Positions 1-56,257 of a stretch of DNA of 56,257 nt are shown in pieces (the first letter of the stretch is position 1; each line of letters opens with the position of its first letter). Source of the stretch: Flavobacteriales bacterium UBA1494 (GTDB lineage: Bacteria; Bacteroidota; Bacteroidia; Flavobacteriales_E; Vicingaceae); contig CAJJAT010000032.1 of the NCBI GenBank assembly GCA_905182175.1, positions 1-56,257 on the forward strand, written 5' to 3'. A program made the position numbers and the translations under genes. The notes under the pieces are model-generated. The model did no database searches and was not told the origin of the DNA. It saw only the letters and a program-made list of their open reading frames with translations.

Positions 1-3000
1 GAAGGTACACCAAGTGGATTCAATACAATATCTACCGGAGTTCCGTCATCTAAGAAAGGCATGTCTTCATGACGTACAATCTTAGCAACAATACCTTTGT
101 TACCATGACGACCCGCCATCTTATCCCCTACTTTCAACTTACGTTTCTTAGCTAAATAAACCTTAGCCAATTTCATAATTCCAACCGGAAGCTCATCTCC
201 TACTGTTAAGGCATATTTCTTGCGCTTATACTTTCCCTGAATCTCTGTTGCTTTCATGTTATGATTGTGCAACATGGTTTTAATCGTCTGATTTAACTCA
301 TCTGATGTAGTCCAGTTTTTGTAATCAATGAAAGCAAAATCATCAATTCGTTGAAGTACTTTTTGGGTAAATTTAGTACCCTTTGGAATTAACTCTTCGT
401 TATAATAGTTCTGAATTCCCTGAGCAGTTTTACCATTTACTACAGTATACAATTTCTCAACTAATCTTTCCTTCAGATCGGCAAGCTCTTTCCTTTGCTC
501 TTCGTCTAATTTCAGAACCACGTTTTTCTCATCGGCTCTAGATTTTCTATCCTTTACAGCTCTTTCAAATAATTTCTTTCCTACAACAACACCTATTGTT
601 GATGGTGGAACTTTTAATGAAGCATCTTTTACATCTCCTGCTTTATCTCCAAAGATTGCTCTTAATAACTTTTCTTCAGGAGTTGGATCAGACTCTCCTT
701 TAGGCGTAATCTTTCCAATTAAAATGTCGCCTTCTTTTACCTTGGCTCCAATTCTAATAAGTCCGTTTTCATCTAAATCAGCTGTAGCTTCTTCACTAAC
801 GTTTGGAATATCTGCAGTTAATTCTTCTACTCCTCTTTTAGTATCTCTAACTTCCAATGTAAATTCATCAACATGAACTGATGTAAACCAGTCTTCAGAA
901 ACCACTTTTTCAGAAATTACAATTGCATCCTCAAAGTTGTAACCCTTCCATGGCATAAACGCCACTTTTAAGTTTCGTCCTAAAGCTAATTCCCCACCTT
1001 GTGTTGCATAACCCTCGCAAAGTACTTGTCCTTTTTCAACTTTATCACCTTTCATCACAATTGGATTCAAGTTGATTGTTGTACTTTGGTTTGTTTTCTT
1101 GTACTTCGTTAAATTATATGTTTTAGTTGGTTCAGTAAATGAGACCAATTCCTCTTCTTTCGATCGCTCGTAAGTGACAATAATCTTATTGGCATCAACA
1201 AATTCAATAACACCAGGTCCTTCAGCGTTAATTAAAACTCTAGAATCAACAGCAACTTGCTTCTCTAAACCTGTTCCGACTATTGGGGCATCAGGTTGTA
1301 ACAAGGGAACTGCCTGACGTTGCATGTTAGATCCCATCAATGCTCTGTTTGCATCATCGTGCTCCAAAAATGGAATCAACGATGCTGCAATAGATGCAAT
1401 TTGATTTGGAGAAACATCCATCAAAGTAACCTCTTCAGGCTTAGCCAATGGAAAGTCACCTTCATATCTAGCTTTAACAACTTCAGTCTGGAATTTACCA
1501 TCCCCACCGACCACAGCGTTAGCCTGTGCAATAGTTTGAGAGTCTTCCTCTTCAGCACTTAAATAAATAACTTCTTTATCACTTAACCCTACTGTACTAT
1601 TTGCAACTTTTCTATATGGAGTCTCAATAAACCCGAGTCTATTTACTTTTGCATAAACACACAATGAAGATATCAACCCAATATTTGGACCTTCAGGAGT
1701 TTCAATCGGGCAAAGCCTTCCGTAATGAGTATAATGAACATCACGTACCTCGAAACCTGCTCTTTCTCTCGACAGGCCTCCGGGCCCTAGTGCAGACATT
1801 CTTCGTTTGTGTGTAACCTCTGATAATGGATTTGTTTGATCCATAAACTGAGATAACTGATTCGTACCGAAGAAAGAATTAATTACCGCGGATAATGTCT
1901 TTGCATTAATCAAATCGGCAGGAGTAAACACTTCGTTATCTCTAACATTCATTCGCTCACGTATAGTTCTAGCCATTCTAGCTAAACCTACACCAAATTG
2001 GTTATATAATTGCTCCCCAACCGTTCTAACTCTTCTGTTAGACAAGTGATCAATATCATCTACATCGGCCTTTGAGTTTATCAACTCAATTAAGTACTTA
2101 ATGATAGAAATGATGTCTTCTCTAGTTAAAATTTTTGTGTTAGGCTCAATACTTAAACCTAGCTTTTTGTTGATTCTGTATCGCCCAACTTCGCCTAAAT
2201 CATAACGGGTCTCAGAGAAGAATAATTTATCAATTACACCTCTTGCAGTTTCCTCATCTGGCGGCTCAGAATTTCTAAGTTGACGGTAGATATGCTCTAC
2301 AGCTTCTTTCTCCGAATTTGAGGGATCTTTCTGCAACGTATTGTAGATAATCGCGAAATCCGCAGAATTTACATCTTCTTTGTGGAGAATAATAGTTTTC
2401 GTACCTGATTCAAGAATTAAATCTATGTGCTCTTTTTCTATTATCGTTTCACGGTCAACAACAACTTCATTTCGCTCAATAGACACGACCTCTCCAGTAT
2501 CTTCATCTACAAAATCCTCAACCCAAGTTCTCAGAACTCTTGCCGCTAATTTTCTACCTTGAACTCTTTTTACTGCCGCTTTGCTAACTTTAATTTCGTC
2601 CGCTAAATCGAAAATGTCCAAAATGTCTTTGTCAAACTCAAACCCAATTGCTCTAAGTAATGTCGTAACAGGTAACTTTTTCTTTCTGTCGATGTACGCA
2701 TACATCACGTTATTTATATCTGTAGCAAACTCAATCCAAGAACCTTTAAATGGAATTACTCTAGCAGAATAAAGCTTTGTTCCATTGGCATGTCTCGACT
2801 GACCAAAAAATACACCGGGAGACCTGTGTAGTTGAGAAACAATTACTCTTTCTGCGCCGTTTACAAGGAATGTTCCTTTCGGAGTCATGTAAGGAATTGT
2901 ACCAAGGTAAACGTCTTGTACAATTGTTTCGAAATCCTCGTGCTCGGGATCGGTACAATAAAGTTTTAGTTTAGCTTTTAGTGGAACGCTATAAGTCAAA

Positions 3001-3278
3001 CCTCTATCAATACATTCTTCAATGCTGTAGCGAGGTGGATCAACAAAATAATCTAAAAATTCTAATACGAACTGATTTCTAGCATCAGTAATCGGAAAAT
3101 TTTCACTAAAAACTCTATATAGACCTTCTGTATCTCTGAATTCCGGAGACGTGTCTAATTGAAAGAAATCCTGAAAAGATTTTAATTGTATATCTAAAAA
3201 GTCAGGATATTCTAATTTATTTTTTATGGATGCAAAACTAACTCTGTTTTGCAATTTTAATAATGAAGCGTTAGCCAT
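1..3278 (-). CDS. rpoB: RNA polymerase beta subunit, 3' end cut by window edge
   Basis: This is the beta subunit of RNA polymerase, which forms much of the active-site cleft and the rifampicin pocket. About 1092 N-terminal codons are present, of roughly 1270 usual in Bacteroidota; the C-terminal part lies beyond the left edge. The protein starts [20 protein letters not shown] and continues with the beta protrusion and lobe sequence, including the block ending [20 protein letters not shown], which is typical of the N-terminal Rpb2 domains. The frame is open from the ATG at 3278 to position 1. It lies 110 bp downstream of rplL, as in most bacteria, and a long hairpin fills that gap. rpoC is expected just outside the window. 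The identification is secure; only the end is missing. Confidence 0.98.
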
Positions 3279-3319
3279 CTGAAGAAGTGTTTATTAGTAC
3301 TTAGATATAAACATAAAAG

Positions 3320-3363
3320 GGTTTAGTCCTCACCCCGATAAACATCGGAGTGAGATCTAAACC
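3320..3363 (-). promoter_or_regulatory. Hairpin between rplL and rpoB (attenuator or processing site candidate)
   Basis: Arms 3320-3339 and 3344-3363 with a four-base loop form a 20-position stem. On the plus strand three positions do not pair (3334/3349, 3328/3355, 3327/3356). In the minus-strand RNA two of these become G-U wobbles and only an A-A mismatch remains. A short T-run follows in the transcript. In E. coli the same interval carries an attenuator and an RNase III site; equivalence here is inference from position and shape. Confidence 0.55.
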
Positions 3364-3388
3364 TAAAAATTGTTGGTTGTGCTTTTTA

Positions 3389-3763
3389 TTACTTGAGTTC
3401 AACTTCAGCTCCAGCGTCTTCTAATTGGGTTTTAAGGCTTTCTGCCTCGTCTTTAGATACACCTTCTTTAAGTGCTTTTGGTGCTGCATCAACTAATCCT
3501 TTCGCCTCTTTAAGACCTAGACCAGTTAATTCTTTTACAAGTTTTACAACTGCTAATTTAGATCCACCCGGAGCAACCAAGATAACGTCAAATTCCGTTT
3601 TCTCTTCAGTTCCAGCATCTCCATCTGCAGCAGGACCAGCCATAGCCACAGCAGCAGCAGCAGGCTCAATACCGTACTCATCCTTAAGGATAGTTGCTAA
3701 TTCGTTTACATCTTTTACTGTCAAGTTTACCAACTCTTCAGCAAGCGCTTTTAAATCCGCCAT
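3389..3763 (-). CDS. rplL: 50S ribosomal protein L7/L12
   Basis: L7/L12 is the flexible stalk protein of the large ribosomal subunit, present as dimers bound to L10, and it recruits translational GTPases such as EF-Tu and EF-G. The 124-residue protein has the expected layout. An N-terminal dimerisation domain (about residues 1-33) is followed by an Ala/Gly-rich hinge (about 36-52) and a C-terminal globular domain with [20 protein letters not shown] and the helix [20 protein letters not shown]. Length and charge match the family. It follows rplJ by 54 bp in the rplKAJL-rpoBC operon, and a hairpin separates it from rpoB. Dosage relative to rpoB is probably set at that hairpin. Confidence 0.98.
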
Positions 3764-3817
3764 TTTATTTTGTTTTTATTTATTTAATTTATATGAATTG
3801 AGAGTGCGTACACAATT

Positions 3818-4339
3818 TTAAGCTTCCTTTTCAGAAAGTGTTTTAACTAATCCCGCAATAGTATTCCCACCTGATTGAAGTGCGGAAATAACATTTTTAG
3901 CAGGAGATTGAAGCAACAGGATGATGTCTCCAATAAGTTCTTCTCTTGACTTGATTTGGACTAATGCATCAATTTGGTCATCTCCAATGTAAATAGCCTC
4001 TTCAATAAACGCAGCCTTTAATATTGGCCGGTCATTTTTCTTTCTAAACTCTTTGATCAGTTTAGCAGGAGCGTTTCCTACTTCTGAAAAAAGAATTGAT
4101 GTGCTACCTTTCAATACATCATAAAACTCTTCATAACTACCTTCAGCGGCTTCTAAAGCTTTTCTTAATAATGTATTCTTTACAACATTTAAAGATACAT
4201 CTCTCTTGTACGCTGCTCTTCTTAATTTCGAGGAAGTCTCTGCGTCTAGTTCTGAGACATCGGCTAAGTAGAAGATGTTGTTTTCATTCAACTTCGCTGA
4301 TAAATTCTTTACGATTTCGTGCTTTTCTTGTTTTGTCAT
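3818..4339 (-). CDS. rplJ: 50S ribosomal protein L10
   Basis: L10 forms the base of the ribosomal stalk, binds 23S rRNA near the L11 site and carries the L7/L12 dimers on its C-terminal helix. The 173-residue protein starts MTKQEKHEIVKNLSAKLNEN. The body has the L10 fold with NVVKNTLLRKALEAAEGSYE and the segment GSTSILFSEVGNAPAKLIKE. The C-terminal helix ends in GNTIAGLVKTLSEKEA and is the L7/L12-binding part. It lies 35 bp after rplA and 54 bp before rplL. The short rplA-rplJ gap leaves no room for the long L10 leader RNA known from Gammaproteobacteria and Firmicutes, so autoregulation of that kind is not visible. Confidence 0.98.
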   Translation of the reverse strand: MTKQEKHEIVKNLSAKLNENNIFYLADVSELDAETSSKLRRAAYKRDVSLNVVKNTLLRKALEAAEGSYEEFYDVLKGSTSILFSEVGNAPAKLIKEFRKKNDRPILKAAFIEEAIYIGDDQIDALVQIKSREELIGDIILLLQSPAKNVISALQSGGNTIAGLVKTLSEKEA

Positions 4340-4374
4340 TTCTAAATAGGATAGAATGTTGAATATTTAGTCCG

Positions 4375-5064
4375 TTATATATCTTTTGGATCAATGTGTA
4401 TACCCGGGGTCATAGTTCCTGACACACAAATACTCTTCACATATATACCTTTTGATGAGGAAGGCTTCAACTTAATAATAGTTTGAAGCATTTCTGAAGC
4501 ATTTTCTCTAATCTGATCTGCGTCAAAAGAGACTCTTCCAACAGATGAGTGAATAATGCCATACTTATCTACTTTAAAGTCAATTTTCCCGCCTTTTACA
4601 TCAGCAACAGCTTTGCCTACATCCATAGTAACGGTACCTGATTTTGGATTAGGCATCAGACCTCTTGGTCCTAACACACGACCTAAAGCTCCAACTTTAC
4701 CCATAACACTTGGCATAGTAACAATAACATCAACGTCAGTCCATCCACCTTTGATCTTAGCAACATATTCATCAAGACCAACGTAGTCAGCACCAGCTGC
4801 TAAAGCTTCAGCCTCTTTATCAGGAGTCACCAAAGCTAAAACAGTTACTGTTTTACCAACACCATGTGGCAATGTTACAGTACCTCTCACCATTTGATTT
4901 GCTTTTCTAGGATCAACACCCAGTCTAACACTTAAATCAACTGATGAATCAAACTTAGTTGTCGCTAATTTCTTCACAAGTGAAGAAGCTTCCTTTAAAG
5001 AATATAATTTATCCTTTTCAATTTTTGCTACCGCGTCTTTACGCTTTTTCGTCAATGTTGCCAT
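4375..5064 (-). CDS. rplA: 50S ribosomal protein L1
   Basis: L1 forms the mobile L1 stalk of the 50S subunit and helps release deacylated tRNA from the E site; in many bacteria it also represses translation of its own operon. The 229-residue product has the standard length. It starts [20 protein letters not shown] and has the family signature [19 protein letters not shown]. The RNA-binding segment [20 protein letters not shown] is also clear. It sits 20 bp after rplK and 35 bp before rplJ. Whether it autoregulates here cannot be judged from the sequence alone. Confidence 0.98.
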
Positions 5065-5084
5065 GTTTCTTTATTTTAACCTAA

Positions 5085-5522
5085 CTACTCAGGTTTTGGT
5101 CCCTTAACTGTAATCCCCATGCTTCTTGCTGTTCCTGCAACCATACTCATAGCTGCATTCATTTTAAAAGCATTTAGATCTTCCATTTTATCCTCTGCTA
5201 TCTCTTTAATCTGATCCCAGCTTACAGAAGCTACTTTTTTTCTGTTGGATTCCGGTGAACCTGACTTAATTTTAGCCATCTCTAACAACTGAACCGCTGC
5301 TGGAGGAGTTTTAATTACAAAATCGAAAGATTTATCTCCGTAAACGGTAATAACTACAGGCAACACCTTTCCGGCTTTATCCTGGGTCCTTCCATTAAAC
5401 TGCTTACAGAAATCCATTATATTCACACCCTTTGCACCTAAAGCAGGTCCAACTGGAGGAGATGGATTCGCTGCTCCACCTTTAATCTGTAATTTAATTA
5501 TTCCACTAATTTCTTTAGCCAT
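5085..5522 (-). CDS. rplK: 50S ribosomal protein L11
   Basis: L11 binds the GTPase-associated region of 23S rRNA and is needed for RelA-dependent stringent response in organisms with ribosome-bound synthetases. The 145-residue protein starts [20 protein letters not shown]. It carries the proline-rich N-terminal signature [20 protein letters not shown] and the C-terminal rRNA-binding domain ending [16 protein letters not shown]. Length and motifs are typical. It lies 22 bp downstream of nusG and 20 bp upstream of rplA, inside the conserved secE-nusG-rplKAJL-rpoB operon. Confidence 0.98.
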
Positions 5523-5544
5523 TGCTTGCTATTTATAATGTCAA

Positions 5545-6096
5545 TTATGATTCTTTTTCTACCTGAAGGAAACTCAATTCTAATGGCTGTTTTCTTCCAA
5601 AAATCTTTACCATTACCATTAACTTTTTCTTCTCTTCGTTTATTTCTTCGATACTACCATTAAAACCATTAAAAGGTCCATCAATAACTTTGATAGACTC
5701 TCCAACTATGAAAGGTATATTCATTTCTTCATCACTATCAGCAAGCTCATCGACCTTTCCTAAGATTCGGTTAATTTCACTTTGTCTTAGTGGAAGTGGC
5801 TCACCTCTTTTTTCCGCACCCAAAAAACCAATTACATTGGTAGTCTTTTGAATCAGGTGAGGAATTTCTCCAACTAAATTAGCTTCTATAAGAATATAAC
5901 CAGGAAAGAAACTTCTTTCCTTACTTACTTTCTTTCCATTTCTAATCTGATAAACTTTCTCTGTAGGAATTAGAATCTGACTAACATAGTCCCCTAATTT
6001 CAACCGACTAATCTCATCCTCGATATAAAGTTTAACCTTCTTCTCTTTCCCACTAATTGCCCTAATGACGTACCACTTTTTATTATTATCGCTCAT
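5545..6096 (-). CDS. nusG: Transcription termination/antitermination factor NusG
   Basis: NusG binds the RNA polymerase clamp, affects pausing, and links polymerase to Rho or to the leading ribosome. The 183-residue protein has an N-terminal NGN domain starting KWYVIRAISGKEKKVKLYIE, with the conserved FFPGYILIEANL strand. The C-terminal KOW domain contains the segment PFIVGESIKVIDGPFNGFNG. The length suits a single-KOW housekeeping NusG rather than the longer UpxY/LoaP-type paralogues common in Bacteroidota. It is 18 bp downstream of secE and 22 bp upstream of rplK. Confidence 0.98.
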   Translation of the reverse strand: MSDNNKKWYVIRAISGKEKKVKLYIEDEISRLKLGDYVSQILIPTEKVYQIRNGKKVSKERSFFPGYILIEANLVGEIPHLIQKTTNVIGFLGAEKRGEPLPLRQSEINRILGKVDELADSDEEMNIPFIVGESIKVIDGPFNGFNGSIEEINEEKKKLMVMVKIFGRKQPLELSFLQVEKES

Positions 6097-6114
6097 GTCT
6101 ATCTCGTATCAGTC

Positions 6115-6306
6115 TTAAATGATTTCGTAGATTTTCTCCATCAACGTGCTAAAAGATGTGTCCATCAAAAAAATAATAAGAGAAATAATGATCGAAGCAA
6201 TCATCACAACGACACCACTACTTTGCAATTCGCTCCATGTTGGCCAACTTACCTTGTTCAGTAATTCGTCAGTTGATTCCTCTACGTATGTTCTTAACTT
6301 CGACAT
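6115..6306 (-). CDS. secE: Preprotein translocase subunit SecE
   Basis: SecE clamps the two halves of SecY in the Sec translocon of the inner membrane. The product has 63 residues from the ATG at 6306 (MSKLRTYVEESTDELLNKVS). It has an amphipathic N-terminal helix containing the conserved Trp-Pro-Thr-Trp element and one transmembrane helix (VVMIASIIISLIIFLMD). An in-frame ATG at 6324 would add six residues but lies inside the tRNA-Trp gene, so the 6306 start is preferred. It is followed closely by nusG. The tuf-tRNA-Trp-secE order is a widely conserved arrangement. Confidence 0.95.
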   Translation of the reverse strand: MSKLRTYVEESTDELLNKVSWPTWSELQSSGVVVMIASIIISLIIFLMDTSFSTLMEKIYEII

Positions 6307-6321
6307 AATTTTTATTCTCTG

Positions 6322-6394
6322 CACGGGTGGAGAGACTCGAACTCCCAGCCAATGGTTTTGGAGACCACTACTCTACCAATTGAGCTACACCCGT
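6322..6394 (-). tRNA. tRNA-Trp (CCA)
   Basis: The reverse strand folds into a complete cloverleaf of 73 nt. The acceptor stem is ACGGGTG/CACCCGT, the T-arm contains GTTCGAGTC, and the anticodon loop is CTCCAAA with anticodon CCA. The 3' CCA is not encoded. It lies between tuf and secE, only 15 nt before the secE start codon, so it is probably cut out of the operon transcript. Confidence 0.97.
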
Positions 6395-6408
6395 ATGTTT
6401 TAAAATTC

Positions 6409-6445
6409 ACGAAAAGGCGTCGATTAAAAATCAACACCTTTTCGT
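6409..6445 (-). promoter_or_regulatory. 17-bp hairpin between tuf and tRNA-Trp
   Basis: Arms 6409-6425 and 6429-6445 flank a three-base loop. Fifteen pairs are Watson-Crick and two (6418/6436 and 6421/6433) are G-U in the minus-strand RNA, while they would be C-A mismatches in plus-strand RNA. It sits 20 nt after the tuf stop codon and 14 nt before the tRNA. It may act as a partial terminator, an mRNA 3'-end stabiliser, or a processing signal. The T-run after the stem is interrupted, so full termination is doubtful. Confidence 0.5.
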
Positions 6446-6465
6446 AAGTTTTGTTTACCTATTGA

Positions 6466-7653
6466 CTACTCAATAATTTCAGTAACTTGACCTGCCCCAA
6501 CTGTTCTGCCGCCCTCTCTGATTGCAAACTGAAGACCTTTATTAATTGCAACTTTGTTAATTAAATTAACAGTAATCGTCACGTTATCACCAGGCATTAC
6601 CATTTCTCTTCCTTCTTCTAGGAAAATCTCTCCTGTTACATCGGTTGTTCTAATGTAAAATTGTGGACGGTATCTATTTTGAAATGGAGTATGACGTCCA
6701 CCTTCCTCTTTCTTCAAGATATAAACTTCAGCCTTAAATTTAGTATGAGGTGTAATTGATCCTGGCTTAGCCATTACCATACCTCTACCAATTTGAGATT
6801 TTTCAACACCTCTTAACAACAAACCAACATTATCACCTGCTTCGCCTCTGTCTAATATCTTTCTAAACATTTCAACACCTGTTACAACAGACTTTAAACC
6901 TTCAGCTCCCATGCCCATAATTTGAACTTCTTCACCTGAGTTGATGATACCAGTTTCAATTCTACCTGTCGCAACAGTACCTCTACCTGTAATAGAAAAT
7001 ACATCTTCAATTGGCATCAAAAAAGGCTTTTCAGTTTCTCTTGGAGGAATTGGAATAAAACTATCAACAGCATCCATCAATTCCATTACCTTATCTTCCC
7101 ACTGTGCTTCTCCGTTCAATGCACCTAATGCAGAACCGGAGATAATTGGTGTATTGTCACCATCAAAATCATAGAAAGATAACAACTCTCTGATTTCCAT
7201 ATCAACTAATTCTAATAACTCTTCATCATCAACCATATCTGCTTTGTTCATAAAAACAACAATGGTAGGTACACCTACCTGACGAGCTAACAAGATATGC
7301 TCTCTAGTTTGAGGCATTGGACCATCAGTGGAAGCCACAACTAAAATTGCTCCATCCATCTGAGCAGCTCCAGTAACCATGTTCTTAACGTAATCAGCGT
7401 GACCCGGACAATCAACGTGAGCATAGTGTCTTGTTTCTGTAGAGTACTCTACGTGAGATGAATTAATTGTAATACCTCTTTCTTTTTCTTCAGGGGCATT
7501 ATCAATTTTATCAAAGGCAACGGGTGCTGAGAAGCCTTTTTTAGCCAATACTGTTGTAATGGCAGCAGTTAATGTAGTCTTTCCGTGATCAACGTGACCA
7601 ATTGTACCAATATTTAAATGTGGTTTAGACCGGTCAAAATTTTCTTTAGCCAT
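6466..7653 (-). CDS. tuf: Elongation factor Tu
   Basis: EF-Tu delivers aminoacyl-tRNA to the ribosomal A site as a GTP complex. The 395-residue protein has the complete three-domain layout. The G domain has the P-loop GHVDHGKT (residues 19-26), the switch I region with [12 protein letters not shown], the DCPGH switch II motif and the NKAD specificity motif. Domains II and III follow, ending [11 protein letters not shown]. Only one tuf copy is in the window. It lies between a four-tRNA cluster upstream and tRNA-Trp downstream, the same organisation as the tufB locus of E. coli with an added tRNA-Trp. Confidence 0.99.
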
Positions 7654-7709
7654 GACGTATTGCTTTTATTTGTTATTATAATTAATTAATGTATTCAATT
7701 TATATCTAG

Positions 7710-7781
7710 AGCCAATGAGGGGAATTGAACCCCTGACCTCTTCCTTACCAAGGAAACGCTCTACCCCTGAGCTACATCGGC
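7710..7781 (-). tRNA. tRNA-Thr (GGT)
   Basis: A 72-nt cloverleaf on the reverse strand. The acceptor stem starts GCCGATG and the T-arm contains GGTTCAATTCC. The anticodon loop TTGGTAA has anticodon GGT, which reads ACC/ACT codons. CCA is not encoded. It is the last of four tRNAs before tuf. Confidence 0.96.
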
Positions 7782-7817
7782 AATGATGTAATAATTTTTT
7801 ATTGATGAGAATAAAAG

Positions 7818-7891
7818 AGCGGGAAACCGGATTCGAACCGGCGACCCTCAGCTTGGAAGGCTGATGCTCTAGCCAGCTGAGCTACTCCCGC
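7818..7891 (-). tRNA. tRNA-Gly (TCC)
   Basis: A 74-nt cloverleaf on the reverse strand with acceptor stem GCGGGAG/TTCCCGC. The T-arm contains GGTTCGAATCC, and the anticodon stem TCAGC/GCTGA encloses the loop CTTCCAA with anticodon TCC. CCA is not encoded. It is part of the Thr-Tyr-Gly-Thr cluster upstream of tuf. Confidence 0.97.
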
Positions 7892-7924
7892 TTTTTAGAT
7901 TCATCAATATTTTTTGAAAGTATG

Positions 7925-8006
7925 TGGGGGGAGCAGGATTCGAACCTGCGAAGACGTAGTCAACAGATTTACAGTCTGTCCTCGTTGGCCGCTTGAGTAT
8001 CCCCCC
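7925..8006 (-). tRNA. tRNA-Tyr (GTA)
   Basis: An 82-nt class II tRNA with a long variable arm on the reverse strand. The acceptor stem is GGGGGGA/TCCCCCC, and the anticodon stem ACAGA/TCTGT encloses the loop CTGTAAA with anticodon GTA. The T-arm contains GGTTCGAATCC. CCA is not encoded. Confidence 0.97.
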
Positions 8007-8043
8007 AAATAATTTTCAAATATGTTAAAGAACGTTTCTTTTG

Positions 8044-8117
8044 AGCCGATGGAGGGATTCGAACCCCCGACCCGCTGATTACAAATCAGCTGCTCTGGCC
8101 AACTGAGCTACATCGGC
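8044..8117 (-). tRNA. tRNA-Thr (TGT)
   Basis: A 74-nt cloverleaf on the reverse strand with acceptor stem GCCGATG/CATCGGC. The anticodon stem GCTGA/TCAGC encloses the loop TTTGTAA with anticodon TGT, and the T-arm contains GGTTCGAATCC. It is the first tRNA of the tuf transcript, so the promoter should lie just upstream. Confidence 0.97.
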
Positions 8118-8167
8118 AAAAATTTCGACCTTATTTCTAACCACAAGTAGCTCTGAAATAAGGTCTG

Positions 8168-8175
8168 CAAATTTA
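8168..8175 (-). promoter_or_regulatory. Putative -7 box for the tRNA-tuf operon
   Basis: TAAATTTG on the minus strand matches the Bacteroidota -7 consensus TAnnTTTG. It is about 50 nt upstream of tRNA-Thr(TGT), in the 148-nt gap after hpf. No TTG is present at the usual 19-21 nt upstream, so the assignment rests on the -7 box and position only. Confidence 0.4.
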
Positions 8176-8265
8176 TGAAAGATTCTAATATCCCGAAATA
8201 AATTTCAAGGTTTTTTTCAAAGTCTTTTACATTTAGTGGTAAGTGCTTTAAAATGAAACTTTAAC

Positions 8266-8571
8266 CTACCTCATTCTTTCCTTTTCCTTGTGCTTTTTAG
8301 CTTGTCTTCGCAGTGCTTCGGTCACTTCTAGTGTCGCTGCTTCAAAGTTTTTGGAAACCTTCTTCGCAAATAAGTCATGTCCGGGCACAAATAATCGAAT
8401 CTCTACTTCCTTGTTTTCGAGCTCATGATTATTATCAACTTTCAAATAAACATCTGCACTAATTATCTTGTCGAAAAACTGAGTTAACTTATCAATTTTC
8501 TCCTGTATGAAGTCGATTAGCTTTTGATCTGCATCGAAGTTTACTGACCTTACATTCAATTTTACATTCAT
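8266..8571 (-). CDS. hpf: Ribosome hibernation-promoting factor / RaiA family
   Basis: A 101-residue protein of the HPF/YfiA family, which binds the 30S decoding region and stores ribosomes in inactive form during slow growth or stress. It starts MNVKLNVRSVNFDADQKLID and shows the beta-alpha-beta-beta-beta-alpha order of the family, with the basic C-terminal helix AATLEVTEALRRQAKKHKEK. It has the short form, lacking the extra C-terminal dimerisation domain of long HPF. It lies 12 bp downstream of xerC and upstream of the tRNA-tuf operon, a neighbourhood I recall as common in Bacteroidota. Short HPF and RaiA cannot be separated by eye. Confidence 0.9.
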   Translation of the reverse strand: MNVKLNVRSVNFDADQKLIDFIQEKIDKLTQFFDKIISADVYLKVDNNHELENKEVEIRLFVPGHDLFAKKVSKNFEAATLEVTEALRRQAKKHKEKERMR

Positions 8572-8583
8572 ATTATTTGGGGT

Positions 8584-9456
8584 TTATGCCCGAGGATGGG
8601 CTTGTTTGTATATATTCTTCAACTTTTCAATTGTATTGTGAGTGTAAATTTCTGTAGCAGATAAGTTCGCATGACCTAAGATTTCCTTTATCGTATTTAA
8701 ATCTGCTCCATTATTCAACATATGAGTAGCAAAGGTGTGCCTGAGCACATGAGGACTTTTTTTACTTGCAGTAGTTACTTGTCTAAGGTAATAATTTACC
8801 TTCCGATAAACAAACTTTGGGTACATTTTTTTACCAGAATCAGTAAGCAGTAAATTTTCGTCGTTCTTTACTTGCTGTCTTTGCTCTATATAACCATTTA
8901 TAGTAGCGATAACTTCTCTATGAAGCGGAACAATACGTTCCTTATTTCTCTTTCCCAAAACCTTCATACTCTGCTGAACAAAATTAACATCCGATAGCTT
9001 CACTCCAATTAATTCGCTCAAACGAATTCCTGAGGAATAAAGTAACTCTAGGATTAACCTATCTCGCACCCCTTTAAATGAATCTTCGAAAGCAAAGGAA
9101 TCTAGTAGATTGTCCATTTCCTTTTCCCGAATAAAGTTTGGCAAGGGTTTCGAGACTTTGGGAGATATTAATTTATCGGTAGGGTTTTTATCAATAACCC
9201 CCTCTCGCAGCATATATTTATAAAAAGACTTGATACTTGATATTTTACGGTTTACACTTTTACTTTGTGTTCCGTTTTCCAGTAAATCAACGACCCAAGA
9301 CCTTAAAGTTTCTGAATTCGCTAACTCAACACCCATCTCGTATCTAACCTGCAGATAGGCCTGTAATTGACTCAAGTCTGTTTTATAAGCCGTTATGGTA
9401 TGAACCGAGTAACGCTTATTTTTTTGCAAATAATCAAGGAAGTGAGATATGCGCAT
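8584..9456 (-). CDS. xerC: XerC/D-type tyrosine recombinase
   Basis: A tyrosine site-specific recombinase of the Xer type, expected to resolve chromosome dimers at dif with its partner and FtsK. The 290-residue protein has the N-terminal SAM-like core-binding domain (about residues 1-85) and a C-terminal catalytic domain. The catalytic residues are in place: R145 in SSGIRLSELIG, Lys near 169-172, H236 and R239 in HVLRHTFATH, H262 in LGHANL, and Y271. The start codon at 9456 directly abuts the T-run of the rpsU terminator, so it has almost no independent leader. Gene order rpsU-xerC-hpf argues for the housekeeping recombinase rather than an integrase. XerC versus XerD is not decided by sequence here. 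Confidence 0.92.
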   Translation of the reverse strand: MRISHFLDYLQKNKRYSVHTITAYKTDLSQLQAYLQVRYEMGVELANSETLRSWVVDLLENGTQSKSVNRKISSIKSFYKYMLREGVIDKNPTDKLISPKVSKPLPNFIREKEMDNLLDSFAFEDSFKGVRDRLILELLYSSGIRLSELIGVKLSDVNFVQQSMKVLGKRNKERIVPLHREVIATINGYIEQRQQVKNDENLLLTDSGKKMYPKFVYRKVNYYLRQVTTASKKSPHVLRHTFATHMLNNGADLNTIKEILGHANLSATEIYTHNTIEKLKNIYKQAHPRA

Positions 9457-9506
9457 AAAAAAGCCACTTTAATACTACCGCAATTTAAGCAATAGTATTA
9501 AAGTGG
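9457..9506 (-). terminator. Intrinsic terminator of rpsU, abutting xerC
   Basis: A perfect 14-bp inverted repeat (9464-9477 with 9493-9506) has a 15-nt loop and is followed on the minus strand by a C and six T residues (9457-9462). It lies 30 nt after the rpsU stop codon. The xerC ATG (9454-9456) starts immediately after the T-run. Confidence 0.9.
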
Positions 9507-9536
9507 TACTATATTGTGAAGTTAAAAAAGTTTTAA

Positions 9537-9731
9537 TTAAGCCTCTTCTTCTCTTTGCATTTTCTCTACGTAAATCGCCTTTTTTATCTGCTCTCTTCTA
9601 ATTATTGATGGCTTATCAAACTGCTGTCTGGCTCTTAGTTGTCTTACAGTTCCAGTTCTTTCAAACTTCTTCTTAAACTTTTTTAGAGCTCTTTCTATGT
9701 TTTCGCCTTCTTTGACAGGTACTATTAACAT
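9537..9731 (-). CDS. rpsU: 30S ribosomal protein S21
   Basis: S21 is a small basic protein of the 30S platform near the anti-Shine-Dalgarno region; in Bacteroidota, S21 with S6 and S18 has been linked to sequestering the 16S 3' end. The 64-residue protein starts MLIVPVKEGENIERALKKFK and contains RTGTVRQLRARQQFDKPSII, with a basic C-terminus. Length and sequence are typical. It has its own -7 box about 25 nt upstream and a strong terminator downstream, so it is probably transcribed mostly alone. Confidence 0.97.
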   Translation of the reverse strand: MLIVPVKEGENIERALKKFKKKFERTGTVRQLRARQQFDKPSIIRREQIKKAIYVEKMQREEEA

Positions 9732-9754
9732 GCGTCTTTATTTTTATTGGATGA

Positions 9755-9762
9755 CAAAAGTA
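9755..9762 (-). promoter_or_regulatory. Putative -7 box for rpsU
   Basis: TACTTTTG on the minus strand matches TAnnTTTG and ends 24 nt upstream of the rpsU ATG, placing a start site near 9749. A TTC rather than TTG stands at the expected -33 distance. It lies in the 52-nt gap after the acyl-CoA dehydrogenase gene. Confidence 0.5.
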
Positions 9763-9783
9763 ATGTTTTTTATTAAAATAGAA

Positions 9784-10926
9784 CTACTCTTTTAAAATAT
9801 CTCTTGAGATAACTAATTTTTGTATTTCTGAGGTCCCTTCGCCTATTGTGCAAAGTTTTGAGTCTCTGTAAAACTTCTCAACTGGAAATTCCTTCGTGTA
9901 CCCGTAACCTCCAAAAATCTGAACCGCTTCATTCGCGACAGCCACGCAAACCTCTGATGCTTTATATTTAGCAATAGCTGACTCTTTCGTCATCTTTTGG
10001 CCTTTATTTTTCATATCTGCCGCTTGGTGAGTTAACAGTTCGGACGCTTCTATATCAGTAGCCATATCTGATAACTTAAAGGCTATTGCCTGAAAATTTG
10101 AAATTGATTGACCAAATTGATGTCTTTCCTTAGCGTATTTCTTCGCAGCTAAATAAGCTCCTTTCGCAATACCCAAAGAAAGAGCTGCAATGGATATTCT
10201 ACCACCGTCTAAAACTTTCATCGCCTGAGCAAACCCATTCCCGACTTTTCCCAACAACTGGTCTTTATGGATTCTGCAATCTGTAAAAACCAATTCTGCA
10301 GTTTCTGACGCCCTCATTCCTAACTTATCTTCTTTCTTTCCTGAATTAAATCCAAGTGTTCCTTTCTCCACGATGAAGGCAGACATTCCATGAGAATCGC
10401 CTTTCTCCCCTGTTCGAACAATGACCACAGCTACATCTCCTGAAATGGCATGTGTAATGAAGTTTTTAGCTCCGTTTAGGATATAATAGTCACCGTCCTC
10501 GATAGCAGTAGTATTCATACCTCCCGCATCAGAACCTGTATTATGCTCCGTTAATCCCCAAGCACCAATGTGCTCAGCTGTTGCCAGTTTTGGCAAATAC
10601 TTTTTCTTTTGAGATTCATTTCCAAAGGCTAAAATATGACCTGTACATAATGAATTGTGCGCAGCTACGGATAAACCTATTGATCCGCAAACCTTTGATA
10701 TTTCTGTAATCACAGTAATATATTCATGGTATCCGAAACCTGACCCACCATATACTTCGGGAACTAAAACGCCCATCATGCCTAGCTCACCCAACTTTTT
10801 CATGATGTGAATAGGAAATTCTTGAGACTCATCCCATTTCATTAAATCTGGTCGAATATACTTTTCTGCAAAATCCTTCGCCATCTGAGCGATCATCGTC
10901 TGGTTTTCTGTGTAGTTAAAATCCAT
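9784..10926 (-). CDS. Acyl-CoA dehydrogenase
   Basis: A flavin-dependent acyl-CoA dehydrogenase that oxidises acyl-CoA to trans-2-enoyl-CoA and passes electrons to ETF; it acts in fatty-acid or branched-chain amino-acid breakdown. The 380-residue protein has the N-terminal helical domain, the middle beta domain with the flavin-binding GAWGLTEHNTGSDAGG segment, and the C-terminal helical domain. The signature QIFGGYGYTKEFPVEKFYRD is present, and the catalytic glutamate is expected in the final IGEGTSEIQK region. Length and motifs match short/medium-chain family members; the exact chain-length preference cannot be read. It ends 52 bp before rpsU and follows apt by 2 bp, so these two are probably cotranscribed. 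Confidence 0.93.
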   Translation of the reverse strand: MDFNYTENQTMIAQMAKDFAEKYIRPDLMKWDESQEFPIHIMKKLGELGMMGVLVPEVYGGSGFGYHEYITVITEISKVCGSIGLSVAAHNSLCTGHILAFGNESQKKKYLPKLATAEHIGAWGLTEHNTGSDAGGMNTTAIEDGDYYILNGAKNFITHAISGDVAVVIVRTGEKGDSHGMSAFIVEKGTLGFNSGKKEDKLGMRASETAELVFTDCRIHKDQLLGKVGNGFAQAMKVLDGGRISIAALSLGIAKGAYLAAKKYAKERHQFGQSISNFQAIAFKLSDMATDIEASELLTHQAADMKNKGQKMTKESAIAKYKASEVCVAVANEAVQIFGGYGYTKEFPVEKFYRDSKLCTIGEGTSEIQKLVISRDILKE

Positions 10927-10928
10927 AG

Positions 10929-11456
10929 TTAGTAGTTGACTAATCCTTTAATATTATTATTATACTTTGAAAGATACTCCACTCCGTTTAAGAAGTCAAG
11001 TATCACTAAAAATGAGAAACCGGCAACATGTGCTTTTTGTTTCAGAACAATTTCAGCAGCAGCGGCAGCAGTGCCACCCGTGGCTAACAAATCATCATGA
11101 ATCAAGATATTTGCTCCTTTTTTTATGGCATCTTCGTGAACTTCAATTTCAGCAGAGCCATATTCTAAGTCGTATTTGTGTGACACTGTTTTATACGGTA
11201 ACTTACCTTTCTTCCGAACAGGAATAAAGGGTATACCTAATTCTTGAGCAATCAAGGGTCCCCAAAAGAATCCTCGACTTTCAACGCCCATAATCGCATC
11301 AACTCTCATTCCATCCATCAACCGAACGAATTCTTTTGTGATAGATTTAGTCAATGGTGGATTTTCTAATATTGGAGTTATATCTTTAAAGATAATGCCT
11401 TCTTTAGGAAAATCTTTTACGTCGCGAATGGAGTCTTTTATTTGTTTTTCGAGCAT
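10929..11456 (-). CDS. apt: Adenine phosphoribosyltransferase
   Basis: Purine salvage enzyme that makes AMP from adenine and PRPP in the cytoplasm. The 175-residue protein starts MLEKQIKDSIRDVKDFPKEG and has the adenine-specific FPKEGIIFKDITP segment. The PRPP-binding motif ILIHDDLLATGGTAAA and the VESRGFFWG loop are also present. Length is standard. It is two bases upstream of the acyl-CoA dehydrogenase start, suggesting a shared transcript, though no functional link between the two is obvious. Confidence 0.96.
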   Translation of the reverse strand: MLEKQIKDSIRDVKDFPKEGIIFKDITPILENPPLTKSITKEFVRLMDGMRVDAIMGVESRGFFWGPLIAQELGIPFIPVRKKGKLPYKTVSHKYDLEYGSAEIEVHEDAIKKGANILIHDDLLATGGTAAAAAEIVLKQKAHVAGFSFLVILDFLNGVEYLSKYNNNIKGLVNY

Positions 11457-11506
11457 GCCTTTATTGCATTATTAAGCAGCTGCAAAAAAACGAAAATTAA
11501 GACAGC

Positions 11507-12415
11507 TTAAAGCTCAATATATGGTTTTACTTTCTCGAAAATAGAATCATTAATTAGCAACGTCTTCTTCAAATCATCAATGTCTCTGTATTTCCCGTGC
11601 TGCTTCCTATAATTCACGATACCATTAGCTTGTTTCCAGTACAAATAGGGATGTGCTTTCAACTCTTCCTTCGTTGCAGAATTAATATTTAGTTTCCTTA
11701 TTTCCAACGAAACGAGAAGCAATTGGGTGTCCAATTTTATAAGAGTTTCTTCTTTTAATCCATAGATTTCATGTAGCTGATCTTTTGATATAAATCCACC
11801 GAGTTCTTCTCTTCGTTTAACGATTCGCTCGGCCAATACTTCTCCAATTCCATAGAGTTTCTTAAGCGCTGCTGTATCTGCAGTATTAATATCTACTTTA
11901 AGGTAAACTCTTGAGGACTTAGCATACTTTTTCTTTTCCCATTTTTTGAAAGCGCTTTTTTTCTTAGGGCTAAATTCAGGTAAAAGGATATGCGGTTCCA
12001 ATTGAGCATACAATTTATCACTGATTACAAACACCTTCTTTACTTCAACTTTTGAATCGAAACCTCCTATTTTGATCTTGTAATTCAGTAGTGTTTTCGT
12101 CTGCCTTTCACTCAGCCCAAATTCCATCCATTTTTCACCTGAAAGTTCATTTGGATCGAAATCTTCAACCTCCAAGACCGATTTTTGATACCTTCGTCTA
12201 AATTCCTTTTCATGAGCTAAACTCAAAACGCTTTCAATACTATCGATTTCAAACTGAAGTGCAGTTAAGTCTACTTTTTCAAATTCGTGTTTGGGATCGT
12301 AATCAAGAAGATAAAACCGAACTCCTAAAAACATTAAGAGTAACACAACTAGCGCAATTACTCCTTTCTGCTCTGACTTGCTAAAATAGAAGTAATCTTT
12401 AACCTGCTGTTTCAT
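11507..12415 (-). CDS. Membrane-anchored helix-hairpin-helix (ComEA-like) protein
   Basis: A 302-residue protein with one N-terminal transmembrane helix (about residues 18-36, GVIALVVLLLMFLGVRFYLL) and a long extracytoplasmic part. It has several helix-hairpin-helix repeats. The clearest are VDINTADTAALKKLYGIGEV with AERIVKRREELGG at about 175-205, and LNINSATKEELKAHPYLYWK at about 245-265. HhH repeats bind DNA backbone non-specifically, and ComEA uses them in DNA uptake. This architecture recurs in Bacteroidota, but its role there is not settled. The gene is four bases downstream of the lipoprotein gene 12420-13091 and 50 bp upstream of apt. A DNA-uptake function is only a suggestion. Confidence 0.8.
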   Translation of the reverse strand: MKQQVKDYFYFSKSEQKGVIALVVLLLMFLGVRFYLLDYDPKHEFEKVDLTALQFEIDSIESVLSLAHEKEFRRRYQKSVLEVEDFDPNELSGEKWMEFGLSERQTKTLLNYKIKIGGFDSKVEVKKVFVISDKLYAQLEPHILLPEFSPKKKSAFKKWEKKKYAKSSRVYLKVDINTADTAALKKLYGIGEVLAERIVKRREELGGFISKDQLHEIYGLKEETLIKLDTQLLLVSLEIRKLNINSATKEELKAHPYLYWKQANGIVNYRKQHGKYRDIDDLKKTLLINDSIFEKVKPYIEL

Positions 12416-12419
12416 GATT

Positions 12420-13091
12420 TTAGTTAATCACAAGCACAATGTCGGTTTGGGTTCCACAACCATTAAGGTTCACAGTAATTTTATTGAAAGAGGAGTCTGT
12501 GTTTCTCGCTATAGCTTTTGAACGAATAAACTCAGCAGTGCCTATTCCATAATAAAAGGTTTCCTCTACGTTGGTCGAGTTCGGCATGGAACTTTGAACT
12601 TGAATTGTATCTATGACCCCAGCGTTGGGTTGCACCATTTGATAGATTTCGTCATTACAGGTTGTACCGTAATAAAGAGTGTCATTTACACCAAAAACTC
12701 TAGAACCTGTAAGTTGAACTCCAACTTTCGAAATATCGTTTCTGTACAAGTTGATATTTACATCGGTATTCAAACTAATTGAACTAATCAATGTCTCAAA
12801 CCCTGTAGACTTTATTAGCAACAAGCTCCCTCTCCCGATATCTTCTTCTTCCAACTCATAGGTAAAGGTTAAGGTGCCATCAGCAGCTGTAATTCCACTG
12901 CCTAATATTATTGGAGAACTAAAACTAGTTATTCCATCAGTATTAGACTTTAGCGCAATTTCAGTATTCGACAAAGGAGTACTGCAGTCTTGGTAAACTT
13001 TTCCTGTAATAAGATTAACTCTAGTTTTCTCTTTACATGAAGTACCAAAGAGTATCGCTACAAAACTGACTATAAGAAGTACTCTCATCAT
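12420..13091 (-). CDS. Putative lipoprotein of unknown function
   Basis: A 223-residue protein with an N-terminal lipoprotein signal: hydrophobic [19 protein letters not shown] with a lipobox-like GTSC, so Cys19 would carry the lipid. The mature part begins with a carboxypeptidase-regulatory-like beta-sandwich pattern ([20 protein letters not shown] and the [20 protein letters not shown] strand pattern). No catalytic motif was recognised. Its ATG overlaps the TGA of the upstream symporter gene (ATGA), and it is four bases upstream of the HhH protein gene, so the three form one transcription unit. The start could also be the next codon, a second ATG at 13088. Function unknown. Confidence 0.75.
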
Positions 13092-14890
13092 TTAAATTTT
13101 TTGATTGCTCCACTTTTTACTCTTGAAAGGTAAGACGCTAGATCCTCTTTTACTTCCTTAGACATTATTATTAGGCCAATGATATTAGGAAAAGCCATTC
13201 CTAGAATCATTAAATCTGAAAAATCTAATACCGCTCCTAGCTCCATGATGGAGCCAATAAAAACAAATACACAGAAAATAAATTTATACAAATATCCTGC
13301 GACCTTACTATTACCGAACAAATAACTCCATGCCTTTAACCCGTAATACGACCACGAAATCATTGTTGAAAAAGCAAACAAGAGTATTGCCACAACTAAA
13401 ACCTTGGAAAACCATGGAAAAACACTTCCGAATGCTTCTGAAGTAAGTTCCGCCCCTTCTAAACCTGATGCTCCATCTGCAAAACCGGTAAAGATCAAAA
13501 CCAAAGCGGTCATCGTACACACTACTACTGTATCTACAAACGGCTCAAGCAAAGCTACAATACCCTCACTCACGGGCTCATCTGTCTTGGATGCAGAATG
13601 GGCAATTGAAGCGGACCCGACTCCAGCTTCATTCGAAAATGCTGCTCTTTGAAATCCAACAATTAAAACGCCTATTATGCCACCTTTTAGAGCGGGTGCA
13701 CTAAAAGCTCCATTAAAAATTTCAATAAAGACTGAACCAATGTTGCTATAGTTCATCCCAATAATCACAAGTGAAAAAGAAACATAGAGAATCGCCATAA
13801 AGGGAACAATTTTATCAGTCACTTTAGCTATACTCTTAATCCCTCCAATAATAACTACACCTACTAAAACAGCCAATATTATTCCAAACATTACACCACT
13901 ATCTTCCATTGCAGGAAAAGTTGAAGATATTTGTGCGAATGCTTGGTTAGCTTGAAACATGTTTCCCCCTCCAAAAGAACCTCCAATACACAATACTGAA
14001 AATACCACGGCCAATACTTTGCCTAAACCACCGAGATTCTTTTTCTTTAATCCTTCGCTCAAGTAATACATTGGCCCTCCTGAGATTTCGCCGTTCTCAC
14101 CAACTTTTCTGTATTTTACACCCAATGTACATTCAACGAATTTCGATGACATTCCAATTAAACCTGCAATTATCATCCAAAAAGTAGCACCTGGACCACC
14201 TAACGTAATTGCCACTGCCACCCCTGCAATATTACCTAAGCCAACAGTTGCTGATAACGCTGTAGTTAATGCTTGGAAGTGAGAAACTTCTCCATCCCCT
14301 TTTGCAGAGGGATCTGTAAATTTCCCTGCAACCAGCTGCAAAGCATGCTTGAAGCCCCTCACATTAATCAATTTCATTCGAATTGTGAAGAATATTGCAC
14401 CTAGAACCAACCAAACAACGATAAATGGAATACCTTTAGTCTGCTTATCTCCGTTTGGATGTAAAACGGGATCTACCCCGTTGTCTTTATAAACGACAGG
14501 GTTGTAAATCCCGATGAAAGAAAAGGGATCCCAGAATAAGAAATCTGCCATCACCCCAACTATTGGAACAAAAGCAGAATTAATTCCTTCTTCAAATGAT
14601 TGAACTTTAATTTTCCCATTCAACGTTTCAATTTTCCCATCAGCATCAGTTATTACGACAGAAAATTCACTCCCCTCGGTTAATCCTTCGCAATTACTAG
14701 ACTCTAAATCGGTGTCCTGCTTAGACCATTTATAAGTAAAAGGAGCGGTTCCTCCGGATGTAACAACGTACGCTTTTCCATCATTAATTGCTGGAGATGT
14801 ATTTTCAATTTTTAAATCAGCAGTAAAGTCTGCTGCAACGATTGAAAAAGAAACAATGGTAAGGATTATTGTAAGTGCATTCTTTAGCAT
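13088..14890 (-). CDS. Alanine/glycine:cation symporter (AGCS) with extracytoplasmic SprB-like domain
   Basis: A sodium- or proton-coupled amino-acid symporter of the AGCS family in the inner membrane. From the ATG at 14890 it has 600 residues, longer than the 450-500 usual for the family. The extra part is an N-terminal signal-like helix ([20 protein letters not shown]) and one domain at about residues 20-100 with [12 protein letters not shown] and [12 protein letters not shown], resembling a SprB repeat. The transporter part follows, with the AGCS signature [20 protein letters not shown] and [15 protein letters not shown] longer frame reaching 15025 exists, but it would overlap the reductase gene, and a good promoter (14920-14951) lies 23 nt upstream of the 14890 ATG, so the shorter start is chosen. 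Confidence 0.9.
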
Positions 14891-14919
14891 AAAGGAGATG
14901 TTTTTTTGTGGTAAGCGAA

Positions 14920-14951
14920 CAAATATAAGAAAGCAAAGTAAGACTAGGCAA
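14920..14951 (-). promoter_or_regulatory. Promoter of the symporter operon
   Basis: On the minus strand TTG (14951-14949), 21 nt and TATATTTG (14927-14920) match the Bacteroidota TTG-N19-21-TAnnTTTG promoter. The predicted start near 14914 leaves a 23-nt leader before the ATG at 14890. It overlaps the end of the upstream reductase region and supports the shorter symporter start. Confidence 0.65.
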
Positions 14952-14957
14952 GTATTA

Positions 14958-15866
14958 CTAATTGAATTGAGATTCCAAAAATTTAATTCCTTCTTCGAAA
15001 CTAACAGGGTTGTAACCCAACTCATTTACTGCTTTATCCAAAATAAACCCTGTTCTAGGTGGTCGCTTAGCAGCTTGATTTAACGAAGCGGTAGTTATTT
15101 CTTCAATATAACTTTCATCAAGTTTATAGTATTTTGCGACTCTTCGAACCAACTCTACGATGCTCATTATATCTTTTCCTGAAAGGTGATAAATTCCAGC
15201 TGCTTCCTTTTTTGCAATTAAAACACAACCTTTCGCTAGATCTTCAGCTAGTGTTGGCGAACGAAACTGATCGTTTACGATAGTCAACTTCTTCTTTTTC
15301 TCTAAAGCACCTTTCGCCCAAAGTACAATGTTCGAACGGCTCATATCTTCAACAATTCCGTAAACGATTATCGTTCTAGCGATGGCCCAAATGCAGGTTG
15401 AGTTCTGTAGTAATATTTCTGCTGCTAATTTCGATTCGCCATAATAACTTAAGGGGTTTGGTTGGTCTGTTTCCTTATAAGGACCCGCTTCTCCGTCAAA
15501 AATAAAATCAGTGGATAAATGAATAAGATGTGTCACATGTATTTTTGAGGCCGCAATTAAATGCTCAACTGCTGTGACATTTAACAACCAACACTCCTTT
15601 TTATTACTCTCGCAAGCATCTACATTTGTCATTGCGGCGGTATTAATCACCACTTCCGGCTTAAACTTATCAAACACTCTCATTACATCTTTTGCAGAAG
15701 TAATGTCCATAGATTCGTAGGTAAAGCCTGTCACTTTTAAAATCCTATTTTCTCCTCTCGATGTCGCAATCAGTTCAATTTCACTATCACTTGCAAGCAG
15801 AGCCACTAACTTTTGGCCCAACAGTCCATTTGAACCAGTTACTAATATCTTTTTCTTCATTCCCAT
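14958..15866 (-). CDS. RmlD-like SDR family reductase (dTDP-4-dehydrorhamnose reductase family)
   Basis: An extended short-chain dehydrogenase with an N-terminal NAD(P)-binding glycine motif ([17 protein letters not shown], about residues 9-25). It has the Tyr-x-x-x-Lys catalytic pair in [14 protein letters not shown] and the RmlD-type segments [17 protein letters not shown] and [17 protein letters not shown]. The 302-residue length suits the RmlD substrate-binding family, whose type enzyme makes dTDP-L-rhamnose. No other rhamnose genes are nearby, so the substrate is open. The gene stands alone between a 1-kb gene-free stretch and the symporter promoter. Confidence 0.85.
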
Positions 15867-16863
15867 TTAGTGATTTCTTTATTTAATTTTTTAATTCCAA
15901 CGCAAACACTTTCGGTCCTCGTATATAATCTCTTCCAGTGATGAGTACAAAATGTATTTACTTCCTTTATCCTATAAATCAACAATATTAGCACCGTAAT
16001 TTTTTCTCATGTCACTCGCAGCAAAGGAATTATTTTAAAACTCATTCTACAAACTTTCAGAACTAATTTATTTCCAAAAAGATGTTTTCATCTTTTCCAA
16101 ATAAGTAATTGAGAAATTAGGCGGCATCAAGCTTTATGCGTAATAATGCCATACACATACCTACAACTATTTGATGCACAAAAACTTTACTAGCATGTGT
16201 AATATTAAGCTTGTTTCCCAATGAATATTTAGATGCCCTGCTAATCGCCAGTAAACTTACACTCATTTTCTGTGTAGTTAATACTACAAATAGATGACCT
16301 GCACGTTCAGTTAGATTCGTTATAACGGTCTTTACATTTTACTATTCCAGACTGAATTGATGTTTTATCCTCAGTTACTCCATTTTCTAAATGGCTGCAG
16401 CAATTACCAATGGTCGATTGGATAATGGCTTCTGAATTTTTCTCTACTCAAAAACTATCACCGTCTAAATTTCTTAGCTCCTTAACTATTTACGACTGGT
16501 TTCAGGCACAACCAAAAATAGTAACGTGAACATAGCATGTTTCCCATTTTTTCACTACTAAAAGTTCTAGATGATTCTTTTTAAATTACCTCTTTGCTGG
16601 GTAAATAACAATTGTAGTGAGAACACAATTATAGGTACAAAAACTGAAAACCATTTAGGATCTGGTGAAATATCTTCTCGCATAAAACGAGGAGTTAAAC
16701 TTCTTAGATACGAATATATAAATTACTATTATTGCCCTATACAAGGATTATTAAAGGCATACTCTTCAATAATTAAAAACGCTCCAAACCAACAAATAGA
16801 ATTTACAGGACAATAAAAAAAATTAACTTTTTTAAACTTTGTGAACTACCTCTTAACAATCCG
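15867..16863 (-). other. About 1 kb without a convincing gene; possible gene remnant
   Basis: No credible intact coding region was found. A minus-strand open frame of 73 codons (16117-16338) has no start near its beginning and contains hydrophobic segments (KVFVHQIVVGMCMALLRIKL). Upstream of it, in other frames, there are frequent stops. This looks like a decayed gene, but I could not assign a family. A plus-strand frame at 16571-16816 (81 codons) has low-complexity, non-family-like content and no neighbours on that strand; it is not called. No hairpin with a T-run, tRNA or known structured RNA was recognised. Confidence 0.4.
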
Positions 16864-17088
16864 CTATATGTCCCAAATCGTCTTTCGCTTCTTTAATTTG
16901 AACATGTATTTATGCTCCAAGACAAAAGCCATTGGCAAATAAAGAATAATGGGTGACCCTAAAGTGAGGAAAGAAAAATAAATGAAAAATTTACGAATGT
17001 TTACAGATGGGAGACCTAACTTTTGCCCCCACCAGCCACATACTCCAAAAGCGTAGCGCTCAAAGAAATATTGAATTCTTTCAATCAT
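16864..17088 (-). CDS. PspC-domain small membrane protein
   Basis: A 74-residue protein resembling the short PspC proteins of Flavobacteriia. It has an amphipathic start (MIERIQYFFERYAFGVCGWW), a conserved GLPSVNIRKFFIYFSFLTLG turn entering a transmembrane segment (about residues 32-57), and a basic C-terminal tail. PspC in Proteobacteria senses envelope stress together with PspB; single short copies in Bacteroidota have no proven role. The start overlaps the end of the DUF2851 gene by eight bases, so the two are translationally coupled. Neighbouring psp genes are absent. Confidence 0.75.
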   Translation of the reverse strand: MIERIQYFFERYAFGVCGWWGQKLGLPSVNIRKFFIYFSFLTLGSPIILYLPMAFVLEHKYMFKLKKRKTIWDI

Positions 17089-18367
17089 TTTTATCAGGTT
17101 TTAAGATGGCAGTGCCAATGGCGCAAGATAAACATTTTTTATTGCTACAATTTTCATTTTTTAGTTGAATCAATGCTTGCGAATCATAAGCTGTGCTGAT
17201 TGGCATTCCTAAATCTTTCCACTTTTTGGTAATTGCGTTTTTCTCCCACTTAATTTCCTGAAGAAAAGACAATGCCCTATCTTGAATAGTCTCATCTGCC
17301 ATCTGTCTACCGTAATTAAATAGCAAGGGAATGACAACATTGATTAAAATCACATCTACTGAAGATTTACCAAGGTGCTTAACTTCATTCTTTGCCGCAG
17401 GAATATCAAACTGATAGTGGGAATTAAAATATTCATAAGCACTTACCTTAAATTTATCGTAAAGCTGATCAACTGATTCTGCTTCTAAGATTGATTGAAA
17501 TAGGTTCAGGTTATTGGCAAAGATTGAAGCAAATTGAGCTATTCGAATGGTCGGAAAATTTGATGGTCGCATTCGCATAAATTTCCACACATTTTGTCCC
17601 AAAGCATGCAGTTGATGTTTATTCGCCAAAAACAAATACTCACGATTTAATTCCTGAGGGAAATTCCCATTCAAGTTCTCGTTTAAGAATCCCGCTTGTC
17701 CAAAAAGCAAGGCCAAAAGTTGTTTTTCATTATTACGGTATTTCCTAATGATATTAAAGTCAATTGAGGTTGCTAACAATTCAAAAGGAACGGCATTTAC
17801 CTTAAATCCAAAATACTTTGCTAAAAGCTGAAATAAGCTTGCTTCCCAGTCATTTTTAGTGAGTGACAATATTTGATTCAACCGGTTTGATTTTGTTTCC
17901 AAACGGTCAATCATCATTCTTTCGATGACTTGGACTTTTGTGAATTGGTCTACTTTCCCAATCTCACTTTCACAAGGAATCCAAGTTCTAGAATTCTGCA
18001 GGACATCATATTTATCGAATACTGATTTTTGAATCAAGCCTTTTAGTTCAATGGTTGGAACCTTTTGTCCATTTTGCTGAACTACAGATTGATCATCTTC
18101 CCACACTACGTGCAGAATAATTTTACTGTAGTTCTCATCAAATTGATGTTTGTGCAGAAACCAATGACTAGACTTTGTATGTATTTCGATGTTACCAACC
18201 CACAGCGTTGCTCCAATTTTAACTTGACCATTAAAAAAGTCAGGACCAGCATCAAAATTCTGACTCCCAGATTTTATAACTTGAACAGATTCATGTTCTG
18301 TTGTCATTAAATCTAAAAGACTAAAAAGTTGAAACTTCCAAACGTAATGCAGTAACTCTTCGTTCAT
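17081..18367 (-). CDS. DUF2851 family protein
   Basis: A 428-residue protein matching the Bacteroidota family DUF2851. Recognisable segments are MNEELLHYVWKFQLFSLLDL at the start, SGSQNFDAGPDFFNGQVKIG, and GNIEIHTKSSHWFLHKHQFD, which is rich in acidic residues and histidines and resembles nuclease-like metal sites. A Cys cluster lies near the end (NCSNKKCLSCAIG). No signal peptide is seen, so it is cytoplasmic. The function of the family is unknown; the D/E/H-rich N-terminal part makes a metal-dependent activity possible but unproven. It overlaps the downstream PspC gene and follows a 950-bp gene-free stretch. Confidence 0.85.
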   Translation of the reverse strand: MNEELLHYVWKFQLFSLLDLMTTEHESVQVIKSGSQNFDAGPDFFNGQVKIGATLWVGNIEIHTKSSHWFLHKHQFDENYSKIILHVVWEDDQSVVQQNGQKVPTIELKGLIQKSVFDKYDVLQNSRTWIPCESEIGKVDQFTKVQVIERMMIDRLETKSNRLNQILSLTKNDWEASLFQLLAKYFGFKVNAVPFELLATSIDFNIIRKYRNNEKQLLALLFGQAGFLNENLNGNFPQELNREYLFLANKHQLHALGQNVWKFMRMRPSNFPTIRIAQFASIFANNLNLFQSILEAESVDQLYDKFKVSAYEYFNSHYQFDIPAAKNEVKHLGKSSVDVILINVVIPLLFNYGRQMADETIQDRALSFLQEIKWEKNAITKKWKDLGMPISTAYDSQALIQLKNENCSNKKCLSCAIGTAILKPDKND

Positions 18368-19318
18368 TGAATAACGAAGATAGTTATTTTGAAGTATTTG
18401 TTGTCATTTTAAGAACCCCGCTTACATAAATTACATTCTACTCGTTTTGAGCACCACTATTTCCCTCCTACTTGCCAAGCTTTCTCCCGTCAAGGTGTTT
18501 TTTCCCTTAGTTTCAAAACCTCTCCTTTGGACAAACTACCTCCAATCGCCGCGTAACCTCCCAACTGAACCAATCACAAACAAATACAACTTTCCATTCA
18601 GGTAATATATTTTTAATATGCCAATGCTCCTTCAATTGAAACAGATTTGCGAAGCGCTAATTTTTAGACAAAAAATACGTAATACCAGATGTTGATACAA
18701 ATATTGAGTTACCCAATTCAGACAAAATTAAATCCACTCGATATGGAATCAGGACGGAAATTTCGTTATCGATTTTACAAGTTTTGACTTCCGATTAAAA
18801 AATTAAAGTCAATAAGAAATAATGCCTTTTTTAACAAAACACTACCCTTGTTCTATTCTTAATAATAGTTTGGCGAGAATCAATCGTACTCTAATTTCAA
18901 TCTTTTAACTCCTTAAATTACTTTATTTAGTAATGCTCCTTCAGTTTTATAGAAGACCCCAACAAGTCCACTTGTAAATGTCTTGCTTTTACGAACAATT
19001 CATATTAAGCATTGTGTCTAATTTAATCTATTGTTCTCTTTTCATTTTTTAAAAACACTTCACTCATACACTGACCTAGCAGGAACATATGTCAACTCCC
19101 TTACACTCTCCCTGCTCAAATAATAGGTATTTACAATTATTTCCGATGTGGCTAATTTTCAAGTGTCTCGTACCCTTTATATGAGACAAGATCTAACTCA
19201 AAATAAATTTAGGAATAATGACTCGTATTTATATCTTCCATTATAGTTCGCTTACTCTTATTGAACAGTTGACGAAATTACAAGGAATAATACAGCAGAT
19301 AGTAATGCAACTATTTAC
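18368..19318. other. About 950 bp without a recognisable gene
   Basis: Both strands are broken by stops in all frames. The stretch lies between the pyrF stop codon and the DUF2851 start, all genes around being on the minus strand, so it must hold the DUF2851 promoter. A 15-nt near-repeat (AATGCTCCTTCA followed by ATT or GTT) occurs at 18623-18637 and 18932-18946, one mismatch apart. No tRNA, RNase P RNA, tmRNA or terminator-like hairpin was recognised by eye. An unannotated small RNA or a decayed gene remains possible. Confidence 0.4.
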
Positions 19319-20140
19319 CTAATTTTTAATCTGATTTTTTAGTATAGCTGCCATCTCTAACTGGATTGTTTTAGCCGCATCACCACTAGCCTCAGCAAAA
19401 GATTCATCGGCTCCTGCATACAGAATACCCCTAGAAGAATTAATCAACAAACCACAATCTCTATTCAAACCATATTTGCACACTTCGGCTAAACTGCCAC
19501 CTTGTGCTCCAACTCCCGGAACTAGTAAAAAGTGGCTTGGAATAATTTTTCTTATCCCCCTTAAAGACTCCGCTTTAGTTGCTCCCACTACAAACATTAA
19601 ATTCTCATTACTTCCCCAAGTAGCGGTTGTTCTCAAAACTTTCTCAAATAACTTTTCACCACTTATGAGCTCTGAAAATTGAAAATCAAATGCCCCTTTA
19701 TTTGAAGTAAGTCCAAGAACAATTCCCCACTTTCCAGCATGAGAAAGGAACGGTGCAACCGAGTCTTCACCCATGAAAGGAGCTATAGTTACCGAATCAA
19801 AATTGTAGGTCTCAAAGAAAGTTTTAGCATACATATTTGCAGTATTCCCGATATCTCCTCGCTTAGCGTCTGCTATTGTAAAAATGTCTTTCGGAATGTA
19901 ATCTAAAGTCGCCTGTAACGTTTCCCACCCTTGCACACCTCTACTTTCGTAGAATGCAATATTGGGTTTATAGGCCACGCAATACTCTTTTGTCGCATCT
20001 ATTATTCGTTTATTAAACTCTAATATAGGGTTTTCACAGTCTAATAAAAACTTGGGGATTTTCCTAATATCAGAATCTAATCCTACACAAAGAAAGGACT
20101 TCTTTTTGTTAATTTGAGCAATTAATTCTTTTCGGGTCAT
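19319..20140 (-). CDS. pyrF: Orotidine 5'-phosphate decarboxylase (type 2)
   Basis: Catalyses the last step of UMP synthesis, decarboxylating OMP. The 273-residue protein matches the longer type 2 subfamily. It has an N-terminal [20 protein letters not shown], then [13 protein letters not shown], and the catalytic Lys-x-x-Asp element in [18 protein letters not shown]. The phosphate-binding end [20 protein letters not shown] is complete. Its start codon shares bases with the prfA stop (both at 20140), indicating translational coupling in the purM-prfA-pyrF unit. Confidence 0.95.
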
Positions 20141-21237
20141 TAGTTTACAGAATTTTCATCTCTCAGACCGTCTTTCATCTTCTCTGCATTTGCTGCCATT
20201 CTTAATCCATCAATAACAGGGCCTAAATCGCCGTTAATAATTCCATCTAAATTATATAGCGTCAAATTAATTCTATGATCAGTAACCCTACCTTGAGGAT
20301 AATTATAGGTTCTAATTTTAGCAGATCGATCACCAGTTGACACTTGTGATTTTCTTTCTGCCGCTATTTCTTTTTCCCTTTTTTCAACTTCAGCTTCGTA
20401 TATCCTTGATCTCAATACCTTCATTGCCTTCTCATAGTTTTTCAACTGAGATCGACCATCTTGACATTCTACAACGGTATTGGTAGGAATATGAGTTAAA
20501 CGAACTGCAGACTCTGTCTTGTTTACATGCTGCCCTCCTGCTCCTGACGCTCGATAAGTATCTTTCTTAATATCTGAAGGATCAATTTTTACATCTACTT
20601 CCTCCGCTTCGGGCAAAACTGCAACCGAAGCTGCTGAAGTATGAACTCTTCCTTGTGTTTCTGTTTGTGGAACTCTTTGAACTCGATGAACTCCTGATTC
20701 AAATTTCATAATCGCATATACATTCGCTCCTGACACTTCAAAACTAATTTCCTTAAATCCCCCGGACGTCCCTTCGTTCATGGTCATCACATCGTGCTTC
20801 CATCCTTGATTATCAATGTATTTCAAATACATTCGATACAAATCACCTGCAAAAATACTGGCTTCATCTCCCCCTGCTCCTGCACGAATTTCTATAATAA
20901 CATTCTTGTCATCATCAGCATCTTTAGGAATTAACATCAATTTTATATCTTCCTCTAACTCCTTTTTTCGCTTTTGAAGATCGTCAAATTCCATTTTCGC
21001 CATTTCGCGAAACTCTTCATCTTTTTCATTTGCTAAAATTTCCCTAGATGAATCGATATTTGCCAATACGTTTGAATATTCATCGTACGCATCTACAATA
21101 ACTTTTAAGTCACTGTATTCCTTATTCAGCTTTACGTAACGTTTCATGTCTGAAATAATTTCAGGATCCACAATTTGTTGTGAAACATCAATCCACCTAT
21201 CCTTAATTGACTGTAACTTTTCTATTAAACTACTCAT
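20140..21237 (-). CDS. prfA: Peptide chain release factor 1
   Basis: RF1 recognises UAA and UAG stop codons and triggers peptide release. The 365-residue protein has the N-terminal helical domain, the decoding domain with the RF1-type tripeptide PQT (residues 190-192; PxT is RF1-specific, SPF would be RF2), and the catalytic GGQ at 234-236 within [20 protein letters not shown]. No programmed frameshift is present, as expected for RF1. It lies three bases downstream of purM and overlaps pyrF by one base. Confidence 0.97.
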
Positions 21238-21240
21238 TTC

Positions 21241-22407
21241 TTAATATTCAAATACTCCGTATTCTGACTTTATAGTCAACTTTTTCGATTCTGCAGCCTC
21301 AACTCTGCCTACAATTTTTGCATCTACGTTAAACTGCTTTGAAATTGCAATCAAATCTACTGCTATTTCTTTTGGAACATATAATTCCATGCGATGTCCC
21401 ATATTAAACACTTTGTACATTTCTTTCCAAGGTGTTTGAGATTCTTCATGAATTAACTTAAACAGCGGTGGTATTTCAAAAAGGTTGTCTTTTATTATAT
21501 GCACATTATCTACAAAATGCAATACTTTAGTTTGTGCGCCGCCACTGCAGTGAACCATTCCATGAATAGAATCACGGTGGGTCTTAAACATTTCTGCAAT
21601 AATGGGCGCATACGTTCTCGTTGGTGATAGCACCAATTTTCCCGCATCAATAGGCGAACCTTCTATTGCATCAGTTAGCTTTTTACTTCCTGAATACACT
21701 AAATCTGACGGAACCGCAGAATCATAAGATTCTGGAAATTTAAAAGTTAAATATTTATCAAAAACGTCGTGTCGCGCAGAAGTCAGGCCATTGCTCCCCA
21801 TTCCTCCGTTATATTCAGTTTCGTATGTTGCTTGGCCAAAGGAAGCGAGTCCAACAATCACATCTCCTTTTTGAATGTTGTGGTTAGAAATAACATCCTT
21901 TTTCTTCATTCTTGCAGTTACTGTGGAATCAACAATCACCGTTCGAACTAAATCTCCAACATCTGCTGTTTCTCCACCTGTGCTGTAAATGCCAATGCCA
22001 TGAGACCTTAATTCAGCTAAAATCTCCTCCGTACCATTTATTATTTCTGAGATTACCTCACCAGGAATTAAGTTCTTATTTCGGCCAATAGTTGAACTTA
22101 GAAGTATATTGTCAATTGCTCCTACGCACAGCAAATCATCAATATTCATGGTTATTGCATCCATCGCTATGCCTTTCCAAACTGAAATATCCCCGGTCTC
22201 CTTCCAGTACATATATGCTAGAGAAGATTTAGTGCCGGCCCCATCAGCATGCATCACAACACAGTGCTCATCACTCCCTGTTAAATAATCAGGGACAATC
22301 TTACAAAAAGCTTTTGGAAACAAACCTTTATCCACATTTTTAATAGCGTTGTGCACATCTTCTTTGTCTGCGGAAACACCTCTTAAATTATACCTTCCTT
22401 TATCCAT
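21241..22407 (-). CDS. purM: Phosphoribosylformylglycinamidine cyclo-ligase (AIR synthetase)
   Basis: Closes the imidazole ring in purine synthesis, forming AIR from FGAM with ATP. The 388-residue protein has the AIR-synthase N-terminal ATP-binding part (MHADGAGTKSSLAYMYWKET, with AMDAITMNIDDLLCVGA) and the C-terminal domain with the STGGETADVGDL and GLASFGQATYETEYNGGMGS segments. It is somewhat longer than the 345-residue E. coli enzyme, which is normal for the Bacteroidota type. It is the first gene of the purM-prfA-pyrF unit, mixing purine and pyrimidine synthesis with translation termination. Confidence 0.93.
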   Translation of the reverse strand: MDKGRYNLRGVSADKEDVHNAIKNVDKGLFPKAFCKIVPDYLTGSDEHCVVMHADGAGTKSSLAYMYWKETGDISVWKGIAMDAITMNIDDLLCVGAIDNILLSSTIGRNKNLIPGEVISEIINGTEEILAELRSHGIGIYSTGGETADVGDLVRTVIVDSTVTARMKKKDVISNHNIQKGDVIVGLASFGQATYETEYNGGMGSNGLTSARHDVFDKYLTFKFPESYDSAVPSDLVYSGSKKLTDAIEGSPIDAGKLVLSPTRTYAPIIAEMFKTHRDSIHGMVHCSGGAQTKVLHFVDNVHIIKDNLFEIPPLFKLIHEESQTPWKEMYKVFNMGHRMELYVPKEIAVDLIAISKQFNVDAKIVGRVEAAESKKLTIKSEYGVFEY

Positions 22408-22416
22408 TTTACGTTA

Positions 22417-22454
22417 TAAAAAAACATCCACTTTCAGGATAGAAAATGGATGTT
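22417..22454 (-). terminator. Intrinsic terminator after the PorE-like gene
   Basis: Arms 22423-22435 and 22442-22454 form a 13-bp stem with a six-base loop. The single odd pair (22431/22446) is G-U in minus-strand RNA. A run of seven T follows on the minus strand. It lies between the PorE-like stop codon (22476) and the purM start. Confidence 0.88.
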
Positions 22455-22475
22455 AAATGTATTTGATTTCTACGA

Positions 22476-24524
22476 TTATTGTTCTCCGTCTGTGTCATCC
22501 TCTTCAGGAACAGCATCCTCACCATTCATAGGGTCAGTCTCATTTTCGTTTTCTTCAATAGGTTCACTTACCGGAACAAAATCATCTCCTAAAATACTAA
22601 ATTCAGTTCTTCGATTGGCCTGATGTGCAGCTTCTCGCTCTTCTTCAGAGGCTAGCTTTGCAATTTCATCGTCTGAGATTAGAAGATTTGTTTCCCCATA
22701 CCCTCTCGGCACCATTCTAGCAGGGTCAATACCTCTTCTCACGAGGTAACCTACAGCCGAATCGGCTCTTTTTTGAGATAATATCAGGTTATAATCATCA
22801 CCTCCTCTGCTATCTGTATTGGCTCTTAACTCAATCACTAGCTGAGGATTGTCAACTAAAATATTGTATAAAAATTCAAGGGAATCCGCTGCCTCTGCCG
22901 TTATATCAGCTTTGTTAAACGGATACACAATTTCAGGAAGTTTAATTGCTTTCTCTGTGATTGGCTGTAATTCATATAAATGAGCAAATATCTTAGATGT
23001 ATTAACATTTACCGTGGTCTCTTTTCCTTTCGCTTTTAAGTAATTGGGTTTAGAAACGGTTAATTGATAAGAGGTGTTTTGATTTATATAGTATGCATCA
23101 CCATTCTCTGCAAATTCAAATGTTCCATCTGCTGCAGTCTGCGCTTCAGCATTTGTTCCATCTGTACCTATCAGTTTAACATTCGCAGCAACTAACGGTT
23201 GACCTGATTCTAAGTCACGAACTAAACCTTGTAAGACAAATAAAACAGGAGGCTCACTAAATTGCCATAAATCATCTCTGCCTCGACCACCTTCCCTGCT
23301 TGATGCGAAAAACCCTTTATTCTTGTTACCGTCGAAAGTAATTCCAAAATCATTTGCACTTGAGTTAATTGGAGCTTTCATATTTTTGACTTTCGACCAT
23401 TGCGCATCTCCTACATTTTCAGCAGAAAAAATATCCAATCCTCCCATTCCTACATGACCATTTGAAGCAAAGTACAACATCCCGTTTGGCTTAATGTGTG
23501 GAAACATCTCGTCTCCAGCTGTGTTAATTTCTGGACCGAGATTAATAGGGTTACTCCAATCTCCTCGGGACTCTTCCTTAACATACCACAAATCTTTCCC
23601 TCCTTGACCACCTATCATATCAGAAGCAAAAACAATCATTTTGTCGTCCGGACTTAATGCCGGGTGACCTACAACAAAACTATCGGATGCTATTACAATA
23701 GGCTCAGGTTTAGCAAATTTCACCCCTTGTCTTTTTGCACTAAAGATTTGGCACCCCATGTATCCATTCTTCTCAACTCTGCATCTTGTGAAATACATCG
23801 TGTTTCTCCTAGAATTAACAACTGCTCCACCTTCACTGTCTTCAGTGTTAACTCCCTCACCTTCTACTAATACAGGCTCACTCCATTTACCTTTTTTATC
23901 CCTTTTCGAAATATACAAGTCAGAAAAATTGTCTCCTGTAACTTCAGAAGTATTTGAGCCAGTTGACCCTTCTCGGGTTGATGTAAAAATCATCTCCATG
24001 TTTTTCCTATCTGAAAAAGTAGGATTGTAATCGTAAAATTCAGAATTCAACAGTATTGCGGGTTCCACTACAATTGCCTCAGGGTTATCTGCCCAAGACT
24101 GCGCTTTCTCAGCGGCTTCGATTCCTTTTTTCCCTCTAAAATCGGTTGGAACTTCTGCAACGAACTTCTGATACGCAACCAAAGCTTCATCGTAGTTGCC
24201 GTTCATCATTTTCATGTCACCTAATCGCAATTTCGCGATCGGATCAGCATATTGAGCTATCACTGATTTATCGTACCAAACTTCAGCTTGCTGTGGTTGA
24301 TCACTTAAACGATACGCCTCAGCAATTCTAAAAATAATTTGAGCCTTTACGTCTCGGGCAGGCTCCTTAACGTAAGCCTTTTTATACAATTCGATAGCCT
24401 CAAAATATTTCTCTTCCTGCATTAATGCTTTGTCTGCATCATCAAGATAACTTTTCTGAGCAAAACCTTGCAAACAGAATAAGCAGAAAATAAAAGACAA
24501 TCCAACAACTTTCAGTAACTTCAT
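22476..24524 (-). CDS. PorE-like TPR / beta-propeller / OmpA-domain protein
   Basis: A 682-residue exported protein with four parts in order: signal peptide MKLLKVVGLSFIFCLFCLQG; TPR-like helices (about 25-150); WD40-like PD40 propeller repeats such as FSDRKNMEMIFTSTREGSTG and ALSPDDKMIVFASDMIGGQG (about 165-430); a carboxypeptidase-regulatory beta-sandwich (about 435-520); and a C-terminal OmpA peptidoglycan-binding domain (LVIELRANTDSRGGDDYNLI, SQKRADSAVGYLVRRG). This is the domain order of PorE, the T9SS component anchoring the machine to peptidoglycan in Porphyromonas. Bacteroidota carry several such paralogues, so PorE function is probable, not certain. The acidic tail (about 655-682) is unusual. 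It ends at a strong terminator. Confidence 0.85.
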   Translation of the reverse strand: MKLLKVVGLSFIFCLFCLQGFAQKSYLDDADKALMQEEKYFEAIELYKKAYVKEPARDVKAQIIFRIAEAYRLSDQPQQAEVWYDKSVIAQYADPIAKLRLGDMKMMNGNYDEALVAYQKFVAEVPTDFRGKKGIEAAEKAQSWADNPEAIVVEPAILLNSEFYDYNPTFSDRKNMEMIFTSTREGSTGSNTSEVTGDNFSDLYISKRDKKGKWSEPVLVEGEGVNTEDSEGGAVVNSRRNTMYFTRCRVEKNGYMGCQIFSAKRQGVKFAKPEPIVIASDSFVVGHPALSPDDKMIVFASDMIGGQGGKDLWYVKEESRGDWSNPINLGPEINTAGDEMFPHIKPNGMLYFASNGHVGMGGLDIFSAENVGDAQWSKVKNMKAPINSSANDFGITFDGNKNKGFFASSREGGRGRDDLWQFSEPPVLFVLQGLVRDLESGQPLVAANVKLIGTDGTNAEAQTAADGTFEFAENGDAYYINQNTSYQLTVSKPNYLKAKGKETTVNVNTSKIFAHLYELQPITEKAIKLPEIVYPFNKADITAEAADSLEFLYNILVDNPQLVIELRANTDSRGGDDYNLILSQKRADSAVGYLVRRGIDPARMVPRGYGETNLLISDDEIAKLASEEEREAAHQANRRTEFSILGDDFVPVSEPIEENENETDPMNGEDAVPEEDDTDGEQ

Positions 24525-24644
24525 CTATGTCTGGTATTTGAATTCAATGGTTGCTAAAATAAACAAATTTTCGTTGCTTTTATTGTAATTGGTCCTCAAA
24601 TAACAGCGAGTATTTAACTAGTTAAAACAATAACGAAGGTTACT

Positions 24645-26837
24645 TTAGTGATTAAAAAGCAATTCCCGATATTTTGGTAGCGGCCACATTTCATCATCTA
24701 CCATTAGCTCTAGCTTATCTACACTGTATCTAATTTTGTCAAAGAATGGTTTGACAATGTCAGAATATTCATTCGCTTTCTGCTTTGGGTCTTCTAACTT
24801 ATTTATCCTTTTCCGCTCTGCAATCATTTTATCGGTAGCCTCTTGCACAATTTTCACATGCTTAGATATCCCTTTAATCATGTCCATTTGGATGCTTGAA
24901 AGATCTTTAAAATCCTTCGAATCTAGGATATCCTTCAACCCCTGAACATTCTTTATCAACTCATTTTGATAACGCAATGTCGTCGGTAAAATGTGATTTT
25001 TTGCAAGATCTCCAATTACTCTAGATTCAATTCGAATTAAATTTGTGTACAATTCATATGCAATTTCTTGACGAGCTAACGTCTCTCTATGCGACATTAC
25101 ACCTAAGTTCTCATACAAATCCAACGTTTGTTTTGATGCCATTTCTTCAATAGCGGCAGGTGCAGTTCTCAAATGTGATAGACCTCTCTTTTCAGCCTCT
25201 TCTATCCAAGCATCGCCATAACCATTGCCCTCAAAACGTATATTCTTTGAACTAATGGTATATTTTTTGAGGATAATAAGAATTGCATCATCCTTCTTTA
25301 AGCCAGTTGCAATTAATGCATCCACATCTTTTTTAAATTCTTGAAGTTGTTTTGCTACAATAGAGTTAATAACAACCATAGCAGAAGAACAGTTAGCTGA
25401 AGAACCGATCGCCCTAAACTCGAACTTGTTACCTGTAAAAGCAAAAGGAGAAGTCCTGTTACGATCGGTATTATCTAACAAAATTTCAGGGATCTTTCCA
25501 ATATTTAACTTCAACTCCGTCTTTTCCTCAGCTGTCAAACTTTTATTGTCTTTCACCTTAGACACAAGTTCATCAAGCATGTGAGTTAACTCTTTACCAA
25601 TGAAAACTGAAATTATCGCAGGAGGCGCTTCATTTGCCCCCAACCTATGCTCATTTCCAGCAGTTGCCATTGAAGCTCTCAACAAACGTTCATTATCATG
25701 AACAGCTTTGATTGTATTAATTAAAAACGTTAAAAACTGAAGGTTAGACTTTGGTGTTTTTCCTGGGGCCAATAAATTAACTCCTGTATTTGTTGACAAT
25801 GACCAATTGTTGTGCTTACCCGAACCGTTTATGTTAGCAAATGGTTTTTCATGCAATAACACCCTAAAATTGTGTTTCCTAGCAATTTTATCCATCATGT
25901 CCATCAACAATTGATTATGATCCACAGCTAGATTGGCTTCCTCGAAAACCGGAGCAAACTCATATTGATTTGGCGCCACTTCGTTATGGCGGGTTTTTAA
26001 AGGAATGCCTAGCTTCATGCATTCTATTTCCAATTCCACCATGTAAGCATGAGCCCTTTCAGGTATGCTACCAAAATAATGATCGTCCAATTCTTGCCCT
26101 TTTGCAGGAATATGTCCAAACACTGTTCTTCCTGTTAACACAAGGTCAGGTCGTGCTGTAAATAACGCTTTATCAACCAAAAAATATTCTTGCTCCCAAC
26201 CCAATGTCGCATTTACTTTATTGACATTCTTGTCAAAGTATTGGCAGACGGCTACGGCCGCCTTATCTACGACGTTCAACGCCTTCAACAATGGAGTCTT
26301 ATAATCTAGAGCTTCACCAGTATAAGAGATGTAAATGGTTGGAATGCAAAGAGTATTTCCAATAATAAATGCAGGGGAACTAGGATCCCAAGCGGTATAC
26401 CCTCTTGCTTCAAAGGTATTTCGAATACCCCCATTAGGTAAGCTCGAAGCGTCAGGCTCTTGTTGCGCCAATTGGCTTCCGTCAAATCTCTCGATTACCT
26501 CGTTGTCGTCCAAAGGCTCAAAAAACGCATCGTGCTTCTCTGCAGTTGTTCCGGTTAATGGCTGAAACCAGTGTGTATAATGAGTTACTTGCTTCTCCAT
26601 TGCCCATGCTTTCATAGCAGAAGCCACGGAGTTAGTAATTTTCCTATCTATGGTTTTACCTTTCTCAATGGTTTGCATTACTTGGCTATGTATGTCCTTA
26701 GACATATACTCTCCCATTACTTTCTTATCGAAAACATTAATTCCGTAATAATCTGAAACTTTGTGAGAAGGTGCATCTACAAGTCTTGGAGTTCTTGACA
26801 TAGATGCTTCTAGAGCTTTAAATCGAATGGTAGCCAT
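24645..26837 (-). CDS. glnN: Glutamine synthetase, type III
   Basis: Makes glutamine from glutamate, ammonia and ATP in the cytoplasm. The 730-residue length and sequence fit type III (GlnN), which forms large double-ring dodecamers and is typical of Bacteroidota. Visible elements are NATLGWEQEYFLVDKALFTA, the VAPNQYEFAPVFEEANLAVD block, the active-site NINGSGKHNNWSLSTNTGVN and RNRTSPFAFTGNKFEFRAIG. The N-terminal start MATIRFKALEASMSRTPRLV follows a candidate promoter by 26 nt. It is a single gene, transcribed away from the CaCA antiporter gene's own end. Nitrogen control is likely but no operator was recognised. Confidence 0.96.
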   Translation of the reverse strand: MATIRFKALEASMSRTPRLVDAPSHKVSDYYGINVFDKKVMGEYMSKDIHSQVMQTIEKGKTIDRKITNSVASAMKAWAMEKQVTHYTHWFQPLTGTTAEKHDAFFEPLDDNEVIERFDGSQLAQQEPDASSLPNGGIRNTFEARGYTAWDPSSPAFIIGNTLCIPTIYISYTGEALDYKTPLLKALNVVDKAAVAVCQYFDKNVNKVNATLGWEQEYFLVDKALFTARPDLVLTGRTVFGHIPAKGQELDDHYFGSIPERAHAYMVELEIECMKLGIPLKTRHNEVAPNQYEFAPVFEEANLAVDHNQLLMDMMDKIARKHNFRVLLHEKPFANINGSGKHNNWSLSTNTGVNLLAPGKTPKSNLQFLTFLINTIKAVHDNERLLRASMATAGNEHRLGANEAPPAIISVFIGKELTHMLDELVSKVKDNKSLTAEEKTELKLNIGKIPEILLDNTDRNRTSPFAFTGNKFEFRAIGSSANCSSAMVVINSIVAKQLQEFKKDVDALIATGLKKDDAILIILKKYTISSKNIRFEGNGYGDAWIEEAEKRGLSHLRTAPAAIEEMASKQTLDLYENLGVMSHRETLARQEIAYELYTNLIRIESRVIGDLAKNHILPTTLRYQNELIKNVQGLKDILDSKDFKDLSSIQMDMIKGISKHVKIVQEATDKMIAERKRINKLEDPKQKANEYSDIVKPFFDKIRYSVDKLELMVDDEMWPLPKYRELLFNH

Positions 26838-26862
26838 CGTAGTGTATTTTTATATTGAGACG

Positions 26863-26870
26863 CAAAAATA
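26863..26870 (-). promoter_or_regulatory. Putative -7 box for glnN
   Basis: TATTTTTG on the minus strand matches TAnnTTTG, 25 nt upstream of the glnN ATG. No TTG is seen at the -33 distance, which would fit an activator-dependent or weak promoter. Confidence 0.45.
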
Positions 26871-26974
26871 TAAAAACTTAATCCCTTATAGCTAAAAACA
26901 TGATAAATTTTATCAACACCCCCAGTAAATCAATGCCTTTATTTAAAAAAACCCTCATTTTCTAAAAACACCCC

Positions 26975-27922
26975 CTAATATTCTGCCGCAATTGAAAAAT
27001 AGATATAAAAAGCGTAAAATAAAATGAGAAAGACTCCTTTCCATCGGCCAATTTGCTTTCCGAACAACATAATCGGCAACAAGAGCAATGAAATTCCCAA
27101 AAGAAAATACATATCAAATTGATTAATACTATCAGAAATCTCTAAAGGATGAACAATTGCTGTTATTCCAAGAATCGCTAAAATGTTAAAAATATTAGAC
27201 CCAATTAAATTCCCAATTGAGATATCCGTCTCTTTTCGGAAGGCAGCCATAGAGGAAGTGACTAATTCAGGCAAACTTGTACCAAACGCTACAATTGTAA
27301 CTGAAATGAGCTTTTCACTCACCCCTTGCTTGCTTGCGATACTCACAACTGAGTCAATTAGCCACTCAGCTCCAAAATAAAGAGCCAGCATTCCGCATGC
27401 TAGAAAGAGCACATCTTTATAAATTGGATTTCCTGTATTCAGTTCTGCAACTTCACTCTCCGCTGCTAATTGGATTCCCTCTTTGCGAGAGCGACGGATC
27501 AGCCAGAACGTAAAAAGAGAAAGTATCCCTAGGAATACGCACCCCTCCCACAGAACAATTTCACCATTCATAGCGAAAAAGTAGAATAAGAAAGTAGCAA
27601 GAATCATTAACGGCCAATCAATTCTCAAACTATCCCGATTCACAACGATTGGAAAAATCATCACCGTTATTCCTAAGACCAAAGCAATATTAGAAATATT
27701 AGACCCAACAACTGCTCCCACACTCACGTCGGGGTATCCGTCTAAAACGGCACTCAAACTTACAAGTAATTCAGGAGCAGAAGTTCCGAAGGAAACAACT
27801 GTCATACCAACAACCAGAGGAGAAATCTTTGCTTTTAACGCAATACTTACAGCACCTCGAACCAAAAACTCACCACCCAAAACAAGGGCAACCAGACCGA
27901 GGATCAACCAAAGGTACTCCAT
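26975..27922 (-). CDS. Calcium/sodium antiporter (YrbG-type CaCA family)
   Basis: An inner-membrane cation exchanger of the K+-independent CaCA family. The 315-residue protein has about ten hydrophobic helices in two inverted halves. Each half carries the alpha repeat: VVSFGTSAPELLVSLSAVL with VVGSNISNIALVLGI in the first, and IVAFGTSLPELVTSSMAAF with LIGSNIFNILAILGI in the second. The Ser-x-Pro-Glu motifs give the cation-binding glutamates. It begins immediately after the tatA stop codon (27922/27923), so it is translated together with tatA. Substrate could be Ca2+/Na+ or Ca2+/H+. Confidence 0.93.
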   Translation of the reverse strand: MEYLWLILGLVALVLGGEFLVRGAVSIALKAKISPLVVGMTVVSFGTSAPELLVSLSAVLDGYPDVSVGAVVGSNISNIALVLGITVMIFPIVVNRDSLRIDWPLMILATFLFYFFAMNGEIVLWEGCVFLGILSLFTFWLIRRSRKEGIQLAAESEVAELNTGNPIYKDVLFLACGMLALYFGAEWLIDSVVSIASKQGVSEKLISVTIVAFGTSLPELVTSSMAAFRKETDISIGNLIGSNIFNILAILGITAIVHPLEISDSINQFDMYFLLGISLLLLPIMLFGKQIGRWKGVFLILFYAFYIYFSIAAEY

Positions 27923-28156
27923 TTAAGATTCCTCTTTTTTAGTAGAAGACGATTTCTTTGTTCCGTCTACTTGATCTGTAACTTCTTTTGAAGTTTTACG
28001 AATTTCCTCTTGGATATCACTTGTCGCATTTTTAAATTCTCGAATACCCTTTCCTAGTCCTTTTGCTATTTCCGGAATTTTCTTTGACCCAAAAAGAAGA
28101 ACCAATGCTAAACCTGCAAATATTAATTCTTGAGTAGATAAAAACAGTAGTGTCAT
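27923..28156 (-). CDS. tatA: Sec-independent translocase protein TatA
   Basis: A 77-residue TatA/E-type subunit that forms the pore-lining assemblies of the twin-arginine translocation system. It has a single N-terminal helix (LFLSTQELIFAGLALVLLFG), the conserved FGSKKIPEIAKGLGKGI hinge and amphipathic helix, and a hydrophilic Lys/Ser-rich tail. No tatC is in the window. It lies downstream of the secDF terminator, and its stop codon touches the antiporter start. The grouping of two export-system genes (secDF and tatA) may be incidental. Confidence 0.95.
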   Translation of the reverse strand: MTLLFLSTQELIFAGLALVLLFGSKKIPEIAKGLGKGIREFKNATSDIQEEIRKTSKEVTDQVDGTKKSSSTKKEES

Positions 28157-28186
28157 AACTTATTAATTGAACGCAAAAGTAATAAA

Positions 28187-28220
28187 AAAGCCCCGTCTGC
28201 ATTTCTACAAACGGGGCTTT
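28187..28220 (-). terminator. Intrinsic terminator of secDF
   Basis: A perfect 10-bp inverted repeat AAAGCCCCGT/ACGGGGCTTT (28187-28196 and 28211-28220) is followed by a T-rich stretch on the minus strand. It separates secDF from tatA, 18 nt after the secDF stop codon. Confidence 0.92.
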
Positions 28221-28237
28221 CAGTATGAATCTAAAAT

Positions 28238-31200
28238 CTATTTTTTAGCCTTTTCTATTGACTTTTTTGTTAAGTCAACTACGATTGGAGCAGCTACGCA
28301 AAGCGAAGAGTATGTTCCAACTGCCACACCGACTAATAACGCAAATGCAAATCCTCGAATCACTTCACCACCAAATATAAATATCATCAGCAATACAAAG
28401 AAAGTAGACAATGAAGTATTTATTGTTCTGCTCAACGTGCTATTCAACGCCTCGTTCACTACTTCTTCCATTTCTCTCTTCTTATAAGAGTTTAAGTATT
28501 CTCTGATTCTATCAAATACAACAACCGTATCATTGATTGAATAACCTACAACAGTAAGTATTGCTGCTATGAAGGCTTGGTCAATATCTAATGAGAAAGG
28601 TAAAATACCCCAAAATATTGAGAAAACTGCAAGAACAATGATAACATCATGAAAGATAGCTGCAACTGCACCTAACCCAAACTGCCACTTTCTAAATCGC
28701 AACAAAATGTACAAGAAAATCACAACTAGCGAAAACAAAATTGCCAATATAGATGAATTCTTTATGTCATCTGCGATGGTCGGCCCTACTTTTTGTGAAC
28801 TTAAAATTTTAGCATTTGTGCCTACTACTTTAATCCCTTCCATCAACAATGTCTCAACTTGATCATCTGCGGTAGCTTCTTCACTATTGATCATGAAACT
28901 TGTAGTAATTTTTACTTGATTATCAGACCCAAATGTTTTTACTTCAGGTGCAGCTTCAAATGCTCCTGAAAGTGCATTTCTAACTTCCGAGGTTGAAACT
29001 GTTTCATCAAAACTTACTAAATAGGATCGACCACCATTAAAATCAACTCCATAAGACAATCCTTTTGTTACAAAAGAAGCAATCCCCGCTAAAATCAAAA
29101 CAGAAGATATAATGTAGTAAGTCTTTCTTTTAGGAATAAAGTTCAACTTCAAATTAGTAAATGCATTCTCTGTAAACTTCGTAGAAACACTAACTTTTTT
29201 CTTATTATCCAATCTCCATGCAAAAATTAGTCTAGTAATAAAAATGGCACTAAAAAGAGAGGTCATGATACCGATTACTAATGTCTTCGCAAAACCTTCC
29301 ACAGGACCTGTTCCAAAGAACCATAAAATAATACCGGTCAATATAGTTGTAACGTTTGCATCAATAATTGATGAATACGCTTGTTTGTAACCATCAGAAA
29401 TTGCCAATCGAGGACCTTTCCCGGCCCTAAGCTCTTCCCGTATCCTCTCATAGATAAGAACATTTGCATCTACTGAAATACCAATAGTAAGAACGATACC
29501 TGCAATACCCGGCAAAGTAAGGGCGATATTGGTAGAAGCAATAACTCCCATGATGAAGAACAAATTTGCTAACAATGCGATATCCGATGCAATTCCAGCT
29601 TTTCCGTAGTAAAAGATCATATATAACAATACAATTGCTAAAGCAACTATAAATGATAGTAAACCTTTGCTAATTGACTCTTCACCTAAAGATGGACCAA
29701 CCACAGCTTCTTCTACAATTCTTGCAGGAGCAGGAAGCTTACCTGCTTTAAGAATGTTTGCAATTAACTTAGCTTCTCCAATTGTAAAGTCTCCTGAAAT
29801 ACTTGAAACACCACCTGCTATTTCTGTATTTACATTTGGAAACGAATATACATAGTTATCAAGAACGATAGCAATGCTTCTTCCAATGTTATCTGCCGTC
29901 ATTAATTTCCACGTTCTTGCTCCAATAGCATTCATCTTCATGGTAATTTCAGGGCTTCCACCCAATTGACTGAAGTCTTGAAATGCATCTGTAATAACGT
30001 CTCCCTCTAGTGGAGCATTTCCATCTCTACTTTCTACTTTAATAGCAATTAACTGTAAAAATTTACCTGCTTCATCAAACGGCTTAGCAGTCCAACGCAA
30101 TCTTAATTTATTTGGAAAAAGACCTGAAATCTCAGGCATTTTTAAATAATCATTTACTTTCGATGTATCCTTAATTGCTGAATAACCAACAACAGGGCCC
30201 TCACCAGGGACATAATTTCCTTCTTGATTCTGGTATATAGCGGGAGATAGAACTGCAAAGAATGGATTGTCTTTAGCAAAATCTTCAAACGATTGGTCTG
30301 ACGCGGCAGAAGTAGTGTCTGAGTCATCAGCCAATGCATCTAGCAATTGATTTCCCTCTTCTTCAGTCTCTATAGTATCTGCAACAAGAGCTTCAATTCC
30401 TATTTCTGACTCAATGTCAATCCCACTATCTATTTTCAATACTGTCTCGTCAGCAACTGTATCTTCATCAACACCGTCCATTAATTCTTCTGCAGCATCG
30501 TTTGCCTTGTCGTTTCCCAATATTTTATTGAGCTTATCATTCGCTTCTGCCAAATAAGGATATACTTCGTTGTTGTTGTAAGTTTCCCAAAATTCTAACT
30601 TAGCTGTACCTTGTAAGAGTTGTCTCACTCTTTTCTTGTTTTTCACACCAGGCAATTCAACTAAAATTCTATCTGACGCATCTAATTTCTGAATGTTTGG
30701 TTGAGCTACTCCAAAGAGGTTGACTCTTGTTCTCAGTACTTCGAAAGTTCTGTCAAAGGCTGCGTCAGTTTCTTCAGATATGAAATCAATTACCTGTTCG
30801 TCTGTTGATTCTCTTCCAATCTTTTCTTTGTTCTCTAAGGTATAAAAAATAGAAGTTAACTTTTTGCCATTTGATACCTCTGACCAAGCATCTGCAAAAA
30901 GTGTTACAAAATTATCTTGATTCGATTTTTGCAATTCTTTCGCCTTCGCTATAGCTGCTTTAAACGTTTCGTCTTGGCTATTTGAAGATAGCGCACGAAC
31001 AACCTCAGCAACAGAGACTTCTAGGGTGACATTCATGCCACCTTTTAAGTCTAACCCTAAATTAATTACATTCTTACTAACTTCAGCGTATGTTTCTCCT
31101 GTAAGTGGGTAAACTTCCTCACTTGCCATAGAATCTAAGTACGCATCTTCTAATTCGATTGAGCCGTTCGCATATTCTTTCGCATCACTTTCAACACCTT

Positions 31201-31285
31201 GCGCCACCCATGTGAACGATAGTTGGTACAAGCATGCTAGTGAAAGCAGTACAATGAATGACCAAATTAATCCCTTATTTTGCAT
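28238..31285 (-). CDS. secDF: Protein translocase subunit SecDF (fused)
   Basis: SecDF uses the proton gradient to help pull proteins across the inner membrane after SecA/SecYEG. The 1015-residue protein is the fused form usual in Bacteroidota. The SecD half has an N-terminal helix, the block VINLGLDLKGGMNVTLEVSV, the large periplasmic P1 region (about 100-560), and a membrane part with GISVDANVLIYERIREELRA. The SecF half starts about residue 690 (LNFIPKRKTYYIISSVLILA, then LSYGVDFNGGRSYLVSF) and ends with GYSINDTVVVFDRIREYLNS. An acidic insertion in the periplasmic region (about 245-330) is longer than in E. coli SecD. It is a single-gene unit with its own promoter and terminator. Confidence 0.97.
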   Translation of the reverse strand: MQNKGLIWSFIVLLSLACLYQLSFTWVAQGVESDAKEYANGSIELEDAYLDSMASEEVYPLTGETYAEVSKNVINLGLDLKGGMNVTLEVSVAEVVRALSSNSQDETFKAAIAKAKELQKSNQDNFVTLFADAWSEVSNGKKLTSIFYTLENKEKIGRESTDEQVIDFISEETDAAFDRTFEVLRTRVNLFGVAQPNIQKLDASDRILVELPGVKNKKRVRQLLQGTAKLEFWETYNNNEVYPYLAEANDKLNKILGNDKANDAAEELMDGVDEDTVADETVLKIDSGIDIESEIGIEALVADTIETEEEGNQLLDALADDSDTTSAASDQSFEDFAKDNPFFAVLSPAIYQNQEGNYVPGEGPVVGYSAIKDTSKVNDYLKMPEISGLFPNKLRLRWTAKPFDEAGKFLQLIAIKVESRDGNAPLEGDVITDAFQDFSQLGGSPEITMKMNAIGARTWKLMTADNIGRSIAIVLDNYVYSFPNVNTEIAGGVSSISGDFTIGEAKLIANILKAGKLPAPARIVEEAVVGPSLGEESISKGLLSFIVALAIVLLYMIFYYGKAGIASDIALLANLFFIMGVIASTNIALTLPGIAGIVLTIGISVDANVLIYERIREELRAGKGPRLAISDGYKQAYSSIIDANVTTILTGIILWFFGTGPVEGFAKTLVIGIMTSLFSAIFITRLIFAWRLDNKKKVSVSTKFTENAFTNLKLNFIPKRKTYYIISSVLILAGIASFVTKGLSYGVDFNGGRSYLVSFDETVSTSEVRNALSGAFEAAPEVKTFGSDNQVKITTSFMINSEEATADDQVETLLMEGIKVVGTNAKILSSQKVGPTIADDIKNSSILAILFSLVVIFLYILLRFRKWQFGLGAVAAIFHDVIIVLAVFSIFWGILPFSLDIDQAFIAAILTVVGYSINDTVVVFDRIREYLNSYKKREMEEVVNEALNSTLSRTINTSLSTFFVLLMIFIFGGEVIRGFAFALLVGVAVGTYSSLCVAAPIVVDLTKKSIEKAKK

Positions 31286-31323
31286 CTTTTTTAGTTAAGT
31301 TTTTCGTCCTTTTTTGAAGCCTG

Positions 31324-31354
31324 CAAATATAGAATTTCCATATTGAATTCCCAA
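31324..31354 (-). promoter_or_regulatory. Promoter of secDF
   Basis: On the minus strand TTG (31354-31352), 20 nt and TATATTTG (31331-31324) match the Bacteroidota promoter consensus well. The start site would lie near 31318, giving a leader of about 33 nt. Confidence 0.7.
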
Positions 31355-31405
31355 TCTATTTTGTTTTAATAATATGGAGGTATAAAAAGCTAAGGTTTAT
31401 ATGTT

Positions 31406-31413
31406 TAAATTTG
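31406..31413 (+). promoter_or_regulatory. Putative -7 box for the FG-GAP protein gene
   Basis: TAAATTTG matches TAnnTTTG and lies 50 nt upstream of the ATG at 31464, in the divergent interval with secDF. No TTG at the -33 distance was found. Confidence 0.4.
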
Positions 31414-31463
31414 ATAATAAGCTAACCTTCTAACTCTTTTTCGTCGTTATAAAAATTTCTTTC

Positions 31464-33980
31464 ATGAAGTATATTGCACTTATTATATGTTTCCTGTTTA
31501 CTCAACTAACCTCCAACGCTCAGATTTATTTCTCTGAAGCGACGAACATAGAAGTAACAGAGGGTGCCAAACAAGTAGAACACCCCTTTACCGGTGGTTT
31601 CAACAATGCTCAATTTTCTGAAATTGACTTAAACCAGGATGGAGTGATGGACTTGATTGTAACAGACAGATTTCTAAATACCGTAAAACCCTATGTTAAC
31701 GATGGAATCGCAGATTCTGTCTCATATACCTACGCTCCTGAATATTCAGCTAAATTCCCAGATATGGATAGGGTACTAATTACTAGAGACTACAATGATG
31801 ATGGCAAGATGGACCTCTTCGTAACTGGTAACAGCATTTTTTTATATGAAAACACAAGCACTCCATCGGGAGGCCTATCGTTTCAGCTTGTTGATAAAAT
31901 GAGAACAAAATACAATTCTACGACCACGAACCAATCTATACTAAATCCAAACGCCGTTAATTATCCGGCTATTGTAGATTTGGAAGGTGACAAAGATGTG
32001 GATGTCATTTATCGTTCAAGCAACAGGACTCTAGACTATCACAGAAATTTATCAATTGACCAAAACAATAATTTTGATCCTATTTATGAAAGAAGAAACT
32101 CCTGTTGGGGATTTATCAGGTTTATTTTTAGCAAACAAACCTTTATACTAGACAGTGTCCTTTTTCAAGATTGCAGGTTTGACACAAGAGGAGAAAGATT
32201 AAAAAGACCAGATCTAGTAAAGAGAAACAAGCATACTGAAGCCTTGAGCACAACTGCTTTAGATATTGACAAGAATGGCAGTATGGACTTAGTCACCAGC
32301 GACATTGCGTCCTACCAGATGAGGATCCTATTAAATGCAGATTCAGGATCAAGCCAAACCAAAGTAAATTCAGAGATCTTTAAAATCATTGACTCTTTCC
32401 CCAATTATGATGTTCCTGTTCATTTGCTATACGCTACGGCGTATTTTATTGATGTAAATAACGATGGATTAAAAGACTTTATTGCAGCTTCAAGTCATTC
32501 GAATACAGAATTTACGGGACCACATGCCAAAGAAGAAATATGGTTATATGAAAATACATCCACCAACAATGGCTATCGATTTCAATTAAAAACCAAAACA
32601 TTCTTAAGGAACAAGACCTTAGATTTTGGCCGCAAATCCAAACCTACTTTTATAGATTATAACAAGGATGGTTTAAAAGACCTGCTAGTTGGTAGTGGTG
32701 GATATTTAGACTTCGCTGACTCTACCTTGTTTACCGATGCCTTAGCGTTACTTGAAAATATTGGAACTAAAAACACACCAAAATACAAGCTTGTCAATCG
32801 TGATTACCTTGAAATATCAACTCTTAATTTCGGGTTCACTCCTACATATTTTTCAAATTCATCTCCTGTTGTGGGAGATCTAGATGGTGACGGTGATGAA
32901 GACTTTCTGTTGGTGCAACGAAACCAAAAGGTTTATTGGTTTGAAGATACCGCAAGCGCAGGAAATATCGCAAGCTTCAAGTTTCACTCCAACCCTTATC
33001 AAGGTATTAAAGAGACTGAATCAGCAGATTTATTTGACATTAACAACGACGGATTGTTAGACTTAATTACTTCTAGAGACAACTTTGTTCAGTACTTTCC
33101 AAACTTTGGAACTGCACAATCGCCATTATTTAATTTACAACTTGATTCCATTGTTTGGCAAAACGGAGATACCTTGCGCTATCACATTGAAGGAAATCCA
33201 AATTATTCATTTTTTAAAATTGGCGATAGTTTGGCTGTAGACAATACCTTAAACCAAGACAACAATTCTAGAGTAGCTTTAATTGCAACTAATATCGACA
33301 CCCTGAATGATTTTATTGATTGTGTTAACACTAGTGCTCGTGGCGCAGGGAGTAATCAATACAATGAACTAAACACAACAGCAACCCTAAATTTTTTCAA
33401 TAGATCCTGGAAATTAAAGCGCAACGACACTAGGGTTGAAAACATTTTCTTGTTCAAAGATAAAGGTATAAATCAATTTTATGCAGGAGGGGCAAACAAT
33501 ACCACATTTAGAGTAAATAATGTATCAGATAGTTTACAGCCAATTCTTGAAACCAACCTGCAAACGGAAGAGATTTTCATGAGTCACTTTGGTGAAAGCA
33601 TGTTTATTGATGGAGCTGATATTAATGGGGACAGCATTGTAGATTTGGTAGTTGGTCTAAACACCGGAGGATTGAAAATAGTTTATGGGTCTAACGTTAA
33701 TAGCGTAAACGAAATTTCAAATAAAAGTAAGGTTTCGATCACTTTCAAAATTTTTCCGAATCCGACAAAGGATGTTTTAAATATTGAATTGTCAGAATTT
33801 AGCGGCAATTTATTAAGTACAATCGAAATTAGAGACCTATCCGGAAAAATCGTGTTAACAGGACAGTTGAAAACAAGACGTCAACAATTAAATGTCGCAT
33901 CACTTTCAAGAGGAGTCTATTTTATTTCCATTCGAAATAGAAACAAAATGCAAACTAAAAAATTGATCTTACAACCTTAA
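31464..33980 (+). CDS. Secreted FG-GAP/VCBS repeat protein with T9SS type A sorting domain
   Basis: An 838-residue protein expected at the cell surface or outside. It has a signal peptide (MKYIALIICFLFTQLTSNA, cleaved before QIYFSE) and at least nine calcium-loop repeats of the D-x-[DN]-x-D-G-x-x-D type, for example DLNQDGVMDLIV, DYNDDGKMDLFV, DYNKDGLKDLLV, DLDGDGDEDFLL, DINNDGLLDLIT and DINGDSIVDLVV. These are spaced through the protein as in FG-GAP beta-propellers. The C-terminal 75 residues are a T9SS type A domain (FKIFPNPTKDVLNIELSEFS through GVYFISIRN and a Lys-rich end). No catalytic motif was seen, so adhesion or binding is the likely role. It converges on the protease gene with a four-base stop overlap. 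Confidence 0.88.
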   Translation: MKYIALIICFLFTQLTSNAQIYFSEATNIEVTEGAKQVEHPFTGGFNNAQFSEIDLNQDGVMDLIVTDRFLNTVKPYVNDGIADSVSYTYAPEYSAKFPDMDRVLITRDYNDDGKMDLFVTGNSIFLYENTSTPSGGLSFQLVDKMRTKYNSTTTNQSILNPNAVNYPAIVDLEGDKDVDVIYRSSNRTLDYHRNLSIDQNNNFDPIYERRNSCWGFIRFIFSKQTFILDSVLFQDCRFDTRGERLKRPDLVKRNKHTEALSTTALDIDKNGSMDLVTSDIASYQMRILLNADSGSSQTKVNSEIFKIIDSFPNYDVPVHLLYATAYFIDVNNDGLKDFIAASSHSNTEFTGPHAKEEIWLYENTSTNNGYRFQLKTKTFLRNKTLDFGRKSKPTFIDYNKDGLKDLLVGSGGYLDFADSTLFTDALALLENIGTKNTPKYKLVNRDYLEISTLNFGFTPTYFSNSSPVVGDLDGDGDEDFLLVQRNQKVYWFEDTASAGNIASFKFHSNPYQGIKETESADLFDINNDGLLDLITSRDNFVQYFPNFGTAQSPLFNLQLDSIVWQNGDTLRYHIEGNPNYSFFKIGDSLAVDNTLNQDNNSRVALIATNIDTLNDFIDCVNTSARGAGSNQYNELNTTATLNFFNRSWKLKRNDTRVENIFLFKDKGINQFYAGGANNTTFRVNNVSDSLQPILETNLQTEEIFMSHFGESMFIDGADINGDSIVDLVVGLNTGGLKIVYGSNVNSVNEISNKSKVSITFKIFPNPTKDVLNIELSEFSGNLLSTIEIRDLSGKIVLTGQLKTRRQQLNVASLSRGVYFISIRNRNKMQTKKLILQP

Positions 33981-34399
33981 TCTAGGAGAGTAAGGGAAAA
34001 ATCTGAGTAATCTATTATTGCTTCATATTGGTTTAAAAAGTCACCCCCAATGACTCCATAAATAGTCTCTTCGCCTATCTGTGCATAAGAATCTTTAACA
34101 TGTGTTAAATCCATAAGAGCCATTTCATAGTCGTTTACTTCGAGACCCTCGATTTGAAAAGAAGAAATCCAACTTATAAAACTTTCTAACCCAGAACCTC
34201 CAACTCCGGCTGATTCACTCTGTTCTTGGTTTAATTCAGCTTCTGGAAATACACTTCTAAAAAAGTCTACATCCAATACAGAGCGGGAAGCCCCTGTATC
34301 AACTACCATTCGAACAAGTTGGTCTTTCAACCTAATGTGCAACGCCGGATGAATGCCGTTTGGCGGAATATCTACTTTTTGTAATTGGATTTTTATCAT
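33977..34399 (-). CDS. Retropepsin-like aspartic protease domain protein
   Basis: A 140-residue protein with one aspartyl-protease half: the active-site motif MVVDTGASRS (D34), a flap-like glycine-rich GVGGSGLES, and the C-terminal GVIGGDFLNQYEAIIDYSDF typical of retropepsin-like families. Like viral retropepsins it would have to dimerise to form two-Asp active sites. No signal peptide is seen, so it is probably cytoplasmic. Substrate unknown. Its stop codon overlaps that of the convergent FG-GAP gene (CTTAA), and a mdh terminator hairpin lies just upstream of it. Confidence 0.82.
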   Translation of the reverse strand: MIKIQLQKVDIPPNGIHPALHIRLKDQLVRMVVDTGASRSVLDVDFFRSVFPEAELNQEQSESAGVGGSGLESFISWISSFQIEGLEVNDYEMALMDLTHVKDSYAQIGEETIYGVIGGDFLNQYEAIIDYSDFSLTLLD

Positions 34400-34407
34400 A
34401 CTAACAT

Positions 34408-34441
34408 AAAAAGGGTGAACGTTGAGACATTCACCCTTTTT
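34408..34441 (-). terminator. Intrinsic terminator of mdh
   Basis: Inverted repeat AAAAGGGTGA/TCACCCTTTT (34408-34418 with 34431-34441) and flanking A/T runs. On the minus strand it follows the mdh stop codon by 20 nt and is followed by a T-run. The protease gene starts just beyond it. Confidence 0.88.
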
Positions 34442-34461
34442 TAATTTTATTTGATTAAGGT

Positions 34462-35388
34462 TTATGCGTCTAGTAAAGTATTTGTCTTAGAGACTGCTGC
34501 TGCGCTCTTCGTTAACTTGTCTTGTTCAGCATCTGTCAATTCAATTTCAACAATTTTATCAATTCCATTCTTTCCAATAATACAAGGAACACCGATTGAA
34601 ATATCATTTAAGCCATACTCACCTGTTAACATTGCAGAACATGGGAACATTTTTTTAGAATCAGTTGCAATTGCATGAACCATTGCAGCAACAGCTGCTC
34701 CAGGAGCATACCATGCGCTTGTGCCCAACATTTTTGTTAAAGTAGCTCCACCAACCATAGTTGCTTGTGCTACCTCATCTAATCTTTCTTTAGAAATCAA
34801 TTCAGAAATTCTAACACTATTTCTTGTCGCTAATCGCGTTAAAGGCAACATTCCTGTGTCCGAATGACCTCCTATTACCATTGCTCCAATATCAGATTGA
34901 GGACAACCAACGGCCTCAGCCAATCTGTATTTGAACCTAGCACTGTCTAAGGCACCGCCCATACCAATAATTCTATGCTTTGGTAATCCGGTTGATTTAT
35001 GGGCCAAGTAAGCCATCGTATCCATTGGGTTTGAAACCACGATGACAATAATATCAGGAGAGTGCTTTACTAAGTTTTCTGAAACAGTTTTCACAATTCC
35101 TGCGTTAATACCAATTAACTCTTCACGAGTCATACCGGGCTTGCGTGGTATGCCTGATGTAATTACAGCAACATCGCTACCTGCAGTCACAGAATAATCG
35201 TTAGTACTTCCAACAATATTTGTATCAAATCCTAACAAAGAAGAAGTCTGCATTAAGTCCATCGCTTTTCCTTCAGCATAGCCTTCCTTAATGTCAACTA
35301 ATACTACTTCAGATGCAAAGTTTTTAATGGCAATGTACTCTGCACAACTCGCTCCTACTGCTCCGGCGCCTACTACTGTAACTTTCAT
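34462..35388 (-). CDS. mdh: Malate dehydrogenase
   Basis: TCA-cycle enzyme interconverting malate and oxaloacetate with NAD. The 308-residue protein is of the LDH-like MDH type. It has the N-terminal Rossmann motif VVGAGAVGASCAEYIA, the NAD-specific acidic residue at the end of the second strand (VVLVDIKEGYAEGKAMDL), and substrate loop arginines in SGIPRKPGMTREELIGINA. VVSNPMDTMAYLAHK and the catalytic-histidine segment VIGGHSDTGMLPLTRLATRN are also present. The third substrate residue pattern (MTR) favours malate over lactate. Single gene with its own terminator. Confidence 0.96.
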   Translation of the reverse strand: MKVTVVGAGAVGASCAEYIAIKNFASEVVLVDIKEGYAEGKAMDLMQTSSLLGFDTNIVGSTNDYSVTAGSDVAVITSGIPRKPGMTREELIGINAGIVKTVSENLVKHSPDIIVIVVSNPMDTMAYLAHKSTGLPKHRIIGMGGALDSARFKYRLAEAVGCPQSDIGAMVIGGHSDTGMLPLTRLATRNSVRISELISKERLDEVAQATMVGGATLTKMLGTSAWYAPGAAVAAMVHAIATDSKKMFPCSAMLTGEYGLNDISIGVPCIIGKNGIDKIVEIELTDAEQDKLTKSAAAVSKTNTLLDA

Positions 35389-35517
35389 GGGTCTATTTTT
35401 AAATTGTTTATTTATTGAACTCTTTTAGGCCAGCTAAATTACCGAAGTACCATGGCAATAAAAAATAAAATTCTCTTTTTCGAAGCATAAAAATGAAAGG
35501 GGTAAGCAACCTTTGAA

Positions 35518-35525
35518 TAATTTTG
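35518..35525 (+). promoter_or_regulatory. Putative -7 box for the ECF sigma operon
   Basis: TAATTTTG matches TAnnTTTG and lies 24 nt upstream of the ATG at 35550. A start site near 35531 would exclude the longer upstream reading (ATG at 35523). No -33 TTG is present. Autoregulated ECF promoters often differ from the housekeeping type, so other start sites may exist. Confidence 0.4.
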
Positions 35526-35549
35526 CGTCATTGTAACAGAAAATCGGGA

Positions 35550-36116
35550 ATGGATTTATCAAACCAAGCGGACGTAAGGAAAATTGTGGATGGCTGCGTG
35601 GATAGAAATGCCCACTTTCAGCAATTTCTGTACAAAACATTGTACAGTAAAATGATGGTTGTTTGCTTGCGCTACGCGAGCCGACCTGAAGATGCAAAAG
35701 ATCTTTTTCAGGAAGGGTTCATCAAGGTTTTCGATAAAATTGAAAAGTTCAATTTTAATGGTTCTTTGGAAGGTTGGATTAGACGAATTATGGTAAATAA
35801 TGCCATAGACTATTATCGCAAAAACAAAAACAGGTTCGCCATGAGCGAAACCTTGTTTGAGGGTAAGCAAATTGCAAATGAAGTTGAGAGCGAAGGGATT
35901 TTTGACGGAGTTACTGCAGACCTACTTCTGTCTTTTGTGCAGCAATTAAGTCCAACTTATAAAACAGTTTTTAACTTGTACGTTTTAGATGACTATAGTC
36001 ATGCTGAGATTGGAGAAGAGTTGGGGATTTCAGAGGGAACATCAAAGGCGAATTTATTTAAAGCAAAAAGGAATTTAAAACAAATGGTAAAAGTGCATTT
36101 AGAAAAAATGCGATAA
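35550..36116 (+). CDS. ECF-type RNA polymerase sigma factor
   Basis: A 188-residue sigma-70-family factor of the extracytoplasmic function group, with region 2 and region 4 only. Region 2 is seen in MVVCLRYASRPEDAKDLFQE and the GWIRRIMVNNAIDYYRKNKN helix. Region 4 is seen in LSPTYKTVFNLYVLDDYSHA followed by the DNA-recognition helix EIGEELGISEGTSKANLFKA. A frame extending nine residues upstream to 35523 is possible, but it would begin within the putative promoter; the 35550 ATG is preferred. It is followed after eight bases by a membrane protein that looks like its anti-sigma factor. Target promoters unknown. Confidence 0.93.
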   Translation: MDLSNQADVRKIVDGCVDRNAHFQQFLYKTLYSKMMVVCLRYASRPEDAKDLFQEGFIKVFDKIEKFNFNGSLEGWIRRIMVNNAIDYYRKNKNRFAMSETLFEGKQIANEVESEGIFDGVTADLLLSFVQQLSPTYKTVFNLYVLDDYSHAEIGEELGISEGTSKANLFKAKRNLKQMVKVHLEKMR

Positions 36117-36124
36117 CATACAAT

Positions 36125-37411
36125 ATGAAAAATAAATTAACGACAGAAGAACAACTGCTTCAATCTAAATTGAATGAAGCTCAGTTCAGCTACAAAGAAT
36201 CGGACTGGAAACAGATTGAATCCGCTGTAGCCAAAAAAGGGTTTTGGGAAAATTACAATACCTTCTTCAAAGCAGCAGCAGCATTTGTAGTTCTTAGCTC
36301 TGCTATTTACTTAGTGAACACAAAGTACGACACAACTCCACGAACACAAACAGAAGCTAAAGCTGTTGAGAAGAAAGACTCAACATTTACAAAAAAGAAG
36401 TCTGTAAACTCTTCACAGGAGGTAATAACAACTTCAGAAAATATCCCTGTTGAAGAAATCATTGCATCTCAGACTCTTGAAAAGGATAAAGAAAGGTCAC
36501 ACACTGTTCCCCAAAAAGCTATAGATATTGTACTAATTAAGAATAAACTTATTAATGAAGTAGCTCCATTAAATAGCCGTTCAGATATAGATAAAAAACA
36601 ATTAGCACCAAACTTAGATTTTTTAAACATTAATGTTTTATCAAAAACATGCATTCATTCCTTAATTCAATTCGAAGGAGAATACGTAACAAGCCTTGAA
36701 GAAAACTTTCAGTTTAGCTGGCTTATTGATGACCAAATTATAAAAGGACAGAACTCTAACAACTCATATACCTTTAATAAAGAAGGAATTTATAAGGTAA
36801 CATTCCTTATTTCCAACGAGGAAGATTTGTTAGGTAAATTTTCTAAATTAATAGACATCGCCCCTAGTGAAATTATTGATTTTGAATATGAAAACATTAG
36901 CAATCCATTCTACGATCAAAATGTTCGATTAATAGCCATCAATCCTCCACCGGGTGACTACTTGTGGTATTCAAATAAGAAGGAAAGTAGGGTTCAATTT
37001 AACAAGGAAACTGCTTGGTGGTTTGAGCGCGAAGGCACCTATCAGATGAACTTGGATTACACTTCAAAAAATGGATGTACCGCTACTGCCACAAAATTAG
37101 TGGTTATGGAAAATCATTTTACACAAGAATCTTTCCCAAATGCATTTTCACCGAATAATGATGGGAGGAATGATGAGTTTATATTAAAAACGCTGCAACC
37201 TTACATTTTCTCAACATTTTTATTAGAGATCGTAGACATAAACGGACAGCCTGTATTCAGAACAAATGATAAAAATGTAGGATGGAATGGTCGGGTGAAC
37301 AATCATTCAGGAGAAATACTTCAAGGTATATTTGCTTGGCAGGTGGAGATTGAAAATGATAATGGAAGAAAGAGAACCTTTCATGGAAAAGTAAAAATTG
37401 CCAATTTCTAG
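36125..37411 (+). CDS. Membrane protein: anti-sigma-like N-terminus, T9SS type B (gliding-motility) C-terminus
   Basis: A 428-residue protein without signal peptide. Residues 1-47 are a short cytoplasmic region (QFSYKESDWKQIESAVAKKG) of the kind found in Bacteroidota anti-sigma factors. One transmembrane helix follows (about 48-65, FKAAAAFVVLSSAIYLV). Then come a Ser/Thr/Lys/Glu-rich linker, PKD-like beta segments (about 185-330), and a C-terminal gliding-motility/CHU_C domain (about 335-428) with FPNAFSPNNDGRNDEF and GWNGRVNNHSGEILQGIFAW. The last domain is normally the type B sorting signal of T9SS cargo. The gene starts eight bases after the ECF sigma gene. Anti-sigma activity is inferred from context and topology. 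Confidence 0.75.
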   Translation: MKNKLTTEEQLLQSKLNEAQFSYKESDWKQIESAVAKKGFWENYNTFFKAAAAFVVLSSAIYLVNTKYDTTPRTQTEAKAVEKKDSTFTKKKSVNSSQEVITTSENIPVEEIIASQTLEKDKERSHTVPQKAIDIVLIKNKLINEVAPLNSRSDIDKKQLAPNLDFLNINVLSKTCIHSLIQFEGEYVTSLEENFQFSWLIDDQIIKGQNSNNSYTFNKEGIYKVTFLISNEEDLLGKFSKLIDIAPSEIIDFEYENISNPFYDQNVRLIAINPPPGDYLWYSNKKESRVQFNKETAWWFEREGTYQMNLDYTSKNGCTATATKLVVMENHFTQESFPNAFSPNNDGRNDEFILKTLQPYIFSTFLLEIVDINGQPVFRTNDKNVGWNGRVNNHSGEILQGIFAWQVEIENDNGRKRTFHGKVKIANF

Positions 37412-37440
37412 CAATGTAGACTGAATCAATAAAACCCTTT

Positions 37441-37487
37441 AACATAAAGAAGGCTTTGCAATTAAATTGCAAGGCCTTCTTTATGTT
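37441..37487. terminator. Bidirectional terminator between convergent genes
   Basis: A long inverted repeat with arms of about 22 bp (AACATAAAGAAGG.. and ..CCTTCTTTATGTT) and a short AT loop, with only one wobble-type position. It lies between the stop codons of the plus-strand anti-sigma-like gene and the minus-strand phosphohexomutase gene and could stop both transcripts. Confidence 0.85.
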
Positions 37488-37508
37488 ATCAGTCCTCTGA
37501 GCTATTAA

Positions 37509-38918
37509 CTATCCGTTAATAGTTACGTGCACTTCTTTTAATATTTTAAATGCTCCTTCTGTTGTTTCAGACTCTGCATAGGTTCTTAATACTGGCTCGG
37601 TTCCTGACGGTCGAATCATTACCCATTCATCATTCGCAAAAAAGAATTTAAACCCGTCTACTTTTTCGATGCGTTCTACCTTATACGATCCAAATTGATT
37701 GTACTCGTCATTTTTACAACTTTCCATAATTCTTTGCTTATCCGCTTCTTCTAGTTGCAAATCAATTCTTTCAAACTTAAACGCCCCTACTACTTTATAT
37801 ACTTCAGTAATTAAATCATCTAATGATTTACCTGACTTCTCCATGTATTCCCAAATCACTAATCCCATCCAAATGCCATCTCTTTCCGGAATATGACCTT
37901 TGATTGCGATTCCGCCTGACTCCTCTCCTCCAACAAGTACATCTTCAGAAACCATGTGACCTGCAATGTATTTGAAACCAATCTTGGTAACCTCATAGTC
38001 GATGCCATAAGCGTCACACATCTTTTTAACTTTTGGAGATACAGAAAAAGCATTTACAACCTTTCCCGTCATCTTTTTTTCTTTTGCTAAATAATTAATT
38101 AACAGTAAAATAATATGATGAGAGTCAATAAATTCACCTTTTGAATTGTACAGCCCAATTCTATCGGCATCTCCATCAACCGCCAATCCGCAGTCTAAGT
38201 CTCCTTCAGATATTTTTAGTAGCTCCGAAAACTCAGTTAAATTTCTGTGAATTGGTTCTGGGGCTTGGCCGTTAAACCCAGGATTATGATCGCAATGTAA
38301 AAAGGTAATATCTGGCAATAACCTTCTCATAACGTCCTGTCCTGAACCAAACATGGCATCAAAAGCAAAGTTCATTTTTGAGTTCCGAATAGACTCCATG
38401 TCAAAATTTGCTTCAACATGATCTATATACATTTGCTCTAAATCTACATATTCCACTTTCCCTTGAGCAACCAAGTCTGACATCTTAATAGAATCTAAAT
38501 CGATATTAGTTAACTCAGGAATTAAGTCCTCAACTTCTTGTACCTCTTTTGGCAACAATGGCCCTCCAAAATGACCTTTCAATTTAAAGCCATTGTAAGA
38601 CGGAGGATTGTGAGAAGCAGTAATTACAACACCTAAAGAGGCCGATAACTTCACGTTTCCTAAAGAAACCATTGGTGTAGAAACGGCACCTTTTGCTAAA
38701 TAAACCTTCACTCCTCCCGCAGTTAATACTTTCGCTGTAGTTTCTGCAAACATTTCTCCTGCGTATCTGCAATCGTGACCAATCACACAGGTTGGATTCT
38801 CGAAATTTTCATTCAACCAAACAGCAGTTCCTTTAGAAACTCTCGCCACGTTGGCAACTGTATAATCTTTTGCAATGATGGCTCTCCATCCGTCTGTTCC
38901 AAACTTTATTTTTGACAT
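37509..38918 (-). CDS. Phosphoglucomutase/phosphomannomutase family protein
   Basis: An alpha-D-phosphohexomutase that moves phosphate between C1 and C6 of hexoses, feeding sugar-nucleotide and glycogen metabolism. From the ATG at 38918 it has 469 residues (MSKIKFGTDGWRAIIAKDYT); a frame opening at 38942 adds eight unlikely residues. The catalytic serine is S102 in VVITASHNPPSYNGFKLKG. The Mg2+ loop is DGDADRIGLY, the sugar-binding loop is VGGEESGGIAIKGHIPERDG, and the phosphate loop near the end is IRPSGTEPVLRTYAES. All four motifs are intact. Whether glucose, mannose or glucosamine phosphate is preferred is not clear from sequence. Confidence 0.93.
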   Translation of the reverse strand: MSKIKFGTDGWRAIIAKDYTVANVARVSKGTAVWLNENFENPTCVIGHDCRYAGEMFAETTAKVLTAGGVKVYLAKGAVSTPMVSLGNVKLSASLGVVITASHNPPSYNGFKLKGHFGGPLLPKEVQEVEDLIPELTNIDLDSIKMSDLVAQGKVEYVDLEQMYIDHVEANFDMESIRNSKMNFAFDAMFGSGQDVMRRLLPDITFLHCDHNPGFNGQAPEPIHRNLTEFSELLKISEGDLDCGLAVDGDADRIGLYNSKGEFIDSHHIILLLINYLAKEKKMTGKVVNAFSVSPKVKKMCDAYGIDYEVTKIGFKYIAGHMVSEDVLVGGEESGGIAIKGHIPERDGIWMGLVIWEYMEKSGKSLDDLITEVYKVVGAFKFERIDLQLEEADKQRIMESCKNDEYNQFGSYKVERIEKVDGFKFFFANDEWVMIRPSGTEPVLRTYAESETTEGAFKILKEVHVTING

Positions 38919-39000
38919 ATTTTTCTCATTTATGGAGCACAAAAGTAAAAAAATTAGATCGAACTTTAGAAAAGTAAATATGTCCGTTATCTTAAGCTTC

Positions 39001-40050
39001 TTATTTCATGATTTTTCTTCTATTCAACTCATTGCGATACGCTCTTGCGTAGGCGCTGTGCTGAGAGAATGAACGAGCAAAATTATGATACCCTGAAAAA
39101 TCCGCCTTAGCACACATGTATATATAATTGTGCTTTTCGTAATTCAAAACCGCATCAATTGAAGAGATTTCAGGCAAATTGATAGGACCCGGCGGCAATC
39201 CTGCGTACAAATATGTATTGTAAGGAGAATCTATTTTCATCTGCTTATTGAGAACTCGTTTTATCGAAAAATCTCCGATTGCATAGATAATGGTAGGATC
39301 AGACTGCAATTTCATCTTTTTCTTAATTCTATTGATATACAACCCCGCAACTTTAGGTCGTTCATCTCTGCGCTGCGATTGCTCAGCTTGAACGACAGAG
39401 GCTAAAATAGAAACCTCAGACTGAGTCAAGTTTAATACTTTTGCCTTTGACTTCCTTGCTTCAGTCCAAAAGACTTTATACTCACGTGCCATTCGTTTTA
39501 CAAAGTTTTCAGCTGATGTATTCCAATATATCTCATATGTATTTGGTATGAATAAAGTCATTAACGTCTTTTGGTCAAAACCATACTTTTTTGCCACCTC
39601 TATGTTCTCTAACATTTCTAAAATCTCAAGAGAATCAGCTTCTAATTGCTTTCCAATCTTTCCAGCCAAATCTTGTGGAGTTCTCACCGTATTGAAGGTG
39701 ACTCGGACAGCCTCTTGCTCACCTGAACGCAATAAGTTAACTAACTCGTTGTTATTCATTCCATCTGTTAACTTATACTTCCCTGCTTTGGGCGCTGCAA
39801 ACGACTTTTGCCCCGCAACCCATATAAAAGAAGTCTTATCCAATAAAACCTTTTGCAGTAGCATTTGCTCCACTAAATCACTCATCGTTGAACCTGATTT
39901 AACGTATAAGTAAGGATCGTTGGCACTGACTTGCGTATTCGTTTGAAATATTTTACCGTAATAATTGTAAAACAGATATGCCGCTCCTAGGAACAAAAGA
40001 AAGAATACAACTCCTCCTGTTTTTAATTTACCGTTCTTCTTCTTCTTCAT
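39001..40050 (-). CDS. mltG: Endolytic murein transglycosylase MltG
   Basis: A membrane-anchored lytic transglycosylase that cuts nascent glycan strands and limits their length. The 349-residue protein has a basic cytoplasmic start (MKKKKNGKLKTGG), one transmembrane helix (about 12-31), a LysM-like region (about 45-110) and the YceG catalytic domain. The catalytic glutamate is E223 in ILASVVQAEQSQRRDE, followed by YINRIKKKMKLQSDPTIIYA and the conserved YNTYLYAGLPPGPI. All motifs are intact. It is divergent from trmD with an 88-bp intergenic region. Confidence 0.94.
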   Translation of the reverse strand: MKKKKNGKLKTGGVVFFLLFLGAAYLFYNYYGKIFQTNTQVSANDPYLYVKSGSTMSDLVEQMLLQKVLLDKTSFIWVAGQKSFAAPKAGKYKLTDGMNNNELVNLLRSGEQEAVRVTFNTVRTPQDLAGKIGKQLEADSLEILEMLENIEVAKKYGFDQKTLMTLFIPNTYEIYWNTSAENFVKRMAREYKVFWTEARKSKAKVLNLTQSEVSILASVVQAEQSQRRDERPKVAGLYINRIKKKMKLQSDPTIIYAIGDFSIKRVLNKQMKIDSPYNTYLYAGLPPGPINLPEISSIDAVLNYEKHNYIYMCAKADFSGYHNFARSFSQHSAYARAYRNELNRRKIMK

Positions 40051-40117
40051 TATATCACAAAAATAAGAAAGGTATTTAACCCTTGTTGTATTGCACTTAA
40101 GGTTGAATTAAAACAAG

Positions 40118-40125
40118 TAGCTTTG
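40118..40125 (+). promoter_or_regulatory. Putative -7 box for trmD
   Basis: TAGCTTTG matches TAnnTTTG, 13 nt upstream of the trmD ATG. The nearest upstream TTG is 24 nt away, slightly beyond the usual spacing. The start site would be near 40131, giving a very short leader. Confidence 0.45.
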
Positions 40126-40138
40126 TAAAAATTCGCTT

Positions 40139-40825
40139 ATGAGAATAGATATTATCACAATTTTACCTGAACTTTTAGAGGGGCCTTTTTCTGCCTCAAT
40201 TCTGAAACGAGCTCAAGAAAAGGGATTAGCGAAAATACATCTACACAATTTAAGAAACTACTCTACCAACAAACAAAAATCTGTCGATGACTATGCGTTT
40301 GGGGGCGGAGCCGGAATGGTAATGACCATGCAACCCATTGACAATTGCATTTCAGCTTTAAAAGCAGAAAGAGAGTACGACGAGGTGATATATATGACCC
40401 CTGACGGCGAAGAATTAAATCAATCCATAAGTAACTCACTTTCTCTGAAAGGAAATTTATTAATTCTTTGCGGACACTATAAAGGAATTGACGAAAGAGC
40501 AAGAGAAGCTTATATTACAAGGGAAATTTCGATAGGGAGTTATGTACTTTCCGGTGGAGAATTGGCAGCAGCAGTTTTAACAGATAGCATTATAAGATTA
40601 TTACCAGGCGTGCTCAATGATGAAACATCTGCCCTATCAGACTCTTATCAAGATAATTTGCTAGCCCCTCCTGTATATACCAGACCGGCAGAATACGATG
40701 GAATGAGAGTTCCCGACATTTTATTGTCAGGAGACCTAAAAAATATAGAACTTTGGAGGCATGAAAAAAGCTTGGAACGTACTAAAACAAGGCGTCCTGA
40801 ATTATATAAAAAATATTCGAAATAA
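40139..40825 (+). CDS. trmD: tRNA (guanine-N1)-methyltransferase TrmD
   Basis: Methylates G37 next to the anticodon in tRNAs reading CNN codons, preventing +1 frameshifting. The 228-residue protein has the SPOUT-class trefoil knot. The SAM-binding segments [20 protein letters not shown] and [20 protein letters not shown] are intact, as is the N-terminal [17 protein letters not shown]. The C-terminal helical domain binds tRNA. It is followed by rplS after 68 bp, the usual trmD-rplS pairing, though rimM and rpsP are not adjacent here. Dimeric in known members. Confidence 0.96.
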
Positions 40826-40829
40826 GGAG

Positions 40830-40859
40830 TTGGTATGTATATAGAAAATACTACTTTTG
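40830..40859 (+). promoter_or_regulatory. Promoter of rplS
   Basis: TTG (40830-40832), exactly 19 nt, then TACTTTTG (40852-40859) fit the Bacteroidota consensus. The start site would be near 40865, 29 nt before the rplS ATG. A 6-bp hairpin TGCTCT/AGAGCA (40858-40863 with 40874-40879) spans the predicted start site and would be complete only in transcripts coming from trmD. Confidence 0.65.
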
Positions 40860-40893
40860 CTCTCCTCTTTTCTAGAGCATAATACACGACGAA

Positions 40894-41250
40894 ATGGACG
40901 CAATAAAATTTGTAGAACAAGATTTAAACCCAACTCACGAAATTCCAAATTTTGGTGCTGGAGATACTATAGCTGTAGCTTATAAAATTAAGGAAGGCGA
41001 AAAAGAAAGAACTCAGGTTTTTCAAGGGACTGTGATCCAAAGAAGAAATTCAGGTGTAAACGAAACATTCACTGTAAGAAAAGTTACAGGCGGAATGGCA
41101 GTTGAAAGAGTTTTTCCACTTGCTTCTCCATTTTTGGAAAGCATTAGAATAGTTAAGAGTGGTTCAGTAAGAAGAGCTAGAATTTTTTACTTGAGAGAAT
41201 TGAAAGGTAAGTCTGCTCGTATTAAAGAGAAAATCTTTATTAAGAAATAA
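40894..41250 (+). CDS. rplS: 50S ribosomal protein L19
   Basis: L19 sits at the 30S-50S interface of the large subunit. The 118-residue protein starts [20 protein letters not shown]. It carries the family core [20 protein letters not shown] and [20 protein letters not shown], and the basic end with [20 protein letters not shown]. Length and motifs are typical. It follows trmD, has its own promoter in the gap and ends in a strong terminator. Confidence 0.97.
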
Positions 41251-41265
41251 GACTCAAAAAAATAT

Positions 41266-41294
41266 AAAAAACCACGCTTTTAGCGTGGTTTTTT
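41266..41294 (+). terminator. Intrinsic terminator of rplS
   Basis: A stem of eight G/C-rich pairs extended by A-T pairs (AAAAAACCACGCT / AGCGTGGTTTTTTT) with a three-base loop and a T-run, 15 nt after the rplS stop codon. Confidence 0.95.
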
Positions 41295-41448
41295 TATGGT
41301 AAATTTCTACAATACAATTGGAAGAAATCAATGCTTAAATTCCCATCTGAAGCGACGGAAGGTCCCCCCTTGAGAACATATCTAACATACATTGCAGTTG
41401 TACTATTTAATTAGTAATTTTATTACTTAAACAATTAATAATTGAGTA

Positions 41449-42345
41449 ATGAAGACTATAGCAGTATTTAGAACCATCATGTGTGTGATAGGAATATTTT
41501 CAGTTGAGCCTTTCTTCAGCCAAAACACCTTGGTACTTCAGCCAAACTCCACTGATGGTAAAGACGCCTTATTAAATGAAAGATCTCCTTCTACTAATTA
41601 CAAAGACAATTTAGATTTCATCTCCTTTGATTGGACGTTTTCGGGAATTGCATTCAAAGGATTATCCTTAATTCAATTTGATTTAACTTCATTACCCCCA
41701 AATTCTGTGATTACTAATGCTACACTCTCGTTATATCATAATAGCACCTCAAATTCTGCGGGCCAGGCAGGAAATAACGCATGCCACTTGAAAAAAGTAA
41801 CTTCATTTTGGAATGAATATATAATTACTTGGAATACCATGCCAACTTCTACTTCTGTTAATCAAGTAGTCTTAGATTCAAGTACTATTTCCAATCAAGA
41901 CTATACAAATATTGACATTACTAACTTTGTTACCGACTGGCATACGAACCCCAACTCAAATTTCGGCATGCAATTAGAGTTGATAAATCAGTCTCCCTAT
42001 AAGAGCATGAAATTTTGCTCTAGCGATCATACTGACTCTACGTTAAGACCAAAACTTATAATATCCTATTTCATTTCAACATCTCTTGAAGACTTTCATC
42101 ATGATGAATTCGAATTCACAGTTTCACCAAATCCTTCTTCGGGTCAAATATCTATTCAATTAGCTGAATTTACCTCTGATTTTGTAACGATCGAAATAAT
42201 TAATGCTGCAGGAAAAACGATTGATTCAAGACTAGTGAGTTCCTCCAATTTTCTATTGGATTTATCATTATACCCAAAAGGAATTTACTTTATTAAGGCA
42301 CAATTTGATAACTTCACTACAACAAAGAAAATAATTGTGCAATAG
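41449..42345 (+). CDS. Secreted DNRLRE-domain protein with T9SS type A sorting domain
   Basis: A 298-residue exported protein. It has a signal peptide (MKTIAVFRTIMCVIGIFSVE, with cleavage after about residue 25). The DNRLRE domain (about 27-200) has TLVLQPNSTDGKDALLNERS, LIQFDLTSLPPNSVITNATL, the tryptophan-rich TSFWNEYIITWNTMP, and the closing LRPKLIISY. The C-terminal T9SS type A domain (about 220-298) has FTVSPNPSSGQISIQLAEFT and KGIYFIKAQ. DNRLRE domains are found in large polysaccharide-active and adhesin proteins; alone here, it may bind a surface polymer. It has no neighbours on the same strand in close range, so it is probably monocistronic. Confidence 0.87.
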   Translation: MKTIAVFRTIMCVIGIFSVEPFFSQNTLVLQPNSTDGKDALLNERSPSTNYKDNLDFISFDWTFSGIAFKGLSLIQFDLTSLPPNSVITNATLSLYHNSTSNSAGQAGNNACHLKKVTSFWNEYIITWNTMPTSTSVNQVVLDSSTISNQDYTNIDITNFVTDWHTNPNSNFGMQLELINQSPYKSMKFCSSDHTDSTLRPKLIISYFISTSLEDFHHDEFEFTVSPNPSSGQISIQLAEFTSDFVTIEIINAAGKTIDSRLVSSSNFLLDLSLYPKGIYFIKAQFDNFTTTKKIIVQ

Positions 42346-42467
42346 GTTGTAAATATTGTATCTATTTGATAGCATTTAGATTTACTATTCTATCTTAAAA
42401 GAAAAACAATTGAATAGTTAGACATTTCAAAACGTCTATGGCAAACCTTTTACTGTTGATACGGACT

Positions 42468-43883
42468 TCAATCAGCCCAAACCTTCCCCGGATTCAAAAT
42501 TCCATTGGGGTCGAAGGTATGCTTAATCGACTTTTGTAATTGTATTTCTCGGTCAGAAAACACAATATCCATGTACTCTTTTTGAACCAAACCTATTCCG
42601 TGCTCTCCCGAAAGAGTTCCTCCCAATTTTTTACAAAGACGAAAAATCTCACGGATTCCATTTTTTAAGGTTTCACCGTCCCAACTCTCATCGCTCATAT
42701 CTCCTTTCAGAATATTTACATGTAAATTCCCGTCTCCTGCGTGGCCGTAACATACGGACTGGAATCCATATCTAACTCCAATCTCCTTTACACCTATTAG
42801 CAAGTTTGCTAACTCGGCCCTTTTAACTACAGTGTCTTCCTCTTTGTAAATAGAATTGACCTTCACCGCTTCTCCCAAGCTTCTTCGCAACTTCCAAAGT
42901 TTGTCCTTCTGCGCTTGAGAATTAGCAAAAAGAATTTCTCCACAATTGTATTGCTCCAGTAGGCCAAAAATTGATTCAGCATCTTTCATCAAAATAGATT
43001 CATCATTTCCATCTAGCTCAATAAGCAAATGAGCTTCGTCGCTATCGTCCACCTCAAATTCGATTCCCTCTATGTACTTTTTAGCATATACCAATGCATC
43101 TCGTTCCATAAACTCTAGCCCACTTGGAATAATTCCAGCTTGAAAGATAGTTGAAACAGCCTTGCAAGCTTCTGCTGCTATTTTAAAAGGCACAAGCATT
43201 AGTATATCCTTCTTCGGCAGGGGCAATAATCTAAAGACCGCTTTAGTTATAATCCCTAGCGTTCCTTCGCTGCCAACTAACAACTGAGTTAAGTTCAACC
43301 CTGTTGCGTTTTTGATAACATTGGCTCCTGTCCAAATAATCGAACCATCCGCCAGAACAACTTCTAGGTTTAATACATAATCTGTCGTTACACCATATTT
43401 TACAGCTTTTGGGCCACCACTGTTTTCAGCTAAATTTCCCCCAATAAAGCAACTGCCTTTACTCGCAGGATCAGGAGGGTAAAACAATCCAACTTTAGCT
43501 ACAGCCTCTTGAAAAACCTGAGTAATAACTCCGGGCTCAACAGTCGCTTGCCCATTCGCCTCATCAATATCCACAATACGATTAAACCGTTCCATGCTCA
43601 ATAGAACGCCACCAAAAACAGGTAATGCTCCCCCACTCAGTCCTGTGCCTGCCCCACGAACTGTTATTGGAATATTTCTATTGTTACAATACATCGCAAT
43701 ACTTGATACTTCCGCTGTATTTGCAGGAAGGATAACTACTCCCGGTTTGAAATGTAAATCTTCGGTGTAGTCATGATCGTATTGCTCTAACTTTTCGTTT
43801 TGTGTCAGCACAAAAGGCTGTGAAGCAACCCTTTCAAAATATTCGATATCGATTGCTGCAATAGCTGAGAATGTAGGATTCAT
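42468..43883 (-). CDS. FAD-linked oxidase (glycolate/D-lactate dehydrogenase type)
   Basis: A flavoprotein of the GlcD/D-lactate dehydrogenase family, oxidising a 2-hydroxy acid to the 2-oxo acid. The 471-residue protein has the PCMH FAD-binding domain with PITVRGAGTGLSGGALPVFG, the segment CFIGGNLAENSGGPKAVKYG, and LLVGSEGTLGIITKAVFRLL. The C-terminal cap has GHAGDGNLHVNIL and LGGTLSGEHGIGLVQKEYMD, containing histidines of the active site. Length is standard for GlcD. No GlcE/GlcF partners are adjacent, so D-lactate is as likely a substrate as glycolate. It is divergent from the DPP-IV gene with a 66-bp gap. Confidence 0.92.
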   Translation of the reverse strand: MNPTFSAIAAIDIEYFERVASQPFVLTQNEKLEQYDHDYTEDLHFKPGVVILPANTAEVSSIAMYCNNRNIPITVRGAGTGLSGGALPVFGGVLLSMERFNRIVDIDEANGQATVEPGVITQVFQEAVAKVGLFYPPDPASKGSCFIGGNLAENSGGPKAVKYGVTTDYVLNLEVVLADGSIIWTGANVIKNATGLNLTQLLVGSEGTLGIITKAVFRLLPLPKKDILMLVPFKIAAEACKAVSTIFQAGIIPSGLEFMERDALVYAKKYIEGIEFEVDDSDEAHLLIELDGNDESILMKDAESIFGLLEQYNCGEILFANSQAQKDKLWKLRRSLGEAVKVNSIYKEEDTVVKRAELANLLIGVKEIGVRYGFQSVCYGHAGDGNLHVNILKGDMSDESWDGETLKNGIREIFRLCKKLGGTLSGEHGIGLVQKEYMDIVFSDREIQLQKSIKHTFDPNGILNPGKVWAD

Positions 43884-43949
43884 ACAATTAGATTAAGTTC
43901 TATTATTTGGCTAAATTGGACTTCATAAAATTATTTAAAGAAAGCTTAC

Positions 43950-46187
43950 ATGAATAGAGTTGTTATTGCAGTTATTAGCATTTTGTTGGTAAACAATATA
44001 AATGCACAAGAATTTGAATCTAAAGAAGATGCATATCCTATAGATAAAAAAGGCGATTACAAGGCTCCTTTAAAAAAGATGATTGACTTAAAAGACATTT
44101 GGAAAGATTATACATTTTCAAGTGAAACAGTGAGAGGTGTTCGTTCAATGGCTGACGGAAAAAACTACACAGCTCTAGAAAAAGGTAAGTCCGGCGTGAA
44201 CCTAGTGCAATACAATTACAGAACAGGAAAAAAAGCTACTACACTAATAGATGCTAAAAATCTTGTTTTTAATGACAACAAATTAGAAATGCAGAGCTAT
44301 GAATTTTCTGCAGATGAAAATAAAATCTTAGTTGGCACAGAGGTTGAAGCTATTTACAGGAGATCTTCAAAGGCGCATTACTTTGTTTACGATTTGGAAA
44401 CTCAAAAGGTAGAGCAATTGACTCCAGAAGATAAGCAGATGTATGCTGACTTCTCCCCTTCGGGCAATAAGGTTGCTTACGTTGTGAAGAATAACCTTTA
44501 TTTCAAGGATTTTTCAAATGGAAAAGTTACACAGGTCACAAGTGATGGGGAATACAACAAAATCATCAACGGAGCATCTGATTGGGTTTACGAGGAAGAA
44601 TTAGAGTTATCTAAGGCTTTTCAATGGTCTGCAGATGGCAATAAGTTAGCATACTATCGATTTGATGAAACAGCAGTTAAACAATGGAACATGAAAATGT
44701 ATGACGGACTTTACCCCTCAGATGCCCAGTTCAAATATCCAAAAGCAGGAGAAGAAAATGCAAAAGTTCAGGTCAAAATTTACAACTTAACTGATTCAAA
44801 AACAGTAAATGTTAACCTTGGGACTGAATACGAATATATTCCTTCAATTGAATGGACGAAAGATCCAAATACACTTGCTGTAATTTCTTCAAACAGACAT
44901 CAAAGTGAAGTAAAAGTCAATTTAATTGACGCAATAACTGGCAACGGAAAAACTATACACACCGAAAAAAGTGATACCTATATAGAAATGCCTTTCGATG
45001 TACACTTTACCAAAGACAAAGAACACTTTATAATTTTAAGCGAGAAGAGCGGCTTTAGACATCTTTACTTGCATAAAATTGATGGTGGCCTAAAAAATCA
45101 AATCACAACTGGAGATTGGCCCGTTACTTCTTATTATGGAATGAATGAAAGGAAAGGAATAGCTTACTTTCAGTCAGCGGAAACGAGTCCTATGAATCGC
45201 GATGTGTATTCCGTTAATTTAGATGGATCCAATAAAAAACGGTTAACTAAAAAAGAGGGAACGAACCGAGCAGATTTCAGCAATAGCTTTGCTTATTTTA
45301 TCAACTACCATACAACGGCAAACACTCCTAATTATGTTTCACTGCACAACTCTGCGGGTAACACAATAAGGGTGTTAAAGGACAATCAAAAATTGAATCA
45401 GACGTTGGTTGAATATGAAATTGGCGCAAAAACCTTTTTCAAGATTACTACATCTAAAAACGTTGAATTAAATGCCTGGATGATTAAGCCACCAAATTTT
45501 GACGAGGGTAAAAAGTATCCAGTTTTCTTAACTATTTACGGTGGCCCAGGCTCTCAAACAGTTACCAACTCTTGGGGAAGTTCTAACTACTTCTGGCACC
45601 AAATGCTAGCTCAGAAAGGCTACATTGTTATTTCAGTTGACAACAGAGGAACGGGCGCTAGAGGAGTTGATTTCAAAAAAGTGACTTACAAACAACTAGG
45701 CAAATACGAAACGGAAGATCAAATTGAAGCAGCGAAATACTTTGCGACTTTACCTTATGTTGATGCTTCGAGAATTGGAGTTCAAGGATGGAGTTATGGA
45801 GGCTATATGTCATCGCTCTGTTTATTAAAAGGTGCGGAATATTTTAAAGCTGCTATTGCAGTTGCACCTGTCACAAACTGGAGGTTTTACGATTCTATCT
45901 ATACAGAGCGGTACATGCAAACACCTCAAGAAAATGAAGATGGCTACGACGATAACTCGCCGATCAATCATGTTGAGAAATTAAAAGGAAAGTATCTTTT
46001 AGTTCATGGAATGGCGGATGATAATGTTCACCTGCAAAACACTTCTGAAATGATTTCAGCTTTAGTAGATGCGGATAAGCAATTTGATTTATTTGTGTAT
46101 CCAAATAAAAATCATGGAATCTACGGCGGTAATACAAGGTATCACTTGTACACAAAAATGACAAATTTCTTATTGGAAAATCTGTAA
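43950..46187 (+). CDS. Dipeptidyl peptidase IV (S9 family)
   Basis: A periplasmic or secreted serine protease that releases X-Pro dipeptides from peptide N-termini. The 745-residue protein has a signal peptide (MNRVVIAVISILLVNNINA), an N-terminal eight-bladed propeller domain (about 50-480) and the alpha/beta-hydrolase domain (about 490-745). The catalytic triad is S615 in GWSYGGYMSS, D690 in HGMADDNVH and H722 in NKNHGIYG. The substrate-amine-binding Glu pair lies in SDWVYEEELELSKAF. All motifs match DPP-IV. It stands directly upstream of two peptide transporter genes, suggesting that dipeptides released in the periplasm are imported next. Confidence 0.95.
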   Translation: MNRVVIAVISILLVNNINAQEFESKEDAYPIDKKGDYKAPLKKMIDLKDIWKDYTFSSETVRGVRSMADGKNYTALEKGKSGVNLVQYNYRTGKKATTLIDAKNLVFNDNKLEMQSYEFSADENKILVGTEVEAIYRRSSKAHYFVYDLETQKVEQLTPEDKQMYADFSPSGNKVAYVVKNNLYFKDFSNGKVTQVTSDGEYNKIINGASDWVYEEELELSKAFQWSADGNKLAYYRFDETAVKQWNMKMYDGLYPSDAQFKYPKAGEENAKVQVKIYNLTDSKTVNVNLGTEYEYIPSIEWTKDPNTLAVISSNRHQSEVKVNLIDAITGNGKTIHTEKSDTYIEMPFDVHFTKDKEHFIILSEKSGFRHLYLHKIDGGLKNQITTGDWPVTSYYGMNERKGIAYFQSAETSPMNRDVYSVNLDGSNKKRLTKKEGTNRADFSNSFAYFINYHTTANTPNYVSLHNSAGNTIRVLKDNQKLNQTLVEYEIGAKTFFKITTSKNVELNAWMIKPPNFDEGKKYPVFLTIYGGPGSQTVTNSWGSSNYFWHQMLAQKGYIVISVDNRGTGARGVDFKKVTYKQLGKYETEDQIEAAKYFATLPYVDASRIGVQGWSYGGYMSSLCLLKGAEYFKAAIAVAPVTNWRFYDSIYTERYMQTPQENEDGYDDNSPINHVEKLKGKYLLVHGMADDNVHLQNTSEMISALVDADKQFDLFVYPNKNHGIYGGNTRYHLYTKMTNFLLENL

Positions 46188-46278
46188 GATTTCGATCAAC
46201 TAATATTTGTCTAAAAGCTTATCAAATTTTACTATTTTAGACATTCTTAAAAAATCAACACAACACTAAACTAATATT

Positions 46279-47685
46279 ATGGCAAACGCAGTAGCAACTA
46301 AAGACGATTTGTGGGGACACCCAAAAGGCCTTTATGTTTTATTTTTTACTGAATTATGGGAAAGGTTTTCTTATTATGGAATGAGAGCAATTCTGGTCTT
46401 GTACATGATTTCTGCTGTTAATGACGATAATCCGGGTTTTGGTTGGGATAAAACAGATGCTATCAGTTTATATGGTAGTTACACAGCCTTAGTTTATATC
46501 CTTTCAATTTTAGGGGGTTGGGTTGCTGATAAATTTTGGGGACAGAAGAAAACAGTTTTAATCGGAGGTATTCTTCTCTGCTTAGGTCATGGTGTTTTAG
46601 CAATTGATGCACTTTGGGCATTTTACCTAGGTTTAGGATTAATAATTTTAGGTGTTGGAGGCTTGAAACCGAATATTTCAACTATGGTTGGTGGACTTTA
46701 TAAATCTGGCGACGATAGACGAGATAAAGGATTCACCATATTTTACATTGGAATTAATATTGGAGCATTCTTATCTGCTTTAATTGTGGGTGGTGTTGCT
46801 GAAATCTACGGATGGCATTATGGCTTTGGCCTTGCGGGGATTGGAATGGTTCTAGGCCAGGTTGTATTTATGTGGGGTAACAAATACCTTGAAGGAATTG
46901 GAGAAGCGACTAAAGATCTATCTCCGGCAGAGGCGGAAGCTAAAAAGAAACCTCTTACTCCAGTTGAAGTTGATAGGATGAAGGTTATGGGTATTTCGTT
47001 TCTACTAATAATTGTTTTTTGGGGTGCTTTTGAACAAGCAGGTGGTCTTATGAATATATACACCGCTGAAAAAACTGATCTTAGTCTAAGCTTTTCTATT
47101 CCTTTTATAGGTGCGGCGATTCCGGCTTCTTGGTTTCAATCAGTAAACGCATTTTTTATTATAACTCTGGGAGTTCCAATTGCAGGTTTCTGGTACAACT
47201 GGAAAAAGAAAGGAAAAGAATCCTCTTCAATATTTAAAATGGCGACTGGAGTAATTATCATGGGATGGGGTTTTCTTTTTATGTCCGCTGCTTCAATGCA
47301 ATTTGAAACAGAAGGTTCATCAGCCATGTACTGGTTAGTTCTGGCTTATTTGTTTCATACAGTTGGAGAATTGTGTGCTTCACCTGTAGCGTTATCTTTC
47401 ATAACAAAACTTGCGCCCCTTAAATATGCATCTATTATGATGGGTGCGTACTTTGCTGCAACAGGAGTTGGAAATAAAGTTGCTGGATGGGTTGGTGAAT
47501 ACTCCCAGTCTGCCGGTGAATTAGAGATATTTACCGGAATTGCAATCTTTTGTACGATTATCGGTCTATTGGTTATCGCATTATTAAAACCTTTAAAGCG
47601 TTTGACGCATGGCGCTGAAGATACTCAACAAGGTTCGCACAATGAAGAAGCTGAAGGTTTCGAATTAGCTGATAAGCCTGCTTAA
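46279..47685 (+). CDS. POT/PTR family peptide transporter
   Basis: A proton-coupled di- or tripeptide symporter of the major facilitator superfamily. The 468-residue protein has about 12-14 hydrophobic helices and the family signature FTELWERFSYYGMRAILVLY near the N-terminus, with the ExxERFxYY proton-coupling motif. Further conserved are GLGLIILGVGGLKPNISTMV, FTIFYIGINIGAFLSALIVG and the second-half FWGAFEQAGGLMNIYT. It is 91 bp after the DPP-IV gene and 27 bp before a second POT gene. Its best substrates could be the X-Pro dipeptides made by DPP-IV, but sequence does not show selectivity. Confidence 0.93.
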   Translation: MANAVATKDDLWGHPKGLYVLFFTELWERFSYYGMRAILVLYMISAVNDDNPGFGWDKTDAISLYGSYTALVYILSILGGWVADKFWGQKKTVLIGGILLCLGHGVLAIDALWAFYLGLGLIILGVGGLKPNISTMVGGLYKSGDDRRDKGFTIFYIGINIGAFLSALIVGGVAEIYGWHYGFGLAGIGMVLGQVVFMWGNKYLEGIGEATKDLSPAEAEAKKKPLTPVEVDRMKVMGISFLLIIVFWGAFEQAGGLMNIYTAEKTDLSLSFSIPFIGAAIPASWFQSVNAFFIITLGVPIAGFWYNWKKKGKESSSIFKMATGVIIMGWGFLFMSAASMQFETEGSSAMYWLVLAYLFHTVGELCASPVALSFITKLAPLKYASIMMGAYFAATGVGNKVAGWVGEYSQSAGELEIFTGIAIFCTIIGLLVIALLKPLKRLTHGAEDTQQGSHNEEAEGFELADKPA

Positions 47686-47712
47686 TTACAATTTAACCAA
47701 CAACAAAAGATT

Positions 47713-49389
47713 ATGGATATAGCATTGTGGATTTTAATTATTTCCTGGGTATTTGTTTTAGCTTGGGTTCCATTTATTATATACTCTAACCGCAAGCTTC
47801 ACCCAAAGGCTTTATTCATTCTCTTCTTTGCTGAAATGTGGGAACGCTTTTCCTACTATGGAATGCGTGCTTTGTTAATTCTTTACATGGTAAGTGAATT
47901 ATTCAAAGACTTAAGTAACGGGGAAGCGAAAATTGAAGCATTGGGAATTTACGGATCCTACACTGCGATGGTTTATCTTTTCCCAGTTGTTGGTGGGTTG
48001 CTTGCTGATAAAGTTTTAGGTTATAGAAAAGCGATTCTATTTGGAGGAACGTTAATGATGGCGGGCCACTTTGCACTGGCTTTAGAAGGAATGGTATTTG
48101 GAGGAAATGCCCAATTATTTTTTCTTTCCTTAGCCTTTATTATTGTTGGAAATGGGTTTTTCAAACCAAACATTTCCAGTTTTTTAGGTGACTTTTATGG
48201 ATTAAATGACAGTAGAAAAGATGGTGCTTTTACCATCTTTTATATGGGAGTAAACATTGGAGCTCTTCTAGCAAGTGTAACTTGTGGTTACCTTGGCGAA
48301 TCAGCAGACTTCGGATGGCATTATGGTTTCGGACTTGCAGGCATAGGTATGTTGTTAGGGCTTCTTATCTTCTGGATTTATGCTCCTAAAACATTAGGAA
48401 AAAAAGGGATCAATCCGGCTTCCCTAGAAAATTTTCCTGAAATTATTGAGAAAGACGCAATCAAGTTATTGGAAGGATCAAAAGAAGACAGAGAAATCGC
48501 TTTAAAAGTAGAATCCGAAAACTTTAAAGAAATCAAGAATCCCAAGCTAAAAAACAACCAGATTCTAACTTACATAGGAAGTATTCTCTTTATTCCAATT
48601 TGTTCATTATTCCTTGATTTAAGCGATCTCGTTTATTGGGGTTTAATCATTATAAGTATTGGTATTTTAGGTTATATTCTCTATTTGGCAAGTAAAGAAG
48701 AATCAAGAGAAGCAGGACAAAGACTTTGGGTGATTGTCATTCTATTTATCTTTCATTCGATTTTTTGGGCATTGTTTGAACAAGCAGGAGGATCCATTAC
48801 CCTATTCACACTTGAAAATGTAGATAGAGTTGTCTTAGGTTCCGAGATTCCTACTTCTATCTTTCAGTTGCTAAACGCCTTTTTTATTATGACGTTAGCT
48901 CCCTTATTCTCTATTATGTGGATCAAGCTAAGAGCAAATGGAAAAGAACCTTCTACACCCATGAAATTTGTTCTGGGATTAGCACAATTGGCACTCGGCT
49001 TTGGTGTTATCGTATTAGCCGCTCAATTTGCTGTTGAAGGGTTAGTTCCAATAGTCTTTTTAATCGTAATGTATCTATTTCACACTACAGGAGAATTAAG
49101 TTTATCTCCTGTGGGTCTCTCTATGATTACAAAACTTTCACCGAAAAGAATGGTCGGCTTTATAATGGGAGTTTGGTTCTTATCAATTTCACTAGCTAAT
49201 AAAATGGCAGGTAAAATTGGTGAGTTAACAGCAGGGAGCAACCTAGGAGAAAATGCAACTTCAATAGAAACCTTAGAAGTGTATTCTTCTACTTATTTAA
49301 CTTGGGGCGTATTTGTGGTTGGAAGTGCAGCTTTAGTGCTTTTCTTCTTGGTTCCTACTTTACGTAAGTGGATGAACGGGATACACTAA
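47713..49389 (+). CDS. POT/PTR family peptide transporter (second copy)
   Basis: A 558-residue paralogue of the preceding transporter. It has the same POT signature (FFAEMWERFSYYGMRALLIL) and NGFFKPNISSFLGDFY, FTIFYMGVNIGALLASVTCG and IFWALFEQAGGSITLFT. It is longer because of an extra N-terminal helix (MDIALWILIISWVFVLAWVP) and a larger central cytoplasmic loop with additional helices (about residues 245-345). It probably arose by duplication of its neighbour and then diverged. Both end before a strong terminator at 49458-49505, so DPP-IV and the two transporters may share transcription. Confidence 0.93.
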   Translation: MDIALWILIISWVFVLAWVPFIIYSNRKLHPKALFILFFAEMWERFSYYGMRALLILYMVSELFKDLSNGEAKIEALGIYGSYTAMVYLFPVVGGLLADKVLGYRKAILFGGTLMMAGHFALALEGMVFGGNAQLFFLSLAFIIVGNGFFKPNISSFLGDFYGLNDSRKDGAFTIFYMGVNIGALLASVTCGYLGESADFGWHYGFGLAGIGMLLGLLIFWIYAPKTLGKKGINPASLENFPEIIEKDAIKLLEGSKEDREIALKVESENFKEIKNPKLKNNQILTYIGSILFIPICSLFLDLSDLVYWGLIIISIGILGYILYLASKEESREAGQRLWVIVILFIFHSIFWALFEQAGGSITLFTLENVDRVVLGSEIPTSIFQLLNAFFIMTLAPLFSIMWIKLRANGKEPSTPMKFVLGLAQLALGFGVIVLAAQFAVEGLVPIVFLIVMYLFHTTGELSLSPVGLSMITKLSPKRMVGFIMGVWFLSISLANKMAGKIGELTAGSNLGENATSIETLEVYSSTYLTWGVFVVGSAALVLFFLVPTLRKWMNGIH

Positions 49390-49457
49390 AACTTGATCTT
49401 GATTAAGTTTCCCATTAAAGAACCTCACGCATGAGACAAAGTAGGGTTAATCGATAT

Positions 49458-49505
49458 AAAACTAAAAGCCCACTTCTAGAATTAGAAGTGGGCTTTTAGT
49501 TTTTT
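49458..49505 (+). terminator. Intrinsic terminator after the POT genes
   Basis: Arms of about 20 bp (AAAACTAAAAGCCCACTTCT and its complement) with a short loop and a T-run, 68 nt after the stop codon of the second POT gene. Confidence 0.93.
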
Positions 49506-49612
49506 CCAATCTCAGGTTTTGTAGAGTCGTCGACCGCAGTGTCATTAATAATTGGTCAAATTAGGCAGATACGCCTCGATTTTCCCCATAGGTATCGACC
49601 GGTATTGACAAA

Positions 49613-50062
49613 ATGCAACAGCGCATTTCTGTTACAATAGAAACTCCTAATCTTTCAGACACGATGAGCATTAAACAAAATTTTGGAGTGACCAACATTG
49701 TAAAACAAGCCGAATATTTTAGTCCCCACAACTTAGAGTATCAATTACAGGTGTTAAACCTAAAGCAGAAGTAGGAAAGTTACAGGAAGCGAAATCTTCC
49801 ATAAATACTGTGTTAATTTTCCTTTGCTGCATAATCAGTTTTTTAATCCCTATTTAAACAATGGTGAACTTGTGTGACCTAAAATAGATAAGCCAACTGG
49901 ATAGTTTTACTAATTCCTCTGTTCATTATGCTCTTTTTCTCAATCTATCATGATTGCAATTATCAAAAAACGGTAGGTAAAGCTCAGCTCATTATTTTAG
50001 ACAATTTATTTGAAAAGGCATTGGGAATTAAAATTGACATTTATATTGCGCCATTAAACTAA
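49613..50062 (+). pseudogene. Possible degraded gene, three coding-like fragments in different frames
   Basis: Three plus-strand pieces look coding but are in different frames: 49613-49774 (53 codons, MQQRISVTIETPNLSDTMSI..), the next frame around 49740-49855 (PKAEVGKLQEAKSSINTVLI then a hydrophobic end), and 49928-50062 (44 codons, hydrophobic start then KTVGKAQLIILDNLFEKALG). Taken together they could be one membrane protein broken by frameshifts. I recognise no family, and the pieces may be chance. The rest of the 678-bp gap between the POT terminator and the pmpB-like gene holds nothing else visible. Confidence 0.3.
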
Positions 50063-50067
50063 TGCGG

Positions 50068-50472
50068 TCATTTATCTTTCAATAATCCGTAAATGTAAGT
50101 TCCAAAAATAGATGCGGCGATTACTAATAGAATAGGAAAAAACCCAGCCCCTGCTAAAGCGAACATTGGACCAGGACATGCCCCAGCTAACGCCCAGCCT
50201 AATCCAAATATAGAACCTCCAACTATATACCTAGTAAACCCTTTGTCCTTTGGCGCTATAATAATTTCCGATCCAAAAAAAGATTTGATATTAAAGCGTT
50301 TAATTACATAAGTTACAATAATACCCAGACCTACGGCAGAGCCTATCATTCCATACATGTGAAATGACTTAAACTGAAACATCTCGTAGATTCTGAACCA
50401 AGAAGCAGCTTCTGACTTGACCAGAACGATTCCAAACAAAACACCTATCAATAAATAAATTAGTCTTCTCAT
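50068..50472 (-). CDS. YeeE/YedE family protein, C-terminal half (PmpB-like)
   Basis: A 134-residue membrane protein corresponding to half of a YeeE/YedE thiosulfate/sulfur-compound transporter. It has about four hydrophobic segments and the family motif GWALAGACPGPMFALAGAG with conserved Cys99. The full-length family (for example TsuA) uses conserved cysteines to pass thiosulfate through the membrane; here the transporter is split in two genes, as in PmpA/PmpB. It starts one base after the stop of the other half, so both should be made together. Substrate (thiosulfate, sulfite, persulfide-sulfur or other) is not known. Confidence 0.85.
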   Translation of the reverse strand: MRRLIYLLIGVLFGIVLVKSEAASWFRIYEMFQFKSFHMYGMIGSAVGLGIIVTYVIKRFNIKSFFGSEIIIAPKDKGFTRYIVGGSIFGLGWALAGACPGPMFALAGAGFFPILLVIAASIFGTYIYGLLKDK

Positions 50473-50473
50473 T

Positions 50474-51040
50474 TTAAAAAATTAAAGGAAATAACAAATG
50501 GGTCATAATTAACCCCCCAACAAAAAACCCGATAACTGCAATTAAAGATGGAATTTGCAGATTACTCAATCCTGATATTGCATGCCCTGAAGTGCAACCA
50601 CCTGCATATCTAGTTCCAAATCCTACTAAAAATCCACCTATAACAAGTATCAAAATTATCTTCCAACTCTTACATGCTTCAATTGAAAATAACTTTTCAG
50701 GCATATATGCCTTCCCAGCATCTGTTAGCCCAAGTTTGTTTAACTCAACAATGACTGATTCATCCACATTAACAGATAAGTCATTTGCTAACAGCTGCGT
50801 TCCAATAAACCCACCGATCACTACTCCCACAATCACAATAAGATTCCACTGCTGTTTTCTCCAGTCAAACTTAAAAAATTCTACCTTTCCTCCTGCACCA
50901 CAAATAGCGCACAGGGTTCTTAAATTTGATGACATTCCAAAACCCTTTTCCATAAAAAGTAGCAATGTCATTACCAAAGTAATTAGCGGACCGGAAACAT
51001 ACCAAGGCCAAGGTTCTTTTATTACATCTATCATCTCCAT
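50474..51040 (-). CDS. YeeE/YedE family protein, N-terminal half (PmpA-like)
   Basis: The partner half of the split YeeE/YedE transporter. From the ATG at 51040 it has 188 residues (MEMIDVIKEPWPWYVSGPLI); a longer frame needs a TTG start at 51088 that falls inside the operator, so it is rejected. It has about five hydrophobic segments, a Cys pair at about residues 44 and 47 (LRTLCAICGAGG) and the signature YAGGCTSGHAISGLSNLQIP with a conserved cysteine at about 149. It is followed directly by the PmpB-like gene. A GTAAC-N4-GTTAC site lies 40 bp upstream, shared with the divergent hydroxylase gene. Confidence 0.86.
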   Translation of the reverse strand: MEMIDVIKEPWPWYVSGPLITLVMTLLLFMEKGFGMSSNLRTLCAICGAGGKVEFFKFDWRKQQWNLIVIVGVVIGGFIGTQLLANDLSVNVDESVIVELNKLGLTDAGKAYMPEKLFSIEACKSWKIILILVIGGFLVGFGTRYAGGCTSGHAISGLSNLQIPSLIAVIGFFVGGLIMTHLLFPLIF

Positions 51041-51079
51041 AAAAACATACAAATAAAAACAACTTAAAACGGTTCTAAA

Positions 51080-51093
51080 GTAACTCAAGTTAC
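51080..51093. promoter_or_regulatory. Candidate Crp/Fnr operator in the pmpA/hydroxylase divergent region
   Basis: GTAACTCAAGTTAC is an inverted repeat with 6-bp arms. Reading towards pmpA, TTTATTTG (51057-51050) starts 22 bp after the operator; reading towards the hydroxylase, TAATTTTA (51116-51123) starts at the same distance. Each matches 7 of 8 bases of TAnnTTTG. No TTG stands at the -33 position in either direction. The operator centre would be near -41, the class II activator position. The same layout precedes tauE. Confidence 0.7.
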
Positions 51094-51140
51094 ATTACCA
51101 TAAAGCACACTTGCTTAATTTTAAAATTTGGAACTTGAAC

Positions 51141-52010
51141 ATGGAATTCATAGATTTATTTTATCAATCAATACTTAACTCTATAAACTGGACGTGGAAT
51201 TCAATCTTATTTGAAACCCCTTGGTATACTAACTTCTTTTGGGGACTTATTCTGATTTCACTATTCGTTTGGGGGTTGGAAATCGCTTATCCTTGGCGGA
51301 AAAGCCAAGCTCTCATTCGGAAGGACTTTTGGTTGGACACTTTCTATATGTTTTTCAACTTCTTTATGTTTTCGATTTTCATAAGTGGGTTTTATACTAT
51401 CGCAGAACTCTTATTTTCAAAGGTTGACCTATCCGTCAGTAGCATTGCTTTATTTTCAATTGTTAATTGGTCAATTCCTCTGCAGCTACTTGTATTCTTC
51501 ATTTTGCAAGATTTCTTCCAATGGTTCACGCACAACATGCTTCATAAAATTCCATTCCTATGGAATTTTCATAAAGTACACCACTCTGTTAAAGAGATGG
51601 GATTTGCAGCTCATTTGCGCTATCACTGGATGGAGAATATTTTATACAAGCCCTTAAAGACGTTGGCAATTATGCTAATTGGTGGTTTTGAGCCTGAACA
51701 AGCATTTATTGTACATTTTATAACCATCGGTATTGGTCACTTAAACCATGCAAATATCAAATTAACATATGGTCCCCTGAAGTATATTTTAAATAACCCA
51801 GTCATGCATTTATACCATCACGCATATGCTCTACCTAACGGCAAAGCAGGTGTAAATTATGGAATCAGCTTAAGCCTGTGGGATTATATTTTTAGAACAA
51901 ATTATATCCCAAATCAAGATGGAGAAATAAGGTTAGGCTTCAAAGGGGATGATAAATTCCCGAAAGACTTTTTCCGTCAAAGCCTCTATGGTTTTAAAAA
52001 GAAGGACTAA
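51141..52010 (+). CDS. Sterol desaturase / fatty acid hydroxylase family protein
   Basis: A di-iron membrane hydroxylase or desaturase. From the ATG at 51141 it has 289 residues (MEFIDLFYQS..); a frame from 51111 adds ten residues but begins within the predicted -7 region. Four or more hydrophobic helices surround the histidine clusters HNMLH (131-135), HKVHH (144-148), GHLNH (199-203) and HLYHH (223-227), the complete iron-ligand set. Known members hydroxylate or desaturate sterols, sphingoid bases, fatty acids or carotenoids; the substrate here is unknown. It shares an operator with the divergent pmpA-like gene and overlaps the convergent helicase gene by four bases. Confidence 0.88.
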   Translation: MEFIDLFYQSILNSINWTWNSILFETPWYTNFFWGLILISLFVWGLEIAYPWRKSQALIRKDFWLDTFYMFFNFFMFSIFISGFYTIAELLFSKVDLSVSSIALFSIVNWSIPLQLLVFFILQDFFQWFTHNMLHKIPFLWNFHKVHHSVKEMGFAAHLRYHWMENILYKPLKTLAIMLIGGFEPEQAFIVHFITIGIGHLNHANIKLTYGPLKYILNNPVMHLYHHAYALPNGKAGVNYGISLSLWDYIFRTNYIPNQDGEIRLGFKGDDKFPKDFFRQSLYGFKKKD

Positions 52011-53149
52011 CCTTGTTTTAGGTTCAAATTCTCAGAATCAACCATCGTCACCCAACGTTTCATCTTTTTCTGAATAACTCTAAAATGATGCTTGTCATCT
52101 TCCGTTACGAGTGTAATTGCCTTACCTGGATTCTCAGCTCTTCCGGTTCTACCAATTCTATGAATAAAGTCTTTTGGTGAACGTGGTAATTCGTAGTTGA
52201 TAACGTAAGGTAAAAACGCGATATCAATTCCTCTCGAAAGTAGATCTGTGGCCACTAATACTTTTAGTTCCCCTGATTTAAAACTAGTCAATGCATCTCT
52301 CCTCTTTCCTTGACTTTTCTTAGAATGAATAGCTTGAGCCTCTATGCCATTTTTTCTCAATTTGTCGGCGACTAAATCAGCTTGATAGGTAGAGGACGTA
52401 AATATTAGAACTTGTTGGACTTTTTCTTTTTCAATAATATATCGTAAAAGAGGTCCTTTATTTTCAGCTGTTACAAAATAGCCCAATTGTTCTATCAGAC
52501 TTAAGTCGTCAATTTCTGATGTAATTTCAATTACCTCCGGTGAGTGTAACACCAATTGTTCAACCTTTTTAACCTCCGGACTTAAGGTTGCGGAGAATAA
52601 GAGGTTTTGGCGTTTTATTGGTAATAATTCTAAAATACGATCCATCTCTTTCCTAAATCCAAGATTTAGCATTTTATCTGCCTCGTCAAGAACTAAGCAA
52701 TCAACATCAGAAAAGTGAAGAGCATTTGATTCAGATAATTCTAACAGTCTACCGGGGGTTGCAACTAACACATTGACATTCTGTAATGATTTCATCTGTG
52801 GATTAATGGATGCCCCGCCATAAACAGCAAATGATTTAAAAGGAAAAGGCAATGCCTTCCCAAAAAGCCGGAAAACTTGCTCCACTTGTATCGCTAATTC
52901 TCGTGTAGGAACGACGACTAAAACATTGATATGCCTATTTTTTGTAAGGGTTTTTCCCTTTAAATTAGTCAATATTGGAAGTACATATGCAGCCGTCTTT
53001 CCTGATCCTGTCGGAGCAATCGCTAAAATATCCTTTCCTTTCAAAATACTTGGAATGGCTTTTTCCTGAATTGGATAAGCGGTGGTATAATTCTCCTCAG
53101 CTAGTAACTTATTTAAGTGTGTTGAAATTCCGAGTTTTGAAAAAATCAT
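52007..53149 (-). CDS. DEAD-box RNA helicase
   Basis: An ATP-dependent RNA helicase of the RhlE/DEAD family, probably acting on RNA structure in ribosome assembly or decay. From the ATG at 53149 it has 380 residues (MIFSKLGISTHLNKLLAEEN); a frame from 53167 adds six. Motifs in order: Q motif PIQEKAIPSI, motif I APTGSGKTAAY, Ia PTRELAIQ, Ib ATPGRLLEL, II LDEADKML, III FSATLS, IV-VI with VLIFTSSTYQADLVADKLRK, ATDLLSRGID and HRIGRTGRAE. There is little C-terminal extension. It lies inside the sulfur island but its own role there is doubtful; it overlaps the convergent hydroxylase gene by four bases. Confidence 0.93.
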   Translation of the reverse strand: MIFSKLGISTHLNKLLAEENYTTAYPIQEKAIPSILKGKDILAIAPTGSGKTAAYVLPILTNLKGKTLTKNRHINVLVVVPTRELAIQVEQVFRLFGKALPFPFKSFAVYGGASINPQMKSLQNVNVLVATPGRLLELSESNALHFSDVDCLVLDEADKMLNLGFRKEMDRILELLPIKRQNLLFSATLSPEVKKVEQLVLHSPEVIEITSEIDDLSLIEQLGYFVTAENKGPLLRYIIEKEKVQQVLIFTSSTYQADLVADKLRKNGIEAQAIHSKKSQGKRRDALTSFKSGELKVLVATDLLSRGIDIAFLPYVINYELPRSPKDFIHRIGRTGRAENPGKAITLVTEDDKHHFRVIQKKMKRWVTMVDSENLNLKQG

Positions 53150-53196
53150 AAGTCTAACAGTATACATTTAACACTTTCAATCCTAAAAATTAGCAA

Positions 53197-53230
53197 AAAG
53201 AAAGACGAACTACAAAGTTCGCCTTTCTTT
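53197..53230 (-). terminator. Intrinsic terminator of the persulfide dioxygenase gene
   Basis: Arms 53197-53211 and 53216-53230 make a 15-bp stem with a four-base loop. One position (53205/53222) is a U-G wobble in minus-strand RNA. A T-run follows. It lies 18 nt after the stop codon at 53248. Confidence 0.88.
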
Positions 53231-53247
53231 AATTGATATTTGTTTTC

Positions 53248-54651
53248 TTACACCAAAGAACAACTGTTATCGTCAATTTTTAATTTTGTTTTCGTAATTG
53301 CATCCATTCCTCCTTCAACATTAATCATATTATGAATCCCTCGGGACTTCAATATTGAAGCGGCAATAACACTTCTATATCCACCAGCACAATGTATAAA
53401 AAATTTACCTTCTTTGGGAAATTGATCCAAGTGATTATTTAAACTATTTAGTGAAGTTAACTCAGCTGATTCAACGTGGGCTAAATTAAATTCCCCTTGT
53501 TTCCGAACGTCAAAAGTTGAATACTCATTAAAGCTTTCTTCATACTCCACTGCAGAGATAGAGTATATACTGTCTAATTCTTTACCTGACTCTTTCCATG
53601 CTTCAATGCTCCCTTCTAAATATCCAATGGTATTGTCAAACCCAACTCTAGCTAACCTTGTCAATACTTCCTCCAATTTCCCTTCTGGTAACACTAGTAA
53701 AATGGATTGCTTTACATCAGCTATTAATGCACCGACCCAAGGTGCGAAGCCACCATCAATCCCAATAAATATTGAACGAGGTATATGCCCTTTTACAAAT
53801 TCGTCTTGGTGTCTGACATCCAAAATAATTGCCTCTGTTTCGTTAGCAGCAGCTTCAAATGCTTCCGGAGATAATCCTTTAGCTAAAACTCTTTCAATAA
53901 CAACATCCAAATCTTCGTAACCTTCCTTATTCATTTTTACATTTAAAGGAAAATACTGTGGTGGTGGTGCTAGCCCATCTGTCACCTCTGCTATAAATTC
54001 TTTTCTCGTCATATCTGCTCGAAGTGCATAATTCATTTTCTTCTGATTTCCTAGAGTATCGACCGTTTCCTTCATCATATTTTTCCCACAAGCTGAACCT
54101 GCGCCATGAGCAGGATATACAGTTATGGTATCTGACAAAGGCATAATCTTCTTTCTTAGACTATCAAATAATATTCCAGCCAAATCCTCCTGAGTCATAT
54201 CAACCGACTTTTGCGCTAAGTCAGGCCTCCCAACATCTCCTAAAAACAGCGTGTCCCCGGTAAAAAGTGAATGATCTATTCCATTCTCATCTTTTAATAA
54301 ATAAGTAGTACTCTCCATTGTATGCCCCGGAGTATGAATCGCTGTAATCGTAATATCTCCCAATTTGAATACCTGATAATCTGTAGCTATAGTAGCTTTA
54401 AATGTGGGATTTGCATTAGGACCGTAGATAATTTCTGCTCCGGTAACCTTTGCCAGTGTTACATGCCCACTTACAAAGTCTGCATGAAAATGAGTTTCAA
54501 AAATATATTTAATCTTAGAATTCGATTTCCTAGCTTTTACCAAGTAATTGCTCACTTCTCTTAACGGATCGATAACAGCAACCTCTCCTTTACTTTCTAT
54601 GTAATAAGCTCCCTGTGATAGGCAGCCTGTATAAATTTGTTCTATTTTCAT
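53248..54651 (-). CDS. CstB-like persulfide dioxygenase-rhodanese fusion
   Basis: A 467-residue cytoplasmic enzyme with an N-terminal metallo-beta-lactamase-fold persulfide dioxygenase and two rhodanese domains. Iron ligands and active site are visible: H54, H56 and D58 in ETHFHADFVSGH, H110 in HTPGHT, D133 in FTGDTLFLGDVGRPDLA, and H182. C188 in AHGAGSACGK follows. Rhodanese 1 (about 265-360) has lost its catalytic cysteine (LPEGKLEE at that site). Rhodanese 2 (about 370-460) keeps it, C421 in HCAGGYRS. This matches S. aureus CstB, which converts persulfides and sulfide to thiosulfate. A cysteine also lies near the C-terminus (C464). It follows tauE by 31 bp. Confidence 0.9.
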   Translation of the reverse strand: MKIEQIYTGCLSQGAYYIESKGEVAVIDPLREVSNYLVKARKSNSKIKYIFETHFHADFVSGHVTLAKVTGAEIIYGPNANPTFKATIATDYQVFKLGDITITAIHTPGHTMESTTYLLKDENGIDHSLFTGDTLFLGDVGRPDLAQKSVDMTQEDLAGILFDSLRKKIMPLSDTITVYPAHGAGSACGKNMMKETVDTLGNQKKMNYALRADMTRKEFIAEVTDGLAPPPQYFPLNVKMNKEGYEDLDVVIERVLAKGLSPEAFEAAANETEAIILDVRHQDEFVKGHIPRSIFIGIDGGFAPWVGALIADVKQSILLVLPEGKLEEVLTRLARVGFDNTIGYLEGSIEAWKESGKELDSIYSISAVEYEESFNEYSTFDVRKQGEFNLAHVESAELTSLNSLNNHLDQFPKEGKFFIHCAGGYRSVIAASILKSRGIHNMINVEGGMDAITKTKLKIDDNSCSLV

Positions 54652-54682
54652 AATTCCAATTTCTTTCTCTAAATAATTACTT

Positions 54683-55492
54683 TCAAATTTCTTTCCAAAG
54701 TATATATATCGCCATTGCTAATACGAACCATCCAAATAATTTCTTCAAACGTTTACCTTCAACAAACCGATTTAAATAAATTCCTATAAATATTCCAACA
54801 ATCGAAAGCATTGTAAAACTAAGAAGGAACCCCCAATCAATTTCAAGATTTTGAACATCCCCTACAAAACCAATTAACGACTTTACTGCGATAATCAATA
54901 AAGAGGTAGCTACAGCCTTTTTCATTGGCAACTTTGCTAGTAACACTAGCGCAGGAATTATAAGAAAGCCTCCTCCAGCGCCGACAATACCGGTCACTAA
55001 CCCTACGCCTGACCCTTCTACTGTAATCAACAAGTAATTAAATTTATGTGATGTTTCTGAATGATTTGATAACTCCTGATTCACTGTTTTTTTCTTGCGA
55101 ATCATAGAGAAGGCAGCGAGCAACATTATAATTGCGAAAAATACCATAATTCCGGTACCTCTAGATACAACAATACTGTTAACGGTAAACAACTCCTCAG
55201 GAATAATTGGAACAATATATTTCCTAGTTATATAAACAGATATTAAAGCCGGTATCGCAAAAACAAGAGCAGTCTTTAAATCAACCAATCCCTTTTTCAA
55301 GTTCTGAATTGTTCCAACAGCAGAGGTGGCACCAACAATAAATAAAGAATACGCAGTTGCTAACACTGGATTAATGGTCAATAAGTAAACCAAAACAGGC
55401 ACTGTTAATATGGATCCACCTCCTCCAATCAAACCTAAAACCAAGCCGATTATCAAAGCTCCTGCATAGGCTAGTATTAAAGTTACTTCCAT
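54683..55492 (-). CDS. TauE/SafE family sulfite/sulfur-compound exporter
   Basis: An inner-membrane transporter of the TauE/SafE family, whose members export sulfite or sulfoacetate or move other sulfur compounds. The 269-residue protein has about eight hydrophobic helices in two halves, each with a glycine-rich turn: LGLIGGGGSILTVPVLVYLL near the start and GIVGAGGGFLIIPALVLLAK near the middle. A short basic loop separates the halves. Its ATG lies at the predicted transcription start behind the GTAAC-N4-GTTAC operator, so the message may be leaderless. It is followed after 31 bp by the persulfide dioxygenase gene, so the product would remove the sulfite or thiosulfate made there. Confidence 0.9.
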   Translation of the reverse strand: MEVTLILAYAGALIIGLVLGLIGGGGSILTVPVLVYLLTINPVLATAYSLFIVGATSAVGTIQNLKKGLVDLKTALVFAIPALISVYITRKYIVPIIPEELFTVNSIVVSRGTGIMVFFAIIMLLAAFSMIRKKKTVNQELSNHSETSHKFNYLLITVEGSGVGLVTGIVGAGGGFLIIPALVLLAKLPMKKAVATSLLIIAVKSLIGFVGDVQNLEIDWGFLLSFTMLSIVGIFIGIYLNRFVEGKRLKKLFGWFVLAMAIYILWKEI

Positions 55493-55526
55493 GACACAAA
55501 GCTAAGATTACAATTATTTCCTCCAC

Positions 55527-55540
55527 GTAACATATGTTAC
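55527..55540. promoter_or_regulatory. Candidate Crp/Fnr operator of the tauE operon
   Basis: GTAACATATGTTAC is a perfect 14-bp palindrome overlapping the stop codon of the regulator gene. On the minus strand a TAGCTTTG box (55504-55497), matching TAnnTTTG exactly, begins 22 bp after the operator and ends 4 nt before the tauE ATG. The -33 position has GTG instead of TTG, as expected for an activator-dependent promoter. It has the same layout as the site at 51080-51093. Confidence 0.75.
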
Positions 55541-56157
55541 AAATGAATTATTTTAATACGATTTCTATGTAACTCAATTTTACCTAACCTTTCAAGTTTT
55601 TTTAAAAGTCTAGAGATTACGACTCTTGAAGTGTTCAATTCATTTGCAATTTCTTGATGTGTTTGGTTGATTTCCAAACTATGCTGCAATTCCGTCTTAT
55701 CCTTTAATAAAACCAACAGACGCTCATCCATATTTAAAAAAGCAATCTTATCAATGGTTTCTAGTAATTCGGAAAATCGTTGATGGTAACTGTCAAATAC
55801 AAAATTTCTCCAACTTTTATAATTGGCAGACCATTCTTCCATCTTCGTATTGGGTAGAAACAAAATTTCAACATTCGTTTCAGCAACAGCTCTTATTTCA
55901 CTTTTTGCATTTCTTGTGCAACAATTAAGGGTCATGGCGCACGATTCCCCCTGCTTCAAAAAATACAACAATAATTCGTCTCCATTATGATCCTCTCGTA
56001 AGATCTTTAAAACACCGCTAATTAATATTGGCATTGATTTTATATTATTACCAATATTGATAATAGTATCTCCTTCAAGAAAATATTTCCTTATTCCTAT
56101 GTTATTAATCTCTTCTAATAACTTTGGTTCGAATGGTAGGTCTAGATTCAGTATCAT
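55537..56157 (-). CDS. Crp/Fnr family transcriptional regulator with clustered cysteines
   Basis: A 206-residue regulator with an N-terminal cyclic-nucleotide-binding-like beta-barrel (about 10-115), a dimerisation helix (about 118-140) and a C-terminal winged helix-turn-helix (about 165-200, QEIANELNTSRVVISRLLKK). Three cysteines are close together, C73, C79 and C80 in ESCAMTLNCC, in the barrel where cAMP would bind in CRP. The [4Fe-4S] cysteine pattern of FNR is absent. Adjacent sulfur genes and repeated operators suggest it senses sulfide or persulfide and activates this island; this is inference. The 100 bases left upstream in the window show a TAACTTTA box but no full operator. Confidence 0.88.
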   Translation of the reverse strand: MILNLDLPFEPKLLEEINNIGIRKYFLEGDTIINIGNNIKSMPILISGVLKILREDHNGDELLLYFLKQGESCAMTLNCCTRNAKSEIRAVAETNVEILFLPNTKMEEWSANYKSWRNFVFDSYHQRFSELLETIDKIAFLNMDERLLVLLKDKTELQHSLEINQTHQEIANELNTSRVVISRLLKKLERLGKIELHRNRIKIIHL

Positions 56158-56257
56158 TTCTTAATCATATGAATTACAGAGATAAAGTTACATAACAAAC
56201 AGGGTTTAATGGTAGGGTAAGCTTGACAATTAACCAAGGGTATGGGTTGTTTTGTTT

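Follow-up and report, generated by a model that had tools for sequence, protein, structure and literature searches.

A conserved ECF sigma factor paired with a putative trans-envelope anti-sigma factor that carries a type IX secretion type B CTD-like domain in the Bacteroidota

The nearest precedents for control of type IX secretion system (T9SS) genes by ECF sigma factors are the PorA-PorXY-SigP route of Porphyromonas gingivalis and the SM6 promoters of Flavobacterium psychrophilum. For the Bacteroidota, little beyond PorXY-SigP of P. gingivalis explains how the output of huge T9SS surface proteins is kept in step with the capacity to secrete and anchor them. Regarding type B cargo, two papers describe the PorP/SprF family as shuttles and anchors for these proteins (PMC12618676, PMC9143113). 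The type B CTD of SprB has five conserved motifs, and mutation of any one of them is reported to block secretion (PMC12618676). The Dma proteins of Bacteroides form a family of dual membrane-spanning anti-sigma factors that work with the Das ECF21 sigma factors (PMC13088901). No description of an anti-sigma factor bearing a CHU_C domain or PorP/SprF was found in the open-licence literature.

Analysis of a stretch of 56,257 nucleotides from Flavobacteriales bacterium UBA1494 (contig CAJJAT010000032.1, hereafter the window) concerned a gene pair for which an original prediction had been made from the sequence alone. The predicted ECF sigma factor gene and adjoining second gene at 35550-37411 were correctly placed and are supported by Pfam and NCBIfam, with a gap of 8 bp between the two ORFs (Table 1). 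The sigma factor matches Sigma70_r2 (2e-15) and Sigma70_r4_2 (1e-14) in Pfam and TIGR02937 (1.3e-27) in NCBIfam; as in ECF sigma factors, regions 2 and 4 are present, region 3 is absent and the length is about 190 aa. In the 428-aa protein no signal peptide is apparent, as had been predicted, and about 45 mostly polar residues precede the sole TM helix (hydropathy and structural model). The AlphaFold model agrees with the proposed cytoplasmic start and single TM helix, having a two-helix unit (short helices 7-18 and 25-36, with W28 invariant in the homologue alignment), a long helix (40-66), a mostly disordered region at about 65-160 and, beyond it, three beta-domains modelled with confidence (residues 166-246, 253-328 and 335-425). 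The original topology was right but lacked the disordered tether and the pair of PKD/Ig domains; the promoter and the loss of RWG were also missed. The claim that the protein ends in a CHU_C sorting domain held in part: PF13585 matches residues 337-420 with 43.2 bits against a cut-off of 27, but TIGR04131, the NCBIfam model of type B sorting, scores 31.4 bits, under its cut-off of 35, and the RWG motif is lost, so that we do not regard the domain as an ordinary sorting signal. A fold search with the protein gave generic Ig/PKD folds among the matches listed, with no T9SS CTD structures among them, a result that rules nothing out. No Pfam anti-sigma domain, FecR included, matched at E <= 1. The tether of proteins with this architecture (type I) measures 90-121 aa in 25 homologues (median 99) and is rich in E, K, N, T and S.

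Table 1. Features of the gene pair, its surroundings and related loci (positions in the window unless a locus label is given).
Feature	Position	Strand	Basis or remark
Candidate sigma site CTAACC-N14-CGTC, 2 mismatches	31422..31445	+	before FG-GAP gene; such a match is not above chance in the window alone
FG-GAP protein with type A T9SS tail (Por_Secre_tail), possible regulon member	31464..33980	+	Pfam
ECF-type autoregulatory promoter element GCAACC-N14-CGTC (predicted)	35506..35529	+	exact match, 20 bp before sigma ATG
ECF sigma factor gene	35550..36116	+	188 aa, ATG at 35550; Pfam/NCBIfam, tree
Trans-envelope putative anti-sigma factor gene	36125..37411	+	428 aa
Cytoplasmic two-helix unit, residues 7-36, putative sigma-binding segment	36143..36232	+	AlphaFold helices 7-18, 25-36; invariant W28; profile match to barrel-type and type II N-termini
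TM helix, about residues 48-66	36266..36322	+	hydropathy maximum; long model helix 40-66
Disordered periplasmic tether, residues 67-165	36323..36619	+	low pLDDT at 65-106, 117-160; tether kept in 25 homologues
Two PKD/Ig-like domains, residues 166-246 and 253-328	36620..37108	+	PKD_4 slightly above cut-off; structural matches to PKD, Z about 10
CHU_C / type B CTD-like domain, residues 335-428	37127..37408	+	PF13585
I372-N373, position of R-W in cargo NRWG	37238..37243	+	alignment columns
Likely bidirectional terminator, 24-nt inverted repeat	37440..37488	.	between convergent genes, end of operon
Second ECF sigma / putative anti-sigma pair (type II)	L019:1450-3024, G000:C37	-	331-aa partner
Sister operon: sigma, PorP/SprF putative anti-sigma, RWG-less CHU_C protein	L331-L339 (families f12, f5), e.g. 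L332:8471-11621		

The search for other sigma-adjacent proteins of this topology, proposed earlier as a check, found an ECF sigma gene directly upstream in 27 of the 27 full-length homologues checked, commonly with an overlap of 4-23 bp, and this adjacency is far from chance. Full-length relatives were present in most genomes of the window family and in one further case from another family in a first genome sample, and a profile search of 396 sampled genomes of the class detected the protein as a full-length single ORF in at least 57 of them, belonging to 13 families. The locus of the window family often retains mdh, secDF and an FG-GAP T9SS protein as neighbours. The homologue in G004 (L027 / G004:C39 and C68) lies in two pieces at the ends of two contigs, and its matched frame contains stop codons; either the assembly or the gene is broken there. 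Loci of this Bacteroidota type also occur on contigs labelled Polynucleobacter, Kuenenia and Chlorobiota (L097, L104, L119), which are probably mislabelled or contaminated assemblies.

A scan of named genomes with a sigma profile yielded 79 readable downstream partners, 48 of which end in CHU_C, with three more that are truncated or divergent, while about ten end in a beta-barrel (Pfam OMP_b-brl in eight, two of those slightly under the cut-off) and short proteins of Chitinophagaceae make up the third main kind. The latter are 190-330 aa long and have no known sensor domain, and many of them share a tail, FxDIIEL (loci L109, L113, L117, L118, L120, L121, L124, L126, L128, L131, L133, L134, L137, L141, L153, L155, L157 and L161). 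Named carriers of CHU_C-ended partners include Lishizhenia tianjinensis, Cryomorpha ignava, Fluviicola and Brumimicrobium. SprA is present in 44 of 46 carrier genomes searched, the exceptions being one genome that is 84% complete and another in 130 contigs; this co-occurrence is weak evidence, since CHU_C proteins are common in carrier genomes and imply a T9SS anyway. The putative switch formed by the sigma factor and the CHU_C-bearing partner is conserved in many T9SS-bearing Bacteroidota.

Regarding the N-terminal unit, the CHU_C, barrel-type and type II partners have it in common (hhalign E-values of 4e-10, 3.4e-11 and 6e-9), and the window-type N-terminus matches that of the barrel-type (Dma-like) partners of related sigma factors (hhalign 96.7%, E 4e-10). 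These profile comparisons support a single putative anti-sigma module with exchangeable sensors, and the 428-aa protein may bind the adjoining sigma factor as its anti-sigma factor.

The CTD-like domain differs from that of cargo at the site where cargo proteins read NRWG, the window protein having D-I-N-G instead. In an alignment of 91 type I against 44 cargo domains, the (N/D)RWG of cargo has R in 88% and W in 84%, whereas in type I domains R is rare and W is absent from the common residues. The W at this site is found in 0/91 type I domains, 0/16 type II domains and 0/10 companion proteins of the PorP operons, against 46/53 in cargo; the Fisher p-values for its loss are tiny but overstated, as the sequences are related. 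NRWG is presumably one of the five secretion motifs of the SprB CTD. Since the CHU_C domains linked to sigma factors have lost RWG, and the motifs are needed by the SprB CTD, the domain of the putative anti-sigma factor is predicted to be unfit for export, and in the window it resembles a docking or decoy domain more than a cargo tag that has become stuck. The many CHU_C proteins that adjoin sigma genes are unlikely to be cargo, and annotation as cargo should be avoided. The system also suggests that sorting-signal domains may have a second life as regulatory domains.

The motif GCAACC-N14/15-CGTC was found upstream of the sigma genes, and in a relaxed form it precedes 70 of 81 sigma genes compared with 10 of 574 other genes at the same loci. 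Across the whole genome of the window, GCAACCN{13,15}CGTC has three matches: one before the window sigma gene, one within a coding region and one located 25 bp ahead of the ATG of a gene whose 1636-aa product combines a signal peptide and fn3 domains with a type B CTD in which NRWG is intact. Homologues of this protein, recognizable by a start resembling SHVLGGEI, have the motif 23-40 bp before the ATG in eleven other genomes (G001, G002, G003, G004, G007, G012, G013, G015, G019, G023 and G024; the proteins of G015 and G024 are more divergent), and an intact type B CTD was also read in G001, G002, G003 and G007. Judged by its promoter motif, the gene of a giant protein whose type B tag is intact appears to be activated by the sigma factor. 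The conserved giant SHVLGGEI surface protein, the predicted sigma target of about 1640 aa, is represented by L255:7302-12212 and its relatives L256-L260. Regarding the FG-GAP protein upstream of the pair, its orthologues in G001 and G005 carry exact sigma sites.

Large CHU_C genes lie directly 3' of the putative anti-sigma gene, on the same strand, at 12 of 45 loci in other families. Separate sigma promoters for these followers were considered and rejected, the motif being found for 1 of the 12 (3 of all 45 followers) and most of the genes being near enough for operon membership. The T9SS machinery was likewise rejected as the regulon: exact motif matches in 18 genomes lie at sigma genes, at genes for cargo and other secreted proteins, at a few unrelated genes and in coding regions, and no machinery gene was seen among them. 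No PorP/SprF gene was noticed adjoining the window pair or the gene of the 1636-aa target.

In a sister lineage the putative anti-sigma factor bears the type B shuttle barrel. The barrel-type partner L129 falls inside the type I sigma clade in the tree, and its barrel is PorP_SprF (E 1.5e-21); fusions of PorP/SprF to the anti-sigma-type N-terminus were detected in family f12 and in G298, and this form is present in eight sampled f12 genomes and one f5 genome. All nine sister loci that were read have the order sigma gene, putative anti-sigma gene (one to five W-type units, a TM helix, a tether and PorP/SprF) and gene for a 211-227-aa CHU_C protein in which RWG is absent and which in many cases has a lipobox-like start; in G183 the second of these ORFs is split. 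Modelled at low confidence, the PorP/SprF protein consists of four pairs of helices, one TM helix, a disordered segment and the barrel. As related sigma factors have putative anti-sigma factors fused either to CHU_C or to PorP/SprF, either half of the CTD:shuttle pair may be fused, and this is the strongest argument for the type B shuttle pathway as the probable input.

The genome of the window also has a second such pair (type II), whose 331-aa partner protein has a similar start, a TM helix, a longer tether (128-221 aa in type II, compared with 90-121 aa in type I) and an RWG-less CHU_C domain, without Ig domains. CHU_C is thus the constant part of the putative sensor and the Ig domains are optional, since type II keeps the former without the latter. 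An N-terminal probe from a type II relative, from which CHU_C was excluded, gave a single match in each of 55 genomes (21 genera) among the 396, and these matches cover the listed sampled genomes of genus g36; at the ten g36 loci read, both the upstream sigma gene and the C-terminal CHU_C were present in 10/10. The type II sigma genes have a motif of their own, TGCAAC(C/T)-N16-CATC, for which the sigma gene itself is the sole match in the genome of the window. At one type II locus (L343) a 139-aa CHU_C protein is found whose sequence is near that of the CHU_C domain of the anti-sigma protein at this locus. Independent origins of the type I and type II CHU_C partners could not be claimed, as a single clade of CHU_C-paired sigma factors was not rejected (AU p = 0.405).

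The best explanation, in which we place moderate confidence, is that an autoregulated ECF sigma factor and a trans-envelope anti-sigma factor sense the state of shuttle and cargo in the T9SS type B pathway and control cargo expression. The N-terminus of the anti-sigma factor would retain the sigma factor in the cytoplasm, while the TM helix and the long tether would carry the two Ig domains and the CTD-like domain toward the outer membrane. There, the CTD-like domain would dock at a shuttle of PorP/SprF type or at a translocon site, and would stay unexported because the RWG motif is missing. The anti-sigma factor would be altered, by pulling, competition or proteolysis, according to whether real type B cargo fills this site or leaves it vacant, and would so release or retain the sigma factor, which when freed would transcribe its own operon and the gene of the giant type B surface protein, so that in this proposal cargo supply would be matched to shuttle capacity. 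The gene pair, its architecture and conservation, the loss of RWG, the promoter motif with its predicted targets and the PorP/SprF sister form can be read in the sequences; the binding of the sigma factor, the docking partner and the sign and mechanism of the signalling we infer. Counting against this explanation are the fold search, with no T9SS CTD structures among its listed matches, the lack of T9SS machinery genes among the exact motif matches, the type II sigma factor, whose own motif matches at its own gene alone in the genome of the window, and the lack of a noticed PorP/SprF gene beside the window pair or the target gene. The earlier suggestion of a link from T9SS cargo to the sigma factor thus gained a conserved pair, a predicted regulon with a giant type B cargo protein and a PorP/SprF sister form, while the part in which the protein gauges T9SS activity or load stays conjectural.

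Regarding other explanations, it is possible, though we consider it unlikely, that CHU_C is now merely an Ig-like periplasmic sensor of glycan, misfolded protein or envelope stress, its T9SS ancestry being accidental, through recruitment from a neighbouring cargo gene. The loss of the RWG motif, and often of the terminal R/K too, the TIGR04131 score under the cut-off and the glycan binding common for Ig/PKD folds are all consistent with such a sensor, but CHU_C is the part kept constant even in type II proteins that have no Ig domains, the predicted sigma targets are type B cargo and the putative sister anti-sigma factor bears PorP/SprF. Quite improbable, in our view, is a protein that reaches across both membranes to sense a signal at the cell surface, its N-terminus remaining in the inner membrane and its CTD-like domain having passed SprA to be held outside by a shuttle: the combined length of tether and Ig domains would be ample, Dma proteins do span both membranes (PMC13088901) and the PorP/SprF-bearing forms should do so, but RWG has been lost in all sigma-linked CHU_C domains and no export is predicted, given that the SprB CTD needs each conserved motif. 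That the second protein is a separate membrane protein, merely co-transcribed and not an anti-sigma factor, as the lack of a Pfam anti-sigma domain at E <= 1 might suggest, is very improbable indeed in view of the invariant sigma adjacency and overlap, an N-terminal unit common to the partners of related sigma factors and the four copies of this unit in the PorP form.

The pair is a probable feedback loop for surface-protein secretion. With about even confidence for and against, it may represent a new class, in which a trans-envelope anti-sigma factor monitors the type B shuttle pathway of the T9SS by having one half of the CTD:PorP/SprF pair fused to it (either a secretion-dead CTD, as in types I and II, or the shuttle barrel together with a companion RWG-less CTD protein) and the sigma factor sets the expression of the matching giant cargo. 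If true, the T9SS would thereby possess a secretion-coupled gene switch whose basis is the sorting signal itself. The system supplies a directly testable sensor, sigma factor, promoter motif and target cargo gene, and laboratory tests are possible because type II occurs in all listed genomes of one large genus and type I in the cultured Lishizhenia tianjinensis and Cryomorpha ignava.

Compared with known systems, the window protein resembles Dma in the order of its parts, with a putative N-terminal anti-sigma unit, one TM helix, a long disordered tether and a large C-terminal domain, and is co-encoded with an ECF sigma factor. Regarding the N-terminal unit, the profile comparison covered the barrel-type partners of this sample, which the window profile matches (E 4e-10). 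The window protein differs in having PKD/Ig and CHU_C domains in place of the C-terminal outer-membrane beta-barrel, and the targets of Dma are OMV/PUL genes, compared with predicted T9SS cargo here. It is not filed as Dma because the defining beta-barrel is absent; the f12 form with the PorP/SprF barrel is closer to Dma, the barrel being found in that form only. T9SS type B cargo such as SprB and PG1035 (PMC12618676, PMC9143113) has in common with the window protein the C-terminal CHU_C fold, a start like FTPNGDG..ND, W(D/N)G, GxY.W/Y and the G.(V/I) end, whereas the window protein is inner-membrane-anchored (as predicted by its TM helix), paired with a sigma factor, without the R-W of NRWG and without an apparent signal peptide, and scores under the TIGR04131 cut-off; it is not type B cargo because no signal peptide is apparent, it falls below TIGR04131 and it has no RWG.

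In the PorA-PorXY-SigP route of P. gingivalis (PMC7712824) a CTD-bearing protein likewise influences a T9SS-linked ECF sigma factor, but this CTD surface protein acts via a two-component system, whereas here the CTD-like domain lies within the putative anti-sigma factor and the predicted targets are cargo. The SM6 (CGT-box) ECF promoters of F. psychrophilum, which drive gldN and porU (PMC9723704), similarly place an ECF sigma/anti-sigma operon and T9SS genes under one promoter class, but they control machinery genes and the responsible sigma factor is unassigned in that study (PMC9723704). FecI/FecR/FecA is alike in concept, an ECF sigma factor being joined to an inner-membrane anti-sigma factor that reads an outer-membrane partner, whereas the present system has no FecR domain, a CHU_C domain as the putative reader and no adjoining TonB receptor. 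The logic of the proposed switch would be comparable to that of FlgM and of cell-surface signalling.
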